Below are positions 1 through 64,000 of a stretch of 64,000 nt of DNA, one piece after another. A program made the position numbers and the translations under genes. Positions within the stretch are counted from its first letter, which is position 1; each line of letters begins with the position of its first letter. Under the pieces are notes generated by a model. It saw only the letters and a program-made list of their open reading frames with translations. It made no database searches and was not told where the DNA came from. Where the stretch lies: contig NZ_JBBUKT010000017.1 of the NCBI RefSeq assembly GCF_038066715.1, positions 1-64,000 of the forward strand, given 5' to 3'. This DNA comes from Luteolibacter sp. Y139 (GTDB taxonomy: Bacteria; Verrucomicrobiota; Verrucomicrobiia; Verrucomicrobiales; Akkermansiaceae).

Positions 1-249
1 CACCCTCCACGCCGAAGCGACAGTGCTTCCCTCCCCTGCCCAAGGGCTCCCGGAGCCTACGAGGACCGCCTGGCTTTTCGTAAAGCCAGCGTGCCAGGAA
101 AGCCCCCAGAAGCTTGAAACGACTCGCTTTCGGCCGCGCTCCGTAAAGATTCCCCTTGGGTATATCAAAGCTCCGGGTCTACGTAGAAGAGAGTCGGCGC
201 ACTCCGCTGGCGAAGGACGAGGCGCCTAGACCTCATGATCAAGAAATCT

Positions 250-530
250 TGCGGCAAGCCTTCTCCTCTGACCGTAGCTGGACCTCCTACGCCTCCTCCC
301 CTGCAATTCCCTCAGCACACGAACCTCCTCCTGAAGATACTCAATGACGTCCTGCTACTGCCGGTTGATTCAACCTGCCAGAGCTATCAGAATGAGAGTT
401 CCGATCCCCATCGCAGTAGGGTGGCAGAGTGACACCCGTTGCACAGTCCAGAAGTGAGCCCCCATCAGGTGGGCTCGATGAATACTGAAAATCAGATAAT
501 TCCGCGACGATCGAGTTTCTGGGCACTACG
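250..530 (-). mobile_element. Degenerate IS remnant (transposase N-terminal end)
   Basis: This segment aligns with bases 18250-18501 of the IS farther right. The shared outer end TCGAGTTTCTGGRCACTACG lies at 511-530 here and 18482-18501 there, and the frame encoding IEYLQEEVRVLR is recognisable on the minus strand. The reading frame contains stops (one follows LAG where the other copy reads LAGWINRQ), so it is dead. Only the transposase start and one outer end remain. The rest of 1-770 holds no gene I can support; a small perfect hairpin (CTGGCTTT, 4-nt loop, AAAGCCAG) sits at 70-89. Confidence 0.7.
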
Positions 531-770
531 CGGACTAGAGAATTTTCTCCAAATCATTTGCTGCGTGTGCCACGCTCAGCACCTCCTCGAGGCAGACCGG
601 CGGTTCTTGGTCGCACGTTTAACACTTCAATCTTGATGTAGATGAAGGCACACGAGATTTAGCCCGCTTCAATGGTGGGCTCGTCGAGGCACCAAACAGC
701 CTAGCAGGCGCGCTCCCAAATGAGACGTTGAACTATCTGCAACACAGATCGATCCCTAGCGGCGGAAGCC

Positions 771-1622
771 TTACTCTGGTGGAAGAGCTCTCAGAACGCT
801 CGGAGCGGGCGAAATGGGCCGCAAGTTGAGCATCGATACCATCCCGCCCACATCATCCTGCGTCCTCACAAAGCACCATTCGATATCCGCCTTCTTCTCG
901 GCATCGTGAACCTTGAAGGCCACAGGCCAATACTCGACCGTGTCCCCATTGTGGAGATTCATGATCAAGGAGGAGGGATTGGTTCGGCTTGGTTCCGATC
1001 GCAATGCCAGGAATCCATCCGGCGAATTCACCACGGCGCGGCCGGGCGATGACAATGAATAGCCCTTCTCATGCAGGAAGAAATACGCCACGACCCGCTC
1101 CCCTTTAATTTTCGGCCCCGTGGTGGTGTCAACGATTTCATATCGGCGATAACTGATGGTTTGCTTCGCCTCGTTTTCGCGGGTGAATGCGGAAACCGCC
1201 AGTGCCACATCGGCCGTCCAAATCTTCCCCTGAAAATTCCGGGCCCCATAACAAAGCACTCGCATCGTGAGGCTCTCGTACTTGTTTTTGAGAAGCTCCT
1301 GATGATTCGCCTCGATCTCCTGGGGGCTTAGAACCTTGTCGAACGAGAAGGCTCCCGAGGGATCGAAGAAAGATGCAATTCTCCCGTCTCCTTGGGAAGA
1401 ACTGCCCTGCAAGTAGTCGCCGATGAGCTCCTTTATTTTCTGATCAGGAGGGCACTTGTTGAGGGCTTCCTGCCTTTGAGCAGCCAGCGCCTCCAATTTC
1501 TTTCTCGTCTCCTCGGCTTCGGCCGCGCGTTTGATCTCCTGCTGGCGGGCAAGTTCTTCCTGAGCTTTCCGGAACTCCCGCGCCTTCTGCAGTTGGGCAT
1601 TCGCCTCATTCCGGGCATCCAC
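771..1622 (-). CDS. Hypothetical protein with N-terminal coiled coil and SH3-like C-terminus
   Basis: I do not recognise the family. The 283-aa product starts with a GTG codon. Residues 1-55 form a charged Glu/Lys/Arg/Ala-rich coiled coil (KAQEELARQQEIKRAAEAEE). A globular domain follows, and residues 205-265 (FLALRSEPSR, LHNGDTVEYWPV, WCFVR) resemble a bacterial SH3-type fold. The frame is open for 33 more codons upstream, back to the TGA that ends the preceding gene at 1722, and both genes are in the same frame. This may therefore be the 3' half of a longer gene split by one nonsense codon, in which case the GTG is not a true start. No signal peptide is visible from this start. Confidence 0.55.
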   Translation of the reverse strand: MDARNEANAQLQKAREFRKAQEELARQQEIKRAAEAEETRKKLEALAAQRQEALNKCPPDQKIKELIGDYLQGSSSQGDGRIASFFDPSGAFSFDKVLSPQEIEANHQELLKNKYESLTMRVLCYGARNFQGKIWTADVALAVSAFTRENEAKQTISYRRYEIVDTTTGPKIKGERVVAYFFLHEKGYSLSSPGRAVVNSPDGFLALRSEPSRTNPSSLIMNLHNGDTVEYWPVAFKVHDAEKKADIEWCFVRTQDDVGGMVSMLNLRPISPAPSVLRALPPE

Positions 1623-1721
1623 CTCGTATGTATAGGCCGTCAGGCTTGCCGTCGGATCGGATTTATCGTGTTTGATCTGGGACGGGGTGATCCGCGCCGC
1701 AAACTTGCAGCAGTTGTAGAA

Positions 1722-2537
1722 TCAAAGCTCTCCTAGCTTCCCCACGTAAAGATTCCGGATGCGCTGGAATTCTACTTCGGATTTGTGGATCCAGTCGTTC
1801 AGCACCACGGGGCTGTTCGTCTCGGTATCCGACTTCGCGGTGTAACGCAGCAGCTCCGCAAGGCACCTCTCATCGTCCGTCAAGGCATCGCGCAAGATGT
1901 GCTCGTAGGAGGCGATGGCTAGCCTGCACAGTTCGCGCGACTTGTCCTGAGTTTCCTTGTGCCGTGCTTGCTTGTCGATGAATTCTTCTGTCGCCGTTTT
2001 GATCTTGTCGGCACCGGGGAGCTTGGAAAGCCGGTCTCCCGAGATCGCATCGAGCACCGGAGACGACGTCACCCGCACTGCCAGGATATGATTGATGACA
2101 GCACCGTAGAATGCCGGGGAAAAGAGTTCCTTTACACCGTAGATATCGCCCACGAGCGGACACCTGAAGTCGTAAGGCACCGGCTTCCCTTTGTCCGCCG
2201 ATTCCGCGAGCCATTTCACAGCGGCGGTCAAATTCGCATTGCCGGAGCCGGCATCCTTCACAGCCTGTGCCGCCACGGCAGCAGCATAGATGTGCCTGCT
2301 CGCAAAATCTTCACTGTCACAAGCCACTTTCAGCGCATCGATCGCTTCCCGCAATAGCCCCTGGTCCCCGGAAAAGCTATACGACATCAATAGTGCCTTC
2401 GCGACCTGGAGGGAGGCGGACGGACTGCCCTTCGCTGCCATCGCATCCAAGTAGCGGCTATAGTCGCTGGAGTCCTCCAGATACGGGAGCAATGCTGAAA
2501 TGATCTCCTCTCGATTCTCGTGGGCCATCCTCACCAC
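1722..2537 (-). pseudogene. Hypothetical helical protein fused at its 5' end to a transposase fragment
   Basis: This is an alpha-helical protein of 271 aa with no family I recognise; the Ala-rich helix pairs (SLQVAKALLMSYSF, REAIDALKVA) look TPR/Sel1-like. Its first residues (VVRMAHENRE) are not native. They match the transposase motif LVLRMAEENRG of the IS at 17301-18501, and the transposase-like frame continues upstream (SSG, VGRPLTAE) to an in-frame TAA near 2590. The native 5' end was evidently replaced by an IS remnant. Downstream, a single TGA separates it from the next gene in the same frame. It is probably a broken gene; the start given is simply the first start codon after the TAA. 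Confidence 0.5.
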
Positions 2538-2635
2538 CAGACCTCGTAGATGCTCAGCCGTCAGGGGACGTCCAACCCATCGGCCACCACTCGAATCTTA
2601 TTTCGCTGCAATCAGCTCCCCTCGCTCGGAGGAGC
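2512..2635 (-). mobile_element. Internal fragment of the same IS transposase
   Basis: Bases 2512-2635 align on the minus strand with about 18035-18165. Translated, ELIAAK-stop-DSSG, VGRPLTAE and LVVRMAHENRE correspond to KLIAAKYDSSG, VGRPPTAD and LVLRMAEENRG of the better copy. It carries a TAA where the other copy has Tyr. No outer IS end is present, so it is an internal fragment. Nothing else is recognisable between 2636 and 2846. Confidence 0.75.
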
Positions 2636-2846
2636 GCCTCCCCACCCGCTCGGGACAAATACCCGGAGAGGAACCAGAGCCCCTCATTGGCCTAAACAAA
2701 GCTTCGCAGACGTCGGCTCGTTCCGCGCTCCCACCGGCGTCCTCGTAGGAGAAATAAAGAAGATGCTGTCCACCCTCAGCGCGACGACGTCGGAGTGCGG
2801 CACGCTATCCTAGATCAATTGCTGCTGCCGCGCCTAAGCTCCCTGA

Positions 2847-5093
2847 TTAGTCCCCCTTGAGAGGCTTGGTCATTTTTCCAGTGCAAGCCGCTCCAATTTT
2901 GCGAAAAGCGGCGCAATTGTCCTCGAAGAGAACGTCTCCTTGGTCTCGGAAGGCGGCCTCAAAGGCAGACCAAGCGCAATGAGGCGGGGCCGAGCTGCCG
3001 TGATCTAAACCTCCGAAAACCATTACGCCGCCTGGCTTCAAAAGGCTCCAGCCCTGACAGGCGGCAGACAGGAGTTCATGCGGCGGATTTTCGCAGGCAG
3101 CCAAATGGATAAAGTCGAAGCTCTCCCAGTAGTCGTCGCTAGCAATCATCCAAGCGAGAACTTCCGCGAAGTTACCGTGGTAGAGTTCGATACCTCGTCC
3201 GTCCTGGCGGCGGGTAAGATTCTCCACAAAGGCCTCTCGAGTTTGCACCGAAAGCTCGTTGGCGGGATTGTGGAGCTCAACACAGTGGACTTCGCTTGCG
3301 GGATGGGTGAAGAGAATGTCCAACATCACATTCGCGCTCACGCCATCTGATGCTCCAATCTCAAGTGCTCTCACTGGTTCCTCCGAGGCGAACCAGATTT
3401 CCCAGCGCTCCAGATCTTCCCGGAACCATCCCGTATTTTTTATTCCACGATAGCCCTTCGCAATCTCGCGCCAGTAGCCGCTTCTGGCCACCGTTTGGCG
3501 CGGGCCAATGCATGCCAAGCCGCGGGAGCTCGGTAGACGACGCACAGGGTATCCGGCCGCCTCCAGGTCCGCCAATAGGTCCACGGCATTGCGCGCCCGC
3601 GTATCGTGGAGCAGCACTTGATCCGCGACGGAAAGCCCGAAGGTACACACCGCTTCCAAGTTCCCAGCCCGCCCCGGGAAAATGGCATTCACGAGGACAA
3701 AGTCCGGTCGAAAAACAACGTCATCGGGGCGCGGCATGCCACCTTTCTGTGGTGCACGGATCTCCACTTCTCGCTCTTGGTGAAGCCCCCGGCATACGTG
3801 GTTCCGCCATTCGGGGTCGGCTTCGAGCGAGAGCACTCGACATCCTGCATCGAGCAGTGCAAGCGTCGAATTCCCGCAACCGATTTCCACTACCGTCCGC
3901 GCGCCGCTGCGTCTGCAGAAGCGCACGAGCCACGCATATTCTTCGCATTGGAGGGACCAGTCAGCGAAGGCCGCCACGGAGAACCGCGGCATACCGGCAA
4001 GATTCAGAGGCTCCAGTCGAGGCGATGGCGGCTGCGGGTGTGTGCAAATCAATTCGTGGGCGGGCTCCGTTTTCACAGGGTGACAGACACCGGCGGCGAC
4101 CTCTTTCACAATCGGCCGGAAGCGAAAAACCGTAAGCAGTCGGCGGAAGTCGCGGCTACGCATCCAGTCCAGACAGCGCAGATCCGCTTGATTTGCCAAG
4201 GTGGGGAAGAGGATCTCGTGAAAGGTGAAGCAGCCGTGTTTCTCCCGGAAGTCCAGCGCCGCGCGGATAAGCCGCGCACTTTTGCGGCTGAGTGGCTTGA
4301 AGGCGCGCCATGGATCACGAAACCAAGGTTCAGCAAGATTCCAGTGATCCCAAGCTGGATCGCTTTCTCGGGAGACTACATCAATGCCGGAGAAATCCGC
4401 GCCGGAAGCTGCGGTCTCCCTTACCAGCGCCTCGAAGAAAGAGGGGTTTCCCGCCACGTCATCCTCCACGAACCAGACTGCCTCGTCCTGCTGAAGGGTC
4501 CTCTCGAGATGATACATCGCGCGCGACCATGCTGTAATGATGGGAAAAGGGGATGAGTTGCTCATCAGTCCTCCGTATCCCTTCACCACGTCGTCGCCAT
4601 ACCAGATGCCGTTCTCGCCCGGGCTATCAAGGATTATCTCCGCCTGCCCAAGCGGAGAGAGGAGCTGCCGCAATCGCCGTGCCGCCGGACTGTCTTGGCG
4701 CGCTAGAATGAGGAAGCGTTCCTTTATAGGCCTGTCTGTTGTGTCCGGCTCTTGCCTCGGCCCAAGGGCCTTACGCAACGCAGTCTTCTCCGGCTCCAAT
4801 CCTCGGTCCATCTCGATGGCTTTGCCGATCGTGCATTCGAAATCGTCCAAGGGTTCGCCTCCCCCCTTCGCCTCCGGCCGCCAGCGGGAAACTTCCGCCG
4901 CATCAACTACCACGCCGCTTTCGCCTGCCCAGGGAGGCGTGATCCGAACTGAATCCCAAGAGTGGAAGGATATATCCACATCTCCGAGCTTCGCCAACGG
5001 TCCGGTGACATGCTCGCGCAGACTATCCGCCGCAGGACGCAGGCTGTGGTGGACCATGCCACGGAAGATGATCGGGTTCGGACCCTTACTCAT
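2847..5093 (-). CDS. Multidomain surface-glycan protein: glycosyltransferase-like region plus two SAM methyltransferase domains
   Basis: A large cytoplasmic fusion protein of about 748 aa. The N-terminal region (FRGMVHHSLRP, then DVDISFHSWDS) resembles the start of capsule-type glycan enzymes. The middle region has an acidic loop, VWFVEDDV, like the DxD nucleotide-sugar site of GT-A enzymes. Two class I SAM-binding motifs follow in tandem: VVEIGCGNSTLALLDAG with acidic SLEADPEW, and ALEIGASDGVSANVM with HCVELHN. The start is uncertain: upstream ATGs at 5120 and 5228 are in frame, and I chose the one nearest the first domain. It runs divergently from the GT90/DUF707 pair, which suggests a shared job in polysaccharide synthesis and O-methylation. 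Substrate unknown. Confidence 0.7.
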   Translation of the reverse strand: MSKGPNPIIFRGMVHHSLRPAADSLREHVTGPLAKLGDVDISFHSWDSVRITPPWAGESGVVVDAAEVSRWRPEAKGGGEPLDDFECTIGKAIEMDRGLEPEKTALRKALGPRQEPDTTDRPIKERFLILARQDSPAARRLRQLLSPLGQAEIILDSPGENGIWYGDDVVKGYGGLMSNSSPFPIITAWSRAMYHLERTLQQDEAVWFVEDDVAGNPSFFEALVRETAASGADFSGIDVVSRESDPAWDHWNLAEPWFRDPWRAFKPLSRKSARLIRAALDFREKHGCFTFHEILFPTLANQADLRCLDWMRSRDFRRLLTVFRFRPIVKEVAAGVCHPVKTEPAHELICTHPQPPSPRLEPLNLAGMPRFSVAAFADWSLQCEEYAWLVRFCRRSGARTVVEIGCGNSTLALLDAGCRVLSLEADPEWRNHVCRGLHQEREVEIRAPQKGGMPRPDDVVFRPDFVLVNAIFPGRAGNLEAVCTFGLSVADQVLLHDTRARNAVDLLADLEAAGYPVRRLPSSRGLACIGPRQTVARSGYWREIAKGYRGIKNTGWFREDLERWEIWFASEEPVRALEIGASDGVSANVMLDILFTHPASEVHCVELHNPANELSVQTREAFVENLTRRQDGRGIELYHGNFAEVLAWMIASDDYWESFDFIHLAACENPPHELLSAACQGWSLLKPGGVMVFGGLDHGSSAPPHCAWSAFEAAFRDQGDVLFEDNCAAFRKIGAACTGKMTKPLKGD

Positions 5094-5408
5094 GACGGGG
5101 AAAGGTGATTCCGAGTGCATTATCTGCTTGTCATTGTCTCGCCGCGGCGAGACACGTGGTGAAATCTGAGCATTAGGTGGGGTATTGCCATCGCGGCGAC
5201 CCCAGCAAGCTGTCGTTGGCCGGATCATCAGCGTCTATTTTCGGAACATCTTGAGCCAAAGTTTCCCCAAAGTTCACCCCATCGTGTCACTTGATTACCT
5301 GATTGAGCCTGGAGCCTTGCTCCTGTGGTTTGTGAGGGGATCAGATATGGGTAAATCGGGCCTATATCAAGCATAGTCTTGTTGGAATCCCCGCATTTCC
5401 TCGATTGC

Positions 5409-6243
5409 ATGCACCGAAACCAACTTCAATTCCATGTGGAAGGTGGACGCATCCACAAGACGCTTCTGACCCAATACGAAAACCGTGGGGATTGCGCGTT
5501 CGAGTTCTTACAGGATTTAGTGCTGAACTGGCCGCACCTTTTTGAGGGGAGAGATGGCTCGGTTTTTTATGGGGATTCGCCGCCCTCGGTGGATCTCGCG
5601 ATGAGAGCGTTAAATTTTTGCAGCGCCACACTGACAGGCAATAATGGACCCTGGTTGCCATTTCCCTGTACCTATGCGTTTTGCTGGCCGCAGATCGGCG
5701 TGCCGGATGCAGAGGCTATGATGGAAGAGATGCTGGAGGACGAGCGGGAATGGGCTTATCCAAAGGTCTTCTCGATCGGCACCATGCAGTATCCTGTGCG
5801 CGGAAAGCTGGCGAAAGCCTATCCGGATCGGCTTGATGTCGAGCGGAGCCGCATTGATCCGATGTCTCTCGTTTCAAAAACCAGACAGGTCTCGCTGCCG
5901 GACCACCGGCTCTTCAAATATTGGGTCGATTGCCCCGGGCGAGGCTACTCTGCTCGCCTCAAGTGGCTGTTGGCCACCGGACGGCCTGTGCTTGTAGTGG
6001 GGCGAGATGGAGCTCTGGTTCCATTTCGTGCCGGTTGCGGCGGATCTTTCCGATCTGCTGGAACATCACGCACGGCTGGAAGAAGATCTCGACCTCTATG
6101 CACGGATTTCCCGGAACGGCAGGGCATGTGCCGCGCGCAGGCTGCGGGTGGAGGACGAGTTGGTCCATGTTACAAAGCGGTTGAGCAAAGCACTTGGCCT
6201 ACCACTGGACACGGTAGAGAAAGATGTCCGTTGCGATCCATAA
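5409..6243 (+). pseudogene. GT90 (LpsA/CAP10-like) glycosyltransferase, frameshifted
   Basis: The product matches the GT90/CAP10 fold: PKVFSIGTMQYPVRGKLA in the middle and the hallmark SLPDHRLFKYWVDCPGRGYSARLKWLL near residues 180-205. The conserved continuation, LWFHFVPVAADLSDL, is found only in the next frame (from about 6004), so a one-base gain or two-base loss lies near 5998-6006. Left unrepaired, the first frame runs on to 6248 with a meaningless tail. GT90 enzymes transfer glucose or xylose in LPS and capsule synthesis. The second frame ends at 6243, inside the start of the next gene. ATG 5409 is preferred over TTG 5379. A sequencing error is the alternative explanation. Confidence 0.75.
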
Positions 6244-7483
6244 TATGAACGGAACGAAAGAACAATTGGAAGAGTTCCTGATATCCGGTGAGGAGTATCG
6301 CTGGTTCATCGACCCGGAAGTGCATCTCGACGGAAACTGGGAGGATTTTCGCGGGGCCTTTATACGGTGTGACGCGGACCTCCTGGCCACCGTAGTGCGG
6401 GCAGGACCGGAGGACCCTACTTGGAATTGGTGGCCTTCCTTGAAGCAAAGAGGCCAGCCCGTGGCAGTGACCGAAGGGGTTGCCGCGCTGCTGCCTCTGA
6501 TGCGTCTCAGCAGCCGTGCGGCGGAAGCGATCCTTGCCGGGATTGCGAATGGCTGGGAAGGGCATCCTGAGGCACTGATTCCGACGCTGGTGAGCTTGGC
6601 GGAGCTCAAGATAGAGGACATTGGCGGCTTGGGGAGTTTCACACCGGAAGAACGGCAGAGGCGATGGTACGGTGAGCGGACTTGGCATTGGCGGGGACCG
6701 GTGGAACACGTGCCGGGGATGTTGCATTTCCCCGTTCCAACCGCGCAGCGTGACTTGGCTCCCGTGCGTCTCACTCCCGCTACCGTCCCGCCGCGCATGC
6801 TCTACGTTTCGCCGGTCGGCGCCCCGGCATCGAGTCTGTTGCCAATTACGCTGGACGTCTTCCGGAATGCTGGTGCGGATTGCCTCCTGCTACAGTACGA
6901 CGAGGCGGAACTGGGAATTCCGGAGGATGTACGGGCGATCCGTGACCGAGACTACAAATGGCCCTTGGCTTACCGCAATCTCCACCCCGATGTGGTCGCG
7001 GACTACGACTACGTATTCTTCTGGGACGACGATTTGGGAATCAAAGGATTCGATCCGGCAAGGTTCGTCAGGATCATGCAGATAAACCATCTGGCAATGG
7101 CGCAGCCGGCGATCGAATCACCCCATTGTCTTTCCCACGCGATCACGTCCCGCAAGCCGTGTCCGCCATGGCGAGGGTCGGAGGGAACAGCTCCAAGGAG
7201 GATCGTGGGAAGGCTCACGAATTTCGTGGAAATCATGGCACCAGTATTCACGCGGGACGCGTGGCGGACGGTCTACTCATATGTAGATCCTGGCAGCCAC
7301 AGCGGATGGGGTTACGACTATATCCCGGTGGGGGCGAAGGGCATTGTGGATGCGCTTCCCGTGGTGCATACTCGCGCTGTGCAATCGTTTAACAGCAAGT
7401 CTCAGGGAGAGTTCGAGTGCTTCTTATACAGCCAAGGGCTCTTCGCCCACCCGCACACCGAGTACGGGTGGCTGTTCGAGTAA
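6224..7483 (+). CDS. DUF707-family glycosyltransferase-like protein with extra N-terminal domain
   Basis: A 419-aa protein whose C-terminal half (from about residue 185) is a DUF707-type domain: PPRMLYVSPVG, a long acidic strand DYDYVFFWDDDLGIKGFD (likely DxD metal/nucleotide-sugar site), and AQPAIE. Residues 1-180 form a second domain (YRWFIDPEVHLDGNW, then TWNWWPSL) that looks like a degenerate glycosyltransferase partner region. The gene overlaps the end of the GT90 reading frame by 20 bases and has an AGAGAAAG sequence just before ATG 6224, so the two were probably translated together. DUF707 proteins sit in polysaccharide loci of plants and bacteria; the donor and acceptor here are unknown. 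Confidence 0.75.
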   Translation: MSVAIHNMNGTKEQLEEFLISGEEYRWFIDPEVHLDGNWEDFRGAFIRCDADLLATVVRAGPEDPTWNWWPSLKQRGQPVAVTEGVAALLPLMRLSSRAAEAILAGIANGWEGHPEALIPTLVSLAELKIEDIGGLGSFTPEERQRRWYGERTWHWRGPVEHVPGMLHFPVPTAQRDLAPVRLTPATVPPRMLYVSPVGAPASSLLPITLDVFRNAGADCLLLQYDEAELGIPEDVRAIRDRDYKWPLAYRNLHPDVVADYDYVFFWDDDLGIKGFDPARFVRIMQINHLAMAQPAIESPHCLSHAITSRKPCPPWRGSEGTAPRRIVGRLTNFVEIMAPVFTRDAWRTVYSYVDPGSHSGWGYDYIPVGAKGIVDALPVVHTRAVQSFNSKSQGEFECFLYSQGLFAHPHTEYGWLFE

Positions 7484-7684
7484 GGTGCGAATTTCGCCTC
7501 TAATCCTTCTGGTGGAGTTTCACCGCACCGTCCCCCCAGACTGATGCCGTCAATCAGGTCAAATCCTTGCGCCGGTCAGTGGCTGGGCCTTGCCTCGCTT
7601 GGGAGGACGCCAGCGGGCGAGAAGCTATCTCCGGAAAACTTGGTGAGGACGATGAAACGGATACGGCTGTGGATCCCTTCGAAA

Positions 7685-8965
7685 TCAGAAGACCTCGTCT
7701 AGAACTTCACATTCGTCCACTCGTGCGATCGCAGTGTTTACGATTTGTTCGATCTCCCCGGCAAGCTCTTGGGGCGAGTCACGGAGATGTTCGTATGTAG
7801 CAAGGACTTGTCCGCCAATCGAAGGAAGCCGTGACCGGCAGCTATCGCACCTCGGCCAATAGAACTTCTCCATCACTTTCCCGGCATCTGCCAGCGCGAA
7901 AAGTTCCGAAATCCGATCCGCACCTCCGCGGCGAGGGACATCCTGCAACGCTTCTCGCTCCACAATCCCTCCAAAGTTGAGAGGGGCTTCCGCGACTGGA
8001 ATGACTGCCGGGCGGCCATCCAAGTCTCCCCGCGACTTTATGTGCTCGAAGTCGACCACGATATTGCGGGGGCCTCCGGCGGTTTCGGAATTGAGTTGGA
8101 TATTCAGGATATAGGCTTCCAGTTCCTCCGAACCACAAACTTGGACCGCAAACTCGCGGAGGGAGTTCTTGTGCTCCCTGTCGTCTGCACGAAAGAACAT
8201 TTGCATCGTTCCGTCCTCATTGTAGCGGGTAGCGCCCCGCTCACTCACGCTATAAAGGGGATGTGAAAGCAAGGACAGGCCGAAGGTCCTCAGCGTGTAT
8301 TCCATATCCAGCATCCTTGTGATGTTCTCATCCGTTCCGTGAACGAGATCGCAGCGGCTCCGGAAGCTTGCTTCCCTCACCATGATCACCGCCGGAGCCA
8401 TGCGGTTCTCACGGAAGATTTCAACTGGAATCTCAATCAGCGCATAGACTTTCGCCGGCCGCCAGCCCGAGTGGGGATTACCATAGCTACCCACTCGGTT
8501 CGCGATCCGGTCAACCACTCGTGATGCCACATACTCCACAAAGCCGCGGGTGAGATCTTGCAGGCCATCGTGCGTGGGACGATCTTGCAGCCAGAAGGAA
8601 GGGGACGCCCCAGAACCCTTCAACTCGAATGTCATATCATCGAAATCCGGAGGACAGAAGTAAGTACACCTCCCCATCAACGGGTGGCGCATCCCGGTAA
8701 GTTCAGGATACTCGCCAGGGCTACGCTTCAAGATTTGGAAAGCCGGGTTCTCGATCAGCTGGCGGCTTGTAAGCATCGCCAAATTCGCCCCGAGCCAATG
8801 GCGGATCTCCGGCGGCGACATCTTGCCGAAGGCGTTAGGAAAGTCACATTGCAGCGCTTCAACATTGGCACTCAACACCCGTGCATTGCCCAAATTCTGA
8901 AGCTGGACCGGATAAATCGTCGTCGCTTCATCCCCGGAAAGATTTCGCTGCACCCAGTTCGACAT
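7685..8965 (-). CDS. Hypothetical protein, 426 aa
   Basis: I do not recognise this protein. It has no signal peptide or membrane segment, so it is probably cytoplasmic. A CxxC pair (RCDSCRSR) near residue 370 suggests a structural metal site, and the C-terminus is acidic and helical (ELAGEIEQIVNTAIARVDE). The length, good codon use and lack of overlap with better candidates support a real gene. It lies in the glycan locus but faces the DUF707 gene convergently, with about 200 bases between them holding nothing recognisable. Role unknown. Confidence 0.65.
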   Translation of the reverse strand: MSNWVQRNLSGDEATTIYPVQLQNLGNARVLSANVEALQCDFPNAFGKMSPPEIRHWLGANLAMLTSRQLIENPAFQILKRSPGEYPELTGMRHPLMGRCTYFCPPDFDDMTFELKGSGASPSFWLQDRPTHDGLQDLTRGFVEYVASRVVDRIANRVGSYGNPHSGWRPAKVYALIEIPVEIFRENRMAPAVIMVREASFRSRCDLVHGTDENITRMLDMEYTLRTFGLSLLSHPLYSVSERGATRYNEDGTMQMFFRADDREHKNSLREFAVQVCGSEELEAYILNIQLNSETAGGPRNIVVDFEHIKSRGDLDGRPAVIPVAEAPLNFGGIVEREALQDVPRRGGADRISELFALADAGKVMEKFYWPRCDSCRSRLPSIGGQVLATYEHLRDSPQELAGEIEQIVNTAIARVDECEVLDEVF

Positions 8966-9068
8966 GTTAGAGCAATGCTAGGATATTCCGTCAGGCAAAG
9001 GCTTGCAGGATTGGTTTCCCGGCCAGGCAATTGATTTCTCGCTGAGATTGTGCTTCGCCAAGGAGGGC

Positions 9069-10286
9069 TTACTTGTCCTTAGTCTCCTCTCTTTCCTTGG
9101 ACAATTTCTCCTTCAACTCGCTACTGTTGATGTTGGCCAGCAGTTTGTCGGACAATCCCGCCGAGGTTCGCTTGTCGGAAAGCATTTTTGAGGCGAGGCC
9201 ATCGTAGAGCGAATCGCTGGTATGCGCCAAGAGCCAGTCTTCGAGTTGCTTTGGATCCTTCATCAGCCCATCGTAAAGCCCCCCCAAGCCGGGTGCATTG
9301 GGCCTGCCGCGGTCCGCTTCGGGGACCATCTTCTGCCACCATGCCAAGGCTTCAGTTGGCTGATTCCGAGCAAGACTGCCAGCGGCCTCACCAAGGATAT
9401 CGGCCGGGATCTTGTACGATTCCTTTGAACCCATTAGGAAATCGCAGAGGATCTTCGGGTCGCCAGCGCGATTCGACATGAACCCAACCTTCCGGGCGAT
9501 CACATCGAAATAGGACGCCGGGTTCACTTTGCTTTCTTGACCGCTCTGCTCAAGCTTGTCCAAAGAGGCGTTCAGAAGATCGACGGCCCCGGTCAACCCC
9601 AGACTTTCCGTGGCAGACTGCAAGGCAATCTCCAGGAATTCGTCGTTTCTAGCAGGCGAATTCAACGCGTATTCAAATCCTGTCCGAGGATCGTTGCGCG
9701 CCATGCCCTTCAACGTCGCCGTTTCGAGGGGCTTTCGCTTGCTCTCATCAAGTGAATCGAGAAACTGAAGGGCGCGGTCGGGATCTTCGAGGGACCAACC
9801 TTCAACCACCATGGAAGCTAGAATCGGATTCCCCATCCAATTCTCCACCGCTTCCCGTCCCACCTTCGCCCCGATGCTTTGCATCAACACGGCATATTCC
9901 CTAGGGCGTGCGGTGCCTCGCTCGGCACTCTCGTCCTTGAATGCCTGCTCGATATCCTTCCAATTGCTACTGGAGATGTTCTGACACAAGAGCCCAAGCA
10001 AGTACCATTTGTTGGCAGCGTTCGGTTCCAGCAAAACCTCCCGAGTCAACTGTTTGACCTCTGCTCCCTGAAGTTGCTTTATCCTGTGAATTCGCTCTTC
10101 CAAGTTCTCCATGTCGCCCTTTCTCTCCTTCGAGGTTGGGCGGACTGAGCCCTTGGTGGGGCCCTTCGACTCCGCTTGATCTGCTGACCGCACAGGAGGA
10201 TCCATAGTCCATCTGCCCAGAGAGAATCCGGAAGCGAGCAAGACCAGAACGAAGAGCGGCCTTGTGAGCGACTTGCTAAGTTTCAT
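9069..10286 (-). CDS. Membrane-anchored helical-repeat protein
   Basis: A 405-aa protein starting with an uncleaved anchor or signal peptide (MKLSKSLTRPLFVLVLLASG). A charged linker and then degenerate helical repeats follow, with units such as EDPDRALQFLDSL, NDPRTGFEYALNS and NQPTEALAWWQKM. Proteins of this style are common in Verrucomicrobiota, but their function is not known to me. Start 10286 is chosen over 10337 because it puts the hydrophobic segment at the N-terminus. It overlaps the stop of the upstream GT25 gene by 11 bases, which implies co-translation. The C-terminus is highly charged (ELKEKLSKEREETKDK). Confidence 0.7.
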   Translation of the reverse strand: MKLSKSLTRPLFVLVLLASGFSLGRWTMDPPVRSADQAESKGPTKGSVRPTSKERKGDMENLEERIHRIKQLQGAEVKQLTREVLLEPNAANKWYLLGLLCQNISSSNWKDIEQAFKDESAERGTARPREYAVLMQSIGAKVGREAVENWMGNPILASMVVEGWSLEDPDRALQFLDSLDESKRKPLETATLKGMARNDPRTGFEYALNSPARNDEFLEIALQSATESLGLTGAVDLLNASLDKLEQSGQESKVNPASYFDVIARKVGFMSNRAGDPKILCDFLMGSKESYKIPADILGEAAGSLARNQPTEALAWWQKMVPEADRGRPNAPGLGGLYDGLMKDPKQLEDWLLAHTSDSLYDGLASKMLSDKRTSAGLSDKLLANINSSELKEKLSKEREETKDK

Positions 10287-10974
10287 GGAGTAGAACGGGA
10301 GAAGTTTCCATATCAAGCCCCTCCAAAACTTCCGCATTCCAGGCCTGACTGCAGTCCTCGTGGTACTTCAGGTTCACCCCGCCGTTGATGTCAGATTCGA
10401 GGGGAGCCTGCCCGATGGCGTTGGGAAATACGGCGTAGCAAGCATGCTCGCGCTGAAAATCGAGCATGCGGACGTCCGTTGGCTGAGGATGCTTCCGGTA
10501 ATTTACGTTGCGTGGAGAAAGGAGTCGCAACAAATCCGGGATACACTCGCAGCGCACTCCGAAAGCGTGGGTATCCAAGGCCGCGGCTACCTTTACCAAA
10601 GAATTTGAGACAGGAACCGGGGCCTCGGTGTGTAGGCATCCGAAATAAAGGATTTTCCAATCCTCGGGCAGATTGTCCAATTCCAAGGTGCCTAGCCGAT
10701 CGGAATTGATGACCAGATCGTCCTCGAAGACCAAGACATTTGATCTCAGCTGCCATGCGTGGCGGAGCAAAGTCCTGAGGGTGATCGCATGGCTCGCATG
10801 CCGCGCGGTTGGATAACCAACGTGCGTCCTCAGATCCTCAAACCGAATTGAAGCCCATCTCGCGACGTCAAGGCCATTGATGTCGAACTCCTCGTAAGTG
10901 GAAAACCGCCGCTCAGGGCGATCACCGCGATTCATGAAGGCTCGGAAAGGAAAGAGTGAATTGATTGAAGGCAT
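10276..10974 (-). CDS. Glycosyltransferase family 25 (LPS biosynthesis type)
   Basis: A 232-aa GT25-like enzyme. The signature is VLVFEDDLVINSD at about residues 80-92, followed by LPEDWKILYFGC and, later, DTHAFGVRC. GT25 members add galactose or glucose to lipooligosaccharide. No signal peptide or membrane segment, so it is predicted to act at the cytoplasmic face. The gene lies 12 bases after the GT8-like gene and overlaps the next gene by 11 bases, making a three-gene operon on the minus strand. The FEDD acidic motif is intact. Confidence 0.8.
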   Translation of the reverse strand: MPSINSLFPFRAFMNRGDRPERRFSTYEEFDINGLDVARWASIRFEDLRTHVGYPTARHASHAITLRTLLRHAWQLRSNVLVFEDDLVINSDRLGTLELDNLPEDWKILYFGCLHTEAPVPVSNSLVKVAAALDTHAFGVRCECIPDLLRLLSPRNVNYRKHPQPTDVRMLDFQREHACYAVFPNAIGQAPLESDINGGVNLKYHEDCSQAWNAEVLEGLDMETSPVLLHET

Positions 10975-10986
10975 GCTCCTCTGAGT

Positions 10987-11793
10987 TTAGGGATCTAACA
11001 TATCCACAATCAGTCCCGTGGGATCACAGTAGAACGTGGAAGCGAAGAGACCGAAGGTGAATCTAACTTTCTCCGCCAGGCTTCCGCCCAGGCAATGGAC
11101 GAGGGCAGCCTTCGAATACTCGACATATCGCGTGTGCAAATACATGGGGAAAAGAAGTTCGCCCCGCTCGAAAGGCCATTTGCTGTATTGCTTGTTCTTC
11201 AAGAGGAAGTTCCAACTTCCCTGATCACTGCAGCAGCGCGGCTGCGGAGGCTCGGAACGGTCGATTTGCTCCCAATCTTCCATGACCTGATAGTATCGAT
11301 CGGAGCGCACGGCAATGGTGCCGCTGTTCACTCCCCACCCTGAAAGTGAGGGGAGATCATCCTCTTTGAAAAAGCAGGAGAACTGTGCGCTCGTTGCGTG
11401 AAGTCCCCTTTCCGGGGCATATAGAATGTCATGTTTTGAATCGAAAAGGTGGTCGATATTGCGAAGGGCCAAACTATCGGCATCCAAAAACACAACTTTC
11501 TCGTAATTCTCGACCCTTACGGGGAAGTGATGGCGAACCAGAAATTTTTGGCGCCAAGCCTCGTGTGCCAGCTCGACGCCGTCCTGCCGATCGGCATCGA
11601 TAAAGACCTCATAGACCCCCGCTTTCGGGATCATAAAGATCGGCTGGGGGGAATTGCGGAAGATGACAATATCGCCATCAAAATCCGTCCGCAAAAGTGA
11701 TGATGTTAGGAGCTTGGCGAGAATCCGACAGCCCGAAACACCTTTAAGGTCAAATGCGATGGTATATGCGAGAAAGCGCTTTTTTGGCTTCAT
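10987..11793 (-). CDS. GT8-like glycosyltransferase
   Basis: A 268-aa GT-A-fold enzyme. The DxD-type motif lies in KVVFLDADSLALRNID, about residues 100-116, and is followed by a WGVNSGTIAVRS segment and CSDQGSWNFLL, the usual order in glycogenin/GT8-like enzymes. The start is set at ATG 11793 (MKPKKRFLAYTIAF); the frame extends to TTG 11826, but that adds residues without obvious homology. It is the first gene of the operon with GT25 and the helical-repeat protein. Sugar unknown; cytoplasmic by prediction. Confidence 0.75.
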   Translation of the reverse strand: MKPKKRFLAYTIAFDLKGVSGCRILAKLLTSSLLRTDFDGDIVIFRNSPQPIFMIPKAGVYEVFIDADRQDGVELAHEAWRQKFLVRHHFPVRVENYEKVVFLDADSLALRNIDHLFDSKHDILYAPERGLHATSAQFSCFFKEDDLPSLSGWGVNSGTIAVRSDRYYQVMEDWEQIDRSEPPQPRCCSDQGSWNFLLKNKQYSKWPFERGELLFPMYLHTRYVEYSKAALVHCLGGSLAEKVRFTFGLFASTFYCDPTGLIVDMLDP

Positions 11794-11829
11794 AAGCTCA
11801 GAATCAAACACCATAACCCGATACAATGC

Positions 11830-12149
11830 TCAAAGTGGTCTGTCTTGCATGATTGTGAGAAGGAAATGGCCCACCCCTCCGGGCCAGGGCACCTCTAAGC
11901 CTCTAAGCCACCGTCCTGCACTCCGAGAGATGCCAGAGAGAGGAATGAAGGAATAGGTGTGTCAGGGGCGCAGGCAGGGGAACTGCAAACGATCGTCGGT
12001 CGACTCCTCCTTCGTCCCAACGGAGACTCTGCTTGGCGACCATCCCAAGTCACGAAGAGAGCCTCTAAGGTGCCTGACATCTTTGCTCCTAGCGCATAGC
12101 GGCATTTGGCACGCAGCTTCGTGCTTCTGGCTGGTCGTGCCGAAATCCC
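11830..12149. other. Intergenic region, nothing recognised
   Basis: No open frame here has convincing protein character, and I see no RNA gene, repeat or strong hairpin. Confidence 0.5.
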
Positions 12150-12314
12150 TTACTTCATCGTGCCTGAGGTGACCGCATACGCGGAGATCGTGAAACCGTG
12201 AAATGCCAGCACCGTGGCGGCTGTAACCCCGGAGGTCTTTTTCACAAAGCTCCGCCGGGTGATGGGAGGCCGGGACAATGGCTGGTCTTGCGAAGGAAGT
12301 TCTTCTTTGTTCAT
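12150..12314 (-). CDS. Short Tat-signal protein (54 aa)
   Basis: A 54-residue ORF with a textbook twin-arginine signal: polar N-region, then ITRRSFVKK at residues 18-26, a hydrophobic stretch (GVTAATVLAFHGFTISA) and an AYA-like cleavage site near residues 45-47. Only seven residues remain afterwards. A GAGGTG Shine-Dalgarno-like sequence precedes ATG 12314. Very short Tat ORFs of this kind are frequent in Verrucomicrobiota; alternatively this is the 5' stub of a larger exported protein lost by deletion. It is divergent from the peptide and radical SAM genes to its right. Confidence 0.55.
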   Translation of the reverse strand: MNKEELPSQDQPLSRPPITRRSFVKKTSGVTAATVLAFHGFTISAYAVTSGTMK

Positions 12315-12626
12315 ATCACACCTCGTCTAAGATGGGGCCCAAGTCGGCGTCAACACAAAAGCCCCTGCTATCGTGGAAAAGTTGGCATTGCAATCTGGCG
12401 GCAAAGCCAACTTGGGATATGCTTCGGAAGAAGCTTCGGCTGCCCTCAAGCGCCCTTTATTCGAAAGGTTTCAAGGATCTCAAGTGTCCCGCGCTCTCTT
12501 CAGGGGATAGTGTTTGGGTTCGGAGCGGAACTCGGAGGCCTGTCTCCCGAAGTCGCGTTGATTCCACCCGTGATGAGCAATTAGGACATTGACAGCGGCA
12601 GTCTTTGCTCATAAGCGTGAATCGCA

Positions 12627-12815
12627 ATGAAAGAGAAAAGCGAAGTCCATTTGGAGTCATCAAGTCTGGCTGGGGAAATGGGCAGATCAACTGATCTGGC
12701 CTCCTCCACCTCGGGCACGGTCACCAAAGATTCCCCGGCAGCGAAACTTGCCGCGGCCATCGGAGTGCCCCTCGAAAATGCTCCGAAGGCATACTATCCA
12801 GGCACGGAGGACTAG
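12627..12815 (+). CDS. Candidate RiPP precursor peptide (62 aa)
   Basis: A 62-aa ORF that ends about 260 bases before two radical SAM genes on the same strand. It has a charged N-terminus (MKEKSEVHLE), a Ser/Thr-rich middle, then an Ala-rich helix-like stretch (SPAAKLAAAIGVPLENAPK) and a short tail AYYPGTED with the only two tyrosines. No cysteine. This leader/core-like layout, the length and the position suit a precursor for the downstream enzymes. There is no strong Shine-Dalgarno sequence, and homology cannot be tested here, so it is a candidate only. The nearby 25-codon ORF at 12933 competes for the role. The stretch 12315-12626 holds nothing else I can support. Confidence 0.4.
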   Translation: MKEKSEVHLESSSLAGEMGRSTDLASSTSGTVTKDSPAAKLAAAIGVPLENAPKAYYPGTED

Positions 12816-12932
12816 TGATCCAAGAGATCTGGCCCAATGGCGTTTGTGTGACTAGCCCGATCGTGTGGGTGCGCTCATTCGCCCCTCCGTGAATCGGGCG
12901 GTTAAACGTAATTACCCTTCAGGATTTGCTTT

Positions 12933-13010
12933 ATGATGGGTGTCATTGGGTATCGTGGATCTTTGGGTAGCTCTTCCCCATTTTCAAGCGGATCAGTTTT
13001 GCCGCACTGA
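12933..13010 (+). CDS. Possible 25-aa peptide ORF before the radical SAM gene
   Basis: An ATG at 12933 is preceded by AGGA with eight bases between, a better ribosome site than that of the 62-aa ORF. The peptide is Gly/Ser-rich (MMGVIGYRGSLGSSSPFSSG, then SVLPH). It could be a small precursor, a leader peptide controlling the radical SAM operon, or chance. Confidence 0.22.
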   Translation: MMGVIGYRGSLGSSSPFSSGSVLPH

Positions 13011-13072
13011 GATCAATCGGAATGGCGGGTCTTTCCGACTAATGGTAGCGAGTAGTTTGAGCGTGGCCTCTT

Positions 13073-14050
13073 ATGTATTTTAATCGGATCTTCTTGCTCG
13101 TTACGGACGCCTGCGATTCCAGATGTACGCTGTGCGACTATTGGCTGACCAAGAATCCGAAGTTCATTGATTCAGACTTCGTGGAAGAGAAGGTTGCCTC
13201 CTTCATCAAGGAGAACGGAGTCTCGGTGGTCTGCATTTCAGGAGGAGAGCCAAGCTTGCACCCCGACCTAGGGAAGATTGTGAGATCCGTCCGCAGGGCT
13301 GGAGCCACAGCAACCTTGACTACGAGCACCACACGCTTGGAGACTCGCTTCGAGGAGATTAGGGACCTCGTAACCCACTACATGATTTCGTTGGATGGGG
13401 CGGATCGGGAAACCTATCGTGGAAGCCGGGGGATCGACTTGTTTGATCATGCTGTGGGTTGGATCCGGCGACTAAGGGTTGAAACCTCGGCTGATTTGGC
13501 AATCTCTTGTGTTTTGCAGGCCTGCAATATCGCGAGCATTCGCCTCATCTACGAATTGGCGATCGAGCTACAAGTGAACCGGATTTTCTTCCGCGTTCCC
13601 GATTTCAAGCCTCATTCCTTTGGCCGCTCCGGACTTACCCGAAGCAAGACCCTAAAGCAGGTTGAAGTGACGCCCTCGGAAGCGAGCGCCTTGGCGGCAG
13701 ATTTGGAATGGATCATCAAGGCTGACGAGAAACACAAGCTGCTTGGCCAGTCCTCTGGGAATCTGAGGCGCAAGGCGCAATTCTTCCAATGCGTTTCGGA
13801 GAATGCCGACTATGAGGAGGAGGACCAGCTGTGTGATGTTCCGCTTACCAGCCTTGTCATTCATGCGGACGGCACATGTCGGCCTTGTTTCTACCTTCCC
13901 CAAGTCCAGCCCTTTAACCGCGCTCCGTTGGAGGGCAGCGCCTTTCTGGACGTGCACAGCCGTATGCTCAATGATAAGGATTTCCGCAAGCAGTGGTGCA
14001 ATGCGTGCCAACAGTTTGACGGCCACAAGCATCTGATTGAGCGTTTATGA
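13073..14050 (+). CDS. Radical SAM enzyme with SPASM/twitch-like C-terminus
   Basis: A 325-aa radical SAM protein. The cluster-binding motif is CDSRCTLC (Cys14, Cys18, Cys21), followed by the SAM-site CISGGEPSLHPDL. The C-terminus has five further cysteines: Cys254, Cys269 and Cys272 in CDVPLTSLVIHADGTCRPC, then Cys309 and Cys312 in WCNAC. That is the pattern of a twitch/SPASM auxiliary iron-sulfur domain, typical of peptide-modifying enzymes. Its stop overlaps the ATG of the next gene (ATGA at 14047), so the two are translationally coupled. The N-terminal MYFNRIFLLVT is the usual first strand, which supports the chosen start. Exact reaction unknown; peptide crosslinking or epimerisation would fit. 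Confidence 0.8.
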   Translation: MYFNRIFLLVTDACDSRCTLCDYWLTKNPKFIDSDFVEEKVASFIKENGVSVVCISGGEPSLHPDLGKIVRSVRRAGATATLTTSTTRLETRFEEIRDLVTHYMISLDGADRETYRGSRGIDLFDHAVGWIRRLRVETSADLAISCVLQACNIASIRLIYELAIELQVNRIFFRVPDFKPHSFGRSGLTRSKTLKQVEVTPSEASALAADLEWIIKADEKHKLLGQSSGNLRRKAQFFQCVSENADYEEEDQLCDVPLTSLVIHADGTCRPCFYLPQVQPFNRAPLEGSAFLDVHSRMLNDKDFRKQWCNACQQFDGHKHLIERL

Positions 14051-15855
14051 ATTCCGTTCTGGTTGCGGCCTTGCCGTGGAATCTCGCCGATATGATGTCG
14101 GTTCAGGTGGCAGCCCTGAAGTCGTTTCTCACGTCAAAAGGAATCGATGCCTTGGGACGCCACTACTATTTGGGAACCGACAGATTCTTTTCAGATGAAG
14201 AGATCGATCTGATTCATTCTCGCTTCTTGGGTGATCATCTCTATGGAATGCTGCTTTTCCCTGAGTGCTCCGAAGCCATTGGGGCAAGGATTTACGAGAA
14301 ATCCGGAGGGAAAATGGATCCCCGGAGCTGTTTGGAGCGAATCCGGGCCTTCACGGAATCGGTGGCGGACGACATCGTCGCCCTCGGGCCTGCGCTGGTT
14401 GGGTTCACGACCACGCATATGCAGTATTTGGGGTCAATTGCGACGGCTAAAGCCGTCCGGGAGCGCATGCCGGATACCAAGTTCGTATTAGGGGGCCTCG
14501 CTCTGCACGGGGAGCCGGCACGCAACACGTTGGCCCTTTTTCCGTGGATCGATTTCATCGTTGTCGGCGAAGGCGAATCAGCTCTGTGGAGACTCAGCCA
14601 GCACATCCGTGGGGATAGACCGATTGAGGAAGTTCCCCAAGTGATTTACCAAGTCAACGGCATCATTCAAGAGAACCCCTCGATAGAGTCGATTGGCGAC
14701 ATCGATGACCTGCCTTTTCCTGATTACTCCGACTATTTTGTTCAGCTCAAGGCCCGCAGCAGGAGTATTACTCCCCGGGCCACAGTGGAGATGGTCCGCG
14801 GGTGCCGCTGGGGCCGATGCAGCTTCTGCATCGAGGGCTTGCCGACCCGGGGGGGATTTCGCACGAAAACTCCGACGCGAGTGGTTAAGGAGATCCAACG
14901 ATACGTGGAAGATTACCAGATCCTCGATTTTGTGACCTCCGATCCGGACGTGGCCTTCAACGCGCCGATCTTTGAGGAAATCAGCAACTTGGGCTACGAT
15001 TTGAGCTTCATGGTGGAACTCTCCGGTTTAGTGCGCGTTCCCCAATTCGATGTAATGATTGCGGCTGGCGTTCAGACGGTTCAAATCGGGATAGAGTCGT
15101 TTAGTCCCGGTTTGCTGAAGTCCTTCAACAAAGGGGTGAGCTTGGCAAAATATGTGGAGCTTCTACGCTACTGTGCCGAGCGCGGAATCAAGCTGGTTTA
15201 CAACAATATTTACCGCTCTCCCTTTGAGGTTCAGCAGAATCTGGAAGAATCCGTAGAGAATATGCGACGATTGATGTATTTCCAGCCGCCCCGGCTATCG
15301 GAGTTCCGGGTTTCCGTTGGCAGCGCGATTATGAACGACTACCAGAAGTACGGGATCAAGCGCCTGCTTCCTTCCGACGAGGTGATCGGCTATCCTGACG
15401 AAATTGCCGCCCGGGTTGGCATGCTGATTTCATTCAATGCCGGTTTCGGTTTTGAGCGCGCCGATGGTGTGCAGGATCCTGATCACGGCCCCTATTTGGA
15501 GCTCCTGGAGGAGTGGCGGAGCATGTGGCTCTTGAAGCCGAGGAGGCGGGCTCGCCGTGGGTTGAATTTCGTAAGGATCGACCACCAGATCGGGAATGAA
15601 TGTTACCAGGTCGAGATTTCGAATGCGTTGGAAATCAGCTTGTTTGAGTTTTGCCAGAAGTTGCGGAGCCGCCGTGAGCTTCGCTCGAAGTTCTCTGATG
15701 TCGCACCTGAAGAACTCGATGCGGCGATCGAGCGACTCTGGGATCGGCATCTGTTGTTCCGGACCGCCGAAGAATGTATTGCGCTTGTTTCACTCTCATC
15801 GAGCAGAGAGTCTTTTTCCCAGATCGCAGAGTCGACCCTAAGCGAGGCGAACTGA
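14047..15855 (+). CDS. B12-binding radical SAM protein, RiPP-maturation C-methyltransferase-like
   Basis: A 602-aa protein. Residues 1-200 form a cobalamin-binding-type domain (VLVAALPWNLADMMSVQVA, LVGFTTTHMQYLGS, FVLGGLALHG, IVVGEGESAL). The radical SAM core follows; its cysteines are Cys253, Cys258 and Cys261 in VRGCRWGRCSFCIEG, a CX4CX2C spacing instead of CX3CX2C. The C-terminal 90 residues (ISLFEFCQKLRSRRELRSKF, then LDAAIERLWDRHLLF) look like the winged-helix end found in the RiPP-maturation radical SAM family (TIGR03975-like). Such enzymes methylate unactivated carbons of peptides. Coupled to the upstream radical SAM gene by a 4-base overlap. Family assignment is by motif and layout, not by search. 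Confidence 0.75.
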   Translation: MNSVLVAALPWNLADMMSVQVAALKSFLTSKGIDALGRHYYLGTDRFFSDEEIDLIHSRFLGDHLYGMLLFPECSEAIGARIYEKSGGKMDPRSCLERIRAFTESVADDIVALGPALVGFTTTHMQYLGSIATAKAVRERMPDTKFVLGGLALHGEPARNTLALFPWIDFIVVGEGESALWRLSQHIRGDRPIEEVPQVIYQVNGIIQENPSIESIGDIDDLPFPDYSDYFVQLKARSRSITPRATVEMVRGCRWGRCSFCIEGLPTRGGFRTKTPTRVVKEIQRYVEDYQILDFVTSDPDVAFNAPIFEEISNLGYDLSFMVELSGLVRVPQFDVMIAAGVQTVQIGIESFSPGLLKSFNKGVSLAKYVELLRYCAERGIKLVYNNIYRSPFEVQQNLEESVENMRRLMYFQPPRLSEFRVSVGSAIMNDYQKYGIKRLLPSDEVIGYPDEIAARVGMLISFNAGFGFERADGVQDPDHGPYLELLEEWRSMWLLKPRRRARRGLNFVRIDHQIGNECYQVEISNALEISLFEFCQKLRSRRELRSKFSDVAPEELDAAIERLWDRHLLFRTAEECIALVSLSSSRESFSQIAESTLSEAN

Positions 15856-15880
15856 AGATCGCGAGAAAGACCCTTTTTCT

Positions 15881-17182
15881 ATGTACGTCAATCAGTTAGA
15901 GAAGCCGTTTCTTGAGGAGCTCGAAGCGCGCGGACTTTTGAAGCAGAGGACGGCGGAACTCGTAGAGCCGGATTTTTCCGCGGCCGAGCGTCCGACCTTG
16001 TACGTGGGATATGATCCATCGGCCACCAGTTTGCATGCGGGAAGCTTGATTCCCATTTTGACGATGGACAGGTTTCGCCGGCGGGGGGGGCAAATCATAA
16101 TCCTGTTAGGAGGGGCGACGGGTTTGATCGGCGATCCCTCCGGAAAGGATCTGGAGAGAAAGCTGGAAAACGAGGCCAGCGTCCTGAAGCGAATCGGGAT
16201 GCTCGCCGCACAGCTACAGGGCTTGTTTGCTCGGACCGAAGGCCCGGAGCCAATCGTTGTGAACAACGGCGATTGGTATGGTGGGATGCCGGTCCTCCAG
16301 TTTCTGCGGGACATTGGGAAGCACTTTTCGGTGAATCAGATGCTCACCCGTGAATCAGTTCGTTCACGACTGGAAGACCGTGACCACGGGATCTCATTCA
16401 CCGAGTTCTCCTACCAATTGTTTCAAGGTTACGATTTCCTTCATCTGTTCCAGACTTACGGATGTACGATCCAGATGGGAGCTTCGGACCAGTGGGGGAA
16501 CATTGTATCCGGAGTGGATTTGGTGCGGCGCGTGGCGGGAAGTACGGTGCATGGGCTTACCCTGCCTCTCCTGACAAACTCGGAGGGAAAGAAATACGGC
16601 AAGTCGGAGAAAGGTGCCGTCTGGCTGGATCCTGAGCTGACCTCGCCCTACCTTTTCTATCAGTTCTGGTGGAACTCCACCGATGATGATGCGCCGCGCT
16701 TTCTTAGATGGCTAACCGACTACTCCGAGCAAGAAGTAGAGGAACTGGCCAAAGGCAGCCCAGAACTGCGGCTGCCTCAAAAGGCTCTGGCGGACTATCT
16801 CACCGCAAGGGTGCACGGTGCAGAACAAGCCGATTTAGCCCGCCGTGTGAGCGCCGTGATTTTCTCCGATGACTTTGGGCAGTTGAGCAATGACGTCGTG
16901 GATGTCTTGGCAAGCACCGTGCCGACGGTTCGGGTGTCGGCTGCCGAGCCGTGCTTGATTGCTGAAACACTCGTCCTGCTTAAAGCGTGCAAGTCGAAAA
17001 GTGAAGCGCGGCGGCTCATTACCCAAGGAGCGGTGAGCGTCAACGGACAGAAGCTCTCAGCGGCTGAGGAAGAGTTGGCTGGCTACTCGGCCGGACGTGA
17101 CGCATTGGTGGTGGCGGTGGGGAAATCCCGCAGGTTCTTGGTGCATTTTGACCAATCCACACGCCACTCTTCCTCCAGGTAG
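15881..17182 (+). CDS. tyrS: Tyrosyl-tRNA synthetase
   Basis: A full-length class I TyrRS (433 aa). It attaches tyrosine to tRNA-Tyr. The HIGH-type signature is PSATSLHAGSLIP (about residues 46-58), the tyrosine/tRNA-site strands are SYQLFQGYDFLHL and QMGASDQWGN, and the KMSKS loop is KKYGKSEKG (about 234-242). An S4 domain closes the protein (SKSEARRLITQGAVSVNGQK). All motifs look intact, so it should be active. It lies 25 bases after the B12 radical SAM gene in the same direction and is probably in its operon. That is an odd place for a housekeeping gene and suggests a second, specialised copy; whether another tyrS exists cannot be seen here. The last ten residues look like a non-native extension. 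Confidence 0.92.
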   Translation: MYVNQLEKPFLEELEARGLLKQRTAELVEPDFSAAERPTLYVGYDPSATSLHAGSLIPILTMDRFRRRGGQIIILLGGATGLIGDPSGKDLERKLENEASVLKRIGMLAAQLQGLFARTEGPEPIVVNNGDWYGGMPVLQFLRDIGKHFSVNQMLTRESVRSRLEDRDHGISFTEFSYQLFQGYDFLHLFQTYGCTIQMGASDQWGNIVSGVDLVRRVAGSTVHGLTLPLLTNSEGKKYGKSEKGAVWLDPELTSPYLFYQFWWNSTDDDAPRFLRWLTDYSEQEVEELAKGSPELRLPQKALADYLTARVHGAEQADLARRVSAVIFSDDFGQLSNDVVDVLASTVPTVRVSAAEPCLIAETLVLLKACKSKSEARRLITQGAVSVNGQKLSAAEEELAGYSAGRDALVVAVGKSRRFLVHFDQSTRHSSSR

Positions 17183-17300
17183 TCATCCTCTCCGATCCCG
17201 AAACTCCTCAGGATGCATTGCTCGCGTTCTACATCAAGAATGGATGGCTGCCTTTGGCTTCGGAAGGCGACTCAATAGCGCGCTTTGCCTGGCTTGATCT
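17152..17300 (+). pseudogene. Coding fragment cut by the IS (left part)
   Basis: After the TGA at 17149 a frame stays open to the IS and reads like real protein (VVILSDPETPQDALLAFYIK, then NGWLPLASEGDSIARFAWLDL), with coding-like codon use. There is no start codon upstream except TTG 17218, so it is truncated at both ends. I do not recognise the family. The frame right of the IS may be its continuation. Confidence 0.35.
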
Positions 17301-18501
17301 CGTACTGTCCAGAATTCGATCTCTGCTCTTCATGCTGCCTCTCTGTGGTAGTAGCGGAGCAGACCTCCTAGCCGTTCCCGACAGTTCAGTTCTCCCGCCC
17401 CACCGGGAACGAAGCTTGCCTCGATGAGCTTGTTCTCCAGGCCTTGGTGATTCCGTTCGTCGTGGTAGTGGGAGCAGAATTCCTCAACCGCCCGCCGGAG
17501 CGATCGCTCTCCCACGAGAATCAGATGGTCGAGGCACTCGGCTTTGATCGTCCGCACGAACCTTTCAGCGAATGCATTCAGGTTGGGCGACCTGGCTGGA
17601 AGACGGATCGACTCCACGCCCGCACACTTGAGGATCGATACGAACTCCCGGGTAAACACGGTCGCACGATCATGGATCAGGAATCTGCACTCCAGCAGGA
17701 ACCCCTCTTGGCAATCGGTCAGATTCCGGCCGACTTGGCATCCACCTTCCGTCAGGCTCCGGGACGATTCCTGCTACGTGGACGCTTCGAGTCGCAAGGC
17801 GGATCACGAAGAACACGTGATAGCGGGTGAGACGCCCCCAAGACCACAGCTCCACGGTGAAGAAGTCAGCAGCGCCAAGGACCTCCCAATGGACGCTCAG
17901 GAACTCTGCTCAGCTAGTCCCCTTCCCTCGTTCCGGTGCTGGCTCTACCCCTGCTTTCTTTATGATGCCTGCAATGGTGCCACGGTCGAGGTCGTGGCCG
18001 AGGTTTGCCAGGGCACCTTGGATCCGGGTATAGCCCCAGCCCCGATTCTCTTCAGCCATCCTCAGGACCAAGGCTTGTAGATAGTCAGCTGTCGGAGGAC
18101 GACCAACCTGCCGACGCTCACCACTCGAATCGTACTTTGCCGCGATCAGCTTCCGATGCCAGGCCAAGAGGGTCTGCGGCGAAACGATCGCGGCAATCTC
18201 TATGAGCCCGCTCAAGCCAATGCGCTTCGCCTTCTGGGCCAGCCTCATCGCTAAACCTCAGGCGCCTCTTGCCCTGCAACTTCCTGAGCACACGAACCTC
18301 CTCTTGGAGGTATTCGATGACGTCCTGCTGCTGTCGGTTGATCCAACCAGCCAAGCCAACCAGGATGAGAGTTCCGATCCCCATCGCAAAAGCTTGGCAG
18401 AGCGACAGCCGTTGCACAGCTCAGAAGCGAGCTGGCATTAGCCGGCTTCAGACCATTGAAATTCAGGCCGTTCCGGAGCAGTCGAGTTTCTGGACACTAC
18501 G
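17301..18501 (-). mobile_element. Decayed IS element with rve-type transposase (about 1.2 kb)
   Basis: The imperfect terminal inverted repeats are CGTACTGTCCAGAA at 17301-17314 and the complement of TTCTGGACACTACG at 18488-18501. The transposase runs on the minus strand from about 18417 to 17330. I see no target-site duplication. Two other remnants of the same family lie at 250-530 and 2512-2635, so it was once active in this genome. Confidence 0.8.
17330..18417 (-). pseudogene. rve/DDE transposase (IS3/IS481-like), inactivated
   Basis: The pieces in order are: an N-terminal helix region (IEYLQEEVRVLRKLQGKRRL) from 18417; a frameshift near 18248; the middle region (LIEIAAIVSPQTLLAWHRKL, VGRPPTADYLQALVLRMAEE); an in-frame TGA at 17910-17912; the first part of the catalytic core (VELWSWGRLTRYHVFFVIRL); a second frameshift between about 17740 and 17660; and the end of the core (RLPARSPNLNAFAERFVRTI, then YHDERNHQGLENKLIE). 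At least three lesions make it non-functional. The family is the integrase-core transposases that join DNA with a DDE active site. Confidence 0.85.
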
Positions 18502-18707
18502 CGGCGAATGCTCTTCTTTCGGGCTTTACTGTAACCCGACGGATTGAGACGGCCTTTAATCTCGCAGGGACAATCAATTGTATTTACGACGCTCTGGCTA
18601 GATTTAATGCCATTCAGGACAGGCACCTTGACATGATGACTTCTGTTAGAGTCTACAATCGTTTAAAAGGCATTAGAAGGGATCTGCCGTCACTACATCC
18701 CAGTTGA
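18502..18707 (+). pseudogene. Possible coding fragment on the right side of the IS
   Basis: Directly after the IS end a plus-strand frame stays open to 18707 (ANALLSGFTVTRRIETAFNL, then ARFNAIQDRHLDMM). It could be the 3' part of the gene interrupted at 17300, but the joining codons cannot be fixed without knowing the target duplication, and its codon use is weaker than that of the left piece. A minus-strand frame over 18438-18626 competes. Confidence 0.2.
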
Positions 18708-18987
18708 AAAGTTGCATCGTAGGGCCGGGGATTGGGCATCCCATGACTGCGTCTAGAGAGTCCGGGAGATCGGGTTTCCCTTGAGGATTTGGCAAAAGCG
18801 AAAAATACAGAATCTCTTCGTGATATTCAGGCCCCACCATCCAATGGTGTCTTACCTTGATTCTTATTTTATAAGTAGGGTGGATATTTCGATAGTAGAG
18901 AGTTCGGGTGTTATGCGGCCCGCATGCGCCGCCATATACCGGAACGATGTAGTGAATGAGTTGGTTTTCAGTTGAATTCGGATTCAT
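18673..18987 (-). CDS. Hypothetical protein, 104 aa
   Basis: A small protein rich in Tyr, His, Asn and Pro (YIVPVYGGACGPHNTRTLYY, HHWMVGPEYHEEILYFSLLP), with no signal peptide or membrane segment. It starts 46 bases after the DUF4347-like gene in the same direction, so the two probably form a transcription unit. Not recognised. The residue pattern is protein-like and unlike the shadow frames nearby. Confidence 0.5.
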   Translation of the reverse strand: MNPNSTENQLIHYIVPVYGGACGPHNTRTLYYRNIHPTYKIRIKVRHHWMVGPEYHEEILYFSLLPNPQGKPDLPDSLDAVMGCPIPGPTMQLFNWDVVTADPF

Positions 18988-19032
18988 AATTCAGCAAGGA
19001 AACAAGGAGATGGCTGGCGTTGAAGGCCGTGC

Positions 19033-20025
19033 CTACGCCTCGAGATGTTTCGCAACCGTATCCTCAAATTTCGGCCCTACTATAAATGCAAGGTCTTCGG
19101 CTACCGAAGCGAAGCGACCCGCGTAAACTTCGACGTTCAACGGTTCACGGTTTTTATAGTTAATGTGAATGCGATGGGTGAGAATACCGAGCGGAAGCCC
19201 TTCGGGGGTGAAGCTCTTCGAGTAGAAGAGTTGATTAATCAGCTCGATGGACGAGCTCCCTGATTGTTCCTTGCTTTTTCCTTCTAGCAAGCTGGTTACT
19301 TCTACGCTTGCGATGTCCGCCGGCTCCCTCTCTTCACCGATTCCTGTCATTTCCAAGTTCGTGTTTCGGACCAAGCTTTCGTGAAGGTACTGAATCTCCA
19401 CTTGTTGCGTATTTGCGAAGGGGCGCTGACGAATCCACGCCCTTCCTTTTTCAAACGTAACTGTAGTTCTGGAAACCGAGATTAGCCCAGTGAAAGCGAA
19501 CACCTCCCGTCTGGTGCAATCGGCCAGCTCTTTCAAGAACCGAACGCCTATGTAGCCGTCTCCAACACCGCAACCTTCGAGCATAAGCCCCCCGGACCAC
19601 TCCACATCGTCAGCAGGGATTCTTGGTTGGCCATTCGGATCCCACTTGGAGATGCGTTGCATGCGATCAAACCAGTACAGCGCATTATAGTATTGGAGTG
19701 TACCCTTCGTCGTGATTGCCGTTTGGCCGTCACCGACCTCAAAAATACCGCTTGCTCCGTGACCGAGGAGGTGGATGAAGCGTGGTTGTCCCTTTGCGTT
19801 CCAATCAAACAATTGGCCGACTTCGTCAGAGCTTCCATGACTGAGTTTTGCGTTGCGGATAGAGCGCAGCCACTGAAGGGCTCCGTTGTCAGGACCGCTC
19901 GAGCAGGAGCGGTGATGGGGCGGAGCCTCGGTGATCTCGACCCCATTTCGACCGACGTCGAATGGCTTGCGGTGCTCTATCGGCGATTCCTCAAAAAACG
20001 CACTATGTGATAGCATGGCTCTCAT
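19033..20025 (-). CDS. DUF4347-like protein (His-Gly / Gly-Cys core)
   Basis: A 330-aa protein. Residues 85-190 carry the features of a DUF4347-like or caspase-related alpha/beta domain: RFIHLLGHGASGIFEVGDGQ with a His-Gly pair, then GGLMLEGCGVGDGYIGVRFL with a Gly-Cys pair, and finally TRREVFAFTGLISVS. DUF4347 usually sits at the start of very large secreted adhesins; here it is a short stand-alone protein without a signal peptide. The C-terminal 140 residues are unrecognised. Whether His and Cys form a catalytic dyad is inference. A two-gene unit with the 104-aa ORF is likely. Confidence 0.55.
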   Translation of the reverse strand: MRAMLSHSAFFEESPIEHRKPFDVGRNGVEITEAPPHHRSCSSGPDNGALQWLRSIRNAKLSHGSSDEVGQLFDWNAKGQPRFIHLLGHGASGIFEVGDGQTAITTKGTLQYYNALYWFDRMQRISKWDPNGQPRIPADDVEWSGGLMLEGCGVGDGYIGVRFLKELADCTRREVFAFTGLISVSRTTVTFEKGRAWIRQRPFANTQQVEIQYLHESLVRNTNLEMTGIGEEREPADIASVEVTSLLEGKSKEQSGSSSIELINQLFYSKSFTPEGLPLGILTHRIHINYKNREPLNVEVYAGRFASVAEDLAFIVGPKFEDTVAKHLEA

Positions 20026-20788
20026 ATTCCCGAAGAGGGGTTAGATAAGGGGTCGAAGTCACGGGGAATTCCGTGGGAAATAGTAGGCTGCTACCCGCTA
20101 GGTCGTGACACGTCAAGTATCGTCTATTACATGTTGTCCTCCGGGCTGCATCGCAGATAAAGTGAACTGTACGCGACCAACCATAGGCGTTGGACGTGCC
20201 AACCCTTGAGAAAAACGAAATCGGAACTGCTTTTCGACGATTGAACGCCCATGTTTCGGCCGGACTTCTCCGGCTTCGGACGAACCGAGCTTTCGCGCTG
20301 GATTCGGTTTCCGCCAGCACCCCGAGGCCTGTTGTTTCGAGCAAGGACCTCCTACTCTAACCAAAAACTCCAACGCCGAGCCCTACACGGAGCGCTGTCC
20401 CGGTTCACCCTTTGCCTTGGGCGGGCTGCAGATCGACTTTGTTGAGGAGTGCGACCTATTCGACTATGGCGGCACGACTAGGTTCCTCGGGCCGGCTGAA
20501 CAAAAGCAAAGTTTCCTGCCGCCCGTCTCCCCAAAGCAATCCACTGCGGCTAAGGCTTCGCTCGGAGGAGACACCGCTAAAAAGCAGGCAACCGACTTAC
20601 TTTCCGTCTACTATGGCAATCCGGTCCGTTGCGGATTCTAGGGCGATGGCAGACGTGAAGTCACACGTCCGATCTTTCCACCTCGTCGTCGCGCTCGTCA
20701 GACAAACGAAATGCCTGGGTAGTTGAAACTTCGATGGCCTACTAGCATCGCTGGCAAACCGAAGATGAACAGGTCTGGAGAAGGTCGT
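20026..20788. other. Intergenic region with one unexplained open frame
   Basis: The only notable content is a plus-strand frame open from 20210 to 20641 without an ATG. Parts read like protein (GGLQIDFVEECDLFDYGG, DTAKKQATDLLSVYYGN), but the frame on the opposite strand is also open, so composition alone cannot decide. It may be a gene remnant or a genomic repeat. No RNA gene or terminator seen. Confidence 0.3.
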
Positions 20789-21682
20789 CTATCGGGTCCG
20801 CGCTTCTTCAATAAGCAGTCGCGCAAAAGTCTCAGCATGTGGCTTGGGGCGCAATGCGGGAAGGCCGATCAGGACCGGGGCACCCGGTAACTTCGGAGCA
20901 AACGGCTTCATCACGAGTGTCCGGGGCATCATGCCCGAAATTCCCTCGGCGAAGATGGCCGCAGCATTGCGCGCTTCCAAATCTTCGAAAAGGGTGCAAA
21001 CGCCGTCGCTCACCAATGAAATGAAGCGCAGTGAAACCCCGAAGGGCTTGAACATGCTTCGCACGGTCGGCACATACTCTGGAAAATTGTCCTTCGCCAG
21101 GCCGACCAAGGGCAGTTGATGCATCCGGGCTACCGGTATCCGCTTTAGCTTCGCAAGCGGATGCCTCTCCGAAAGGACCAGCACCAGTCCCAAGCGGCGC
21201 AGTTCGCTGAATTGGAAGCCCGGGATTCCTTTTGCAACCGAAACCCCCGGAGTTACGACGAGGTCGAGTCTGCCCTCGGAAGCCAGCTCATTGATTTCCC
21301 GCGATGACAGATCCGCCAACTCGATCCGCACGCCCGGTACGGCCGATTGAAACCTCGCCAACGCCGCGGACATGATGCCAGTCGTCATCGAAGGAGCGTA
21401 GCCCACCCGGAGAATCTCCTTCCCTGCCTGGCCCCGCACGCGGCGAACCGCATCATCTGCGCGAGCAAGCACCTCGCGCGCTTCCTCATAAAACAGCTCG
21501 CCAGCTTCCGTAAGCTTCAGCGAATTGGTTCCTCGCACGAGAAGGGGCACACCCAATTGTTCTTCCAGGTCCCTCACCTGCCTGCTGAGCGGTGGCTGGG
21601 TGATGTTCAGAATCACCGCCGCGCGATTAAACGAGCCATGAGAGGCAACAGCGACGAAATAACGGAGATGGCGGAGTTCCAT
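20789..21682 (-). CDS. LysR-family transcriptional regulator
   Basis: A typical LysR protein, 297 aa. The N-terminal winged helix-turn-helix is at residues 1-60 (MELRHLRYFVAVASHGSFNR, ITQPPLSRQVRDLEEQLG), a linker helix follows, and the effector-binding domain begins with ILRVGYAPS. ATG 21682 is chosen because MELRHLRYF is the normal LysR start; the frame is open to 21718. It is divergent from the MoaF/SnoaL gene with 175 bases between, the classic layout for a LysR regulator and its target. The effector is unknown; the neighbouring oxidoreductases and hydrolases suggest a small organic compound. Confidence 0.92.
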   Translation of the reverse strand: MELRHLRYFVAVASHGSFNRAAVILNITQPPLSRQVRDLEEQLGVPLLVRGTNSLKLTEAGELFYEEAREVLARADDAVRRVRGQAGKEILRVGYAPSMTTGIMSAALARFQSAVPGVRIELADLSSREINELASEGRLDLVVTPGVSVAKGIPGFQFSELRRLGLVLVLSERHPLAKLKRIPVARMHQLPLVGLAKDNFPEYVPTVRSMFKPFGVSLRFISLVSDGVCTLFEDLEARNAAAIFAEGISGMMPRTLVMKPFAPKLPGAPVLIGLPALRPKPHAETFARLLIEEARTR

Positions 21683-21857
21683 GGGCCACCGGGTAGCCCA
21701 ACCTAGAAGGATGAGCAAGCCAAGTAACTAAGCATTGGGCCGCTTGCGTCGCCTTTGTTAGCGTAGCCATGTTTCGCGGAAGTATCCAACGGGCCTTACC
21801 CACCGGCTTCCCGCAGCAAATAAATCGCAGTCCCTCCACCAAGAAATAAACGCCAGC

Positions 21858-22631
21858 ATGAGTAAGCATAAAAATCCCTCCGCTACCTCTACCCTCTCCA
21901 ATAACAAGATGACGGCCTTGGACCACTTCCCTGTCGGATTGGAAATGGATGTCGTCTATCCTACCTACAAGGCCAGCATGAAGCTACTTTCAACCCGAGA
22001 GCTGAGGCTCGAGATCAAGGAAGGTTCCGATGCCACCGTTGAGAAGGTAGAAATTCAAGTGGTTCCGCTTGGCAACAGCCTGTTCGCCGTGAGTTGGCAG
22101 CAACGCGACGGTGCGACGGTGGCTGAGGTCCACGACTATGACCGGCAGGTTGTCCATTCGCACGTTACCAGAAATTCGGGAGAATTCACCAGAATGACCG
22201 GGACCATCGAGATCACTCGACCCGCCGACCGAGGCCTCAATGATCAACCCCAGCGGAACAAGGCCCTGGTGCTCGATTCGATGCTATCGCTCTTCCAGCA
22301 ACACGACTCATCAGCCGTGGAGCGGCTTCTCTCGCCTGATTATATCCAGCACAATCCCCACGTCCCCCAGGGACGTGACGCGCTTCAAAAGGTTGTGGAA
22401 GGCCTGTCCGCGGAAGTATCTTACGAGCCCGGTATGATGATCGCCGAAGGCAACCTGGTGGCAATTCACGGTCGTCTCCATGGCTGGGGTCCAGAACCGC
22501 AGGTGGTTGTCGACATCTTCCGGGTCGAGAATGGCAAGATTGCAGAACACTGGGACGTCCTCCAAACCGACGTTTCCGCTGCCAACTCGAAAAGCGGAGT
22601 CGCCATGTTTGATCCCGGGGAAGGAAAGTGA
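21858..22631 (+). CDS. MoaF-like plus SnoaL-like two-domain protein
   Basis: A 257-aa cytoplasmic protein with two small beta-barrel domains. Residues 22-120 are MoaF-like (LEMDVVYPTYKASMKLLS, LFAVSWQQRDGATVAEVHDY). Residues 130-240 are a SnoaL/NTF2-like domain (VLDSMLSLFQQHDSSAVERL, SPDYIQHNP, VVVDIFRVENGKIAEHWDVL). SnoaL-like domains act as small cyclases, isomerases or ligand binders; no specific reaction can be assigned. First gene of a plus-strand pair with the flavin oxidoreductase, divergent from the LysR gene. A strong hairpin separates it from the next gene. Confidence 0.8.
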   Translation: MSKHKNPSATSTLSNNKMTALDHFPVGLEMDVVYPTYKASMKLLSTRELRLEIKEGSDATVEKVEIQVVPLGNSLFAVSWQQRDGATVAEVHDYDRQVVHSHVTRNSGEFTRMTGTIEITRPADRGLNDQPQRNKALVLDSMLSLFQQHDSSAVERLLSPDYIQHNPHVPQGRDALQKVVEGLSAEVSYEPGMMIAEGNLVAIHGRLHGWGPEPQVVVDIFRVENGKIAEHWDVLQTDVSAANSKSGVAMFDPGEGK

Positions 22632-22659
22632 TGGCCTGATCCGGGTTGAAATCTTGTTG

Positions 22660-22691
22660 GGCAAGTTGGCGCTTCTTCGCCAACTTGCCCC
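22660..22691 (+). terminator. Perfect 13-bp hairpin between MoaF/SnoaL and LLM genes
   Basis: GGGCAAGTTGGCG (22660-22672), loop CTTCTT, then CGCCAACTTGCCC (22679-22691), with no mismatch. It starts 29 bases after a stop codon. There is no T-run after it, so it may act as a partial terminator, an RNA-stabilising end or an attenuator rather than a classic intrinsic terminator. Confidence 0.55.
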
Positions 22692-22750
22692 TCTACGGTT
22701 CGCGAGGCCAAATCGCTGCAATGATCCTTTAATGCTTTCCTAAGTCGCAC

Positions 22751-23773
22751 ATGCAAATCGGCATCGACAGCTTCGTCATCAACACGCCTGACGCGATCAC
22801 AGGCCAGGTAATCAGCACCGCGGAGCGCATCAGGAACGTGCTTGAGGAAATCGAATGCGCCGACCGGGCGGGCCTCGATGTTTTCGGAATCGGCGAGCAC
22901 CATCGGGCTGACTTCGCCGACTCAGCTCCTGCCATCATTCTCGCCGCAGCCGCAGCCAGGACAAACCGCATCCGCCTGACAAGTGCGGTGACCGTTCTTA
23001 GCGCCGACGATCCAGTCCGGGTCTTTCAGGACTTCGCAACGCTTGATCTGATCTCCGGAGGACGCGCCGAGATTGTCGCCGGCAGGGGGTCCTTCGCGGA
23101 TGCCTACCCCTTGTTTGGCTATTCCCTCGAGGACTACGATTCACTTTTCACGGAGAAGCTGGATCTGCTTCTCAGGATCCGCGACAACACCGAAGTCCGC
23201 TGGTCGGGGAAGCACCGCGCACCGCTCACCGGGCAAGGAGTCTATCCACGGCCCGTCCAGGCCTCTCTACCCATCTGGCTCGGTGTCGGCGGCACGCCGG
23301 CTTCATTCATTCGCGCCGGCACTCTCGGACTTCCCTTGATGGTCGCCATCATCGGTGGGGAGCCCGCACGCTTCCGCCCCTTGATTGACCTCTATCGAGA
23401 GGCGGGCAGAAAGGCGGGCCACCCTCCTGAACAGCTCATTGTGGGCATTCATGCCATCGGCTACGTGGCCGGGACGATGCAACAAGCGGTCGAGGATCTG
23501 GCTCCGGGATACATGCACACCTTCAACGAAGTCGGCAAGGAACGCGGGTGGCCACCCACCACCATGGCCCACTTCAAGGCCGGCGTTTCCCCGCAAGGAG
23601 CACTTCTCGTGGGCGATCCGGAACACGTCGCGCGGAAGATCGCCTCTTATGATGAGAAGCTCGGCGGGATCTCGCGCATCACCTTCCAGATGAGCGCGGC
23701 CAGCCTTCCTCATGAGCGGCTGCTGGAGTCGATCCAGCTCATCGGAACGAAGGTGGTGCCGGTTTTCAAATAG
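22751..23773 (+). CDS. LLM-class flavin-dependent oxidoreductase
   Basis: A 340-aa luciferase-like monooxygenase-family protein. Typical segments are the N-terminal strand MQIGIDSFVINTP, ECADRAGLDVFGIGEHHR (residues 37-54), TNRIRLTSAVTVLSADDPVR and ISGGRAEIVAGRGSF. These enzymes use reduced FMN (sometimes F420) to oxidise organic substrates. Soluble, cytoplasmic. It lies downstream of the MoaF/SnoaL gene in the same direction. Substrate unknown; close relatives are often annotated simply as LLM oxidoreductases. Confidence 0.9.
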   Translation: MQIGIDSFVINTPDAITGQVISTAERIRNVLEEIECADRAGLDVFGIGEHHRADFADSAPAIILAAAAARTNRIRLTSAVTVLSADDPVRVFQDFATLDLISGGRAEIVAGRGSFADAYPLFGYSLEDYDSLFTEKLDLLLRIRDNTEVRWSGKHRAPLTGQGVYPRPVQASLPIWLGVGGTPASFIRAGTLGLPLMVAIIGGEPARFRPLIDLYREAGRKAGHPPEQLIVGIHAIGYVAGTMQQAVEDLAPGYMHTFNEVGKERGWPPTTMAHFKAGVSPQGALLVGDPEHVARKIASYDEKLGGISRITFQMSAASLPHERLLESIQLIGTKVVPVFK

Positions 23774-23860
23774 CAGAGGCACCATCGGATCGAAGGGGAC
23801 CAAATTGCCGCGATCAATAAACTTCCTTTTGGAGGCGCATCACGTCTCACTGTGCGGCGA

Positions 23861-25132
23861 TCAGAACCTCAAGTTCAGAGCGGTCTGCAAATAATCAACG
23901 TTCTTGCCGCCCGCGGCAATCAGCGACGGCCCCGCCTCGTGATGGGTGAAACTGAGCGCCAGTTGGGTAGATTCGCATGCATCCCAAGTGACCGCCGCAT
24001 TGAATGCAGTTCCCAGGTATTTGTCCACGCCGGGGGACGGCTTGCCGATCGGCCGGAGAGGGGGCGCGTAGATGGCATCGTCATCGCTGAACCTCCACTG
24101 GAAGTTCACACCCAGGGTGACGCCCACATCGGCACGGGGTTGCAGCATGATCTGCGGGTTGAGATTGTAGAGATTGGAAGGTGAAATGAAGCCGCCCTGG
24201 TTGAAGTAGTTGTTTGCCTGAAACAACGGATGGAGCGTGTTCAAGGCGCCCTTGTCATCGCCTCCGGAAATGGCGTCCGCCCGCAGCATCAGCGTCGGTT
24301 TCATGGGCGCGTCCAGCACCCGCCCGACTCCCAGGCTCAACGCCCCCGCCAGGATGTCGCGCTCCCCGGCGTGTCCGAACTGCAGGGTTGTCTCCGTGTT
24401 GCAGATCCACGGGCAGGTGTCGTCCCACCATCGCACCCCGACAGTGTGCCGCAACTCCCGCCCGCCCGGAACGAATACGGATTCCTTGTCGCTCAGGCCG
24501 ATGTAATACAGGTCATAGTGGCTTTCTTGCTGCCATGGCGAGGGCAGGACCGCGTAAATGCTCCAGAAGAACGTCTGGTCCGGGTGCGACCTGTTGTCGA
24601 ACAATCCCGGTGTTGTCGTTACCGGAGCCGCGACGAAAGCATCAATCCTGAACTGCTCCGGGCGCTCCCACGAGAGCAAGAAAGCGTCATGGGCCAGCCT
24701 CTGGTTGGCGCCTTCTCGCGTCGAAAGCAGCCTCGCCGATCCGTATCGCAGCGTCTGCCTTCCGGCTTTGATCAGCAGGGAATCTCCCTCTCCCGTGACA
24801 AATCTTCCCTGTGCGAAAAGCTGCAGGAAATCTCCTCCGTCCTGATCCGGTGGTCCGAGCTTCGATTGCCTTCCCCACATGTCCCCCCAGGTCAATTCGC
24901 TGCCAATCTTGAAAGTGTTTCCGTATTCCAGCTCCATCAGTGCCTGCACCCGTTGATGCACCCAGCTGTCATCCCCCTCGCCGGTGATGTCGAAGTAGAG
25001 ATTGTGATAGCTCTCGACCACGGTACGCGCGTTGCCGTCGATGGAAAACTCCCACCCATCCCCCACGACGCCCGCGCTTGCCGGCGGCATGATGAGGATG
25101 AAGACGCAGAAGGAGGAAAAGGTGGGCCGCAT
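23861..25132 (-). CDS. Alginate-export (AlgE)-like outer-membrane porin
   Basis: A 423-aa beta-barrel protein with signal peptide (MRPTFSSFCVFILIMPPASAG) and the pattern of the alginate_exp family: FSIDGNARTVVESYHN, WVHQRVQALMELEYG, LLIKAGRQTLRYGSARLLST and the terminal strand VDYLQTALNLRF ending in Phe. Family members form outer-membrane channels for organic anions or polysaccharides. Here there is no alginate biosynthesis nearby; the neighbours are small-molecule enzymes, so uptake of an organic solute is more likely. Divergent from the isochorismatase-like gene. Confidence 0.85.
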   Translation of the reverse strand: MRPTFSSFCVFILIMPPASAGVVGDGWEFSIDGNARTVVESYHNLYFDITGEGDDSWVHQRVQALMELEYGNTFKIGSELTWGDMWGRQSKLGPPDQDGGDFLQLFAQGRFVTGEGDSLLIKAGRQTLRYGSARLLSTREGANQRLAHDAFLLSWERPEQFRIDAFVAAPVTTTPGLFDNRSHPDQTFFWSIYAVLPSPWQQESHYDLYYIGLSDKESVFVPGGRELRHTVGVRWWDDTCPWICNTETTLQFGHAGERDILAGALSLGVGRVLDAPMKPTLMLRADAISGGDDKGALNTLHPLFQANNYFNQGGFISPSNLYNLNPQIMLQPRADVGVTLGVNFQWRFSDDDAIYAPPLRPIGKPSPGVDKYLGTAFNAAVTWDACESTQLALSFTHHEAGPSLIAAGGKNVDYLQTALNLRF

Positions 25133-25259
25133 GGCAGGAGGTCCGGGGTCGGATTTCGTTTTCGGTATGCGGTCCGCTCACATTTCAGGGATTCCGGATC
25201 GCGCTCCTTCACCGGAGAGTAAGCTGGCAGCGTATCGGCACCGGACAGGACGGCTAATG

Positions 25260-25341
25260 CTTTGTTAGTTGGCCTACCCATCCTTCCGGGACAGGCGACA
25301 TCCCTCCCCACCTCAAAGGTTGAGCAACCCAACCAACAAAG
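25260..25341. repeat. Imperfect inverted repeat in the porin/isochorismatase promoter region
   Basis: CTTTGTTAGTTGG at 25260-25272 is mirrored by CCAACCAACAAAG at 25329-25341 (12 of 13 positions), 56 bases apart. It lies in the 334-base divergent gap, which holds nothing else recognisable apart from the CATCCTTCCG motif at 25279-25288 also seen before the SDR gene. It could be a looping operator; the LysR protein at 20789 is the only regulator nearby. Confidence 0.4.
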
Positions 25342-25466
25342 TCTTACCTGTTTCCTGGCGTGCTCGGCATCCTGCACAGGTGCACCGGGATCATGAAAAG
25401 ATCCCGCCGCACCATCTGGATCGAGTAACCAAATCAAAACCTACCCACCTGAAAGGAACCACCATC

Positions 25467-26120
25467 ATGAGTGACAACAAGACCGGCCTCAAAGCCCTCC
25501 TCCGTCCTGAAGACAGCATTGTCGTACTGATCGACCACCAACCTTTTCAATTCGCGAACCTCAACAGCCATGAGCCGACGATGATCGTGAACAACGTCAT
25601 CGGTCTTGCCAAAGGCGCGAAGGCTTTCGAGGTGCCTACCATCCTGACCACCGTGCTCGAAGAGCGTGGCGGCTATATCATCAAGGGCCTCCAGGACGTC
25701 TTCCCCGATCAAAAGCCGATCAACCGTACTTGGGTCAACACTTGGGAAGATACAAACGTCACCGATGTGGTGAAGAAGAGCGGAAGAAAGCAGTTGATTC
25801 TAGCCGCGCTGTGGACAGAGGTCTGCCTCGCAATGCCCGCGATCCACGCTCTGGGCGAGGGCTACGACGTCTTTGTGGTCACCGACGCCTCAGGCGGCGC
25901 GAGCAAGGAGTCGCACGACATGGCCGTGCGCCGTCTGGTGCAAGCTGGCGCCGTGCCGATCACCTGGCTAGCAGTGCTGTCCGAATGGCAGCGTGACTGG
26001 GCGCGCGAGAAAACAGCGGGCCTGCTTGCCGGTGTCCTCGCGGAACATGGCGGTGGCACCGGAGTCGCCTTCGCATGGGAATTGCAACTCCTCGCGAGCG
26101 GCCAAAAGGCGTCGAAATGA
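25467..26120 (+). CDS. YcaC-like isochorismatase-family hydrolase
   Basis: A 217-aa cysteine hydrolase. The catalytic features are Asp in VVLIDHQPFQFANL (residues 22-35), a Lys in the middle (VKKSGRKQLILAAL) and the nucleophile Cys in LWTEVCLAMPAIHAL. The HQPFQ signature is the YcaC subgroup, hydrolases of unsettled substrate. The true start is ATG 25467 with GAAAGGA just upstream; the frame is open to 25269, but those residues are not family-like. It heads a plus-strand series of genes and faces the porin gene divergently. Confidence 0.9.
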   Translation: MSDNKTGLKALLRPEDSIVVLIDHQPFQFANLNSHEPTMIVNNVIGLAKGAKAFEVPTILTTVLEERGGYIIKGLQDVFPDQKPINRTWVNTWEDTNVTDVVKKSGRKQLILAALWTEVCLAMPAIHALGEGYDVFVVTDASGGASKESHDMAVRRLVQAGAVPITWLAVLSEWQRDWAREKTAGLLAGVLAEHGGGTGVAFAWELQLLASGQKASK

Positions 26121-26308
26121 GTTTCGGGGCCCATATAGCTACCAACCCGCTTGATAGCCCGGCGGCCGTGATGCTCTGACAACGAAAATACTAGTCCGCG
26201 TCGTGTTCGTTGAAACCGGCGCGGACTACCCCATTAGGATCCCAAGCCCTCGTTCAGTGGCACGCGTGCGCACCCATCAATCACATCGAAATCAGAAGGA
26301 AAAAATCA

Positions 26309-27130
26309 ATGAGCCACTTCACAACGGACGACGGAACCCGTCTCTTCTACAAGGACTGGGGTTCGGGCCAACCGATTCTTTTCTCCCACGGCTGGCCTCT
26401 GTCATCCGACGCATGGGATCAGCAAATGTTGTTCTTCGGACAAAGCGGCTTCCGCGTGATCGCGCATGACCGCCGCAGTCATGGCCGCTCGGATCAGACG
26501 TGGGAGGGCAACAACATGGACCGATATGCAGACGATCTAGCGGAACTTATCGAATCGTTGGATCTGCGCGATTTGATTCTAATCGGTCATTCGACAGGCG
26601 GCGGCGAGGTAGCGCGTTACATCGGACGTCATGGCACCGCGCGCGTCGCGAAGGTTGTCCTCGTGGGCGCCGTTCCCCCGCTGATGGTGCAGACGAATGC
26701 CAACCCGCATGGCACCCCGCTTTCCGCATTCGACGGCATCCGCGAGAATACGGCGAAGAACCGTTCCCAATTCTTCTACGACCTGACCATTCCCTTCTAT
26801 GGCTTCAATCGCGATCCCGCTCGAACCAACGAGGGCCTCCGCGAGAACTTCCGCCGGATCGGCCTGCAGGGCGGCATCAAAGGTCAATACGACTGCGTCC
26901 ACGAATTTTCGGAGATCGACTATTCCGAAGATCTTAGACGGATCGATCGCCCCACCCTGATCATTCACGGGGATGATGACCAGATCGTCCCGATCGAGGC
27001 TTCCGCTCATCTTGCCGTCAAACTCCTGCCTGATGCGACTCTGAACGTCTATGCCGGCGGATCACATGGTCTCGCGGAGGTGAATGCGGACCGCTTCAAC
27101 GCCGGCGTTCTGGAATTCATCAGTTCCTGA
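26309..27130 (+). CDS. Alpha/beta hydrolase, non-heme chloroperoxidase-like
   Basis: A 273-aa hydrolase with the oxyanion strand PILFSHGWPLSSDAW, nucleophile Ser in LIGHSTGGGEVARYI (about residues 90-104), acid Asp in LIIHGDDDQIVPIEAS and His in GGSHGLAEV. GHSTGGGE is typical of cofactor-free haloperoxidase/esterase relatives. Start ATG 26309 has AGAAGGA upstream; the longer frame from 26210 is not family-like. It is 188 bases after the isochorismatase-family gene and probably co-regulated with it. Substrate unknown. Confidence 0.92.
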   Translation: MSHFTTDDGTRLFYKDWGSGQPILFSHGWPLSSDAWDQQMLFFGQSGFRVIAHDRRSHGRSDQTWEGNNMDRYADDLAELIESLDLRDLILIGHSTGGGEVARYIGRHGTARVAKVVLVGAVPPLMVQTNANPHGTPLSAFDGIRENTAKNRSQFFYDLTIPFYGFNRDPARTNEGLRENFRRIGLQGGIKGQYDCVHEFSEIDYSEDLRRIDRPTLIIHGDDDQIVPIEASAHLAVKLLPDATLNVYAGGSHGLAEVNADRFNAGVLEFISS

Positions 27131-27200
27131 TCACCCCTCGAACGAGTGAAAGCGGTTGTCCCGTCGCATCCCCATCAGAAACAGAAGCGAAAACAAGCCA

Positions 27201-27590
27201 ATGAACGATTCAGAAAAGCCAGACCCCACCGACTACGATGGTTTGATGCAGGCAAACCTAGTCCGCGTTTTCGGCGAACGCGACCCGGACAAGCGCCTCA
27301 AGGCAATCCATGACCTCTACACCGAAGACGCTGTTCTCAACGAGCCTCATGCATCCGCAACAGGACATACGGCGATCCACGACGCCGTGACTTCGCTGCT
27401 GGCAGGAGTGCTGCCGGAGTTCGACTTCCGTGCACTAGATGCTGCCATGGGCCATCACCAAGTCGGCCGCCTGAGATGGAGGCTGGGCCCTGCCGAAGGT
27501 CCTGCGGCGATCACAGGCATGGACATCGCTCATTTTGAGGGGAACCGGATCCATTCGCTCTTCGTTTTCCTCGAGCCTGGGAACGGATGA
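27201..27590 (+). CDS. NTF2/SnoaL-like small protein
   Basis: A 129-aa protein of the NTF2-like fold. Markers are VFGERDPDKRLKAIHDLYTE, VLNEPHASATGHTAIHD, and the closing strands LRWRLGP and FEGNRIHSLFVFLEP. Such proteins bind or isomerise small molecules; none is specified here. ATG 27201 is preferred to the upstream 27156 because the fold starts just after it. It follows the haloperoxidase-like gene by 70 bases and ends 25 bases before the next gene, consistent with one operon. Confidence 0.8.
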   Translation: MNDSEKPDPTDYDGLMQANLVRVFGERDPDKRLKAIHDLYTEDAVLNEPHASATGHTAIHDAVTSLLAGVLPEFDFRALDAAMGHHQVGRLRWRLGPAEGPAAITGMDIAHFEGNRIHSLFVFLEPGNG

Positions 27591-27615
27591 AACTCTACCG
27601 GAAATCCTGATTGAA

Positions 27616-28818
27616 ATGTCCAGCCAACCAACAAACCCGGCGCCGTTGCGCATTGGATATTGTTTGTCGCTAACGGGCCCGGTCGCTGACAACAGCCGGT
27701 CGGCCCAACTCGCCCATGAGATCTGGCGCAATGACATCAACCGCAGGGGCGGCCTCCTCGGTCGGCCGGTCGAATTCGTCTGCTATGACGACCGCGCCGA
27801 CCCAACGCTGGTTTCCGGTCTCTATGAGCGGTTGATGGATGAGGACAAGGTCGATCTTGTGATCGGCGGGTACGGCACTGGAACGCTGGCGCCCGCCATG
27901 CCGCTCATCGTCGCGCGAAATCGATTTTTCGTCGGATTGATGGGACTGGGGGTCAATGGCGTTAGCAACCATTCCGGCTATTTCGCGATGATTCCCACCG
28001 GTCCACATCCGGATAGTGCCCTGACCGAGGGGTTCTTCGAACTGGCTTCCTCTCAGACTCCCAGGCCAACGACAGTGGCCTTGATTTCGGCCGATGCCGA
28101 GTTCTCGCGCAATCCGATCATCGGAGCCCGGCACAATGCCAGGACGCATGGATTCGACGTGGTTCTGGAGCGAAATTATCCGCTTTCCACCACCGATTTC
28201 GCGCCACTGCTCAACGAGATAGAGGAAGTCGTCCCCGATCTACTGTTCATCTGTTCGTATCTCTCCGATTCGATCGGCCTCGTACGCGCGATCAATGCCT
28301 GGGAATACACGCCCAAGATGGTCGGCGCTTCCATGATCGGCCCGCAGAGCGCGTCCGTAAAGGCAACCCTGGGTCCCCTGCTCAACGGCGTGGTTAACTA
28401 CGAGTATTGGTTGCCGGTGCCCAAGATGATGTTTCCGGGAGTCGCGGATTTCATTGAGGAATACCAATCCCAGGCGGCCTCATCCGGAGCTGATCCACTC
28501 GGCTTTTACATGGCCCCTCAGGCCTATGCGCAATTGCAGGTGCTGGAACAAGCCGTGACAGCGACCGGCAGCCTCGATGACGCCGCATTGATCGCCTATA
28601 GCCGGAACGCCATCTTTGAAACCGTGGTGGGTGAAGTGAAATTTGGTGAGAACGGCGAGTGGGCGCATCCTCGGGTTCTCCAAGTTCAGTTCCAGAACAT
28701 CGCGCGCTACGATTTGAACGAGTTCAAGATGCCCGGCAAACAAGTTGTCGTAGCTCCGGATGAGTTTGCTTCGGGAAATCTGATCTACCCTTACGCCCGG
28801 GCCAAATTACCATCCTAG
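27616..28818 (+). CDS. Type-I periplasmic-binding-fold (AmiC/urea-type) protein without signal peptide
   Basis: A 400-aa protein of the branched-chain amino acid/amide-binding fold: RIGYCLSLTGPVADNSRSAQ, WRNDINRRGGLLGRPVEFVC, DKVDLVIGGYGTGTLAPAMP and later NYEYWLPVPKMMF. Exported relatives deliver amides or amino acids to an ABC importer. Here the mature fold begins about ten residues after the start Met with no signal peptide, and no permease or ATPase gene is nearby. It may be a cytoplasmic ligand sensor in the manner of AmiC. An upstream in-frame start at 27535 adds no signal-like sequence. Confidence 0.8.
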   Translation: MSSQPTNPAPLRIGYCLSLTGPVADNSRSAQLAHEIWRNDINRRGGLLGRPVEFVCYDDRADPTLVSGLYERLMDEDKVDLVIGGYGTGTLAPAMPLIVARNRFFVGLMGLGVNGVSNHSGYFAMIPTGPHPDSALTEGFFELASSQTPRPTTVALISADAEFSRNPIIGARHNARTHGFDVVLERNYPLSTTDFAPLLNEIEEVVPDLLFICSYLSDSIGLVRAINAWEYTPKMVGASMIGPQSASVKATLGPLLNGVVNYEYWLPVPKMMFPGVADFIEEYQSQAASSGADPLGFYMAPQAYAQLQVLEQAVTATGSLDDAALIAYSRNAIFETVVGEVKFGENGEWAHPRVLQVQFQNIARYDLNEFKMPGKQVVVAPDEFASGNLIYPYARAKLPS

Positions 28819-28843
28819 CCTCCCCATCTCCGGCCACTCCGCC

Positions 28844-29287
28844 ATGACAATCGATCCTTCCTTGGTCAGCGCCTTGTCCGCAGTCATGGGTTCGCTCGCC
28901 GGCGCCTCCGCCTCGATATTCACCACCTGGATGACGCAACGGAACCAGAACCACCGTGAGCGCTCGCAATTGGAGTTGAGGCGCAGGGAGGTGCTCTACG
29001 GCGAGTTTATCGCAGAAGGATTCAAACTGACAGCTGATGCGACCGAACATTCGCTGGATCACCCGGAAACGCTGGTGAATCTCTATACGATTCTTGGGAG
29101 GATCCGGCTGGTCTCCTCCGACGCGATCGTCAATTCTGCGGAAGAATTCTGTAGGCTTCTGATCGACAGATATATGGACAAGAATATCCCGATCGAGGAA
29201 ATTCCGGCCATGATTCGAGACTCGGATCATCCGCTTCGCGGTTTCGCTTCGGAGTGCCGTGCCGAGTTAGACCGATATACGACTTGA
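28844..29287 (+). CDS. Small membrane-anchored hypothetical protein
   Basis: A 147-aa protein. Residues 5-30 form one hydrophobic segment (LVSALSAVMGSLAGASASIF), followed by a polar helix rich in Arg, Gln and Glu (TQRNQNHRERSQLELRRREV) and a helical soluble domain. It looks like a single-pass inner-membrane protein with a cytoplasmic helical bundle. No function known to me. It begins 25 bases after the binding-fold protein and is the last gene of the plus-strand series; convergent with the lipase-like gene. Confidence 0.7.
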   Translation: MTIDPSLVSALSAVMGSLAGASASIFTTWMTQRNQNHRERSQLELRRREVLYGEFIAEGFKLTADATEHSLDHPETLVNLYTILGRIRLVSSDAIVNSAEEFCRLLIDRYMDKNIPIEEIPAMIRDSDHPLRGFASECRAELDRYTT

Positions 29288-29399
29288 TGGAGTCGTGCTG
29301 GCCTCAGACAGCTATTTCGGGAAGGGTGCTGCGTTCGCCCTCTCATGACCAAGCGCATGCTCGGCAACGCTGCCGTCTGATCATTCTCCAAGCCCTGGG

Positions 29400-30887
29400 T
29401 TATTCTTCCAAAAGGATACGGCTGACTTCGCGAATCGCATCCGGGTTGCCCAGGACGCTATGACCGGAGCGAACCACTTTTTCCGAGCGAGCGCCTGGCA
29501 GATGACTGCTCCAATAGGGAACCACCCCGTCTGATCCTTCCTGCATAGGCCCGGGGCTCTCTTGGGCAATGATGCTGTGGAAAGGAATGTGGATCGGCCG
29601 TCTTGAAAGTGCGATCAGTGCCGGTGCCTTCGGGGAAAGCGTCCGGATCGATGAGAACCGGCCCCCACCGTAGAATGTAGCGGCCTCGGGCCTCATTCGC
29701 TTGCTGTTGTCAGCCGCCAGGCGACTGATGCGAAATTCTTCCATCGGCGAGAGACGTGTCAGCATATTCCCGATCGCTCCAACAACCGAGGTCGAGACCG
29801 GGCTCCCTTGGTGGGGAGCAGCCATGAAAACGACCCTCGCAATCCTGGGATCCCGCTCAAAATGCAAGACGTGGTCGAGATACCGGATCGTCTCCCGATC
29901 GCCTGAGAGTTCAGACGCCGGAACCGTGAAGATGCTCGACCAAAGGTCGTCCCCGCTTGAGCTGACCAACGTGTGGGAGATGACGCCGCCCATGCTGTGC
30001 CCCAACAGCACGATGTGATGGCAGGCGACGCTGGTCCCCTGTGGATCCAACTTCGCGATGGTTGCGGACAGGCTCGCGCGAAGCGATGCTGCATTTTCCA
30101 ACACCGGCGTTCCGCTCGGGTAGTGGAATTGCCAGATCTGGTATTTGCTCCGGAACTCCGGGTTTCCTCGAAGACCATCCACCATGGCCGAGAAAGCCAA
30201 GGGAGTTGATTGGAGCCCGTGAACCATCAGCAGCGGAATCTTGTCAGGATCGTAGGGATCAAGGAGGTAGATCTTCGGCTTCCTGACGCTGGCCAAGGGC
30301 CTCAACATGTCTTTGAAGCCCGATCGCGCGAACTTTTTGCCAAGGAGGCCCATGCGTTCGCCGGCGCCCAGCGGTGCGATTGCAGCTTGATAGCGATGGT
30401 TGCCGAGACGGACCATGTCGGATCCGGTAATGATCGAAACCTTCCCACGCCCATCCTCCCTTTCATAGATCGCCGTTCCATTAACGAACAGGCCTTCGGG
30501 AGGATAAAGGGATCCCGGCGGCGGCTCATATTTCAGTACTATGGGAACGCCTGCGGCACCGGTTTCCGGGACAGGATGGCTTAACGGCAGGTCAATGCTG
30601 GAAATCGCAAGCCCTCCATGAGGTTGCGAAAAATCAACGCCTGCCTCTCCAAGGTCCCGCGTGGCTTGGGCTGACCCGCGGGCTGACAAGGTTTCGCACA
30701 CCTCCCGCATCGCCGTGTTGTAAGCGGGCAGGCTTTGGGGCAACCGGCGATAAGCGAAATCCAAATTCCGGATCGAGTCCGATAAGGCGACCCGCGGGTG
30801 ACGGGGCTGCCACGCACACGACGTGACTACCCACAGGGTGAGCGCCGCGGTAATTACCGTGAGCAGGCGTTTCGAATTCGGGATCAT
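29400..30887 (-). CDS. Lipase-like alpha/beta hydrolase lipoprotein
   Basis: A 495-aa lipoprotein. The signal peptide (MIPNSKRLLTVITAALTLWV) ends in a lipobox with Cys at VVTSC, about residue 24. The hydrolase domain has the strand IPLLMVHGLQSTPLAFSAMV, the nucleophile in HIVLLGHSMGGVISHTLV, and an acid plus His near the end (GSDGVVPYWSSHLPGA, VRSGHSVLGN). Likely an outer-membrane or periplasmic esterase/lipase. Start 30887 makes the signal peptide N-terminal. Monocistronic or grouped with the SDR gene upstream, 143 bases away on the same strand. Confidence 0.85.
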   Translation of the reverse strand: MIPNSKRLLTVITAALTLWVVTSCAWQPRHPRVALSDSIRNLDFAYRRLPQSLPAYNTAMREVCETLSARGSAQATRDLGEAGVDFSQPHGGLAISSIDLPLSHPVPETGAAGVPIVLKYEPPPGSLYPPEGLFVNGTAIYEREDGRGKVSIITGSDMVRLGNHRYQAAIAPLGAGERMGLLGKKFARSGFKDMLRPLASVRKPKIYLLDPYDPDKIPLLMVHGLQSTPLAFSAMVDGLRGNPEFRSKYQIWQFHYPSGTPVLENAASLRASLSATIAKLDPQGTSVACHHIVLLGHSMGGVISHTLVSSSGDDLWSSIFTVPASELSGDRETIRYLDHVLHFERDPRIARVVFMAAPHQGSPVSTSVVGAIGNMLTRLSPMEEFRISRLAADNSKRMRPEAATFYGGGRFSSIRTLSPKAPALIALSRRPIHIPFHSIIAQESPGPMQEGSDGVVPYWSSHLPGARSEKVVRSGHSVLGNPDAIREVSRILLEE

Positions 30888-31030
30888 TGAAGCAGTTCTC
30901 CGGTGAATAAGGCCGTCCATAGGCGTTCGGCGCGTCAGCTACCCGATAGGCCGACCCGGGAGTGATTCGAGACACGAAGAAATCGGGAAACCCCCACATG
31001 CTCGGCGCACGGTTTTTACCCGCCAACCCG

Positions 31031-31771
31031 TCAGGCGAGCGCACCGCCGTCCACTGTAATGGTGGTGCCGGTTATCTGTTTCCCCCCGGGCCCCGCCAGG
31101 AAAACCACAGCGGCGGCGATGTCCTCGGGAGTTCCAAATTCGCCCAGCGACATCGCGCTTCTTTGTGCGTCAGCGCCCACACCATTTGCGGGATTTGCAT
31201 CCGTATCGGTTGAGCCTGGCTGAATAAGATTCACAGTGATCCCGCGAGGCCCAAGTTCACGGGAGAGACCCGCCGTCAGGGAGCGCAGCGCGGACTTTGT
31301 TGCGGCGTAGACCGTCACGCCTCCAAAGGGCACGCGTTCACCCAGACCGCTGCCGATGCTGATGATGCGCCCTCCCTTTCCGAGATGTTTGATAGCCGCC
31401 TGACTGGCCAGAATCACCCCTTTGAAATTCACATTTAGCAGCACATCAATATCCACCAACGACATTTCCTCGAAGCTGCCCTGTCGCCCGACACCCGCGT
31501 TGTTGACCAGGATGTCCAAGCCACCGAGTTCCGAAGCCGCCCGATCCACGGAGGCACGCACCGCTTCGGGATCTGCACTGTTTGCGGCGAAGGCCACCGC
31601 ATTGCCTCCAGCCGCCGTGATCTCGCGCACCACCTCCGCGGCCCTATCCGCCGATTTTTCATAGGTAATGGCAACGCTGGCGCCTTCAGCCGCCAATGCC
31701 TTTGCGATGGCAGCTCCAATTCCCCTGCTTGCTCCCGTGACTAGTGCTCGTTTGCACTTCAATGCGTCCAT
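31031..31771 (-). CDS. SDR-family oxidoreductase (FabG-like)
   Basis: A 246-aa classical short-chain dehydrogenase. The NAD(P) motif is ALVTGASRGIGAAIAKAL (residues 9-26), then ILVNNAGVG, catalytic Ser in IISIGSGLG, and YxxxK in TVYAATKSALRSL. The C-terminal part (GFG-like region, TGTTITVDGGALA) is complete. It oxidises or reduces a carbonyl/alcohol using NADP(H); substrate unknown. The upstream region contains CATCCTTCCG at 31829-31838, shared with the porin/isochorismatase promoter region. Confidence 0.93.
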   Translation of the reverse strand: MDALKCKRALVTGASRGIGAAIAKALAAEGASVAITYEKSADRAAEVVREITAAGGNAVAFAANSADPEAVRASVDRAASELGGLDILVNNAGVGRQGSFEEMSLVDIDVLLNVNFKGVILASQAAIKHLGKGGRIISIGSGLGERVPFGGVTVYAATKSALRSLTAGLSRELGPRGITVNLIQPGSTDTDANPANGVGADAQRSAMSLGEFGTPEDIAAAVVFLAGPGGKQITGTTITVDGGALA

Positions 31772-31937
31772 CGGTCCAGTCTATCGAATCGATCCGACGC
31801 AGCCTATTACTTAGTAAATTGGGCCACTCATCCTTCCGAGTGGAGCGAGAGTGTAAGCGTTCCCTTCCAGCCCACATTTCAAGAGCTGAGTTCCTAGGGA
31901 TGTTCGGGTTTGGGACTTCGTTTCATCCACCCAGCCA

Positions 31938-33029
31938 TCATGCTGCCCATCGCCCCAAAGCGAATCCCTGCGGACACGGGTTAAGCGCCGCCACTAGCAT
32001 AAACCTCGCCGGAAAAGTCAACGAGCCCACGGCACGCGAGATCGTCACGTGCCCGTCTTCCAAAGGCTGACGCATCACTTCCAAAGTCTGGCGTCGGAAC
32101 TCCGGAAGCTCATCCAAAAAGAGAATGCCATGATGCGCCAGCGACACCTCACCCGGCCCCGGATTCGTCCCACCACCCAACAAGCCAGCATCGGAGATGG
32201 TGTGGTGCGGCGAGCGGAACGGCCGAGTGGTGAGAAAGGCGCGCTTGAGATCGAGATTGCCAGAGATCGAATGGATCTTCGTCGCTTCGATCGCCTCGTC
32301 CTCGGTCATGTCCGGCATGATCGTCGCGAGGCGCTTCGCCAACATCGACTTCCCGGTGCCAGGAGGGCCGACCATCAAGAGATTATGCCCACCTGCGACC
32401 GCCACCTCCAAGGCCCGCTTCACATGGTGCTGCCCCTTCACCTCATCGAAGTCCACCTCATAGGTCCGGTGGGATTCGAAATAAGCCTTCCGATCAAGAC
32501 GGAACGGCGCAATCGCCTCCTCGCCATTCAGAAACTTCCACGCCTGATGAAGCGAGGTCACGCCGAAGACATCCACCCCCTCCACGATCGCCGCTTCCGC
32601 CATGTTCGCCTCTGGAACGATCAGCTTTAGACGCCCGCGATTCCGTGCCTCCAAGGCGATCGCCAGCACGCCCTTCACCGGCCGCACCGTGCCGTCCAAG
32701 CCAAGCTCGCCTACGACCATGAAATCATCCGCCACCAGCTTCACGCCCTCACAAGCCGCCGCCATCGCCAACGCGATCGGCAAGTCAAACGAAGGCCCCT
32801 CCTTCTTCAAATCCGCCGGTGCCAGATTCACCGTCTTGGTGCCCAGCCCCAGCGACAGAGCCGAAGCCGCCATCGCCGACAGCACCCGCTGCGACGACTC
32901 CCGCACCGCCGCATCCGGCAAGCCGACAATCAGCGTGAGCGGCTTGTCCGAGTCACGGGCATTGACCTCGACCTCCACCTCCAGGGCATCAACTCCCCGG
33001 AGGGCGGCGGAATACAGACGGGTAATCAT
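31938..33029 (-). pseudogene. comM: YifB/ComM Mg-chelatase-like AAA ATPase, C-terminally truncated
   Basis: The N-terminal Lon-like domain ([40 protein letters not shown]) and the AAA core are present: Walker A in [18 protein letters not shown], Walker B in [13 protein letters not shown], and [17 protein letters not shown]. The family then continues NPCPCGY plus a zinc-like Cys region and a C-terminal Mg-chelatase domain, for about 500 residues. Here the frame reads [14 protein letters not shown] and stops at 363 residues; no homologous sequence follows in any frame I checked. ComM promotes branch migration during natural transformation. The loss of the C-terminal domain suggests a pseudogene created by insertion or deletion. 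Confidence 0.85.
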
Positions 33030-33164
33030 GCGAACACCTTAAAGCTGCTAGGCGTTCGCGGTGGTGACAAGACGAAACGTCGAGGGGATCAAGCGTTCAG
33101 GCACGACCCGCACTCCCGCTGATAGCGGGATCGACACGCCCTTCCAGCGCCGCAGCTGCGATCT

Positions 33165-33692
33165 TCAAACCCCTGTGCCCCAATCGTCCTGATACGAGAA
33201 GCCACCCTCATAGGTCGCTTCAATCGACTGATAGGTGAAGGAAACCTCCTCCAAATCTCCAGCGCGGTCCGCGGAGAGATCACGAACATTCGGCTTCCAG
33301 CCGCGGACGTTGGAGACGGATGCGTTCTTCAGAATGATGGTGTAGTAGTTCTTGGTAGTGCCGTCCTTCGGATCCTTCCGATAAAACTTCAGCGTCACGT
33401 CACAGATCTCGTTGGTCGAGATCATGCTGTAGATACCCGGTGTCGACTTATCGATCGACTTCACGATGGTCAGCGGCTTGTGCTGGCGGCGGCCGGTCGA
33501 TTGCCCCGTCGCAGGGTCACGCGGCGAGACGATCTCATGCTGGTAGGCAAGCGCTTCGATCGATTCATCGCTGAGCTCGCCCTTGATGACGCCTTGCTTC
33601 TTGCCCTTGATGATGACGTGGATGCTATCCGCGGCCTGCGCCGGGCAGAGCGCCAGCACGAGGCCGGCGACGAGAAGAAGAAGTGTTTTCAT
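33165..33692 (-). CDS. Exported Hcp-family protein
   Basis: A 175-aa protein combining a clear signal peptide (MKTLLLLVAGLVLALCPAQA, residues 1-20) with an Hcp-type beta-barrel domain: VIIKGKKQGVIKGE, RRQHKPLTIVKSIDKSTP, KNYYTIILKNASVSN and EEVSFTYQSIEATYE. Hcp normally forms the type VI secretion inner tube and has no signal peptide. No other type VI gene is present. Together with the following calcium-repeat protein it probably forms a small secreted or envelope unit of unknown role. The two genes share the strand and are 19 bases apart. Confidence 0.8.
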   Translation of the reverse strand: MKTLLLLVAGLVLALCPAQAADSIHVIIKGKKQGVIKGELSDESIEALAYQHEIVSPRDPATGQSTGRRQHKPLTIVKSIDKSTPGIYSMISTNEICDVTLKFYRKDPKDGTTKNYYTIILKNASVSNVRGWKPNVRDLSADRAGDLEEVSFTYQSIEATYEGGFSYQDDWGTGV

Positions 33693-33711
33693 GATGGGTC
33701 CAAGTGTGAGG

Positions 33712-34611
33712 TTAGGGAGTGGGAGCGATCGAGGCCTTCAGGAAATAAAAGTCGCGGGAAGAGCTCGCGGGGAAGTCACGGGAGAGGGTCACCGGACCAT
33801 TACCGGGCCCGCCAGTGATATCCTGCGCCACGATTACCGGCTGCAGCGACAGCGCGGGCAGCCTCCAGAGCGAATAGCTGCGCCCCGGCATGGCGGTCCA
33901 GCTCAGCCGGACCATGCCCGGGCTGGGAATGCTCGGGTTCACTTTCAACCGGGAACCTCCGCTGAGCGGATTGGTGTCAGCTTCGTATTCTTCCAAGTCG
34001 GTGAAGCCATCGAGATCCGAGTCGAGTCTCGCATTGGAGGCCAAAGGATTTAGACTTCTCGAAATCTCCCACGCATCCGGGATTCCGTCATTGTCATCAT
34101 CGGGATCGGCATTGTTCCCCACCCCATCGCCATCCGTATCCACGGACTCGCCAGGGTCGCTTGGAAACGCGTCAAGGTGATCCGGCACGCCATCCTGATC
34201 GTAGTCCGGCGGAGCGCCAGGAGCCACGCCCAGAGGATCGAGCGGGTTTTCGAAAGGGTTCATCCTATTGCTGCGTCCGGCAAAGCGGGCTGACGAGAAC
34301 TCCTCTCCAGAGGGCCAGAAGTAGTCGTCCGGCACACTCCGCAACGCCGTCGCCTGCGGCACCCCCTCCGTATTCCTCGCGCCGGTGAGTTCGACTTCCC
34401 AGCGCACATGCCCGGGCGGCACGAAGTAGCGGTCCAAGGGAGCCGTGGGTATAGCGTAAGCCGGACTGGAAGTAGCCCTCACCGAGATCAAAAGCCCGCC
34501 GCTCGTCGGGACGGCATAGCCATCCACGGTGAGACGCTCGCCAGCATGCAGCACGGCGACACCTGATAGAAGAAGACTGGTTAGACACCAGAGCCTGGAG
34601 GGAGGCTTCAT
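33712..34611 (-). CDS. Secreted protein with thrombospondin type 3-like calcium repeats
   Basis: A 299-aa exported protein (signal peptide MKPPSRLWCLTSLLLSGVAV). Residues 140-220 carry Asp-rich calcium-binding repeats: DYDQDGVPDHLDAFPSD, DTDGDGVGNNADPDDDNDG, LDSDLDGFTDLEEYEADTNP. The N-terminal half is unrecognised, and the C-terminus (LSWTAMPGRSYSLWRLP) resembles a short Ig/FN3-type strand set common in Verrucomicrobiota exoproteins. It lies immediately upstream of the exported Hcp-like gene on the same strand, so it is the first gene of the pair. Confidence 0.75.
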   Translation of the reverse strand: MKPPSRLWCLTSLLLSGVAVLHAGERLTVDGYAVPTSGGLLISVRATSSPAYAIPTAPLDRYFVPPGHVRWEVELTGARNTEGVPQATALRSVPDDYFWPSGEEFSSARFAGRSNRMNPFENPLDPLGVAPGAPPDYDQDGVPDHLDAFPSDPGESVDTDGDGVGNNADPDDDNDGIPDAWEISRSLNPLASNARLDSDLDGFTDLEEYEADTNPLSGGSRLKVNPSIPSPGMVRLSWTAMPGRSYSLWRLPALSLQPVIVAQDITGGPGNGPVTLSRDFPASSSRDFYFLKASIAPTP

Positions 34612-34780
34612 GTGGATGAAGACTGCCCGGATATCTGTGGCAGCTAGTCAAATCAAGCAACTTCCATTCTTCGGGCTTTCTGCACGGGAAGAAGACCGGC
34701 ATCTAACCACTTCGGACGAAGAGTCAGCCTCAAGCAGGAGCATTTGAGCAGGACACTCGCTGACCCACACACTCTTTTTG

Positions 34781-36274
34781 TTAGAGATTCTTCTTCAGCA
34801 CCCGCGCCAGCTTCGCCGTTGCCAGTCGCAATTCCTTCGGAGCGATCGATCCGAAGCCGAGCTGCAGCCCATTTCTCTTTCGCCACTTGAACGCATAGTT
34901 CGACAAGGGCGTCACGTCGATCCCTGCCGCAGCCGCCAGACGCGCGATGTCCCGGTCTTGTTGCCCGTTTGCCAACCAACCAATCGTCTGCAAACCCGTC
35001 TCGGTCGGCACCACATCGAGCAGATCTGCTAGATTCGCTGCTGCGGATTCGAGCAATGCTTCATGATGCTGGGCGTAAATCTGCCGCATGCGGCGCAGAT
35101 GGCGTGAAAAATGCCCTTCCGCAATGAAGTCGCAAAGCACCGCCTGGTTCAGCGTCGGGCCGTGACGATCCACCAGCGAGCGGAGCTGCCGCATCGGTTC
35201 CACCAATCGATCCGGCAACACCACGAAGCCCATCCTTAGCGAGGGGAACAGCATCTTGCTGAAGCTTCCGGAGAAGATCACGTTGTCATCCGGCGTCAGG
35301 CTTTGCAGCGCCGCGATCGGCCTTCCGGAAAAGCGGAACTCGCTGTCATAGTCATCTTCGAAGATCCACGCGCCACTCTCACGAGCCCACTGGAGCAGCT
35401 GCTGCCTCCGCTCCGGCGCCATCACCACGCCCAGCGGAAACTGGTGTGCCGGCGTCACATAGGCGAGTCGAGCATCACCCGCCGCGCGTAGACCCTTCTC
35501 CACTCGCAGGCCCCGTGCATCGACGTCCACAGGGATCACCTTGACTCCCCACGACTCCATCACCGTCCCTGCTCCCGGATAACCGGGATCCTCGATCCAA
35601 GCTTTATCTCCCGGATCCAATACGATCCGCACCACCAGATCCAATGCCTGCTGTGTGCCCGAAACGATCATGATCCGGTCCGCCGTGCAATGGATGCCGC
35701 GGGTACTGCCCAGATGAGCGGCTAGCGCATCCCGCAACGGCGGATAGCCGAGCACGTCGCCACCGATAAGCATCTCCGCGGATGCCCTGCGCAGGCGCCT
35801 CGAGCTCAGCCGACTCCATTCATCAATGGGGAAATGCGCAACGCTCGGCTGATTGGCTCGGAATGCCTTCGGCCTGGCATCCGAGAAATCCAGTGGAAAC
35901 GGTGAGACGGGAAGGTGCCGCAGTCGCTTTGCGCGATGTGAAAGCCCGGGTCGTGATGTTTCCCGCGATTTCTCGGCCGATACCGGAGAACGCTCTCTCG
36001 CCGGATCGGGTAGCTCCGGGCTCACCGTTGTTCCCGACCCACGGCGAGTAGTCAGATAGCCCTCGGAGATCAATTGATCAAAGGCCTCCAAGATCGTCCC
36101 TCGCGCCATCCCATGCTGCTCGGCAAACACCCTGCTCGGCGGAATGCGCGATCCCGGCAATAGCCGGCCTGTGGAAATGCCCCTCCGGAATTCCCTGCAG
36201 ATCCACGACACCAGCGTTTCTTCGGCAAGGCGGGGACCAAGCGGGAAATCACTCTGAAAGGGAAAGCGGGCCAT
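34781..36274 (-). CDS. MocR/PdxR-type regulator (GntR HTH plus aminotransferase domain)
   Basis: A 497-aa MocR protein. The GntR-type winged helix is at residues 20-90 (RLLPGSRIPPSRVFAEQHGM, TILEAFDQLISEGYLTTRRG). A fold-type I aminotransferase domain follows, with WIEDPGYPGAG, FEDDYDSEFRF and the PLP lysine in FSGSFSKMLFPSLRMG. Such proteins sense PLP or an amino compound and act on a neighbouring divergent promoter. The divergent DoxX/GNAT/flavodoxin-fold operon is therefore the likely target, with paired AGTGG sites between. Complete in length. Confidence 0.92.
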   Translation of the reverse strand: MARFPFQSDFPLGPRLAEETLVSWICREFRRGISTGRLLPGSRIPPSRVFAEQHGMARGTILEAFDQLISEGYLTTRRGSGTTVSPELPDPARERSPVSAEKSRETSRPGLSHRAKRLRHLPVSPFPLDFSDARPKAFRANQPSVAHFPIDEWSRLSSRRLRRASAEMLIGGDVLGYPPLRDALAAHLGSTRGIHCTADRIMIVSGTQQALDLVVRIVLDPGDKAWIEDPGYPGAGTVMESWGVKVIPVDVDARGLRVEKGLRAAGDARLAYVTPAHQFPLGVVMAPERRQQLLQWARESGAWIFEDDYDSEFRFSGRPIAALQSLTPDDNVIFSGSFSKMLFPSLRMGFVVLPDRLVEPMRQLRSLVDRHGPTLNQAVLCDFIAEGHFSRHLRRMRQIYAQHHEALLESAAANLADLLDVVPTETGLQTIGWLANGQQDRDIARLAAAAGIDVTPLSNYAFKWRKRNGLQLGFGSIAPKELRLATAKLARVLKKNL

Positions 36275-36290
36275 CTCGAAGGCACCTTAA

Positions 36291-36319
36291 AGTGGTACAA
36301 TCGAAATAGCCATAGTGGC
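36291..36319 (+). promoter_or_regulatory. Paired AGTGGY direct repeats, likely MocR operator
   Basis: AAAGTGGTAC and ATAGTGGCTC repeat with AGTGG at 36291 and 36314, 23 bases apart (about two helical turns), between the MocR gene and the DoxX operon. Direct repeats of this kind are the usual MocR operator form, as for GabR and PdxR. Confidence 0.5.
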
Positions 36320-36372
36320 TCTTCAAGCTGGGCCATTTTACTTACACATTCCTGACGTCCGAGGTGATCTCT

Positions 36373-36822
36373 ATGAACGTTGCTCCCCTGAAAATCCCAT
36401 CTCGTATTGTCCCCATCGTCCTTTGGTTCGCAAGGGTCGCCCTTGCCGCGGGATTCCTTTCCGCTTCGGCGGATCGCTTCGGTCTGTGGGGTGCACCGGG
36501 AGCGAAAGGAGTCGCTTGGGGAAATTGGGAAAACTTCGTTGCCTACTCCGCTTCGCTGAATTTCTTCGCGCCCGGTTCCCTTCAGGGAGCGCTGGCCGCG
36601 GTCGCCACCGCAGCCGAGATCCTGCTGGGTATCGGGCTACTCGTTCCGCGCCTTACCCCGTATGCGGCTGTCCTCGCAGGATTGCTGCTACTCACCTTCG
36701 GCTTGGTAATGACGATCTCCCTCGGAGCAAAGCCACCGCTTGACTACTCCGTCTTCTCTGCCGCCTCGGCCGCGCTCCTTCTCGCCATCGTGGCCCGGAA
36801 GGAGCGGAGCACGGAATCATGA
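36373..36822 (+). CDS. DoxX-family membrane protein
   Basis: A 149-aa inner-membrane protein with four hydrophobic segments (IVPIVLWFARVALAAGFLSA, LAAVATAAEILLGIGLLVP, YAAVLAGLLLLTFGLVMTI and a final Ala/Leu-rich helix), the DoxX layout. DoxX proteins are linked to redox and stress functions, without an agreed reaction. An ATG at 36364 is also possible. The stop overlaps the start of the GNAT gene, so translation is coupled. First gene of the operon divergent from the MocR regulator. Confidence 0.85.
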   Translation: MNVAPLKIPSRIVPIVLWFARVALAAGFLSASADRFGLWGAPGAKGVAWGNWENFVAYSASLNFFAPGSLQGALAAVATAAEILLGIGLLVPRLTPYAAVLAGLLLLTFGLVMTISLGAKPPLDYSVFSAASAALLLAIVARKERSTES

Positions 36823-37277
36823 TTCCATCATCCGATCATCGCATTCCCATGGAAATCCACCACCCCGTCACCGATGCTGAGATCACGGCCTGCTTCGCTA
36901 CGATTTCAGAACTGCGGCCACACCTGAACTTCGATGAGTTCCTCCCTCAGGTCCGCCGACAGGAGCAGCATGGCTACCGCCTCGTCGCAGTCCGCGAAGG
37001 TGGCGCGATCACCTCGGTGGCAGGCTATCGCATCACGGAATTCCTGATCTGGGGAAAATTCCTCTACGTCGACGATCTCGTGACTGCCGCCAGCCATCGA
37101 AAGAAAGGACAGGCCGCGGCGTTGCTGTCATGGATCATCGCTCATGCCCGCGAGACAGGCTGCAACAACGTCCAACTCGATAGCGGCTTCACGCTTCATC
37201 CAGCTCACCGGCTCTATCATTCCATGGGATTCCATCTCGCTTGCCACCATTTCAAGAACGATCTCCAACCCTCATGA
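36819..37277 (+). CDS. GNAT-family N-acetyltransferase
   Basis: A 152-aa acetyltransferase. The acetyl-CoA site is seen in YVDDLVTAASHRKKGQAAAL (motif A, R-x-x-G-x-A), followed by VQLDSGFTLHPAHRLYHSMG (motif B). It transfers an acetyl group from acetyl-CoA to an unknown amine. The start codon overlaps the DoxX stop by four bases, and the stop lies inside the first codons of the next gene, so the three genes form a tight operon. An internal ATG at 36849 (MEIHHPV) is also possible. Confidence 0.88.
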   Translation: MIPSSDHRIPMEIHHPVTDAEITACFATISELRPHLNFDEFLPQVRRQEQHGYRLVAVREGGAITSVAGYRITEFLIWGKFLYVDDLVTAASHRKKGQAAALLSWIIAHARETGCNNVQLDSGFTLHPAHRLYHSMGFHLACHHFKNDLQPS

Positions 37278-37909
37278 ATGCAACCCTGACATCCCCACTG
37301 TTAGCGCCGTCTTCAAATGATGCTCCGCTCATTGTTTCCATCGTCACCCATTCGCCCAATGGCCACACGGCGGCCATGGGAAAGGCGGTCGCGCTCGGTG
37401 CATCCGCCGTCGAAGGCGTCATCGTGCATGAGCACCGGATCTTGGGCTCGGACATTCACGAAGGACGCTGGCTCAATGAAGCAATCCTCGCCGATCTCGA
37501 TGCGTCGCACGCCATCATCATCGGCTCGCCCACCTTCATGGGCTGCGTCTCCTCGCAGTTGAAATCCTTCATGGATACCACCAGCGAACGCTACCTCCAC
37601 CGCCGGTGGGTCGATAAGGTTGGCGCTGCATTCACCGTCTCCGGCCTTCCCGCCGGGGACAAGGGCAACATGCTCGCGACCTGCGCCACCTTTTCCCTCC
37701 AGCATGGCATGATCTGGGTGGGCGTCGCTGAATCTCCCGTCTCCGGCCACGGCATCAATCGCCTGGGCTTCTTCACCGGCGCCGCAGGCCAAGCCCTCTT
37801 CGAACCTCCGACCGAAACCCCGAATGCCGAAGACCGCCTGACCGCCACATGTCTCGGTAGGCGCGTCGCCGAAGTCGTCGTCAGGCTGTACGGATCAAAA
37901 TCGCATTAA
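37274..37909 (+). CDS. Flavodoxin-fold NAD(P)H-dependent FMN reductase
   Basis: A 211-aa flavodoxin-fold protein. The FMN phosphate loop is VSIVTHSPNGHTAAMGKAVA, and the second FMN loop is IIIGSPTFMGCVSSQLKSFM, like WrbA/NADPH-dependent FMN reductases. Soluble, cytoplasmic. ATG 37274 overlaps the GNAT stop (TCATGA), so it is the third gene of the MocR-linked operon. Likely a quinone or azo-type reductase; the substrate is not visible. Confidence 0.85.
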   Translation: MNATLTSPLLAPSSNDAPLIVSIVTHSPNGHTAAMGKAVALGASAVEGVIVHEHRILGSDIHEGRWLNEAILADLDASHAIIIGSPTFMGCVSSQLKSFMDTTSERYLHRRWVDKVGAAFTVSGLPAGDKGNMLATCATFSLQHGMIWVGVAESPVSGHGINRLGFFTGAAGQALFEPPTETPNAEDRLTATCLGRRVAEVVVRLYGSKSH

Positions 37910-37930
37910 GCTCGGCGCAGATGGCTAAGG

Positions 37931-39187
37931 CTACTCCAGCTTCACCCCATAGACGTGGATGTCCCCCAGCATATTGGAACGGAACACGATCATCTTCCCG
38001 TCCGGCGTGAAGCTCACATTCGGCTCTAGCTTGTAGTCGTGCTTCGACATGTTCACCAGCTTCTCCGCCCGGAACACGCCGGGCCTGACAAGCCCCGCCG
38101 ACTCCGCTCCGGAGGAGTGAATCATCTCCGGCCGGAAAAGGTAAATCCAGCGACCATCCGGTGCCTTGGCCACCTGGCCTGAATCCCCTCCATCGCCGCA
38201 GAACAGGCTCCCGTCACGACTCGTATTGAAGTGGATGGACCACTCGTTCCGATCAAGGTGATACCAGGTCCGCTCCCCGGTTTCGACCTGGTAACCAGCC
38301 ACGTAGAACACCTGCCCTTTGGGCACTTGCAGGTCATACCAGATCGTCTTCCCGTCCGCGCTCCAGAACTCGTGTCCGGCGATCTCCATCGCCATCGTTC
38401 GCTTGTGCACCAGCGTATTCCCGCTGCCATCGGCACGAATCGTCCAGATCCGGTCGACCTTCTGCCACGGACCTTCGTGACAATACATCAGCGCTGCAGG
38501 ATCCGTCGGTGAGAAGAGCAGATGATTCAGCCAATCGGTGCTGTGAAGAATCGGCCGCGATTCACCCGTCCGGAGATCCATCGTGAACATCGCCATCGGT
38601 AATTTGGCCGCCAGCCGCTCCTCCATCATCTCGCCCTTGTTCGGAGGCACCTCGAGCGAATGTCCCTGCTGACCTGCCGCAGCTACTCCCGGACGAGGCT
38701 CATTGTAATCCTTTCCCTCGCCCTCGACATAGGTCCCCGCGGCCAGCGTCTCATCCGCATTGATCGTCGCGATCCGTCCGCGCTTCGGGAGATCGCCGAT
38801 CTTGCGCGTTTCACCGGTATCCATCTGGGTCGAGTAGAGCGCGTTCTCCCCGCGCTTCACGTAGAAGACCGTCGGGGTTTTCCTGCCGACAGCAATGGCG
38901 CGCACATCCCCTTGGACCACCTGTTTGGCAGCGAAGGTCGTGAGATCCAGAAGGGAGATCCCGCCCGGCGTCGTGTAGATCATCCGCTTCCCGTCCGGCG
39001 TGTAGCCGTTCTCATTGAAGTAAAGGCTCGCCGAACCCGGCTCCTTCGTAAGCTGGATCACCTTGTGCCCAGTATCCGGATCGACCCAGGACTTTGGCTC
39101 TTCCTGAGCGACCGCCATGGGGAAAATGGCCGCCAACAAATAGCCAGCCAGCATGGCAAGGAAGCCGCAAGAGCGCGAGAAATGCAT
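37931..39187 (-). CDS. ogl: Oligogalacturonate lyase (PL22-type), exported
   Basis: A 418-aa beta-propeller protein with signal peptide (cleavage near VAQEEPKSW). It matches the PL22 oligogalacturonate lyase pattern: WVDPDTGHKVIQLTKEPGS, SLYFNENGYTPDGKRMIYTT, HLLFSPTDP with MYCHEGPWQKVDRIW, EIAGHEFWSADGKTIWYDLQ, SIHFNTSRDGSLFCGDGGD. The His residues in these strands bind the catalytic Mn in known enzymes. It would cleave unsaturated pectin oligomers. No other pectin gene is adjacent. Periplasmic by prediction. Confidence 0.82.
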   Translation of the reverse strand: MHFSRSCGFLAMLAGYLLAAIFPMAVAQEEPKSWVDPDTGHKVIQLTKEPGSASLYFNENGYTPDGKRMIYTTPGGISLLDLTTFAAKQVVQGDVRAIAVGRKTPTVFYVKRGENALYSTQMDTGETRKIGDLPKRGRIATINADETLAAGTYVEGEGKDYNEPRPGVAAAGQQGHSLEVPPNKGEMMEERLAAKLPMAMFTMDLRTGESRPILHSTDWLNHLLFSPTDPAALMYCHEGPWQKVDRIWTIRADGSGNTLVHKRTMAMEIAGHEFWSADGKTIWYDLQVPKGQVFYVAGYQVETGERTWYHLDRNEWSIHFNTSRDGSLFCGDGGDSGQVAKAPDGRWIYLFRPEMIHSSGAESAGLVRPGVFRAEKLVNMSKHDYKLEPNVSFTPDGKMIVFRSNMLGDIHVYGVKLE

Positions 39188-39312
39188 GATTGAGCCGGTG
39201 GGTTTGGAAATAGCTTATCGGAGACCGTGAATCACCGCAATACGGCTCTCCTCCGGCCGCTCCATCGCCGCTTTCCCTACCGTTTCGGGTTACCCCAAAA
39301 AGAAGTCTCCGT

Positions 39313-41997
39313 CTACTTCCCCACCGGAGCCGACCGGAACGCAATCGCCTGCCGCACCGCCGGAGGAGTGGGCGCATCCTTCCCCATCGTGGCGTGCCAG
39401 AGGATCTCGTTCAGTTCGAAGTCATCCACCCGATCATATTCGCTGAAGTCCATCTTGTTCGAGCGGTCCGAGCCGTAGGAGAGCTCGGTGTTCTTCTCCT
39501 CCACATCGAACTGCGCGGCCTCGTGCGTGTAGGGCGTGAGATCCGCGACATCGGTGAAGCTATTGAACATCGGCCGCGCCGCGGCGTCGTATTGGCTCAG
39601 CGGCTCCAGCCCCAGGATCAGCTCCATCGTGCGGATCATGCTCACGGTCGAGTAGAGCGTGCTGTCCACCACCTTGCGCTTCGTATACGGCGAAATCACC
39701 AGGCCCACGGTGCGCTGGGCATCGACATGATCCGGACCGTTCTGAGCATCGTCCTCGATCACGAAGATCGCCGTCTCTTTCCAAAGCGGGCCGCGCGAGA
39801 TGTGATCCACGATCCTCCCGAGTGCTAGGTCATTCGAGGCGACACAGGCTTTCGGAGTAAAAGTTCCCACCGTGGTCCCGGTCGTGTGGTCTTCTCCCAG
39901 GCTCATGACAATCATGCGCGGCATCGTCCCCTCCTGTGCGAACTTGTCGTATTCCGCCAGGAAGACCTCGGCCTTGTCGGTGTCACGGTCCTTCTTGCCT
40001 GCCACTTTCGGAATCCCGTACTCCGCGCAAATGTGGCCGATCAGGCCGGGCACACGGCCCTCCATCTTCGTGGCGCCATTTCCATCGCTGACCCGCTTGC
40101 CGTATTCGCCATAGGCGCGGTAGGTCAGACCGGCGCGACCGCAGGCATCCCAAATGTAACCTGACGGCGCATTCTGAAGCTCACCCTCATCATCATCCTC
40201 CACGCCCTCGCGCTTCGAGTAGGTGAGGTGCCAATCGCGTGAAATATAGTCGGTCGCATAGGCCATCGTGCTCCACGGATGCCCATCGCGGCTCACCTGG
40301 CCGTTGCAGTAGAGATTGTCCACCAGCACGAATTCCTCGGCGAGCTTGTGATGGTTCGGTGTGACCTGCCGCGGGAACATGCACAGCGCGGGATCCCCAT
40401 TGCCCTTCGGATTGGGTCCGGCAGCGAGGTCGCCGAAGACCTGATCGTAGGTGCGGTTCTCCTTGATGATATAGATGATGTTCTTGATCGGGCTCGGATC
40501 TCCGACGCGGGTCGGAATCGCCGTCTTCACCGGATGCGGAGCCGCGGTCAGCTGCTCGTCGGAATAGGGACAGTTCTGATAGACCTTCGCCGTGTAGTCC
40601 TTGAGCGTCGCCTCATCCGGCACCGGCAGCACGGTAAGGGCGCCGCTCATCAGCGTGCCGATGTAAGGGAAACTCCATGCCCCCCGGCCTCTCTTGGGGC
40701 TTCCTTCCTCCTTATCCTCGTCCTCTTCGGGCGCCTTATCCCGAATGGGATTCGCATGCGAACGCAGCCCCTTCCCCACGCCGATCAGCAGCTTCTTCCC
40801 ATCCGGCGAAACCGCCACCGCCGAGGGATACCAGCCAGTCGGAATGAAGCCCTTCACACCCGATTGCCGCGGCTCCTCCACATCGATCACCGCGATGCAG
40901 TTGTTATCCGCATTCGCCACGTAGAGCGTGTCACCATCCGGCGCCAGCGCCAGCGATGCCGGCGTGCTGCCCTCCGGCGCTTTCGGAAAGAGCGCCGTGT
41001 GGATGGTCTCGATCACATGGCCTCGCTTGGTATCTACGACGCTCACCGTATTACTCGCCGAGCAGGCAACGAAGAGCCGGCCATCCTTGTGAAGCGCCAT
41101 CTGATTCGGGTGATCTCCCACTGAAATCTTGTTCACGACCTGAAAGGCAACAGGATCGATCACCAGCACCTTGTCCCCTGCCCAATCGCTTACGAAAATC
41201 TGCTTCGGACCGACCACCACGTCATAGGGCCTCCCACCGACTTCCAGCACCTTCGATTCCCCCGCCTTGCCCTGGTCATCCTCCTTCAAGGAGATCGCTT
41301 CCAACCGTCCTAGATTCACATCCAGCGAATAAAGCAGGCCGCGGGATTCATCGAGCGCCACGCCGGAGCGGAATGCTTTCTCATCCACCGGCGGCGCGTC
41401 GCCCGCCTTCTTCTCATCGGGCTTGGCGGGAGCCGCTGGTTCCGGCGCGGGTTTGGTTTCCGGTTTCGCCCTGACTGCCGCCCTTTCCTGGGCAGGTGTG
41501 GGCTCGGGCGGGCTCGTGCGAGTGAAACGCCCGTCCTTCAGGTCGAAGCTGTGCAGCCTTCCGAAGCCGCCGCCCGACCACCAGACCTTCCCCGCGGCTT
41601 CATCCATCCCGAGGCCGAACCAACTCTGCCGACTGCCCGTCCTCGCGAGCTGCACCGGTTGCTCGCCGCTGATGTCCACCAGGTAGAGGAAGTGCCGGTT
41701 GTATCCGCTGGTCGCGATCAGCACCCGCTTGCCATCCCTGAGCGGAGTCACATTGAGCGGCATGTCCGTGGTCTCGAAGTGCTTTCCCACCGGCGTGAGA
41801 TGCCAGCCATTCGGCAAGAGAAAGCCGGACTCCGTCGGCCCCGCCGTCCGCGTTGCTTCCTGAGCGGACGCGATCCCTCCCAATGCAAGCAATCCGCAGA
41901 GCGAAGGCATCGCCAATGCCACACGGGAGTGATGCCGGATGATCGTGAGAAAAGCCGCGGAAGTGTGTGGAAGCGTGGACATGGGAAAGAGGGCCAT
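39313..41997 (-). CDS. Beta-propeller plus phosphoesterase (PF04185-like) protein
   Basis: An approximately 894-aa exported protein. After the signal peptide come YncE-like propeller blades (VLVIDPVAFQVVNKISVGDH, LFVACSASNTVSVVDTKRGH, LYVANADNNCIAVIDVEEP) interrupted by a Pro/Ala/Lys-rich linker. The C-terminal half is a phosphoesterase/phospholipase C-like domain starting at KNIIYIIKENRTYDQVFGDL, with EDHTTGTTVGTF and IFVIEDDAQNGPDHVDAQRT. Members remove phosphate from nucleotides or phospholipids. ATGs at 41997 and 41982 are both plausible; the frame runs open to 42261 without family-like sequence. Confidence 0.85.
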   Translation of the reverse strand: MALFPMSTLPHTSAAFLTIIRHHSRVALAMPSLCGLLALGGIASAQEATRTAGPTESGFLLPNGWHLTPVGKHFETTDMPLNVTPLRDGKRVLIATSGYNRHFLYLVDISGEQPVQLARTGSRQSWFGLGMDEAAGKVWWSGGGFGRLHSFDLKDGRFTRTSPPEPTPAQERAAVRAKPETKPAPEPAAPAKPDEKKAGDAPPVDEKAFRSGVALDESRGLLYSLDVNLGRLEAISLKEDDQGKAGESKVLEVGGRPYDVVVGPKQIFVSDWAGDKVLVIDPVAFQVVNKISVGDHPNQMALHKDGRLFVACSASNTVSVVDTKRGHVIETIHTALFPKAPEGSTPASLALAPDGDTLYVANADNNCIAVIDVEEPRQSGVKGFIPTGWYPSAVAVSPDGKKLLIGVGKGLRSHANPIRDKAPEEDEDKEEGSPKRGRGAWSFPYIGTLMSGALTVLPVPDEATLKDYTAKVYQNCPYSDEQLTAAPHPVKTAIPTRVGDPSPIKNIIYIIKENRTYDQVFGDLAAGPNPKGNGDPALCMFPRQVTPNHHKLAEEFVLVDNLYCNGQVSRDGHPWSTMAYATDYISRDWHLTYSKREGVEDDDEGELQNAPSGYIWDACGRAGLTYRAYGEYGKRVSDGNGATKMEGRVPGLIGHICAEYGIPKVAGKKDRDTDKAEVFLAEYDKFAQEGTMPRMIVMSLGEDHTTGTTVGTFTPKACVASNDLALGRIVDHISRGPLWKETAIFVIEDDAQNGPDHVDAQRTVGLVISPYTKRKVVDSTLYSTVSMIRTMELILGLEPLSQYDAAARPMFNSFTDVADLTPYTHEAAQFDVEEKNTELSYGSDRSNKMDFSEYDRVDDFELNEILWHATMGKDAPTPPAVRQAIAFRSAPVGK

Positions 41998-42205
41998 TGG
42001 CAGGTGATTCAGAGTGATTGCTACGAAAACTCCCCGTGGATTCCTTCCCCCCTCAAGCCGCGGTTCGCGACAAACAAGTTGCAAACGAATTTGAAAGGCT
42101 CCGCAACACCACCTCCCACCCCATTCATCCGAACACCACCACATTACCCACTCCATGCTTCCCCTCCCAACGGCATCGGGTAACAAGTCTCTTACTCCCA
42201 GAACC

Positions 42206-42805
42206 ATGAACACGGAATCCCCCTGCGACCTGGAATCGGTGATCGCGACCGGGCGCCTCAAGCAGCGGCCGAATCGCGCACCTGATCTTGATGGCGAGAC
42301 CCAAGCGCTGCTGGAGATGGTTCACGATGTGGCAAAGGCACCCAAGACCTTCTTCGACAAGCTGATCACGGAAGTCCTCGAAAACACCCATGCGGATTCA
42401 TCCGGCATCAGCCTTCTCGATGAAGAGAAAGGCAGGTTTTTCTGGCCTGCGGTGGTGGGCGGACTGGCTTCCTACATCGGGGGCGGAACACCTGCTGACT
42501 TCGGTCCTTGCGGCACGGTCTTGGAGCGCGACGCTCCGGTGCTTTTCATCCACCCCGAGCGCCACTTCACCTACCTCCAGTCGATCTCTCCTCCGCTGGA
42601 AGAGGTTCTCCTGATTCCGTTCCACTCGGACGGGAAGCCCGTCGGAACGATCTGGGCAGTCATTCACGAGAAGGACCGGCACTTCGATGCCGAGGACAAG
42701 CGGCGACTGGAGAACCTCAGCTCCTTCGCGGCGTCGGCCTATCAGGTGCTCGTGAGCACGGGTGCCTTGAAGGCGGTCCTGGCGGGCAACACGGTGAATT
42801 TGTGA
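42206..42805 (+). CDS. GAF-domain protein
   Basis: A 199-aa soluble protein that is almost entirely one GAF domain: FFDKLITEVLENTHADSSGI, then SLLDEEKGRFFWPAVVGGLA, FGPCGTVLERDAPVLF and VLLIPFHSDGKPVGTIWAVI. It likely binds a small ligand or acts as a redox/light sensor input; no output domain is fused. A short N-terminal helix (LLEMVHDVAKAPKTF) precedes it. ATG 42206 is chosen over 42155 because it starts just before the conserved part. Monocistronic. Confidence 0.85.
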   Translation: MNTESPCDLESVIATGRLKQRPNRAPDLDGETQALLEMVHDVAKAPKTFFDKLITEVLENTHADSSGISLLDEEKGRFFWPAVVGGLASYIGGGTPADFGPCGTVLERDAPVLFIHPERHFTYLQSISPPLEEVLLIPFHSDGKPVGTIWAVIHEKDRHFDAEDKRRLENLSSFAASAYQVLVSTGALKAVLAGNTVNL

Positions 42806-43152
42806 GGGTCGTCGGGCTCACCTATGAATAATTGGAGGTGCAGGTTTCTCCTTCACCACCACCGCGCAAAGTGCCTGCATCCGGCTTACGCCGCGGGCCT
42901 CGCCGAGAGGATTTCCGATCGCCAAACCCGCCCTGTAGATTTGCCCGACAAACCGCGTGCAAATGCTGATGCCAGCGCCGCTCCCGTCGTGGCCTTTCCT
43001 TCTGCAACCATCGATTTTCGGGAGCAATCTGCGCCTTGATTCCCTCGGATTCTCCGGACCTCACGCTCTCTTTTAAGCGACCTCGCTGCCGCTCTCATTC
43101 GGGGAGTTCGCCTCTTCCGACCCGGCTAAAGGCTCGCGTATGAAAGGCATTT
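42806..43152. other. Intergenic region
   Basis: No gene I can support. Short frames on both strands (plus 42824-43039, minus 42818-43027) look mildly protein-like but lack good starts. GAAAGG at 43142-43147 is the likely ribosome site of the next gene. Confidence 0.4.
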
Positions 43153-46100
43153 TTGCTCCCTTGGGTATTCCCGACGCCCACGATCCGAACCCGTTTCCTT
43201 TCCGCCTTGAGAGTCCTGCTGCCGATCTGCTCGTTTTCCATTCTCGCGCTTCCCACTCTCCTGAGTGCGGAACCTGCCACGGTCGACTTTAGCAAGGACG
43301 TCCGCCCCATTCTCTCGAATCGCTGCTTCAAATGCCACGGCCCCGATGAAGGCGCGCGCAAGGGCAAGCTCCGCCTCGATCTCAAGGAAGCCGCGCTCGG
43401 CGCCGGCGAATCCGGCAAGACCACGATCGTCCCCCACAAGCCGGACGAAAGCGAACTCGTGAAGCGCCTCCACTCCACCGATCCGGAGGACATCATGCCG
43501 CCCGCGAGCGCGAAGATGGAAATGCCGGAAAGCGAGCGCGAGATCCTGCGTCAATGGATCGCCCAAGGTGCGGAATACAAGGATCACTGGGCCTTCGTCC
43601 CACCGGTCAAAGTCACCCTTCCAGCCGGCGACACCAAACCAGCAATCGATCAGCTGGTGCAGAAGCGTCTAACAGCCGAGCACCTCAAGCCCTCTCCGGA
43701 AGCTGGCAAATACCAGCTCATCCGCCGCGTCTCGCTCGACCTCACCGGCCTGCCGCCATCGCCGGAGGAAACGCACGCCTTCGTCAACGACACCGCGCCC
43801 GATGCCTACGACAAACTCGTCGATCGCCTGCTCGCCTCCCCTGCCTATGGCGAACGCTGGGCACGCCGCTGGATGGACCTCGCCCGCTACGCCGACACCA
43901 ATGGCTACGAGAAGGACCGCGAACGCAGCATCTGGCCATGGCGCGATTGGGTGATCCGCTCGCTCAATGACGACATGCCCTTCGATCAGTTCACGATCCG
44001 GCAACTCGCCGGTGACATGCTGCCCGGGGCTACTCCTGACGACATCGTCGCCACCGGCTTTCACCGGAATACGATGCTCAATGAAGAAGGCGGCATCGAC
44101 CCACTCGAGTTCCGCTATCACGCGATGACCGACCGCGTGGCCACCACCGGCATCACCTGGCTCGGCATGACCGTGGGCTGCGCGCAGTGTCACACGCACA
44201 AATACGACCCCATCCTGCACCGGGAGTATTTCCAGCTGATGGCCTTCATGGATAACACGGAGGAGATCCGCTACGACTTGCCGGACCCCACCTTGGCCGA
44301 GCGGCAGTCAAAGCGGGACCGCGAAGTCGCTGACCTCATCGCCGCGCTTCCGGAAAAGTGGCCATCACCTCCCCCACCCGCTCCCACGCTCACCTCCGTC
44401 ACCAGCGAGTCCGGTGAAGTGGCGAAGATCCTTCCCGATCAATCCGCCCTCTTCTCCACACCCGGCGCTGCCAAGGACACCTACACGCTCTGCTTCGATG
44501 CGAAGGGCGGCACGATCGATCGCATCCGCTTGGATGCCCTGGCGGATGCCGGTATTGTTTCCGGTGGGCCCGGAAGGACTGGCCACGGGAATTTCGTGCT
44601 GAGCGAAATCGAAGTCTACACCCGCCCGAATCGACCGAATGCCGAATGGCAGCGCGTCGAACTCGCCAGCGCAAGCGCCGCCGTCGAACAACCCGGTTAC
44701 CCCGTGTCCGCCGCCATCGATGGCAAACGCGAGACCGGCTGGGCAGTTCAGAAAGACGGCGTGCCTCTCAAGACGGACAAGGATGCCACCTTCACCTTCA
44801 AGACCCCCGTCGATACCCATCGCACCCCTCACTTCATGGTGAAGCTGGTGCAGGACTACGGCAGCTCCCACACCATCGGTCGGCCTAGGATCTCGGTCAG
44901 CGGACCGGATGACAAGAAGCCCGAAAACAAGGACGCTGTTAGACTCGCCTATGACGCATGGCTGGATCGCACCCGTGACGCCACCGTGCCGTGGACAGTG
45001 CTGGAGCCCGTGAAGATGGATTCGAATGAACCCATCCTCACGCTGGAAAAGGACAAGTCCGTCTTCGTCTCCGGCGACACCACCAAGGACGACCGTTTCG
45101 TCCTCACCTTTAAGGATTTCCCAGCCGGTGCTTCCTCCATCCGGTTGGAAGCGCTCGCCGACAAGCGGCAGCCCGCCTACGGCCCCGGCAAGACCTACTA
45201 TGAAGGCCCGAGCGGTGATTTCCTGCTCTACCGCATCATCGTGAAAGCCGACGGCCAGGAGCTGAAGATCGCCTCCGCCAGCGCGAGCAACAGCAGCAAT
45301 CCACAGCTCGCCATCGATGAAGACGACCTCACCGGCTGGGGACCCGCCGGCCGCTTCGGCGAGAATTGCCAGGCCGTCTTCAATCTCGCCGAGCCCCTGC
45401 CCCGTGCCCGCGAACTCACCGTGGAGTTGCGGATGGGCCGCCACTACGCCGCCACCCTCGGCAAGTTCCGCCTCTCCGCCACCGATGAACCAGCCAAGGC
45501 GCCCTCCCAAGTCCTCCCCCACGATCTGGAAGAAGTCCTCGTCACCGGCGACAAGCGCAAGATCGATGCCGCACGCCCCGAGCTCTTCCGCCAGTTCCTG
45601 CTCAATGCACCGGAGCTGACAAACGAAACCAACGCCATCCGCGAGCTGCTGAAGCCGCTCTCCACCACCTCCACCCTCGCGATGGCCGAGCGCGATCCAC
45701 AGCACCCGCGCAAGACCTTCCGCCACAATCGCGGCGAGTTCACCCAGCCCGCGGAACCCGTCTCGCCGAACGTGCCCGCCTTCCTCCCACCTATGGACCC
45801 GAAGGAGCCGAAGAACCGCCTCGGCTTCGCCCGCTGGCTGGTCTCCCGGGGCCATCCGCTCACCGCGCGCGTCACCGTGAATCGCCAGTGGCAGGCATTC
45901 TTCGGCATCGGTCTCGTGAAGACCCTCGAGGACTTCGGCTTCCAGGGAGAGATGCCTAGCAATCAGGAGCTGCTCGATTGGCTCGCCGTGGACTTCATGG
46001 AAAACGGCTGGTCCATGAAACGGCTCCACCGCCAGATCGTCACCAGCGCGACTTACAAGCAAAGCTCCAAGGTCACACCCGAGCTGTTAGAAAAGGACCC

Positions 46101-46725
46101 ACAGAACCGCCTGCTCGCCCGCGGCCCGCGCACCCGGGTGGAGGCTGAGATGGTGCGGGACATCGTCCTCAGCTCCGCCGACCTGCTTTCTCACAAGATG
46201 TATGGCCCCTCCGTCCGGCCACCCCAGCCGAATAGCGTCACCGAAGGCGCCTACGGCGGCATGTCCTGGGACGTCAGCCAGGGCGAGGATCGCTACCGCC
46301 GCGCGCTCTACACCTTCGCGAAGCGCTCGGCTCCCTTCGCCACCTCCATCACCTTCGACGCCCCCACCGGCGAAGCCTGCATCGCCCGCCGCGAAATGGC
46401 GAATAGCCCGCTACAGTCACTGGTGCTCCTCAATGACGAGGTCTTCTACGAAGCCGCCCAAGTGCTCGGCAAGAAAGTCGCCGCACTCCAGGGCACGCAT
46501 GCGGACAAGGTCACCTACATCTTCGAGCGCTGCCTCACCCGCCCGCCCGAGGCCAGCGAGACGGACATGCTCGTCACCTTCTACAACGGCCAAGTCGAAC
46601 GCTTGAAGAAAGGCGAACTGAAGACCGCCGAACTCATGCCCGCCGGCTCCACCGACGACGAAGCCGCATGGATGATGACCGCCCGCATCCTCCTCAATCT
46701 CGACGAAACCATCACCCGGAACTGA
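43153..46725 (+). CDS. PSCyt1-DUF1549-DUF1553 cytochrome-like protein
   Basis: A 1190-aa exported protein of the Planctomycetes/Verrucomicrobia type. After a signal peptide (LLPICSFSILALPTLLSAEP) comes a PSCyt1 domain with heme motif CFKCH, then DUF1549 (YGERWARRWMDLARYADTNG, MTVGCAQCHTHKYDPILHRE with a second CxxCH), two discoidin/carbohydrate-binding-like regions (about 430-580 and 640-780), and DUF1553 (LTARVTVNRQWQAFFGIGLV, TYKQSSKVTPE). A heme-linked role in polysaccharide breakdown is inferred for such pairs. Start TTG 43153 has GAAAGG in front. The DUF1501 gene follows after four bases. Confidence 0.9.
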   Translation: MLPWVFPTPTIRTRFLSALRVLLPICSFSILALPTLLSAEPATVDFSKDVRPILSNRCFKCHGPDEGARKGKLRLDLKEAALGAGESGKTTIVPHKPDESELVKRLHSTDPEDIMPPASAKMEMPESEREILRQWIAQGAEYKDHWAFVPPVKVTLPAGDTKPAIDQLVQKRLTAEHLKPSPEAGKYQLIRRVSLDLTGLPPSPEETHAFVNDTAPDAYDKLVDRLLASPAYGERWARRWMDLARYADTNGYEKDRERSIWPWRDWVIRSLNDDMPFDQFTIRQLAGDMLPGATPDDIVATGFHRNTMLNEEGGIDPLEFRYHAMTDRVATTGITWLGMTVGCAQCHTHKYDPILHREYFQLMAFMDNTEEIRYDLPDPTLAERQSKRDREVADLIAALPEKWPSPPPPAPTLTSVTSESGEVAKILPDQSALFSTPGAAKDTYTLCFDAKGGTIDRIRLDALADAGIVSGGPGRTGHGNFVLSEIEVYTRPNRPNAEWQRVELASASAAVEQPGYPVSAAIDGKRETGWAVQKDGVPLKTDKDATFTFKTPVDTHRTPHFMVKLVQDYGSSHTIGRPRISVSGPDDKKPENKDAVRLAYDAWLDRTRDATVPWTVLEPVKMDSNEPILTLEKDKSVFVSGDTTKDDRFVLTFKDFPAGASSIRLEALADKRQPAYGPGKTYYEGPSGDFLLYRIIVKADGQELKIASASASNSSNPQLAIDEDDLTGWGPAGRFGENCQAVFNLAEPLPRARELTVELRMGRHYAATLGKFRLSATDEPAKAPSQVLPHDLEEVLVTGDKRKIDAARPELFRQFLLNAPELTNETNAIRELLKPLSTTSTLAMAERDPQHPRKTFRHNRGEFTQPAEPVSPNVPAFLPPMDPKEPKNRLGFARWLVSRGHPLTARVTVNRQWQAFFGIGLVKTLEDFGFQGEMPSNQELLDWLAVDFMENGWSMKRLHRQIVTSATYKQSSKVTPELLEKDPQNRLLARGPRTRVEAEMVRDIVLSSADLLSHKMYGPSVRPPQPNSVTEGAYGGMSWDVSQGEDRYRRALYTFAKRSAPFATSITFDAPTGEACIARREMANSPLQSLVLLNDEVFYEAAQVLGKKVAALQGTHADKVTYIFERCLTRPPEASETDMLVTFYNGQVERLKKGELKTAELMPAGSTDDEAAWMMTARILLNLDETITRN

Positions 46726-46729
46726 TCCG

Positions 46730-48190
46730 ATGAACTGCCACAATTCCCTCTTCGCGAGACAGCATCTCCCGGGCAATGACGTCAGCCGCCGTTGGTTCCT
46801 CAGGGAATGCGGCCTCGGCGTCGGCAAGATCGGCCTCGCCTCGCTGTTAGGCGACGCACTCTTCCAAAGCGCCGCAGCCGCCACCACTGCAGCCACCTCA
46901 CCCATCGGCGCGAACTACCCCGGCAAGGCCAAGTCGGTGATCCACCTCTTCATGGCCGGCGCGCCATCCCAGCTCGATCTCTTCGACCCGAAGCCAGAGC
47001 TCGCGAAGCTCGATGGCAAGCCCCTCCCGCCCTCCGTCACCAGCGGCCAGCGCCTCGCCTTCATCCGCCCGGATGCCGCGGTCATGTCATCGCGCTTCAA
47101 GTTCGCCCAGCACGGCCAGAGCGGCGCATGGATCAGCGAGCTGCTCCCCTACACCGCGAAGATCGCCGATGACCTCTGCTTCGTGAAATCGGTCAAGACC
47201 GACCAATTCAACCACGCCCCCGCGCAGATCTTCTTCAATACCGGCTTCCTCCAGCCCGGCCGCCCCAGCATCGGCTCATGGGTCACCTACGGCCTCGGCT
47301 CGATGAACAACAACCTGCCCGCCTTCGTCGTCCTCAGCACCGGCGCAGGTGTCAGCGGTGGCGCGGCGAATTGGTCCAGCGGCTTCCTGCCCACCGTCTA
47401 CTCGGGCGTGCGCTTTCGCAATTCCGGCGACCCGATCCTCAATACCGCCAGCCCCCGCGGCGTGGATGACAAGCTCCAGCGCGACACCATCGACGTCGTC
47501 TCACAGCTCAATCGCCTGCAACTCGCCAGCGTCAGTGATCCCGAGATCTCCACCCGCATCGCCGCGCACGAGATGGCTTTCCGTCTCCAACACAGCGCCC
47601 CGGAACTCACCGATCTCTCCGGCGAGAGCGAGGCCACGCTGAAGCTCTACGGCATCGATGACATCAAGAAGCCATCCTACGCACGCGCCTGCCTGCTCGC
47701 ACGCCGCATGGTCGAGCGCGGCGTGCGCTTCATCAATATCTACCACGAGGGCTGGGACGCCCACTCCGACCTCGCGGGCAATCACGGCAGCATGTGCAAG
47801 GCCACCGACCAGGCCAGCGCCGCCCTCGTCACCGATCTCAAGCAACGCGGCCTGTTAGACGAAACCCTCGTCGTCTGGGGTGGTGAATTCGGCCGCACCC
47901 CGATGGTCGAGACCAATCCTACTCTAGGTCGCGCCCTCGGCCGCGACCACCACCCCTCCGCCTTCACCGTCTGGATGGCCGGTGGCGGCATCAAGCCCGG
48001 CCTCAGCTACGGAGAGACCGATGACCTCGGCTACCAGGTCGTCGACAAGCCCGTCCACGTCCACGACCTGCAGGCCACCATGCTCCACTGCCTCGGCATC
48101 GATCATGAGCGCCTCACCTACTTCTACGCCGGCCGCCACTTCCGCCTCACGGATGTCCATGGCCACGTGGTGAAGGACCTGATGGCGTGA
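46730..48190 (+). CDS. DUF1501 (sulfatase-like) Tat-exported protein
   Basis: A 486-aa DUF1501 protein, an alkaline phosphatase/sulfatase-fold relative that usually follows a DUF1549/DUF1553 gene. The Tat signal is SRRWFLRECG at residues 19-28. Conserved segments are SVIHLFMAGAPSQLDLFDPK, FVKSVKTDQFNHAPAQIFFN, YHEGWDAHSDLAGNHGSMCK and VVWGGEFGRTPMVETNP. It starts four bases after the upstream stop, so it is co-translated. Predicted periplasmic; substrate unknown. Confidence 0.92.
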   Translation: MNCHNSLFARQHLPGNDVSRRWFLRECGLGVGKIGLASLLGDALFQSAAAATTAATSPIGANYPGKAKSVIHLFMAGAPSQLDLFDPKPELAKLDGKPLPPSVTSGQRLAFIRPDAAVMSSRFKFAQHGQSGAWISELLPYTAKIADDLCFVKSVKTDQFNHAPAQIFFNTGFLQPGRPSIGSWVTYGLGSMNNNLPAFVVLSTGAGVSGGAANWSSGFLPTVYSGVRFRNSGDPILNTASPRGVDDKLQRDTIDVVSQLNRLQLASVSDPEISTRIAAHEMAFRLQHSAPELTDLSGESEATLKLYGIDDIKKPSYARACLLARRMVERGVRFINIYHEGWDAHSDLAGNHGSMCKATDQASAALVTDLKQRGLLDETLVVWGGEFGRTPMVETNPTLGRALGRDHHPSAFTVWMAGGGIKPGLSYGETDDLGYQVVDKPVHVHDLQATMLHCLGIDHERLTYFYAGRHFRLTDVHGHVVKDLMA

Positions 48191-48396
48191 TGCGGATTCG
48201 CCTCCTTGCAGGCATCCGGTATTCACCCGAACACCATGAGCGTGAGTGATTTGTCACGCCCGGGACTGGCGCGCGCCTTGCTTCTCGCGTGCCGGACCTG
48301 CATGGTCCACCGGTCTCGTTTCAGGGCGGCCCCCGTCGTCAGGAACGCGACCTCAGCCATTGCCGTTTCTCCCCCAAGCACGTCCTTGGGCCCCCG

Positions 48397-50874
48397 ATGC
48401 GGGGAGCGGGTTCTCGAATCTTCGAACCTCGCCGCATCGTGTCGCTATCCAGCCTCCCGCACCGCCTTCGCTTCATCGGCCTCCTCCTTGTCTGGCTGAC
48501 CGGAATCGCCCTCTCACAGGATCCCGCCTATAATCCCCCTGCCGGCTACTACTCCTCCACAACCGGCCTGACCGGCACGGCACTGAAGTCGGAGCTGAAT
48601 CAAATCATCCGCTCCCACACGGTGATCCCCTACACCGGTTCCGGCACCGATGTGTGGGACGCGCTCAAGGTCCTCGACGAGGATCCGAACAACAGCTCGA
48701 ACGTCATCCTGGTCTACAGCGGCGCGAGCTGGCCGAAGTCCGACACCAATGGCGACGGCAACACCGGCACCAGCGCCTCATGGGAACGCGAGCACTGCTG
48801 GCCGAAGTCCTTCGGCGTCGAGGACACCGGCCCCGATACCTCCGACCTCTTCAATCTCCGCTCCTGCCGCCGCTCGGTGAACGCATCGCGTGGCAACCGG
48901 ATCTACGATCAAGCCAATCCCGGCTCCACCGCTCCACCGAATTGCCCGGAGTGCCTCTACGATCCCGATGGAACCCAAGGCGAAATCTGGACGCCGCGCC
49001 CTTCGGAAAAGGGCGACCTCGCACGCGCCATCTTCTACATGGCCGTCCGCTACGATGGCCGCGACACCGGCACGGTTGATCTGGAGCTCGCCAACATCGC
49101 GAACGTGAACAACGGCGTTTTCGGCAATCTCGCCACCCTCATCACGTGGAATCAGGCAGACCCCGTCAGCGAAACGGAGCGCCGCAGAAATCATCTCATC
49201 TACACCCAGTTCCAGCACAACCGGAACCCCTTCATCGATCACCCTGAAATGGTCGCCCAGGTCTTCGGCTCGGCGCCCGTATCGCCGGTGCTCACCATCA
49301 CCATGACGCCTCCGTCCTTGAACGAAGGAGCCACTGGCTCCGGCACCGTGAGCATTCCCGCTGCGGTTGGCTCACCCGTCATCGTGACGCTTTCAAAGAT
49401 CGGTGATGCCACCAATACCGAGCTCTCCATTCCACCTTCGGTCACGATTCCCACCGGCCTCACTTCCATCGGCTTCACGGCAAACGCGCTCATCGATGGA
49501 GTGTTCGACAGCGACAAGTCGGTTTCCGTGAAAGCAGAGGCCGCAGGCTACGATACCGGCCTGACCGCGGTGACCATCGTGAATGTGGATCCGCCATCGG
49601 GAGGTGGCTCGTCCTCCACGCTCATCACCGGTCCCGGACACTACGAGCAGAACTTCAATTCACTGCCCGACACCGGTTCGCCCACATGGACGGACAACCA
49701 AACCATCGAAAGCTGGTATGCCCAGCGCTCCGGCAATGGCACCACCATCGTCGCGAATAGCGGCTCGGGCACGGCGGGCGCTCTCTACAGCTATGGCACC
49801 TCGGCCGCCGACCGCGCCCTGGGTTCTCTCGGATCCGCCAATGCCGCAGCCGGCAGCTTCGCCTGGGGCGTCACCTTCCGGAATGGGACCAGTTCCACCG
49901 TCACGCTAACCACGCTCGCCTACACCGGCGAACAGTGGCGAAACGGTGGCGCCGGCGCCGCCCAGGCCATCACCTTCTCCTACCAGAAAGGCTCAACGGC
50001 AGTCACGAGCCTGACTCCCACCAGCGACACCGGCTGGACTTCACTCAGTGCCCTCACCTTCACCTCGCCCATCAATTCAGGAGCCGGCACCGCCCTGGAT
50101 GGCAATGCCGCTGCCAACTCGGTCCACCTGTCATCCAACGTGAACCTCCAGCTCGCCCCTGGTGAATGGATCACCTTCCGCTGGCGCGATATCGACCACG
50201 CCAGTACGGACCACGGCCTCGCCATCGACGACTTCCGCCTCGATTGGCAGCTCCCTCCACCACCGGTCATCACCAGCACGCTCGCCGCCTCCGGCCAAGT
50301 CGGCACCCCCTTCAGCTACACCATCACCGCCAGCCAGAGCCCGACCTTCTTCGAGACCGAGTCACTGCCTGATGGCCTCTCGCTGAATGGCTCGACCGGC
50401 GTCATCTCCGGCACTCCCACCGAAGCCGGAGTTCACGAGGTCGACATCCTCGCCGGCAACGACGGTGGCGTGGACGTGAAGACGCTGGTGCTCACCTTCA
50501 ACAGCGCAGGCACTACCTTTGCCAGCTGGAGTGGAGGTGCGACACCCACCGATGATCTGATCCTCGCCTATGGCGTCGGCGGAGCATCCAGTCCGCAGGC
50601 CAGCAGCGTCTCCCCGGTCCTGACGACCGACTCCGGCGATCTCGTGCTCACCGCGATCGTGCGCGTGGATGATCCTCACTTGAGCGTGATCGGAGAAGCG
50701 GTCACCCATCTCGCCAACTTCAGCACTCCGGGCTTGATCACCATCGTCAGCCCCACGACTGCCGGCGTGTCTCAAAGCGGTGTCCCCTCCGGCTGTGAGC
50801 GCCGCCAATACCGGATCGCGACCACTGGCGCGGCGCGGCGCTTCATCCGCCTCCGCGTCGAACTCGCGAACTAG
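48397..50874 (+). CDS. Exported endonuclease I-like nuclease with C-terminal repeats
   Basis: An approximately 825-aa secreted protein. After a signal peptide (LRFIGLLLVWLTGIALS) comes an endonuclease I (EndA/NucM) domain: SHTVIPYTGSGTDVWDALKV, the catalytic core WEREHCWPKSFG, and DLFNLRSCRRSVNASRGNR. The remainder contains Calx-beta/Ig-like strands, a discoidin-like region (residues about 450-620) and a putative-Ig (PVITSTLAASGQVGTPFSYT) domain, the style of Verrucomicrobiota exoenzymes. It degrades extracellular DNA or RNA. ATG 48397 or GTG 48438 could be the start; the frame is open from 48289. Confidence 0.85.
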   Translation: MRGAGSRIFEPRRIVSLSSLPHRLRFIGLLLVWLTGIALSQDPAYNPPAGYYSSTTGLTGTALKSELNQIIRSHTVIPYTGSGTDVWDALKVLDEDPNNSSNVILVYSGASWPKSDTNGDGNTGTSASWEREHCWPKSFGVEDTGPDTSDLFNLRSCRRSVNASRGNRIYDQANPGSTAPPNCPECLYDPDGTQGEIWTPRPSEKGDLARAIFYMAVRYDGRDTGTVDLELANIANVNNGVFGNLATLITWNQADPVSETERRRNHLIYTQFQHNRNPFIDHPEMVAQVFGSAPVSPVLTITMTPPSLNEGATGSGTVSIPAAVGSPVIVTLSKIGDATNTELSIPPSVTIPTGLTSIGFTANALIDGVFDSDKSVSVKAEAAGYDTGLTAVTIVNVDPPSGGGSSSTLITGPGHYEQNFNSLPDTGSPTWTDNQTIESWYAQRSGNGTTIVANSGSGTAGALYSYGTSAADRALGSLGSANAAAGSFAWGVTFRNGTSSTVTLTTLAYTGEQWRNGGAGAAQAITFSYQKGSTAVTSLTPTSDTGWTSLSALTFTSPINSGAGTALDGNAAANSVHLSSNVNLQLAPGEWITFRWRDIDHASTDHGLAIDDFRLDWQLPPPPVITSTLAASGQVGTPFSYTITASQSPTFFETESLPDGLSLNGSTGVISGTPTEAGVHEVDILAGNDGGVDVKTLVLTFNSAGTTFASWSGGATPTDDLILAYGVGGASSPQASSVSPVLTTDSGDLVLTAIVRVDDPHLSVIGEAVTHLANFSTPGLITIVSPTTAGVSQSGVPSGCERRQYRIATTGAARRFIRLRVELAN

Positions 50875-50896
50875 CAGGACCGGCGTGCTGCCCCTG

Positions 50897-53800
50897 TCAC
50901 CACGGGGGCAGCTTGCTCACCCTCTGCTGAAGTGCGGCCTCCGGCACCATCCAGATCGCAGGCATCGTCACCGTCTTCTCCCCGGCAAGAAAAACGAGAT
51001 ACTGGTCCTTCCACTTCCCAAGCACCCGCACGTTGTAGCTGCCCTCCTTGATCACCTCGTTCGCGGTCGGATAACGGTATTTCTCTCCCGACTTCCTTTG
51101 CTCGGGAGGAACCCGGAGCGCGAACATCTTGCGATTCATCAGCGGATCTTCGACCGGCGTGGCGACCACTGGCACCGTGCGGAATTTTCCCGTCCTGCTC
51201 GGCTGGGTCAGCCATGCCGCGCGGAAGTCCATGGCCGCATTCGCATCCTTCACCAGCGCAATCGCCGCCGGCACCTCGCCGTCGAACGGATCCTCGGTGA
51301 TGAAGACCTTGTTGCTACCCGCGGTCAAATTCCGGTGCGTGAGGAATAGCGGATGGTAATGGCCATACCATTCATTCCGGGCCTTGCCCCTTTCGGAGGC
51401 GGTCAGGGCCGCCCAGCTGTTAGAGTCCCACGAGAAAGCGGCTGCCTTGCTCAAGGTGGGATCGATGTAGTCGGCTTCGATGCCCGAAATGAGAACCAGC
51501 CGTTGGTCCCCCACGTCAATCTGGTCGATCCAGGTATGCGGATGATCGAGAGGCATCTGCGCCGGCTTGCGCTGGGTGGAAACCAGCGTGTCGGTGATCT
51601 TTTCTCCCGTGACGGCGACCACGGAGCTGGCGTCGAATCGCACATTGCCGATTTGCGGCTGCCACTGGTCAGCCACGGAAAGATAGAGCACATCTCCCCG
51701 AGTCCGGAAACCCATCGCGATCACATTCGGCAGCGGCAGCTCCACGGTGGAAACCCTCAGGCTCTGCCGGTCGATCGCATACAACCGGCCCGGGCGCGGA
51801 CACTTGAGAAAGTACGCGTGCTTTTCCCCAAGCAACACCGGCCGGACCAGCGAGGGATCGATCGGCGCAATTTGGGTGGGGGCTGCCCACTCGCTGTCCA
51901 AGTCATTCTCCTTCGGTAGCTCGATGGTTCGCACCATCCGGTCCGCCAGCTGGATCACGTGAATGACATGACGGCAGCTCGGCGGAGTCTGCTTGTTGCG
52001 CACATCGCCGCCAGCTTCGTAGTAGGTCGCGGGTAACCACAGCTGGTCGTGGTCAAGCGCAGCCTGGGTGGTGCGCGCGAATTGAGCCATGTTCCCTGCT
52101 TCCGGCAGCGTGAGCAAATGCGTGAGTGGCAGCGGGCCATCATCCGCAGGAGCGGGGCCGGACTTGGCTTCAGCCGGCACCAGCTTCGCGAAAGCCTCGG
52201 CTTCCTTGGGAGTCAGCAGGTTTTGCTCCCGGAGGTGATCCCAGATCGCAGCAAATTGCGCCGGCGTCAGGTGTTCCTTTCCTTCACGCGCTGCAGCATG
52301 GTCGATCCTCTCCAGCAGGAATTTCTCCCGCGCGGACGCTTCCATGCGCGGCCATCGCAGCAGGTCATGATACCACGCCGCCATGCGGGCGAATTCACCG
52401 GTGCTCGTAAAGTCGCCGGATGGTTTCGCGATCAGGCGATCGATCCCGCCGGGCCCGAGCAGATAGCCTTTGTTGAACACGGATTCCCATCCGGGCGCTT
52501 CCATGCAGCCGAAAAAACGACCCCACTCGCGCCGAGAATCGTCCAGAGGGGATTTCGATCGTTCGGGATCCGTGGAGACCGCCAGCATCCGCCGGAGAGA
52601 CTGAACCCGCAGAGCCCTTTCGGTCGCACAGGCTGCCTGCACCCCGGCGACTTCCAGCGGCCACGCCTTCGCGATGCCATCCATTCCAGCGAGCTTCATG
52701 GCAAAGACGCGGAAGGGATCTTCCGGGCCGCAGTCTCGCTCCGGATCGCCGCAGCGTTCGCCAAGCCAGTTGAGCAGATGGCGAAAGTCATCATGCGCTG
52801 GCTTTTGCCCGGCGATCTCCGTGAGACGGCCGAAGATCTCTTCCAATAGCCCGGCTGCATGGCGGACGTAGAAGCTGTCGCCGGAGCCCCGGGCCAGAAG
52901 ACTCCGCAGTGTGTCCATTTCACTGGCGTGGCCCTTGCAACGCTTCAAATACTCGCGGGTGAGCTGGATGATCTCCTGATCGAGTTGCTCGAACTCGCGC
53001 CCATAGCGGTCTTCAGCCAGGCAATCTTCCATCATCAGGCGGTAGAACTTCAGCTCCGCCAGCGCCTGCGCGATGATCTCATTGTAGACCGTCGACCTTG
53101 CCCCGCCCCAAGGCCGCACCTGACTGACCAGTTGCCGGTCAAGTCCGGCCACATACAGCCTCGCGCAATCGCACAACGCCAGGAACTCGGGCAGCGCGGA
53201 GGCATAGCTGAGACGCACCCCAGGATCGATCACCCGCGGATCCTTCCTCACATGATCGCAGCCGTATTTCTGCTGGATCGGCAGCCGGTCGATCGCCGCC
53301 TCGGTCATCGTCCGGAGCAGCTCCTGATCGCGGTAGCCGAGGATGTAGGAGGCATTGGCAAGATCGAAGGCATCGCGTGGGTACTTCGCTTCCAGGAACC
53401 ATCCCGCCTGTTGTGCCACGGACTTTCCTTCATCAGGTGAAGCTCCTGTTCCGCCCGCGGTTGGCACCGGATCACCCGCCTTGAGATCGAGCTTCGTTGC
53501 CAATTCCTTCCAAGCTCTCTCGGTCAAGCTTGCCAGCTCGCCGGTCTTCCCGCGCACCGTCACATCTTCACGCCGCGCCTGCGCCGGTGACGACGCCGAG
53601 AGCACCAGCGAAACGTCACCGGCCGCTTCAGTGGACATGCTTCCTTCGATCACCCACGCGGCCTTCCAGTAGGAGTCTTGGCCGGTGAGGGCATTCTCGG
53701 CCTCCAGCGGCTGCATCTGCCGCAGCGTCAGCAAGCTCACTCCGGGCTCACGCATGACCCGGCCGGGCAGCATCAGATTCACGTATCGAACCAGCTCCAG

Positions 53801-55480
53801 GCACTCGCGGGTGCGATTCACCGGTGTGAGCGGAATCAGGGAAACCGCGGTCCCCTTCTGCTCCGTGGCGATCTTCCCCCGGCGGACCGCGTCCAGCACC
53901 GGTGCCAGGCGATTCTTCACCCACTCCTCGCTCGGCTCCGAGTATTCCACGATTTGGCGGAGCACCGTGGCTCGCGTCGCCGCCGAGAGGACCGTGACCT
54001 TGATGAAGCGCCGGTCCGCGACCTTCATTTCCCAGAGGAATACCAGTTGATCCGCAGGAATGAGTCCGAGATCCAGGCCTTCCGCTTCGTTGTTCTGGCC
54101 GGACAGCTTTTGAAGCAACTTCTCACTGGCCACCTCGCCGAGTTGATCCCGCTCTAACAGCGTCACTCCTTCGATCGAGGAAAGCTCGCTCGTGAGCAGG
54201 GCGACATGATTGGCAAGCGAGCGGGACGCGACCACGGCGACCGATCCGGGAGCAGCGGGCTTGTCCTTGCCATCGGGGTGGATCGCAGGAAGCGGCTCAT
54301 CGACGATGTTCACCGGCACCATCGTTTGATGCTCTTCCGGCCCCGCCTGACGCGCTGCGGTGAATCGGGCGGTGAGTTGCTCCAGCGTCGGAGGCGCCTC
54401 ACGGATTTCGCGGAACAGGAAGTTCATGATGTCCCGCTTGCCCGCCGCAGCGGCAAGCATCGCCGCCCATCGATACTCAGGGACGTGCTTCCCCGCATCC
54501 TGGACTTTGGTCAAAAGACGGACCTTCTCCATCGAGCCGGCCGCGGCCGCGAAATCCAGCGGGGTGCGAGGGCTGAAGTGGGGCGCAGAGCAGAGCTGAA
54601 AGGGATCTGCCCCGCGGCTGAGAAGTGCGGCCACGACTTCGGTCGAGATTCGCGGATTCGCCGCAGCACGATGCAGCGGCCCCTGGCCCGTTGTCGTCCG
54701 CGTTTGAACATCGGCCCCATGGGCGAGCAGTTCCCCGGCAATCTTGTCGTAGCCGACATAGGTGGCGAAGAGTAGGGCACTACGGGCATAGTAGGGATTG
54801 ATCTGGTCACCGGGAGAGACGTACTTCCCACCCCAGAACGCTTCCGGCCACGGCCATCCGGCATTCGGATCAAGATCGGGATAAAGCTCGAATAGAACCT
54901 TCAAGCTCGCCAATGCCTCCGCTCGGACTGCCGCCCCTGCCGGTTGCCGGTGAAGATCCTTGGCCGGATAGACTGCGCCATGCTTCTTCAGTGCGCGGAT
55001 CATTTCCGGCTGATCCAGCATCGCGGCAACGAAGAACGCCGTCGTGCCATCTTGCTCCACCACGTTGGGATTCGCTCCTCCCTTGAGCAGTGCTTCGACC
55101 AACTCCGGCTTGCCCGTGTAGGCCGCATAGGTCAGCGGATGATAGCCACCCAGATCAGGCTGATTCACCAGCTCCGGAGTAATGCTCCGCTGCGCCGTAG
55201 CCATGTCCTCCACCCGGATCGCAAGCGTGAGCGCCGTGGTAGCCGGCCGCTTCGCGATCACCGCACCTTGGCTCTCCAGCCACTCGCGATCCTCATCACC
55301 GAGCTGCGCCACCTCCAGGTTCAATTCCTTCCCCTCCTTGCGAACGACCACATGAGCCTCATCCGCCATCCGGACGAAATCCCCTTCGATCTTCCTGCCT
55401 TGGGTATCCGTCCACATCCGGGCGAAAGCCATGGACGAAATCAAGTAGGCCAGTGCCAACGCCAGGGAGGTGCGTTTCAT
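50897..55480 (-). CDS. Giant SHD1-ankyrin-propeller protein
   Basis: A 1527-aa exported protein, last gene of the ECF sigma operon. The signal peptide (MKRTSLALALAYLISSMAFA) is followed by an SHD1 domain (MWTDTQGRKIEGDFVRMADE, LGDEDREWLESQG). Ankyrin repeats occupy about 95-400 (LGGYHPLTYAAYTGKPELVE, GTTAFFVAAMLDQPEMIRAL, GQGPLHRAAANPRISTEVVA). A CsgG/FlgT-like region lies at about 420-700 (SRSLANHVALLTSELSSIEG, VSLLTLRQMQPLEAENALTG), and the C-terminus forms beta-propeller-like strands. It starts six bases after the CsgG-like gene. Role unknown, probably envelope sensing or assembly. Confidence 0.75.
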   Translation of the reverse strand: MKRTSLALALAYLISSMAFARMWTDTQGRKIEGDFVRMADEAHVVVRKEGKELNLEVAQLGDEDREWLESQGAVIAKRPATTALTLAIRVEDMATAQRSITPELVNQPDLGGYHPLTYAAYTGKPELVEALLKGGANPNVVEQDGTTAFFVAAMLDQPEMIRALKKHGAVYPAKDLHRQPAGAAVRAEALASLKVLFELYPDLDPNAGWPWPEAFWGGKYVSPGDQINPYYARSALLFATYVGYDKIAGELLAHGADVQTRTTTGQGPLHRAAANPRISTEVVAALLSRGADPFQLCSAPHFSPRTPLDFAAAAGSMEKVRLLTKVQDAGKHVPEYRWAAMLAAAAGKRDIMNFLFREIREAPPTLEQLTARFTAARQAGPEEHQTMVPVNIVDEPLPAIHPDGKDKPAAPGSVAVVASRSLANHVALLTSELSSIEGVTLLERDQLGEVASEKLLQKLSGQNNEAEGLDLGLIPADQLVFLWEMKVADRRFIKVTVLSAATRATVLRQIVEYSEPSEEWVKNRLAPVLDAVRRGKIATEQKGTAVSLIPLTPVNRTRECLELVRYVNLMLPGRVMREPGVSLLTLRQMQPLEAENALTGQDSYWKAAWVIEGSMSTEAAGDVSLVLSASSPAQARREDVTVRGKTGELASLTERAWKELATKLDLKAGDPVPTAGGTGASPDEGKSVAQQAGWFLEAKYPRDAFDLANASYILGYRDQELLRTMTEAAIDRLPIQQKYGCDHVRKDPRVIDPGVRLSYASALPEFLALCDCARLYVAGLDRQLVSQVRPWGGARSTVYNEIIAQALAELKFYRLMMEDCLAEDRYGREFEQLDQEIIQLTREYLKRCKGHASEMDTLRSLLARGSGDSFYVRHAAGLLEEIFGRLTEIAGQKPAHDDFRHLLNWLGERCGDPERDCGPEDPFRVFAMKLAGMDGIAKAWPLEVAGVQAACATERALRVQSLRRMLAVSTDPERSKSPLDDSRREWGRFFGCMEAPGWESVFNKGYLLGPGGIDRLIAKPSGDFTSTGEFARMAAWYHDLLRWPRMEASAREKFLLERIDHAAAREGKEHLTPAQFAAIWDHLREQNLLTPKEAEAFAKLVPAEAKSGPAPADDGPLPLTHLLTLPEAGNMAQFARTTQAALDHDQLWLPATYYEAGGDVRNKQTPPSCRHVIHVIQLADRMVRTIELPKENDLDSEWAAPTQIAPIDPSLVRPVLLGEKHAYFLKCPRPGRLYAIDRQSLRVSTVELPLPNVIAMGFRTRGDVLYLSVADQWQPQIGNVRFDASSVVAVTGEKITDTLVSTQRKPAQMPLDHPHTWIDQIDVGDQRLVLISGIEADYIDPTLSKAAAFSWDSNSWAALTASERGKARNEWYGHYHPLFLTHRNLTAGSNKVFITEDPFDGEVPAAIALVKDANAAMDFRAAWLTQPSRTGKFRTVPVVATPVEDPLMNRKMFALRVPPEQRKSGEKYRYPTANEVIKEGSYNVRVLGKWKDQYLVFLAGEKTVTMPAIWMVPEAALQQRVSKLPPW

Positions 55481-55485
55481 GATAG

Positions 55486-56454
55486 TCAGCGGGGAAGGTT
55501 GCGGATGAACGCATCGGCAAGTTCGAGTCCGGCCTTTTGCAGCGCCGACTTGCCGGCCACTTCCTCCGCCAGATCGATCGCGCCGACCGTGCGCCGGTCA
55601 GGCCTCACGAGCTGATGGGTCGCGACGTTCTCGATCTTGATCTCGGCCCGGGCTCGGCAGCAGACGAGGTTGCCTCGCCGGCTCGCAAACTGGCTGAAGG
55701 CCTCGCCGGTGATGGCGAACTTCGCCTCGGCCCGGTTCTTCACGATGCGGAAGCCAACAGCCTCCAGCAGCTTCTGGATCTCGGTCTCGCAGGCAGGATC
55801 CGGCACTTGCTGCCGCAAGTGAGTCTCGCTGACCTGAACGTAGATAGCCGGGAGTTCCTGAACATCCGCCACCACCTTCTTGAGACCGGCCACCCGGTCC
55901 TCGAAGCTCATCGCCTTCGCGACGAGGGTATCGCCCTTGGCAGTGACCAGCTCGGCGATCTTCCCTGCCAGCTCATTCGAAGCCACGGCCGGATCACCCC
56001 CGGCTCCGTATTTCGAGGTCGCGCCATAGACGCGGCTGGTCTCCGCGGAAATGACCTTCGCCACCAGATAGGTATCGTTGTTGACGTTGAACACCCGGCC
56101 GGTGACGAGCACTTGCGCACCCGTCAACTGGCCGACCTTGACCGCGCTTCCGGCCTCCGCTGCACCCGAAAGAGTGATCTCGTGCTCGGAGAGGACCTTG
56201 TCGATCTCCGCGCGCTCGACGAGGAACATGCCGGGCTGAGCGGAGAGCTCGGCATTCAACAGCTTGCCCACCGATTCACCGAGTCCTTTGACCTTGTCGG
56301 ACCCTTCAGTGAAATCGAAGACCGCGGCATTGAGTGGGATGGGCTCCTTTTTTTGCTGCTCCGTCGATGCGGGAGCCGCAGGCGTGGCCGGCTGCTGCCC
56401 CAGGACAGTCGCAGCCAGGGTCCAGCCGATGGCGAGAAATGGAGAGAGTTTCAT
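55486..56454 (-). CDS. CsgG/FlgT-like exported protein
   Basis: A 322-aa protein with signal peptide (MKLSPFLAIGWTLAATVLGQ). Conserved CsgG-type segments are LNAAVFDFTEGSDKVKGLGE, LLNAELSAQPGMFLVERAEI, LSEHEITLSGAAEAGSAVKV and AQVLVTGRVFNVNNDTYLVA. CsgG-like proteins form outer-membrane pores or periplasmic assemblies. There is no lipobox Cys, unlike true CsgG. Positioned between the 260-aa hypothetical gene and the giant ankyrin gene, whose middle region looks related to it, so the two products may interact. Confidence 0.75.
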   Translation of the reverse strand: MKLSPFLAIGWTLAATVLGQQPATPAAPASTEQQKKEPIPLNAAVFDFTEGSDKVKGLGESVGKLLNAELSAQPGMFLVERAEIDKVLSEHEITLSGAAEAGSAVKVGQLTGAQVLVTGRVFNVNNDTYLVAKVISAETSRVYGATSKYGAGGDPAVASNELAGKIAELVTAKGDTLVAKAMSFEDRVAGLKKVVADVQELPAIYVQVSETHLRQQVPDPACETEIQKLLEAVGFRIVKNRAEAKFAITGEAFSQFASRRGNLVCCRARAEIKIENVATHQLVRPDRRTVGAIDLAEEVAGKSALQKAGLELADAFIRNLPR

Positions 56455-56463
56455 GATGGCAAA

Positions 56464-57246
56464 TCAGGGGATCGGTTCGCGAGTGGTGAGTTCTAACAAG
56501 TGGGCCAGCCCGGTGGTGGTCGCGAGGCGCGTGGACGTGAGGGCGGAGGGATGTAGGTGAATGACCCAGCCACCCTCGGCCGAGCGCTTCCAGACTTCAC
56601 GGCCCGGTTCCAGGAGATCGGTGATGATCAGGCGACTTTCCTTCGGAGGCGCGAAAGCGGGACCCGGTTCGCTGCACCAGAGAATGATGGACTTCTCTTC
56701 GAAAGAAACGGCATCGGAGCAGACCGCCTCCGTTCGCACTCCCGCATCTTGCAGCACTCTCCGCAGGTCATCGGAAGCACCCGCCAGTTGGAGCGGCCGG
56801 CCTTGTGCCAGCGTCTGCAAGGGCTCCAGGAAATCCGCAGGATGCGCGATGATGGCAAGCGCCGGAAACCCGGGCTGATGAAACCGAGCAAGGTAAGAGG
56901 TCGAGGTCTTGGACGCCTCAAAGGAGAACTCGGGCCGGACGATGAGTTCGCCGGAAGAAGGAATCGCAGCCTCCTTCTTCCAATCGAACACGGCCACCGG
57001 AGCCACCGTCGCGCTGAGCCGGCGAAACAGCTCGCCCTTCAATGAAAAGGTCGCTCCCGGCACCCCACGGACCGCGATGGGAATGGCATGTGGGCCGGGC
57101 CCGGCCACATGGATCGGCCCCAGCGGTGCCACTTCTTCCTCGCCCGTTTTCACCAGCGAAAGCGATGGACCCGCGGTCGCCGCTGCCAGCAGGGCAAACA
57201 AGGCGACCAGTCCCAACAGCGGCGATAACGTTTTCATTTTCATCAT
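56464..57246 (-). CDS. Exported hypothetical protein, 260 aa
   Basis: A 260-aa protein with signal peptide (PLLGLVALFALLAAATAGPS). No family recognised. The first half is beta-rich (HVAGPGPHAIPIAVRGVPGA, FSLKGELFRRL), the second alpha/beta (FPALAIIAHPADFLEPLQTL, ESRLIITDLLEPGREVWKRS). The start overlaps the anti-sigma stop (TAATG), and the stop is nine bases before the CsgG-like gene, so it belongs to the same operon. Perhaps a periplasmic partner of the CsgG-like/ankyrin pair. Confidence 0.65.
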   Translation of the reverse strand: MMKMKTLSPLLGLVALFALLAAATAGPSLSLVKTGEEEVAPLGPIHVAGPGPHAIPIAVRGVPGATFSLKGELFRRLSATVAPVAVFDWKKEAAIPSSGELIVRPEFSFEASKTSTSYLARFHQPGFPALAIIAHPADFLEPLQTLAQGRPLQLAGASDDLRRVLQDAGVRTEAVCSDAVSFEEKSIILWCSEPGPAFAPPKESRLIITDLLEPGREVWKRSAEGGWVIHLHPSALTSTRLATTTGLAHLLELTTREPIP

Positions 57247-57863
57247 TATGGCAGGGGTGCGATCGCAGAGGAAGAAAGCGGACTGGCCCCCTGCTCACTC
57301 GACCACACCAGCGAAGGCCCCGTGACCAGCAGTTGATCGTTCCCCGTGGGCAGGAACTCGATCTGCAGATCCTTTCCATCGAAGGGAATGTTCACCGGCA
57401 TGCCTGGCAAGGCCGCCACTTGAACCTGCGATCCTCTCGAGTCGGTGATGCGGACGATGGCAACCACCGGCTGCCGGACCTGCGCCTCACCTGGCTCGGA
57501 TAGCTGCCATGTCGGCTCGCCATTGATCACCGTGACAGCCGTCAGTCGCTCGCCGAACAAAGAACGCCCCTGGACGAAGAAGTCGCTGAGATCGGCATTG
57601 GTATAAACCACCGCACGCGGCGCTTTGACCGGTGCGTTGCGATGAAGCACCACCCACAACGAAACACAGGCGATCAGCAGCGCCGCGATCGACGTCACCG
57701 GTGCGAAGAAGCGCCAGCGACTCGCCACCACGCGGACCGGTTCCACGCGACTCGGCGACGCATCGACGAACGCGGCCCGGGCTCCTAGCCAGGCCCAATG
57801 CCGGGCCTCCGGGTCGTCAGGCAGCGAACCCTTTGCCAGTTCATCCAGTGGATCGGTGCTCAT
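57246..57863 (-). CDS. Anti-sigma-like membrane protein
   Basis: A 205-aa protein with a cytoplasmic N-terminus (about 50 residues), one transmembrane segment (FFAPVTSIAALLIACVSLWV, about 52-71) and a periplasmic beta-rich domain. It overlaps the ECF sigma gene by four bases (ATGA), the usual place of an anti-sigma factor. The N-terminus has no clear zinc motif. The periplasmic part (VVYTNADLSDFFVQGRSLFG, GEPTWQLSEPGEAQVRQPVV) resembles general-secretion-type proteins more than FecR. The function is inferred mainly from position. Confidence 0.6.
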   Translation of the reverse strand: MSTDPLDELAKGSLPDDPEARHWAWLGARAAFVDASPSRVEPVRVVASRWRFFAPVTSIAALLIACVSLWVVLHRNAPVKAPRAVVYTNADLSDFFVQGRSLFGERLTAVTVINGEPTWQLSEPGEAQVRQPVVAIVRITDSRGSQVQVAALPGMPVNIPFDGKDLQIEFLPTGNDQLLVTGPSLVWSSEQGASPLSSSAIAPLP

Positions 57864-58420
57864 GCTTGTGCGGCGTTCTTGTGATCGGTCAGGTGGCGCC
57901 TCGCTTCGGAGATCTTCCAGGCCACGGTTCCTTCAGGGCATCCCAGGACCTCGGCTGCTTCCCGATGGGTCAACCCTTGGGCAGAGACCAGCACCACGGC
58001 ATCCCGCAGTGCCTCGGGCAGGGATTCAATCAGCTGGATGGCCTGGAGAAGCGCGGAAGGCACCGGAGCATTCTTCGACGCCACCCCGTCGGACGCTTCT
58101 CCGAACTCGGCCACGTGCCGGTCGTAGGTGCCACGTTTCCGGACATCGTCCCGCAGGCAATTGATCGCGATCTGATACAGCCAGCTTCGGAAACTCGACT
58201 CGTGACGAAAGTCCGCCACCGTCCGGGCGACCCGGATGAAAACGGTCTGGCTGATGTCATTGGCGGTTTCCATGCAGTGACAACGGCGGAAGGCGAAATT
58301 GCGGATCTCAGGGTAGTAGCGGGTGAAGAGAGCCTTGAACGACGCCTCACAGCCATCGGCCGCCTTGCGGGCAAGCGCTTCGTCGTGGCGGATGTCGCCC
58401 TTCGGCTGGAGGTCTCCCAT
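57860..58420 (-). CDS. ECF-type RNA polymerase sigma factor
   Basis: A 186-aa sigma-70 family protein. Region 2 is FKALFTRYYPEIRNFAFRRC, ANDISQTVFIRVARTVADFR and SSFRSWLYQIAINCLRDDVR; region 4 is LIESLPEALRDAVVLVSAQG, LTHREAAEVLGCPEGTVAWK. ATG 58420 is chosen; the frame is open to 58711, but the added residues are not sigma-like. It starts a five-gene operon (sigma, anti-sigma-like, hypothetical, CsgG-like, ankyrin). Self-regulation from the upstream gap is likely, although the promoter motif is not known. Confidence 0.92.
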   Translation of the reverse strand: MGDLQPKGDIRHDEALARKAADGCEASFKALFTRYYPEIRNFAFRRCHCMETANDISQTVFIRVARTVADFRHESSFRSWLYQIAINCLRDDVRKRGTYDRHVAEFGEASDGVASKNAPVPSALLQAIQLIESLPEALRDAVVLVSAQGLTHREAAEVLGCPEGTVAWKISEARRHLTDHKNAAQA

Positions 58421-58925
58421 GCGATCTCGTAACTTCAAACAGGTGGACGCCGCCCAGAAAGGAATCCTTGGCGAGACGCGGAGAAATTTCCGCGATACCA
58501 ATGGGCCAGTGAACGGAGCCGCACCTCCGGGGCCGTTTTTTATTCCCGAAAATCGCGCCAACCCTTGATCGTCGAAAAAGTTCGGCGATGCTGGCATGGC
58601 AGACTCGGTTGTCTGACCAGCGCCCCCGTGTGCGCGACATTTGTGCGTTGCAAATGTCCCCTTTTGACGCGCCCAGCGTGGCATTTTGACGCCTGAAAAT
58701 GGCCTCCGCATGCCCCATTTTGACCGGCAATTTCATGCAATCGTTTGAACCGCAAGGGTTGCAGCGCCGTCTCACTTTTGAGGCACGCGACATGCAAGGA
58801 ATATCAAAGGATTAGCCCGCCACCCGTCTTCACAATGTGATTACAAAACGGCGGACCGATTCTAGGAATAATTCCGGACGCTGCGGCGTTAAATCCATAG
58901 AACCCGGGAACACCGGGACCTAGCC
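58421..58925. promoter_or_regulatory. Divergent promoter region with inverted repeat and TTTTGAC copies
   Basis: This 505-base gap separates the ECF sigma operon from the primary-type sigma gene. It contains a perfect inverted repeat, GACATTTG (58636-58643), 7 bases, CAAATGTC (58651-58658), and three TTTTGAC copies at 58662, 58684 and 58718. TTGAGG near 58776 with ATATCA 17 bases later is a possible housekeeping promoter for the rightward gene. No ORF here is convincing. Confidence 0.4.
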
Positions 58926-59786
58926 ATGTCATACGATTCCGACTCCAGTTTGAAGGTCTACCTGCGGGAGATTTCCAAAACTCCGCTACTCACCCCTGAG
59001 GAAGAGGTGAAGCTCGCGAAGCGCATCAAGAAAGGCGACAAGGAAGCCCGTGCGCACATGATCCAGGCGAATCTCCGCCTCGTCGTGAAGATCGCGCAGG
59101 ACTACTCCAACTACGGACTCCCGATCGCCGACCTGATCTCCGAAGGCAACATCGGCCTCATGAAGGCAGTGGAGCGCTTCGACCCGGCGAAGGGTGGCAA
59201 GCTTTCGACCTACGCCGCCTGGTGGATCAAGCAGTCCATCAAGCGCTCGCTCGCCAACCAGAGCAAGACGATCCGCCTGCCCGTCCACATGGTGGACAAG
59301 ATCGCCAAGATGCGCCGCATCTCGACCATGCTCGCCGAGGCCCTCGGCCGTGAGCCCACCGACGAGGAATTGGCCGACGAAATCGGTCTGCCACGCCGCA
59401 AGCTCGCCATGCTGAAGCAGGCTTCACAACGCCCGACCTCGCTCGACGCGCCCATCAATGAAGGCGAAGCGACCGAATACGGCGAAATCATCGGCGACGA
59501 TCGTGCGGAAGACCCGCTCGAAAGCCTGTCCGAAAAGAATCTCCACGGGGAGCTGAGCGGCCTGCTCGGAGTCCTCGACAAGCGCGAACGCCGCATCATC
59601 GACGAACGCTTCGGCCTCACCGGCAAGACGCCGCTGACGCTCGAGGAAGTCGGCCGTGAATTCGGTGTCACCCGGGAACGCATCCGCCAGCTCCAGAACG
59701 TGGCGCTGACCAAGATGCGCAAGGCACTGCGCCGGAAAGACAAGCCTCTGCCCAAGCCTGTGGCGGAGGGCCTGCAACCCACCTGA
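58926..59786 (+). CDS. RpoD/SigA-type RNA polymerase sigma factor
   Basis: A 286-aa sigma factor of the primary (group 1/2) type without region 1.1. Region 1.2 is VYLREISKTPLLTPEEEVKL; region 2 includes NLRLVVKIAQDYSNYGLPIA, DLISEGNIGLMKAVERFDPA and LSTYAAWWIKQSIKRSLANQ; region 3 is MRRISTMLAEALGREPTDEE; region 4 is LDKRERRIIDERFGL and LTLEEVGREFGVTRERIRQL. It directs RNA polymerase to housekeeping-like promoters. Monocistronic, ending at a strong terminator. Confidence 0.95.
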   Translation: MSYDSDSSLKVYLREISKTPLLTPEEEVKLAKRIKKGDKEARAHMIQANLRLVVKIAQDYSNYGLPIADLISEGNIGLMKAVERFDPAKGGKLSTYAAWWIKQSIKRSLANQSKTIRLPVHMVDKIAKMRRISTMLAEALGREPTDEELADEIGLPRRKLAMLKQASQRPTSLDAPINEGEATEYGEIIGDDRAEDPLESLSEKNLHGELSGLLGVLDKRERRIIDERFGLTGKTPLTLEEVGREFGVTRERIRQLQNVALTKMRKALRRKDKPLPKPVAEGLQPT

Positions 59787-59816
59787 GTCAGCTTTTGGTG
59801 TGGATTGTTTGATAGA

Positions 59817-59857
59817 GCAGCCGTGGGAAGGGAGGCCCGCGGCTGCTTCTTTTTTTT
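59817..59857 (+). terminator. Intrinsic terminator after the sigma factor gene
   Basis: GCAGCCGTGGG (59817-59827), an 8-base loop, CCCGCGGCTGC (59836-59846) with one G-T type pair, then TTCTTTTTTTT. It begins 31 bases after the stop codon. A textbook factor-independent terminator. Confidence 0.92.
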
Positions 59858-60045
59858 GCTCAAGCATGTTGGCAAAGAGCCGGTCGAGGGGAATAGCTCT
59901 CCCATACCGCGAACGATCTCTTCAGCGCCAACGGCGCGAAAGCCCTCAGCCCCGGCCATCGGCCGGGGTTTCTGTTGCAACAGCAACGGCGGCCTGAAGG
60001 GTCGCGAGATGGGTTAGGCTTAAGCGGCCAGTGAGTAGACCTCAC

Positions 60046-61713
60046 TCACTTCTTCGCCCACGAATCGCGCAGCCCAATTGTCCGGTTAAAGACCGGCTTG
60101 CCAGCCTGATGCTCGGCCCGATCCGCCACGAAGTAACCAATACGCTCAAACTGGAACACCGACTCCGCTTCAGCATCCGCCAGCGAGGGCTCCACCCAAG
60201 CGCGGATCACCTTCAGCGAATCAGGATTGATCACGCTCGTGAAACCACCCTCCGCACTGTCCGGATCTTCCACGGTGAAAAGGCGATCATAGAGCCGCAC
60301 TTCCGCATCCACGCCATGTTCGGCGCTCACCCAGTGGATCGCAGCGCGGCACTCCACGCCCTCCGGTGCATCGGCGCCCTTCGTGCCCGCCAGATACTCA
60401 CAACGCACTTCGGTGATCTTGCCGTCGGCGTTCTTTTCAAAGCCGGTGCACTTCACGATATACCCGCCGCGCAAGCGCACATGACGATCTGGGCCCAGAC
60501 GGTAGAACTTCTTCTCCGGCACTTCCATGAAGTCATCGGCCTCGATCCACAGCTCGCGCGACATCGCAACACTGCGGCTGCCCATCGCGGGATCCTTCGG
60601 GTGGTTATCCAGCTCGATGTCCTCGCTCTGACCCGCCGGCCAGTTTTCGATGACCAGCTTCAGCGGATCAAGCACGCCCATCCGACGCGGAGCCACCGTA
60701 TTGAGCTGATCGCGGATCTCGAACTCAAGCTGCGCGACATCCGTGATCCCCTGGAACTTGGTAATGCCCGTCTTCTCGCACAGCCGGCGGATCGCTTGCG
60801 GCGGGATGCCACGGCGACGCGCACCGGAAAGCGTCGGCAGGCGCGGATCATCCCAACCGGCCACGTGGCCTTCGTTCACCAGCGTCAGCAGCTTGCGCTT
60901 GCTCATCACCGTGTAAGTGAAATTCAGGCGCGAGAATTCGATCTGACGCGGCTTCGCCGGCACGGGGCAGTTCGCGATCGTCCAGTCGTAGAAGGGACGG
61001 TGAATCTCGAACTCCAGCGTGCAGAGCGAATGCGTGATGTGCTCCTTCGCATCCTCCAGCGGATGCGCGAAGTCATACATCGGGTAAAGGCACCAGGCAT
61101 CGCCGGTATTGTGGTGGGTCGCCTTCAGCACGCGGTAGATCACCGGGTCGCGCATCACGATGTTCGGCGAGGCCATGTCGATCTTCGCACGCAACACCGC
61201 CGCGCCTTCCTCGAAATCGCCTGCACGCATCTTCGCGAACAGCTCCAGGTTTTCCTCCACCGAACGATCACGCCACGGTGATGGCATTCCAGGAACCGTC
61301 AGGTTCCCACGCGTCTCCTTGATCTGCTCCGCGGTCTGCTCGTCCACATACGCCAGGCCATTCTTGATGAGGTGAACCGCGCAGTCGTAGTAGAACTCGA
61401 AGTAGTCGCTCGCGTAGAAAAGATTGTCGCCCCAATCAAAGCCCAGCCACTTCACGTCGGCCTTGATGCTCTCGACATACTCGACCTCTTCCTTCTCCGG
61501 ATTCGTATCGTCGAACCGCAAGTGGCAACGCGCACCCACCGCCGCGTTCTCCTGCGCGATGCCGAAGTTCAGGCAGATCGCGCGCGCGTGACCGAGATGC
61601 AGGTAGCCGTTCGGTTCCGGAGGAAAGCGCGTGATCGTGGTCGAGTGCTTACCGGAAGCGAGGTCCGCGGCGATGATCTCGCGGATGAAATCGAGCTTGG
61701 GAGAATCGGACAT
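60046..61713 (-). CDS. glnS: Glutaminyl-tRNA synthetase
   Basis: A 555-aa class I GlnRS, normal bacterial length without extra domains. The HIGH motif is FPPEPNGYLHLGHARAICLN (residues 30-49), then FDDTNPEKEEVEYVESIKAD, and the KMSKS-like VMSKRKLLTLV. The tRNA anticodon-binding barrels (FMEVPEKKFYRLGPDRHVRL, VVNPDSLKVIRAWVE-type ending) are present. It charges tRNA-Gln directly, so this organism does not depend only on the GatCAB route. Isolated gene; a 135-aa hypothetical gene lies upstream on the same strand. Confidence 0.96.
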   Translation of the reverse strand: MSDSPKLDFIREIIAADLASGKHSTTITRFPPEPNGYLHLGHARAICLNFGIAQENAAVGARCHLRFDDTNPEKEEVEYVESIKADVKWLGFDWGDNLFYASDYFEFYYDCAVHLIKNGLAYVDEQTAEQIKETRGNLTVPGMPSPWRDRSVEENLELFAKMRAGDFEEGAAVLRAKIDMASPNIVMRDPVIYRVLKATHHNTGDAWCLYPMYDFAHPLEDAKEHITHSLCTLEFEIHRPFYDWTIANCPVPAKPRQIEFSRLNFTYTVMSKRKLLTLVNEGHVAGWDDPRLPTLSGARRRGIPPQAIRRLCEKTGITKFQGITDVAQLEFEIRDQLNTVAPRRMGVLDPLKLVIENWPAGQSEDIELDNHPKDPAMGSRSVAMSRELWIEADDFMEVPEKKFYRLGPDRHVRLRGGYIVKCTGFEKNADGKITEVRCEYLAGTKGADAPEGVECRAAIHWVSAEHGVDAEVRLYDRLFTVEDPDSAEGGFTSVINPDSLKVIRAWVEPSLADAEAESVFQFERIGYFVADRAEHQAGKPVFNRTIGLRDSWAKK

Positions 61714-61758
61714 GATTGAAAATTTGATTTGTGCAATACTCAGCGCGCCTGCGGCGCA

Positions 61759-62166
61759 CTAGGGCAAGTGAGAGCTGCATTCGCCGAGGAATGCAGCGTT
61801 GCCGATAGTTTGGAAGTTACCACCTTCGGCGGAGTATCTCTGCGCAAGCTGGATCGCAGCAGATTTCCCCACTTCCGAGGCCTCGACAATGACCGCGTCG
61901 TTTCTCTGTCCCTCAACGGTCACATACCCGTCGTAAGCAAAAGCATACGCACTCGTGCCCTCTGGCAATTGGGAAAGAGCAAGCCGACCTTGGGCAACGG
62001 AGTCCTCGAGGTGATCCGCCATGAACCGGCTCAGTGTACGATCTCCGTCCTTTTCAATAATCAGAAATGGAATGAGAGGGCCGCCCTCGCCCACCGACGC
62101 CACGGCATGGTCCAACGAAAGGAAGACCAATTCCGCAAGGGCATCACTCATCTCCAAACCAGCCAT
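61759..62166 (-). CDS. Hypothetical protein, 135 aa
   Basis: A small soluble alpha/beta protein: LVFLSLDHAVASVGEGGPLI, PFLIIEKDGDRTLSRF, YAFAYDGYVTVEGQRNDAVI, VEASEVGKSAAIQLAQRY. No family recognised. It lies between glnS and the M20 dipeptidase gene on the same strand, 21 bases after the latter. A start five codons inside (MSDALAEL) is also possible. The repeated charged/hydrophobic pattern supports a real gene. Confidence 0.7.
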   Translation of the reverse strand: MAGLEMSDALAELVFLSLDHAVASVGEGGPLIPFLIIEKDGDRTLSRFMADHLEDSVAQGRLALSQLPEGTSAYAFAYDGYVTVEGQRNDAVIVEASEVGKSAAIQLAQRYSAEGGNFQTIGNAAFLGECSSHLP

Positions 62167-62187
62167 CGACGTAATCTGATTGAGTGG

Positions 62188-63519
62188 TTATTTCGCGAGT
62201 TCTTCCAGCAGCGCCTGATTCAGACGGATGCCCGCTTCAAAGTTCTCCACCGGGAAGTTCTCATCCGGCGAGTGGATCTGCGAATCGGCAAGCGCCAGAC
62301 CTAACAAAAGGGTATCCGTCCCGAGAATATCGCGGAACGCCTGCACGATCGGAATGCTGCCACCTTCGCGAATCAGCACCGGTTCCTTGCCGAAGGCCGT
62401 CCTGAGAGCACGCTGCGCCGCTTCGCCATAGGCGCTGTGCGGATCGGTGTAGAAGGGCTTGCCATCGTGGCCGCCCACATAGAGCAGCGAGACGCCGGGC
62501 GGGCAGTGCTTGTCGAGGTGAGCCTTCACCTTCTCCATGATGTCCGCGGGATCCTGGTTCGGGACGAGCCGGAAGGTGAACTTCGCGAACGCTTCAGCCG
62601 GCAGCACCGTCTTCGTGCCTTCGCCTTGGTAGCCGCCACCGATGCCGTTGATCTCCGCGGTCGGGCGGGCCCAAGTCCGCTCGGCGGAGCTGTAGCCTGC
62701 CTCACCGTGGGTCCTCGAAGAGCCGCTGTAGCGGAGGAAATCGTCATCGCTGGTGCCCGGAAGCTTGGACCACATCTCGCGCTCCCACTCCTCCAGCGGC
62801 TTCACATCGTCGTAGAAGCCCTCCACCTGCACGCGGCCGTCGGCATCGTGGAAAGTCGCGACAAGCCGCGCAATCTCCGTGGCGGGATTGCGGATCGCTC
62901 CGCCGTAAATGCCCGAGTGAAGGTCACGCGCAGGACCGCGCAGGATCACCTCACAGGCCGCAATGCCGCGCAGGCCGTAGCTCAGAGTCGGCTGGCCGGG
63001 AGCCACCATGCCGGTGTCGGAGATCGCGATAATGTCGCACTTCAGCAACTCGGCATTCGCACGGAGGAAAGGCGCGAGATTGCCGCTGCCAACCTCCTCC
63101 TCGCCCTCGAAAAGGAAGGTCAGGTTCACCGGCAGCTCCCCCTTTTCCTTCAGCGTCTTTTCCACGCCGAGGATGTGGGCGAGCATCTGGCCCTTGTTGT
63201 CGGTCGAGCCGCGCGCCCAGATCTTGCCATCACGGATCTGCGGCTCGAAGGGCGGCGTCGTCCACAGGTTGAGCGGATCGACCGGCTGGACGTCGTAGTG
63301 GCCGTAGATCAGCACCGTCTTCCGGCCGGGCTTGTGTTCGTTTTGCGCCACCACGATGGGATGACCCTCGGTCGGGTGGAGCGTGGCCTTCAGGCCCATC
63401 CCACTCAATTTCGCCACGATCCACTCGGCGCACGCGCGGACATCTCCGGCGTTCCGCGAATCCGTGGAAACACTGGGAAAACGTAAGAAAGCGAACAGGT
63501 CCTCAAGCTCCGGCGTCAT
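62188..63519 (-). CDS. M20-family dipeptidase
   Basis: A 443-aa metallopeptidase of the M20 (ArgE/DapE/CPG2/CNDP-like) family. Metal and catalytic residues are visible in LIYGHYDVQPVDPLNLW (His, Asp), RGSTDNKGQMLAHILG (Asp) and FLFEGEEEVGSGNLAPFL (Glu-Glu), and the lid domain (YGLRGIAACEVILRGPARDL) carries HSGIYGG. Zinc or manganese enzyme, cytoplasmic, cleaving dipeptides. Complete. Probably cotranscribed with the 135-aa gene. Confidence 0.93.
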   Translation of the reverse strand: MTPELEDLFAFLRFPSVSTDSRNAGDVRACAEWIVAKLSGMGLKATLHPTEGHPIVVAQNEHKPGRKTVLIYGHYDVQPVDPLNLWTTPPFEPQIRDGKIWARGSTDNKGQMLAHILGVEKTLKEKGELPVNLTFLFEGEEEVGSGNLAPFLRANAELLKCDIIAISDTGMVAPGQPTLSYGLRGIAACEVILRGPARDLHSGIYGGAIRNPATEIARLVATFHDADGRVQVEGFYDDVKPLEEWEREMWSKLPGTSDDDFLRYSGSSRTHGEAGYSSAERTWARPTAEINGIGGGYQGEGTKTVLPAEAFAKFTFRLVPNQDPADIMEKVKAHLDKHCPPGVSLLYVGGHDGKPFYTDPHSAYGEAAQRALRTAFGKEPVLIREGGSIPIVQAFRDILGTDTLLLGLALADSQIHSPDENFPVENFEAGIRLNQALLEELAK

Positions 63520-63574
63520 GCGGCCGAATCAAGCCGTCCCCTCCCCCGCCCGGCAAGGCGAAACCCCCGCCGTT

Positions 63575-63850
63575 TCAAAGCCGGTCCCGCTCCTCGCGGA
63601 TCACCCGCATCACGTCGTAGAGCGCGAAAACGACCACGAAAATCGCCAGAAACCCGCAGGCACCCCACCAGATGATGAACCGCCAGAGATCCGCCGCCAG
63701 CCACCCGGGAATCCCCCACAGCCCGATCGCGAAGACCGCCAGCAGCAGCGCCAGGCTCCGCGCCATCAGCTTCCGCCGGGTCGGCCGGTCGTGGAGCATG
63801 CTCTTGGCGAGGCCCTTGCTGGACTGCCAGTCGGAAGGTTGGTCGCTCAT
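63575..63850 (-). CDS. Small two-helix membrane protein
   Basis: A 91-aa protein with two hydrophobic helices (LALLLAVFAIGLWGIPGWLA and FIIWWGACGFLAIFVVVFAL) and a charged C-terminus (MRVIREERDRL). ATG 63850 is chosen because MSDQPSDWQSSKGLAKS begins just there; the frame is open to 63943. Unknown function, predicted inner membrane. Lies 70 bases downstream of the nusB fragment on the same strand. Confidence 0.65.
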   Translation of the reverse strand: MSDQPSDWQSSKGLAKSMLHDRPTRRKLMARSLALLLAVFAIGLWGIPGWLAADLWRFIIWWGACGFLAIFVVVFALYDVMRVIREERDRL

Positions 63851-63920
63851 CGGTGAATAGATTCCGTGATGAATTCCAATGCCGCAAGGCCGCGGATTGC
63901 AGAGACCCGAGGTGCCACTT

Positions 63921-64000
63921 TCAGGCGCCCGGCTCCCCGCCACCCTTGAATTTCACCCGGTCCAGCAAGCCATTCACGAAAACCGCGCTCGGGATCGCCA
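63921..64000 (-). CDS. nusB: NusB C-terminus (partial)
   Basis: The last 25 codons of a minus-strand gene that runs off the window. The residues AIPSAVFVNGLLDRVKFKG match the conserved NusB ending (IP...FVNGVLD), so this is very likely the antitermination factor NusB. Stop codon at 63921-63923. Confidence 0.75.
   Translation of the reverse strand, partial: AIPSAVFVNGLLDRVKFKGGGEPGA

What the first reader, a model, noticed from the sequence alone, without database searches (positions are those of the whole stretch)
12627..17182. Possible new RiPP-type locus: short peptide, two radical SAM enzymes and a tyrosyl-tRNA synthetase
Seen: a 62-aa ORF, a radical SAM enzyme with a SPASM/twitch-like cysteine set, a coupled (ATGA) B12-type radical SAM enzyme with a winged-helix-like end, and a full TyrRS 25 bases later, all on one strand. 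Known: the RiPP-maturation radical SAM family (TIGR03975-like) methylates peptide carbons; SPASM enzymes modify peptides. Inferred: a modified peptide is made here, and TyrRS takes part as a resistance copy or a Tyr-tRNA supplier. I know of no described pathway with this exact set.
Basis: partly seen in the sequence, partly recalled or inferred. Interest (0 to 1): 0.85.

Follow-up and report, generated by a model that had tools for sequence, protein, structure and literature searches.

The report
Orphan radical SAM operon with TyrRS
One bacterium carries a small gene set, not found in the relatives searched, that joins a candidate peptide, two radical-chemistry enzymes and a spare, strongly altered tyrosyl-tRNA synthetase; it may be the footprint of an unknown natural product whose maker protects itself with the spare enzyme.

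Summary
The four genes exist as described. The 62-aa ORF has coding-like composition (2 of 77 null ORFs score as high). P0002 is a radical SAM enzyme with SPASM/twitch-like cysteines. P0003 overlaps it and matches the RiPP C-methyltransferase model TIGR03975 end to end, just below cut-off (276.1 against 281.85 bits). Its motif is CX4CX2C; all 80 GTDB relatives kept have CX7CX2C. P0004 is a complete TyrRS but not the cell's only one: a second TyrRS, 29% identical, is of the type seen in its genus. P0004 has the longest end branch in two TyrRS trees.

The set is an orphan: at E 1e-20 P0003 occurs in 1 of 260 family genomes, its own, and 0 of 80 GTDB relatives have a TyrRS-like neighbour in the sequence held. 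Conservation of the RiPP set could not be tested. New lead: P0002 aligns nearly full length with AgnC7 of agrocin 84, encoded beside an immune LeuRS. I favour a TyrRS-directed or tyrosine-like product with P0004 as self-immunity (0.4). A RiPP with a bystander TyrRS is the main rival. No product, target or resistance was shown.

The parts
12627..12815 (+). 62-aa ORF P0001, candidate precursor peptide with a Tyr-Tyr near its C-terminus
   Evidence: coding score 0.151, reached by 2 of 77 null ORFs; no Pfam or NCBIfam family; no convincing homologue in 37 relatives besides the own genome or among 2561 small ORFs beside TIGR03975 genes
13073..14050 (+). P0002, radical SAM enzyme (CX3CX2C at 14, 18, 21) with SPASM/twitch-like auxiliary cysteines; AgnC7-like
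   Evidence: PF04055 65.4 bits; cysteines; AgnC7 alignment 25% over residues 6-277, 70 bits, final CxxCxQ shared; best PDB match BlsE, E 3.6e-11 over residues 6-132
14047..15855 (+). P0003, B12-type radical SAM enzyme, divergent relative of TIGR03975, motif CX4CX2C (253, 258, 261)
   Evidence: TIGR03975 276.1 bits, cut-off 281.85, residues 5-580 of 602; motif contrast 80 of 80; tree
15881..17182 (+). P0004, second TyrRS of the genome (TyrS class), strongly diverged
   Evidence: TIGR00234 330 bits; other TyrRS at G000:C13; end branch 2.83 against a median of 0.22 and 2.3 against 0.46
17330..18417 (-). Transposase-like pieces (rve_3 integrase core and further short frames) directly downstream of the operon
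   Evidence: PF13683 41 bits at 17330-17659; HTH_32 18.8 bits, below cut-off, at 17913-18248; no family at 18121-18417

Best explanation
A laterally acquired mini-operon in which two radical SAM enzymes (P0002 AgnC7-like, P0003 a divergent TIGR03975 relative) modify a peptide or an amino-acid/nucleotide scaffold into a compound that acts on TyrRS or resembles tyrosine, while P0004 is a second, insensitive TyrRS that protects the producer, as AgnB2, albomycin SerRS2 and indolmycin TrpRS1 do in known producers. Shown: the gene order and overlap, the enzyme classes, that P0004 is an extra, diverged, complete TyrRS, and that the host keeps a separate TyrRS. Inferred: that a product is made, that it targets TyrRS, and that P0004 resists it.
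For: P0004 is one of two TyrRS in the genome and the two share 29% identity. A review passage says that co-existing sensitive and resistant aaRSs are evolutionarily distinct, at about 30% identity, and that producers of albomycin, mupirocin and indolmycin carry such copies (PMC9437257, passages). With P0004 as query, 5 of 288 phylum genomes, own included, show two matches (the other four were not checked for split hits). P0004 has the longest end branch in both TyrRS trees yet keeps tyrosine-site and KMSKS-type motifs. P0002's best match among 30 loci compared is AgnC7, and the 6 of 10 plasmid matches that cover at least 80% of P0002 are AgnC7 copies. AgnC7 is encoded with the agrocin-84-resistant LeuRS AgnB2 (PMC5059758, abstract start and passages). 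A 25-base gap and a 4-base overlap fit co-transcription.
Against: The linkage rests on one genome; no relative shows it. ATP-site substitutions in P0004 are not diagnostic: of 41 TyrRS rows the last letter of HIGH is N in 25, H in 11, S in 4 and unread in 1; Val in place of Cys (position 35, numbering recalled) was not seen in these rows, but A, I, L and S were. No transporter, protease, amino-acid activation or nucleoside gene was recognised nearby. Of 13 agn genes compared with the window, only agnC7 matches inside the locus; two short-chain dehydrogenase genes match an ordinary one at 31 kb. AgnC7 similarity is only 25%; two plasmid hits that cover about half of P0002 have slightly more bits (63 and 62 against 59), and 42 of 96 relatives have some P0002 match, best E 1.4e-11. 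In 8 of 8 annotated stretches of plasmid tyrS genes viewed, no radical SAM gene is listed.
Confidence: 0.4

Rival explanations
1. A true RiPP locus: P0001 is the precursor, P0002 cross-links or otherwise modifies it and P0003 C-methylates it; the TyrRS is a chance neighbour or a plain spare gene.
For: P0001 has coding-like composition; P0003 is nearest to TIGR03975, a member of which lies next to an annotated NHLP-clan protein (L086); P0002 has auxiliary cysteines.
Against: No RRE, protease or exporter recognised; P0001 has no relative and lies 257 bases upstream; P0003 lacks the CX7CX2C motif of its 80 relatives.
Confidence: 0.3
2. The TyrRS serves the pathway's tyrosine economy: it supplies Tyr-tRNA to a tRNA-using step, or keeps translation going or senses tyrosine when the pathway drains it, as discussed for tyrS in enterococcal tyramine clusters.
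For: An extra tyrS in a tyrosine-consuming operon has precedent (PMC3315439, abstract and passages).
Against: No tRNA-dependent ligase, cyclodipeptide synthase or tyrosine decarboxylase family among the neighbours scanned; no T-box or other Rfam match at 9-21 kb. In the tyramine case itself overexpression of tyrS made no significant difference in cultures, and the authors lean towards a non-critical role (passages).
Confidence: 0.15
3. A patchwork of laterally acquired genes with no joint function, next to a transposase remnant; P0004 is a redundant translation gene.
For: Transposase-like pieces directly downstream; genes of the 0.7-20 kb region are absent beside the matching LysR-like genes of two congeners; the GT8-like gene upstream occurs in other genomes.
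Against: Tight same-strand spacing, overlap and similar coding scores of the three enzyme genes.
Confidence: 0.15

Closest known systems
Agrocin 84 cluster of pAgK84 (AgnC7 radical SAM enzyme and AgnB2 self-immunity LeuRS)
   Same: An AgnC7-like radical SAM enzyme (25% over 280 aligned positions) and an extra aminoacyl-tRNA synthetase in one locus.
   Different: TyrRS instead of LeuRS; of 13 agn genes compared only agnC7 matches inside the locus; no B12-type radical SAM enzyme is named among the 14 features of the stretch viewed.
TIGR03975 RiPP maturation radical SAM C-methyltransferases
   Same: Full-length match of P0003, same side of the tree.
   Different: Below the curated cut-off; CX4CX2C instead of CX7CX2C; at most 33% identity, over partial segments.
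Chuangxinmycin/indolmycin-type producers with a spare TrpRS
   Same: Spare aaRS in a producer of an aaRS inhibitor (indolmycin: PMC9437257). Chuangxinmycin targets TrpRS (abstract starts); its spare TrpRS and B12-type radical SAM methylase are recalled.
   Different: The target would be TyrRS; no scaffold genes were recognised here.
tyrS of enterococcal tyramine clusters
   Same: TyrRS gene inside an accessory, tyrosine-related operon (PMC3315439).
   Different: No decarboxylase or antiporter family among the window proteins scanned; no radical SAM gene is named in the passages read.

Membership tests
TIGR03975 RiPP C-methyltransferase | Score at or above the curated cut-off of 281.85 bits | tested here: not met
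   276.1 bits; four relatives score 604.6-695.3
TIGR03975 RiPP C-methyltransferase | CX7CX2C radical SAM motif, as in 80 of 80 relatives here | tested here: not met
   P0003 has RGCRWGRCSFC, CX4CX2C
TIGR03975 RiPP C-methyltransferase | Groups with the family rather than with other B12 radical SAM enzymes | tested here: inconclusive
   On the family side of a branch with SH-aLRT 99, but basal with end branch 3.08 and a long-branch warning
RiPP pathway | Precursor peptide gene next to the enzymes | tested here: inconclusive
   P0001 looks coding but has no relative
RiPP pathway | Recognised RRE/PqqD-type domain (not present in every RiPP class; recalled) | tested here: not met
   No such Pfam match in the neighbours scanned or in P0003's tail; a fold-level search was not possible
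RiPP pathway | Modified peptide product | not testable with these tools
   Needs expression and mass spectrometry
SPASM/twitch radical SAM enzymes | Auxiliary cluster cysteine region | tested here: inconclusive
   PF13186 19.3 bits against 21.5 for the C-terminal 136 residues; cysteines 254, 269, 272, 309, 312
Self-immunity aminoacyl-tRNA synthetase | Second copy beside a distinct housekeeping enzyme | tested here: met
   (that the C13 copy is the housekeeping one is inferred from its presence in the genus)
Self-immunity aminoacyl-tRNA synthetase | Linked to genes of a product that inhibits the same synthetase | tested here: inconclusive
   Linked to two radical SAM genes; product unknown
Self-immunity aminoacyl-tRNA synthetase | Insensitive to the inhibitor | not testable with these tools
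   Needs an enzyme assay

The most novel reading that the evidence does not exclude
A ribosomal peptide (P0001, with Tyr-Tyr near its C-terminus) is remodelled by the AgnC7-like and the CX4CX2C B12 radical SAM enzymes and cut to release a modified tyrosine or tyrosyl peptide that poisons TyrRS; P0004 is the dedicated immune TyrRS. This would be a peptide-derived TyrRS antibiotic with built-in self-immunity, combining the logic of PQQ-type peptide-to-amino-acid chemistry and of agrocin/microcin C-type aaRS poisoning (these parallels recalled).
Probability: 0.15. Interest if true: 0.85.

Novelty: new variant of a known kind. Interest (0 to 1): 0.5.

Why it matters
Self-immunity synthetases point to the target of an unknown antibiotic. 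In the passages read, the review's table lists resistant copies of IleRS, SerRS and TrpRS, and for TyrRS only the L-Tyr-selective TyrZ and fused TyrRSs (PMC9437257). A natural TyrRS-directed product with a genetic handle would be a testable lead. P0003 also marks a branch at the edge of the RiPP C-methyltransferase family with a different spacing of its cluster-binding cysteines.

Tried and rejected
Resistance signature in the ATP site of P0004: rejected as not diagnostic. 41 of 48 TyrRS loci gave rows (7 had no hit at E 1e-5 and dropped out); the same kinds of change occur in other copies, except Val at the Cys position, which was not seen.

Homologues of P0001: of 37 relatives besides the own genome, 19 gave matches at E up to 1, the best 0.0046 inside a 405-codon frame; the frames looked unrelated (7 loci). 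Among 2561 small ORFs beside the 80 TIGR03975 genes one reached E 0.018. Rejected as chance.

Close relatives of P0003 by motif: the pattern for RGCxWGxCxFC in viral contigs gave 7 loci; 6 have weak P0003 matches (best 28% over 302 positions), 2 have short weak P0002 matches (E 2e-4 and 8e-4), none a TyrRS match at E 0.01. Patterns from P0003 alone gave no relative in viral contigs; alignment A2 gave 72 distant ones, A3 none.

Conserved neighbourhood: 16 further TIGR03975-type loci have no TyrRS-like match at E 0.01; one (L098) has a short P0002-like hit of 64 residues upstream of its TIGR03975-type gene, not followed up.

tyrS on plasmids and phages: 106 plasmid and 44 phage records match P0004, all below 60% identity; nine plasmid stretches were viewed, eight with annotation, none with a radical SAM gene listed. 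P0002 has no match in phages.

Defence-system reading: PADLOC gives only a partial viperin similarity for P0002, 42.9 bits over residues 8-116, and nothing for P0003 and P0004.

Regulatory RNA: no Rfam match at 9-21 kb. Promoter and terminator scan at 12.3-17.7 kb: 0 and 2 sites, below the shuffle means of 2.1 and 6.8.

Literature: TyrRS with self-resistance and biosynthetic gene cluster, radical SAM with aaRS and self-resistance, agrocin 84 with radical SAM: 0 papers each. TyrRS with radical SAM and gene cluster: 2 papers, listing only. TyrRS with RiPP: 37 papers, 10 listed, no title on this. Two wider searches and the TyrZ/TyrS one were read as listings; passages were read in three papers. 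The library is open-access only, so this is no proof of absence.
Full report
On the + strand lie a 62-codon ORF (12627-12815), a 325-aa radical SAM gene (13073-14050), a 602-aa radical SAM gene that overlaps it by ATGA (14047-15855) and a 433-aa tyrS 25 bases on (15881-17182). With codon statistics from 18 long genes of the window they score 0.151, 0.158, 0.185 and 0.170 bits per codon, and their other two same-strand frames score negative. 2 of 77 out-of-frame ORFs of 50-90 codons inside known genes reach the peptide's score. Real 62-codon pieces of host genes average 0.330 and 14% of them score below the peptide. So P0001 is probably a gene, and all four look somewhat unlike average host genes. 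A gap of 257 bases and no clear ribosome site weaken P0001's link to the operon. The window begins at the end of its contig (contig length 102,877), so what lay further upstream is unknown.

P0002 has a CX3CX2C motif and further cysteines at 254, 269, 272, 309 and 312. It matches PF04055 at 65.4 bits, and SPASM only below cut-off: 17.4 bits whole and 19.3 for its C-terminal part against 21.5. Of 58 NCBIfam matches the best 25 were shown; the top one has 57.0 bits against a cut-off of 306. The best solved relative is the cytosylglucuronate decarboxylase BlsE, E 3.6e-11 over residues 6-132. 42 of 96 relatives have some match, best E 1.4e-11 at 30%. In plasmids 10 records match; 6 cover at least 80% of P0002 and these are AgnC7 itself or copies at least 99% identical to it. 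Two hits that cover about half of P0002 have slightly more bits (63 and 62 against 59). P0002 and AgnC7 align over residues 6-277 at 25% and 70 bits, share CDYW at the cluster motif and end with a common CxxCxQ. AgnC7 is the best of 30 loci compared (59.3 bits, the next 51.2). I found no paper in the library on its function. The agrocin 84 plasmid also carries AgnB2, the LeuRS that resists the toxin (PMC5059758, abstract start and passages). Of 13 agn genes compared with the window only agnC7 matches inside the locus; agnC2 and agnD3 match a short-chain dehydrogenase at 31 kb.

P0003 matches TIGR03975 over residues 5-580 with 276.1 bits, 5.8 bits under the curated cut-off; the next model has 76.8. 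Of 337 phylum genomes 8 have a match over that cut-off; by tblastn these eight are 24-28% identical to P0003 over the part aligned. All 80 have CX7CX2C; P0003 has CX4CX2C. 0 of the 80 have a P0002-like or P0004-like match at E 0.01 in the sequence held; 56 of 80 hold more than 8.5 kb on both sides. Since only exact peptide patterns were scanned, a true relative may have been missed. A 61-row tree places P0003 on the TIGR03975 side of a branch with SH-aLRT 99, at its base, with end branch 3.08 and a long-branch warning. By protein search 6 of 96 relatives have any match to P0003, none better than E 1.7e-7. 102 of 384 class genomes, own included, have one, the best foreign at E 3.5e-36 and 31% over part of the protein. 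1 of 260 family genomes, the own, has one at E 1e-20. So this is an orphan in what could be searched; metagenomes were not searched.

P0004 is a complete TyrRS (330 bits). Tyrosine-site and KMSKS-type motifs are present, and HIGH reads HAGS. PF00579 finds three genes in the genome: P0004, a TyrRS at C13:191581, and one that I take for TrpRS by eye. With P0004 as query, 16 of 17 congeners show one TyrRS match each and one (72% complete) none. The C13 enzyme is 29% identical to P0004. Six of the 56 other genomes in that call have a TyrS at 40-45% identity, each as the only match. Among 288 phylum genomes 5, own included, show two matches (not checked for split hits). In trees of 35 and 30 rows P0004 has the longest end branch, 2.83 against a median of 0.22 and 2.3 against 0.46, and no firm place. 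I looked for a resistance signature in the ATP site and found none that is diagnostic: of 41 rows the last letter of HIGH is N in 25, H in 11, S in 4 and unread in 1. Val at the Cys position was not seen, while A, I, L and S were.

Surroundings. Directly downstream are transposase-like pieces. Upstream, on both strands, lie genes with weak GT8 and GT90 matches and a DUF707 gene; the GT8-like one has relatives in 10 of 56 other genomes. Two congeners keep LysR-like and isochorismatase-like genes found at 20.8-26 kb of the window (names by eye), and one of them the monooxygenase-like gene too. Neither has any gene of the 0.7-20 kb region, at E 1e-5, in the about 14 and 9 kb held beyond the LysR-like gene. 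GC content is a little lower at 10-16 kb (0.52-0.55) than at 21-28 kb (0.56-0.61). This fits an acquired region.

How it may work. A second, distant aaRS beside biosynthetic genes is the mark of self-immunity in known producers: the review passages give about 30% identity between the pair and the examples of albomycin, mupirocin and indolmycin (PMC9437257). The pair here fits that mark. With an AgnC7-like enzyme and a B12 radical SAM enzyme as partners, I favour a product directed at TyrRS, scaffold unknown. The rivals are a RiPP with a bystander TyrRS, a tyrosine-economy role as discussed for enterococcal tyrS (PMC3315439), and a patchwork without joint function. Nothing here shows a product, a target or resistance.

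Novelty. Each part belongs to a known kind; the combination is new to me, and the searches named in Tried and rejected found no paper on it. 

Noticed in passing
window 12150-12314, - strand: A 54-aa ORF that is little more than a twin-arginine signal (PF10518 14.5 bits, cut-off 22.7; coding score 0.122), facing away from the operon.
   Followed up: partly
   Followed up: partly
window 17330-18417, - strand: Transposase-like sequence in several short frames beside the operon, probably a remnant.
   Followed up: no
window 19033-20025, - strand: A 330-aa protein with a weak DUF4347 match (23.4 bits, cut-off 24.6) between the transposase pieces and the LysR-like gene.
   Followed up: no
   Followed up: no
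L092 (2534-4351 and 4888-6012): Two P0003-like stretches in tandem on a short contig of the same class.
   Followed up: no
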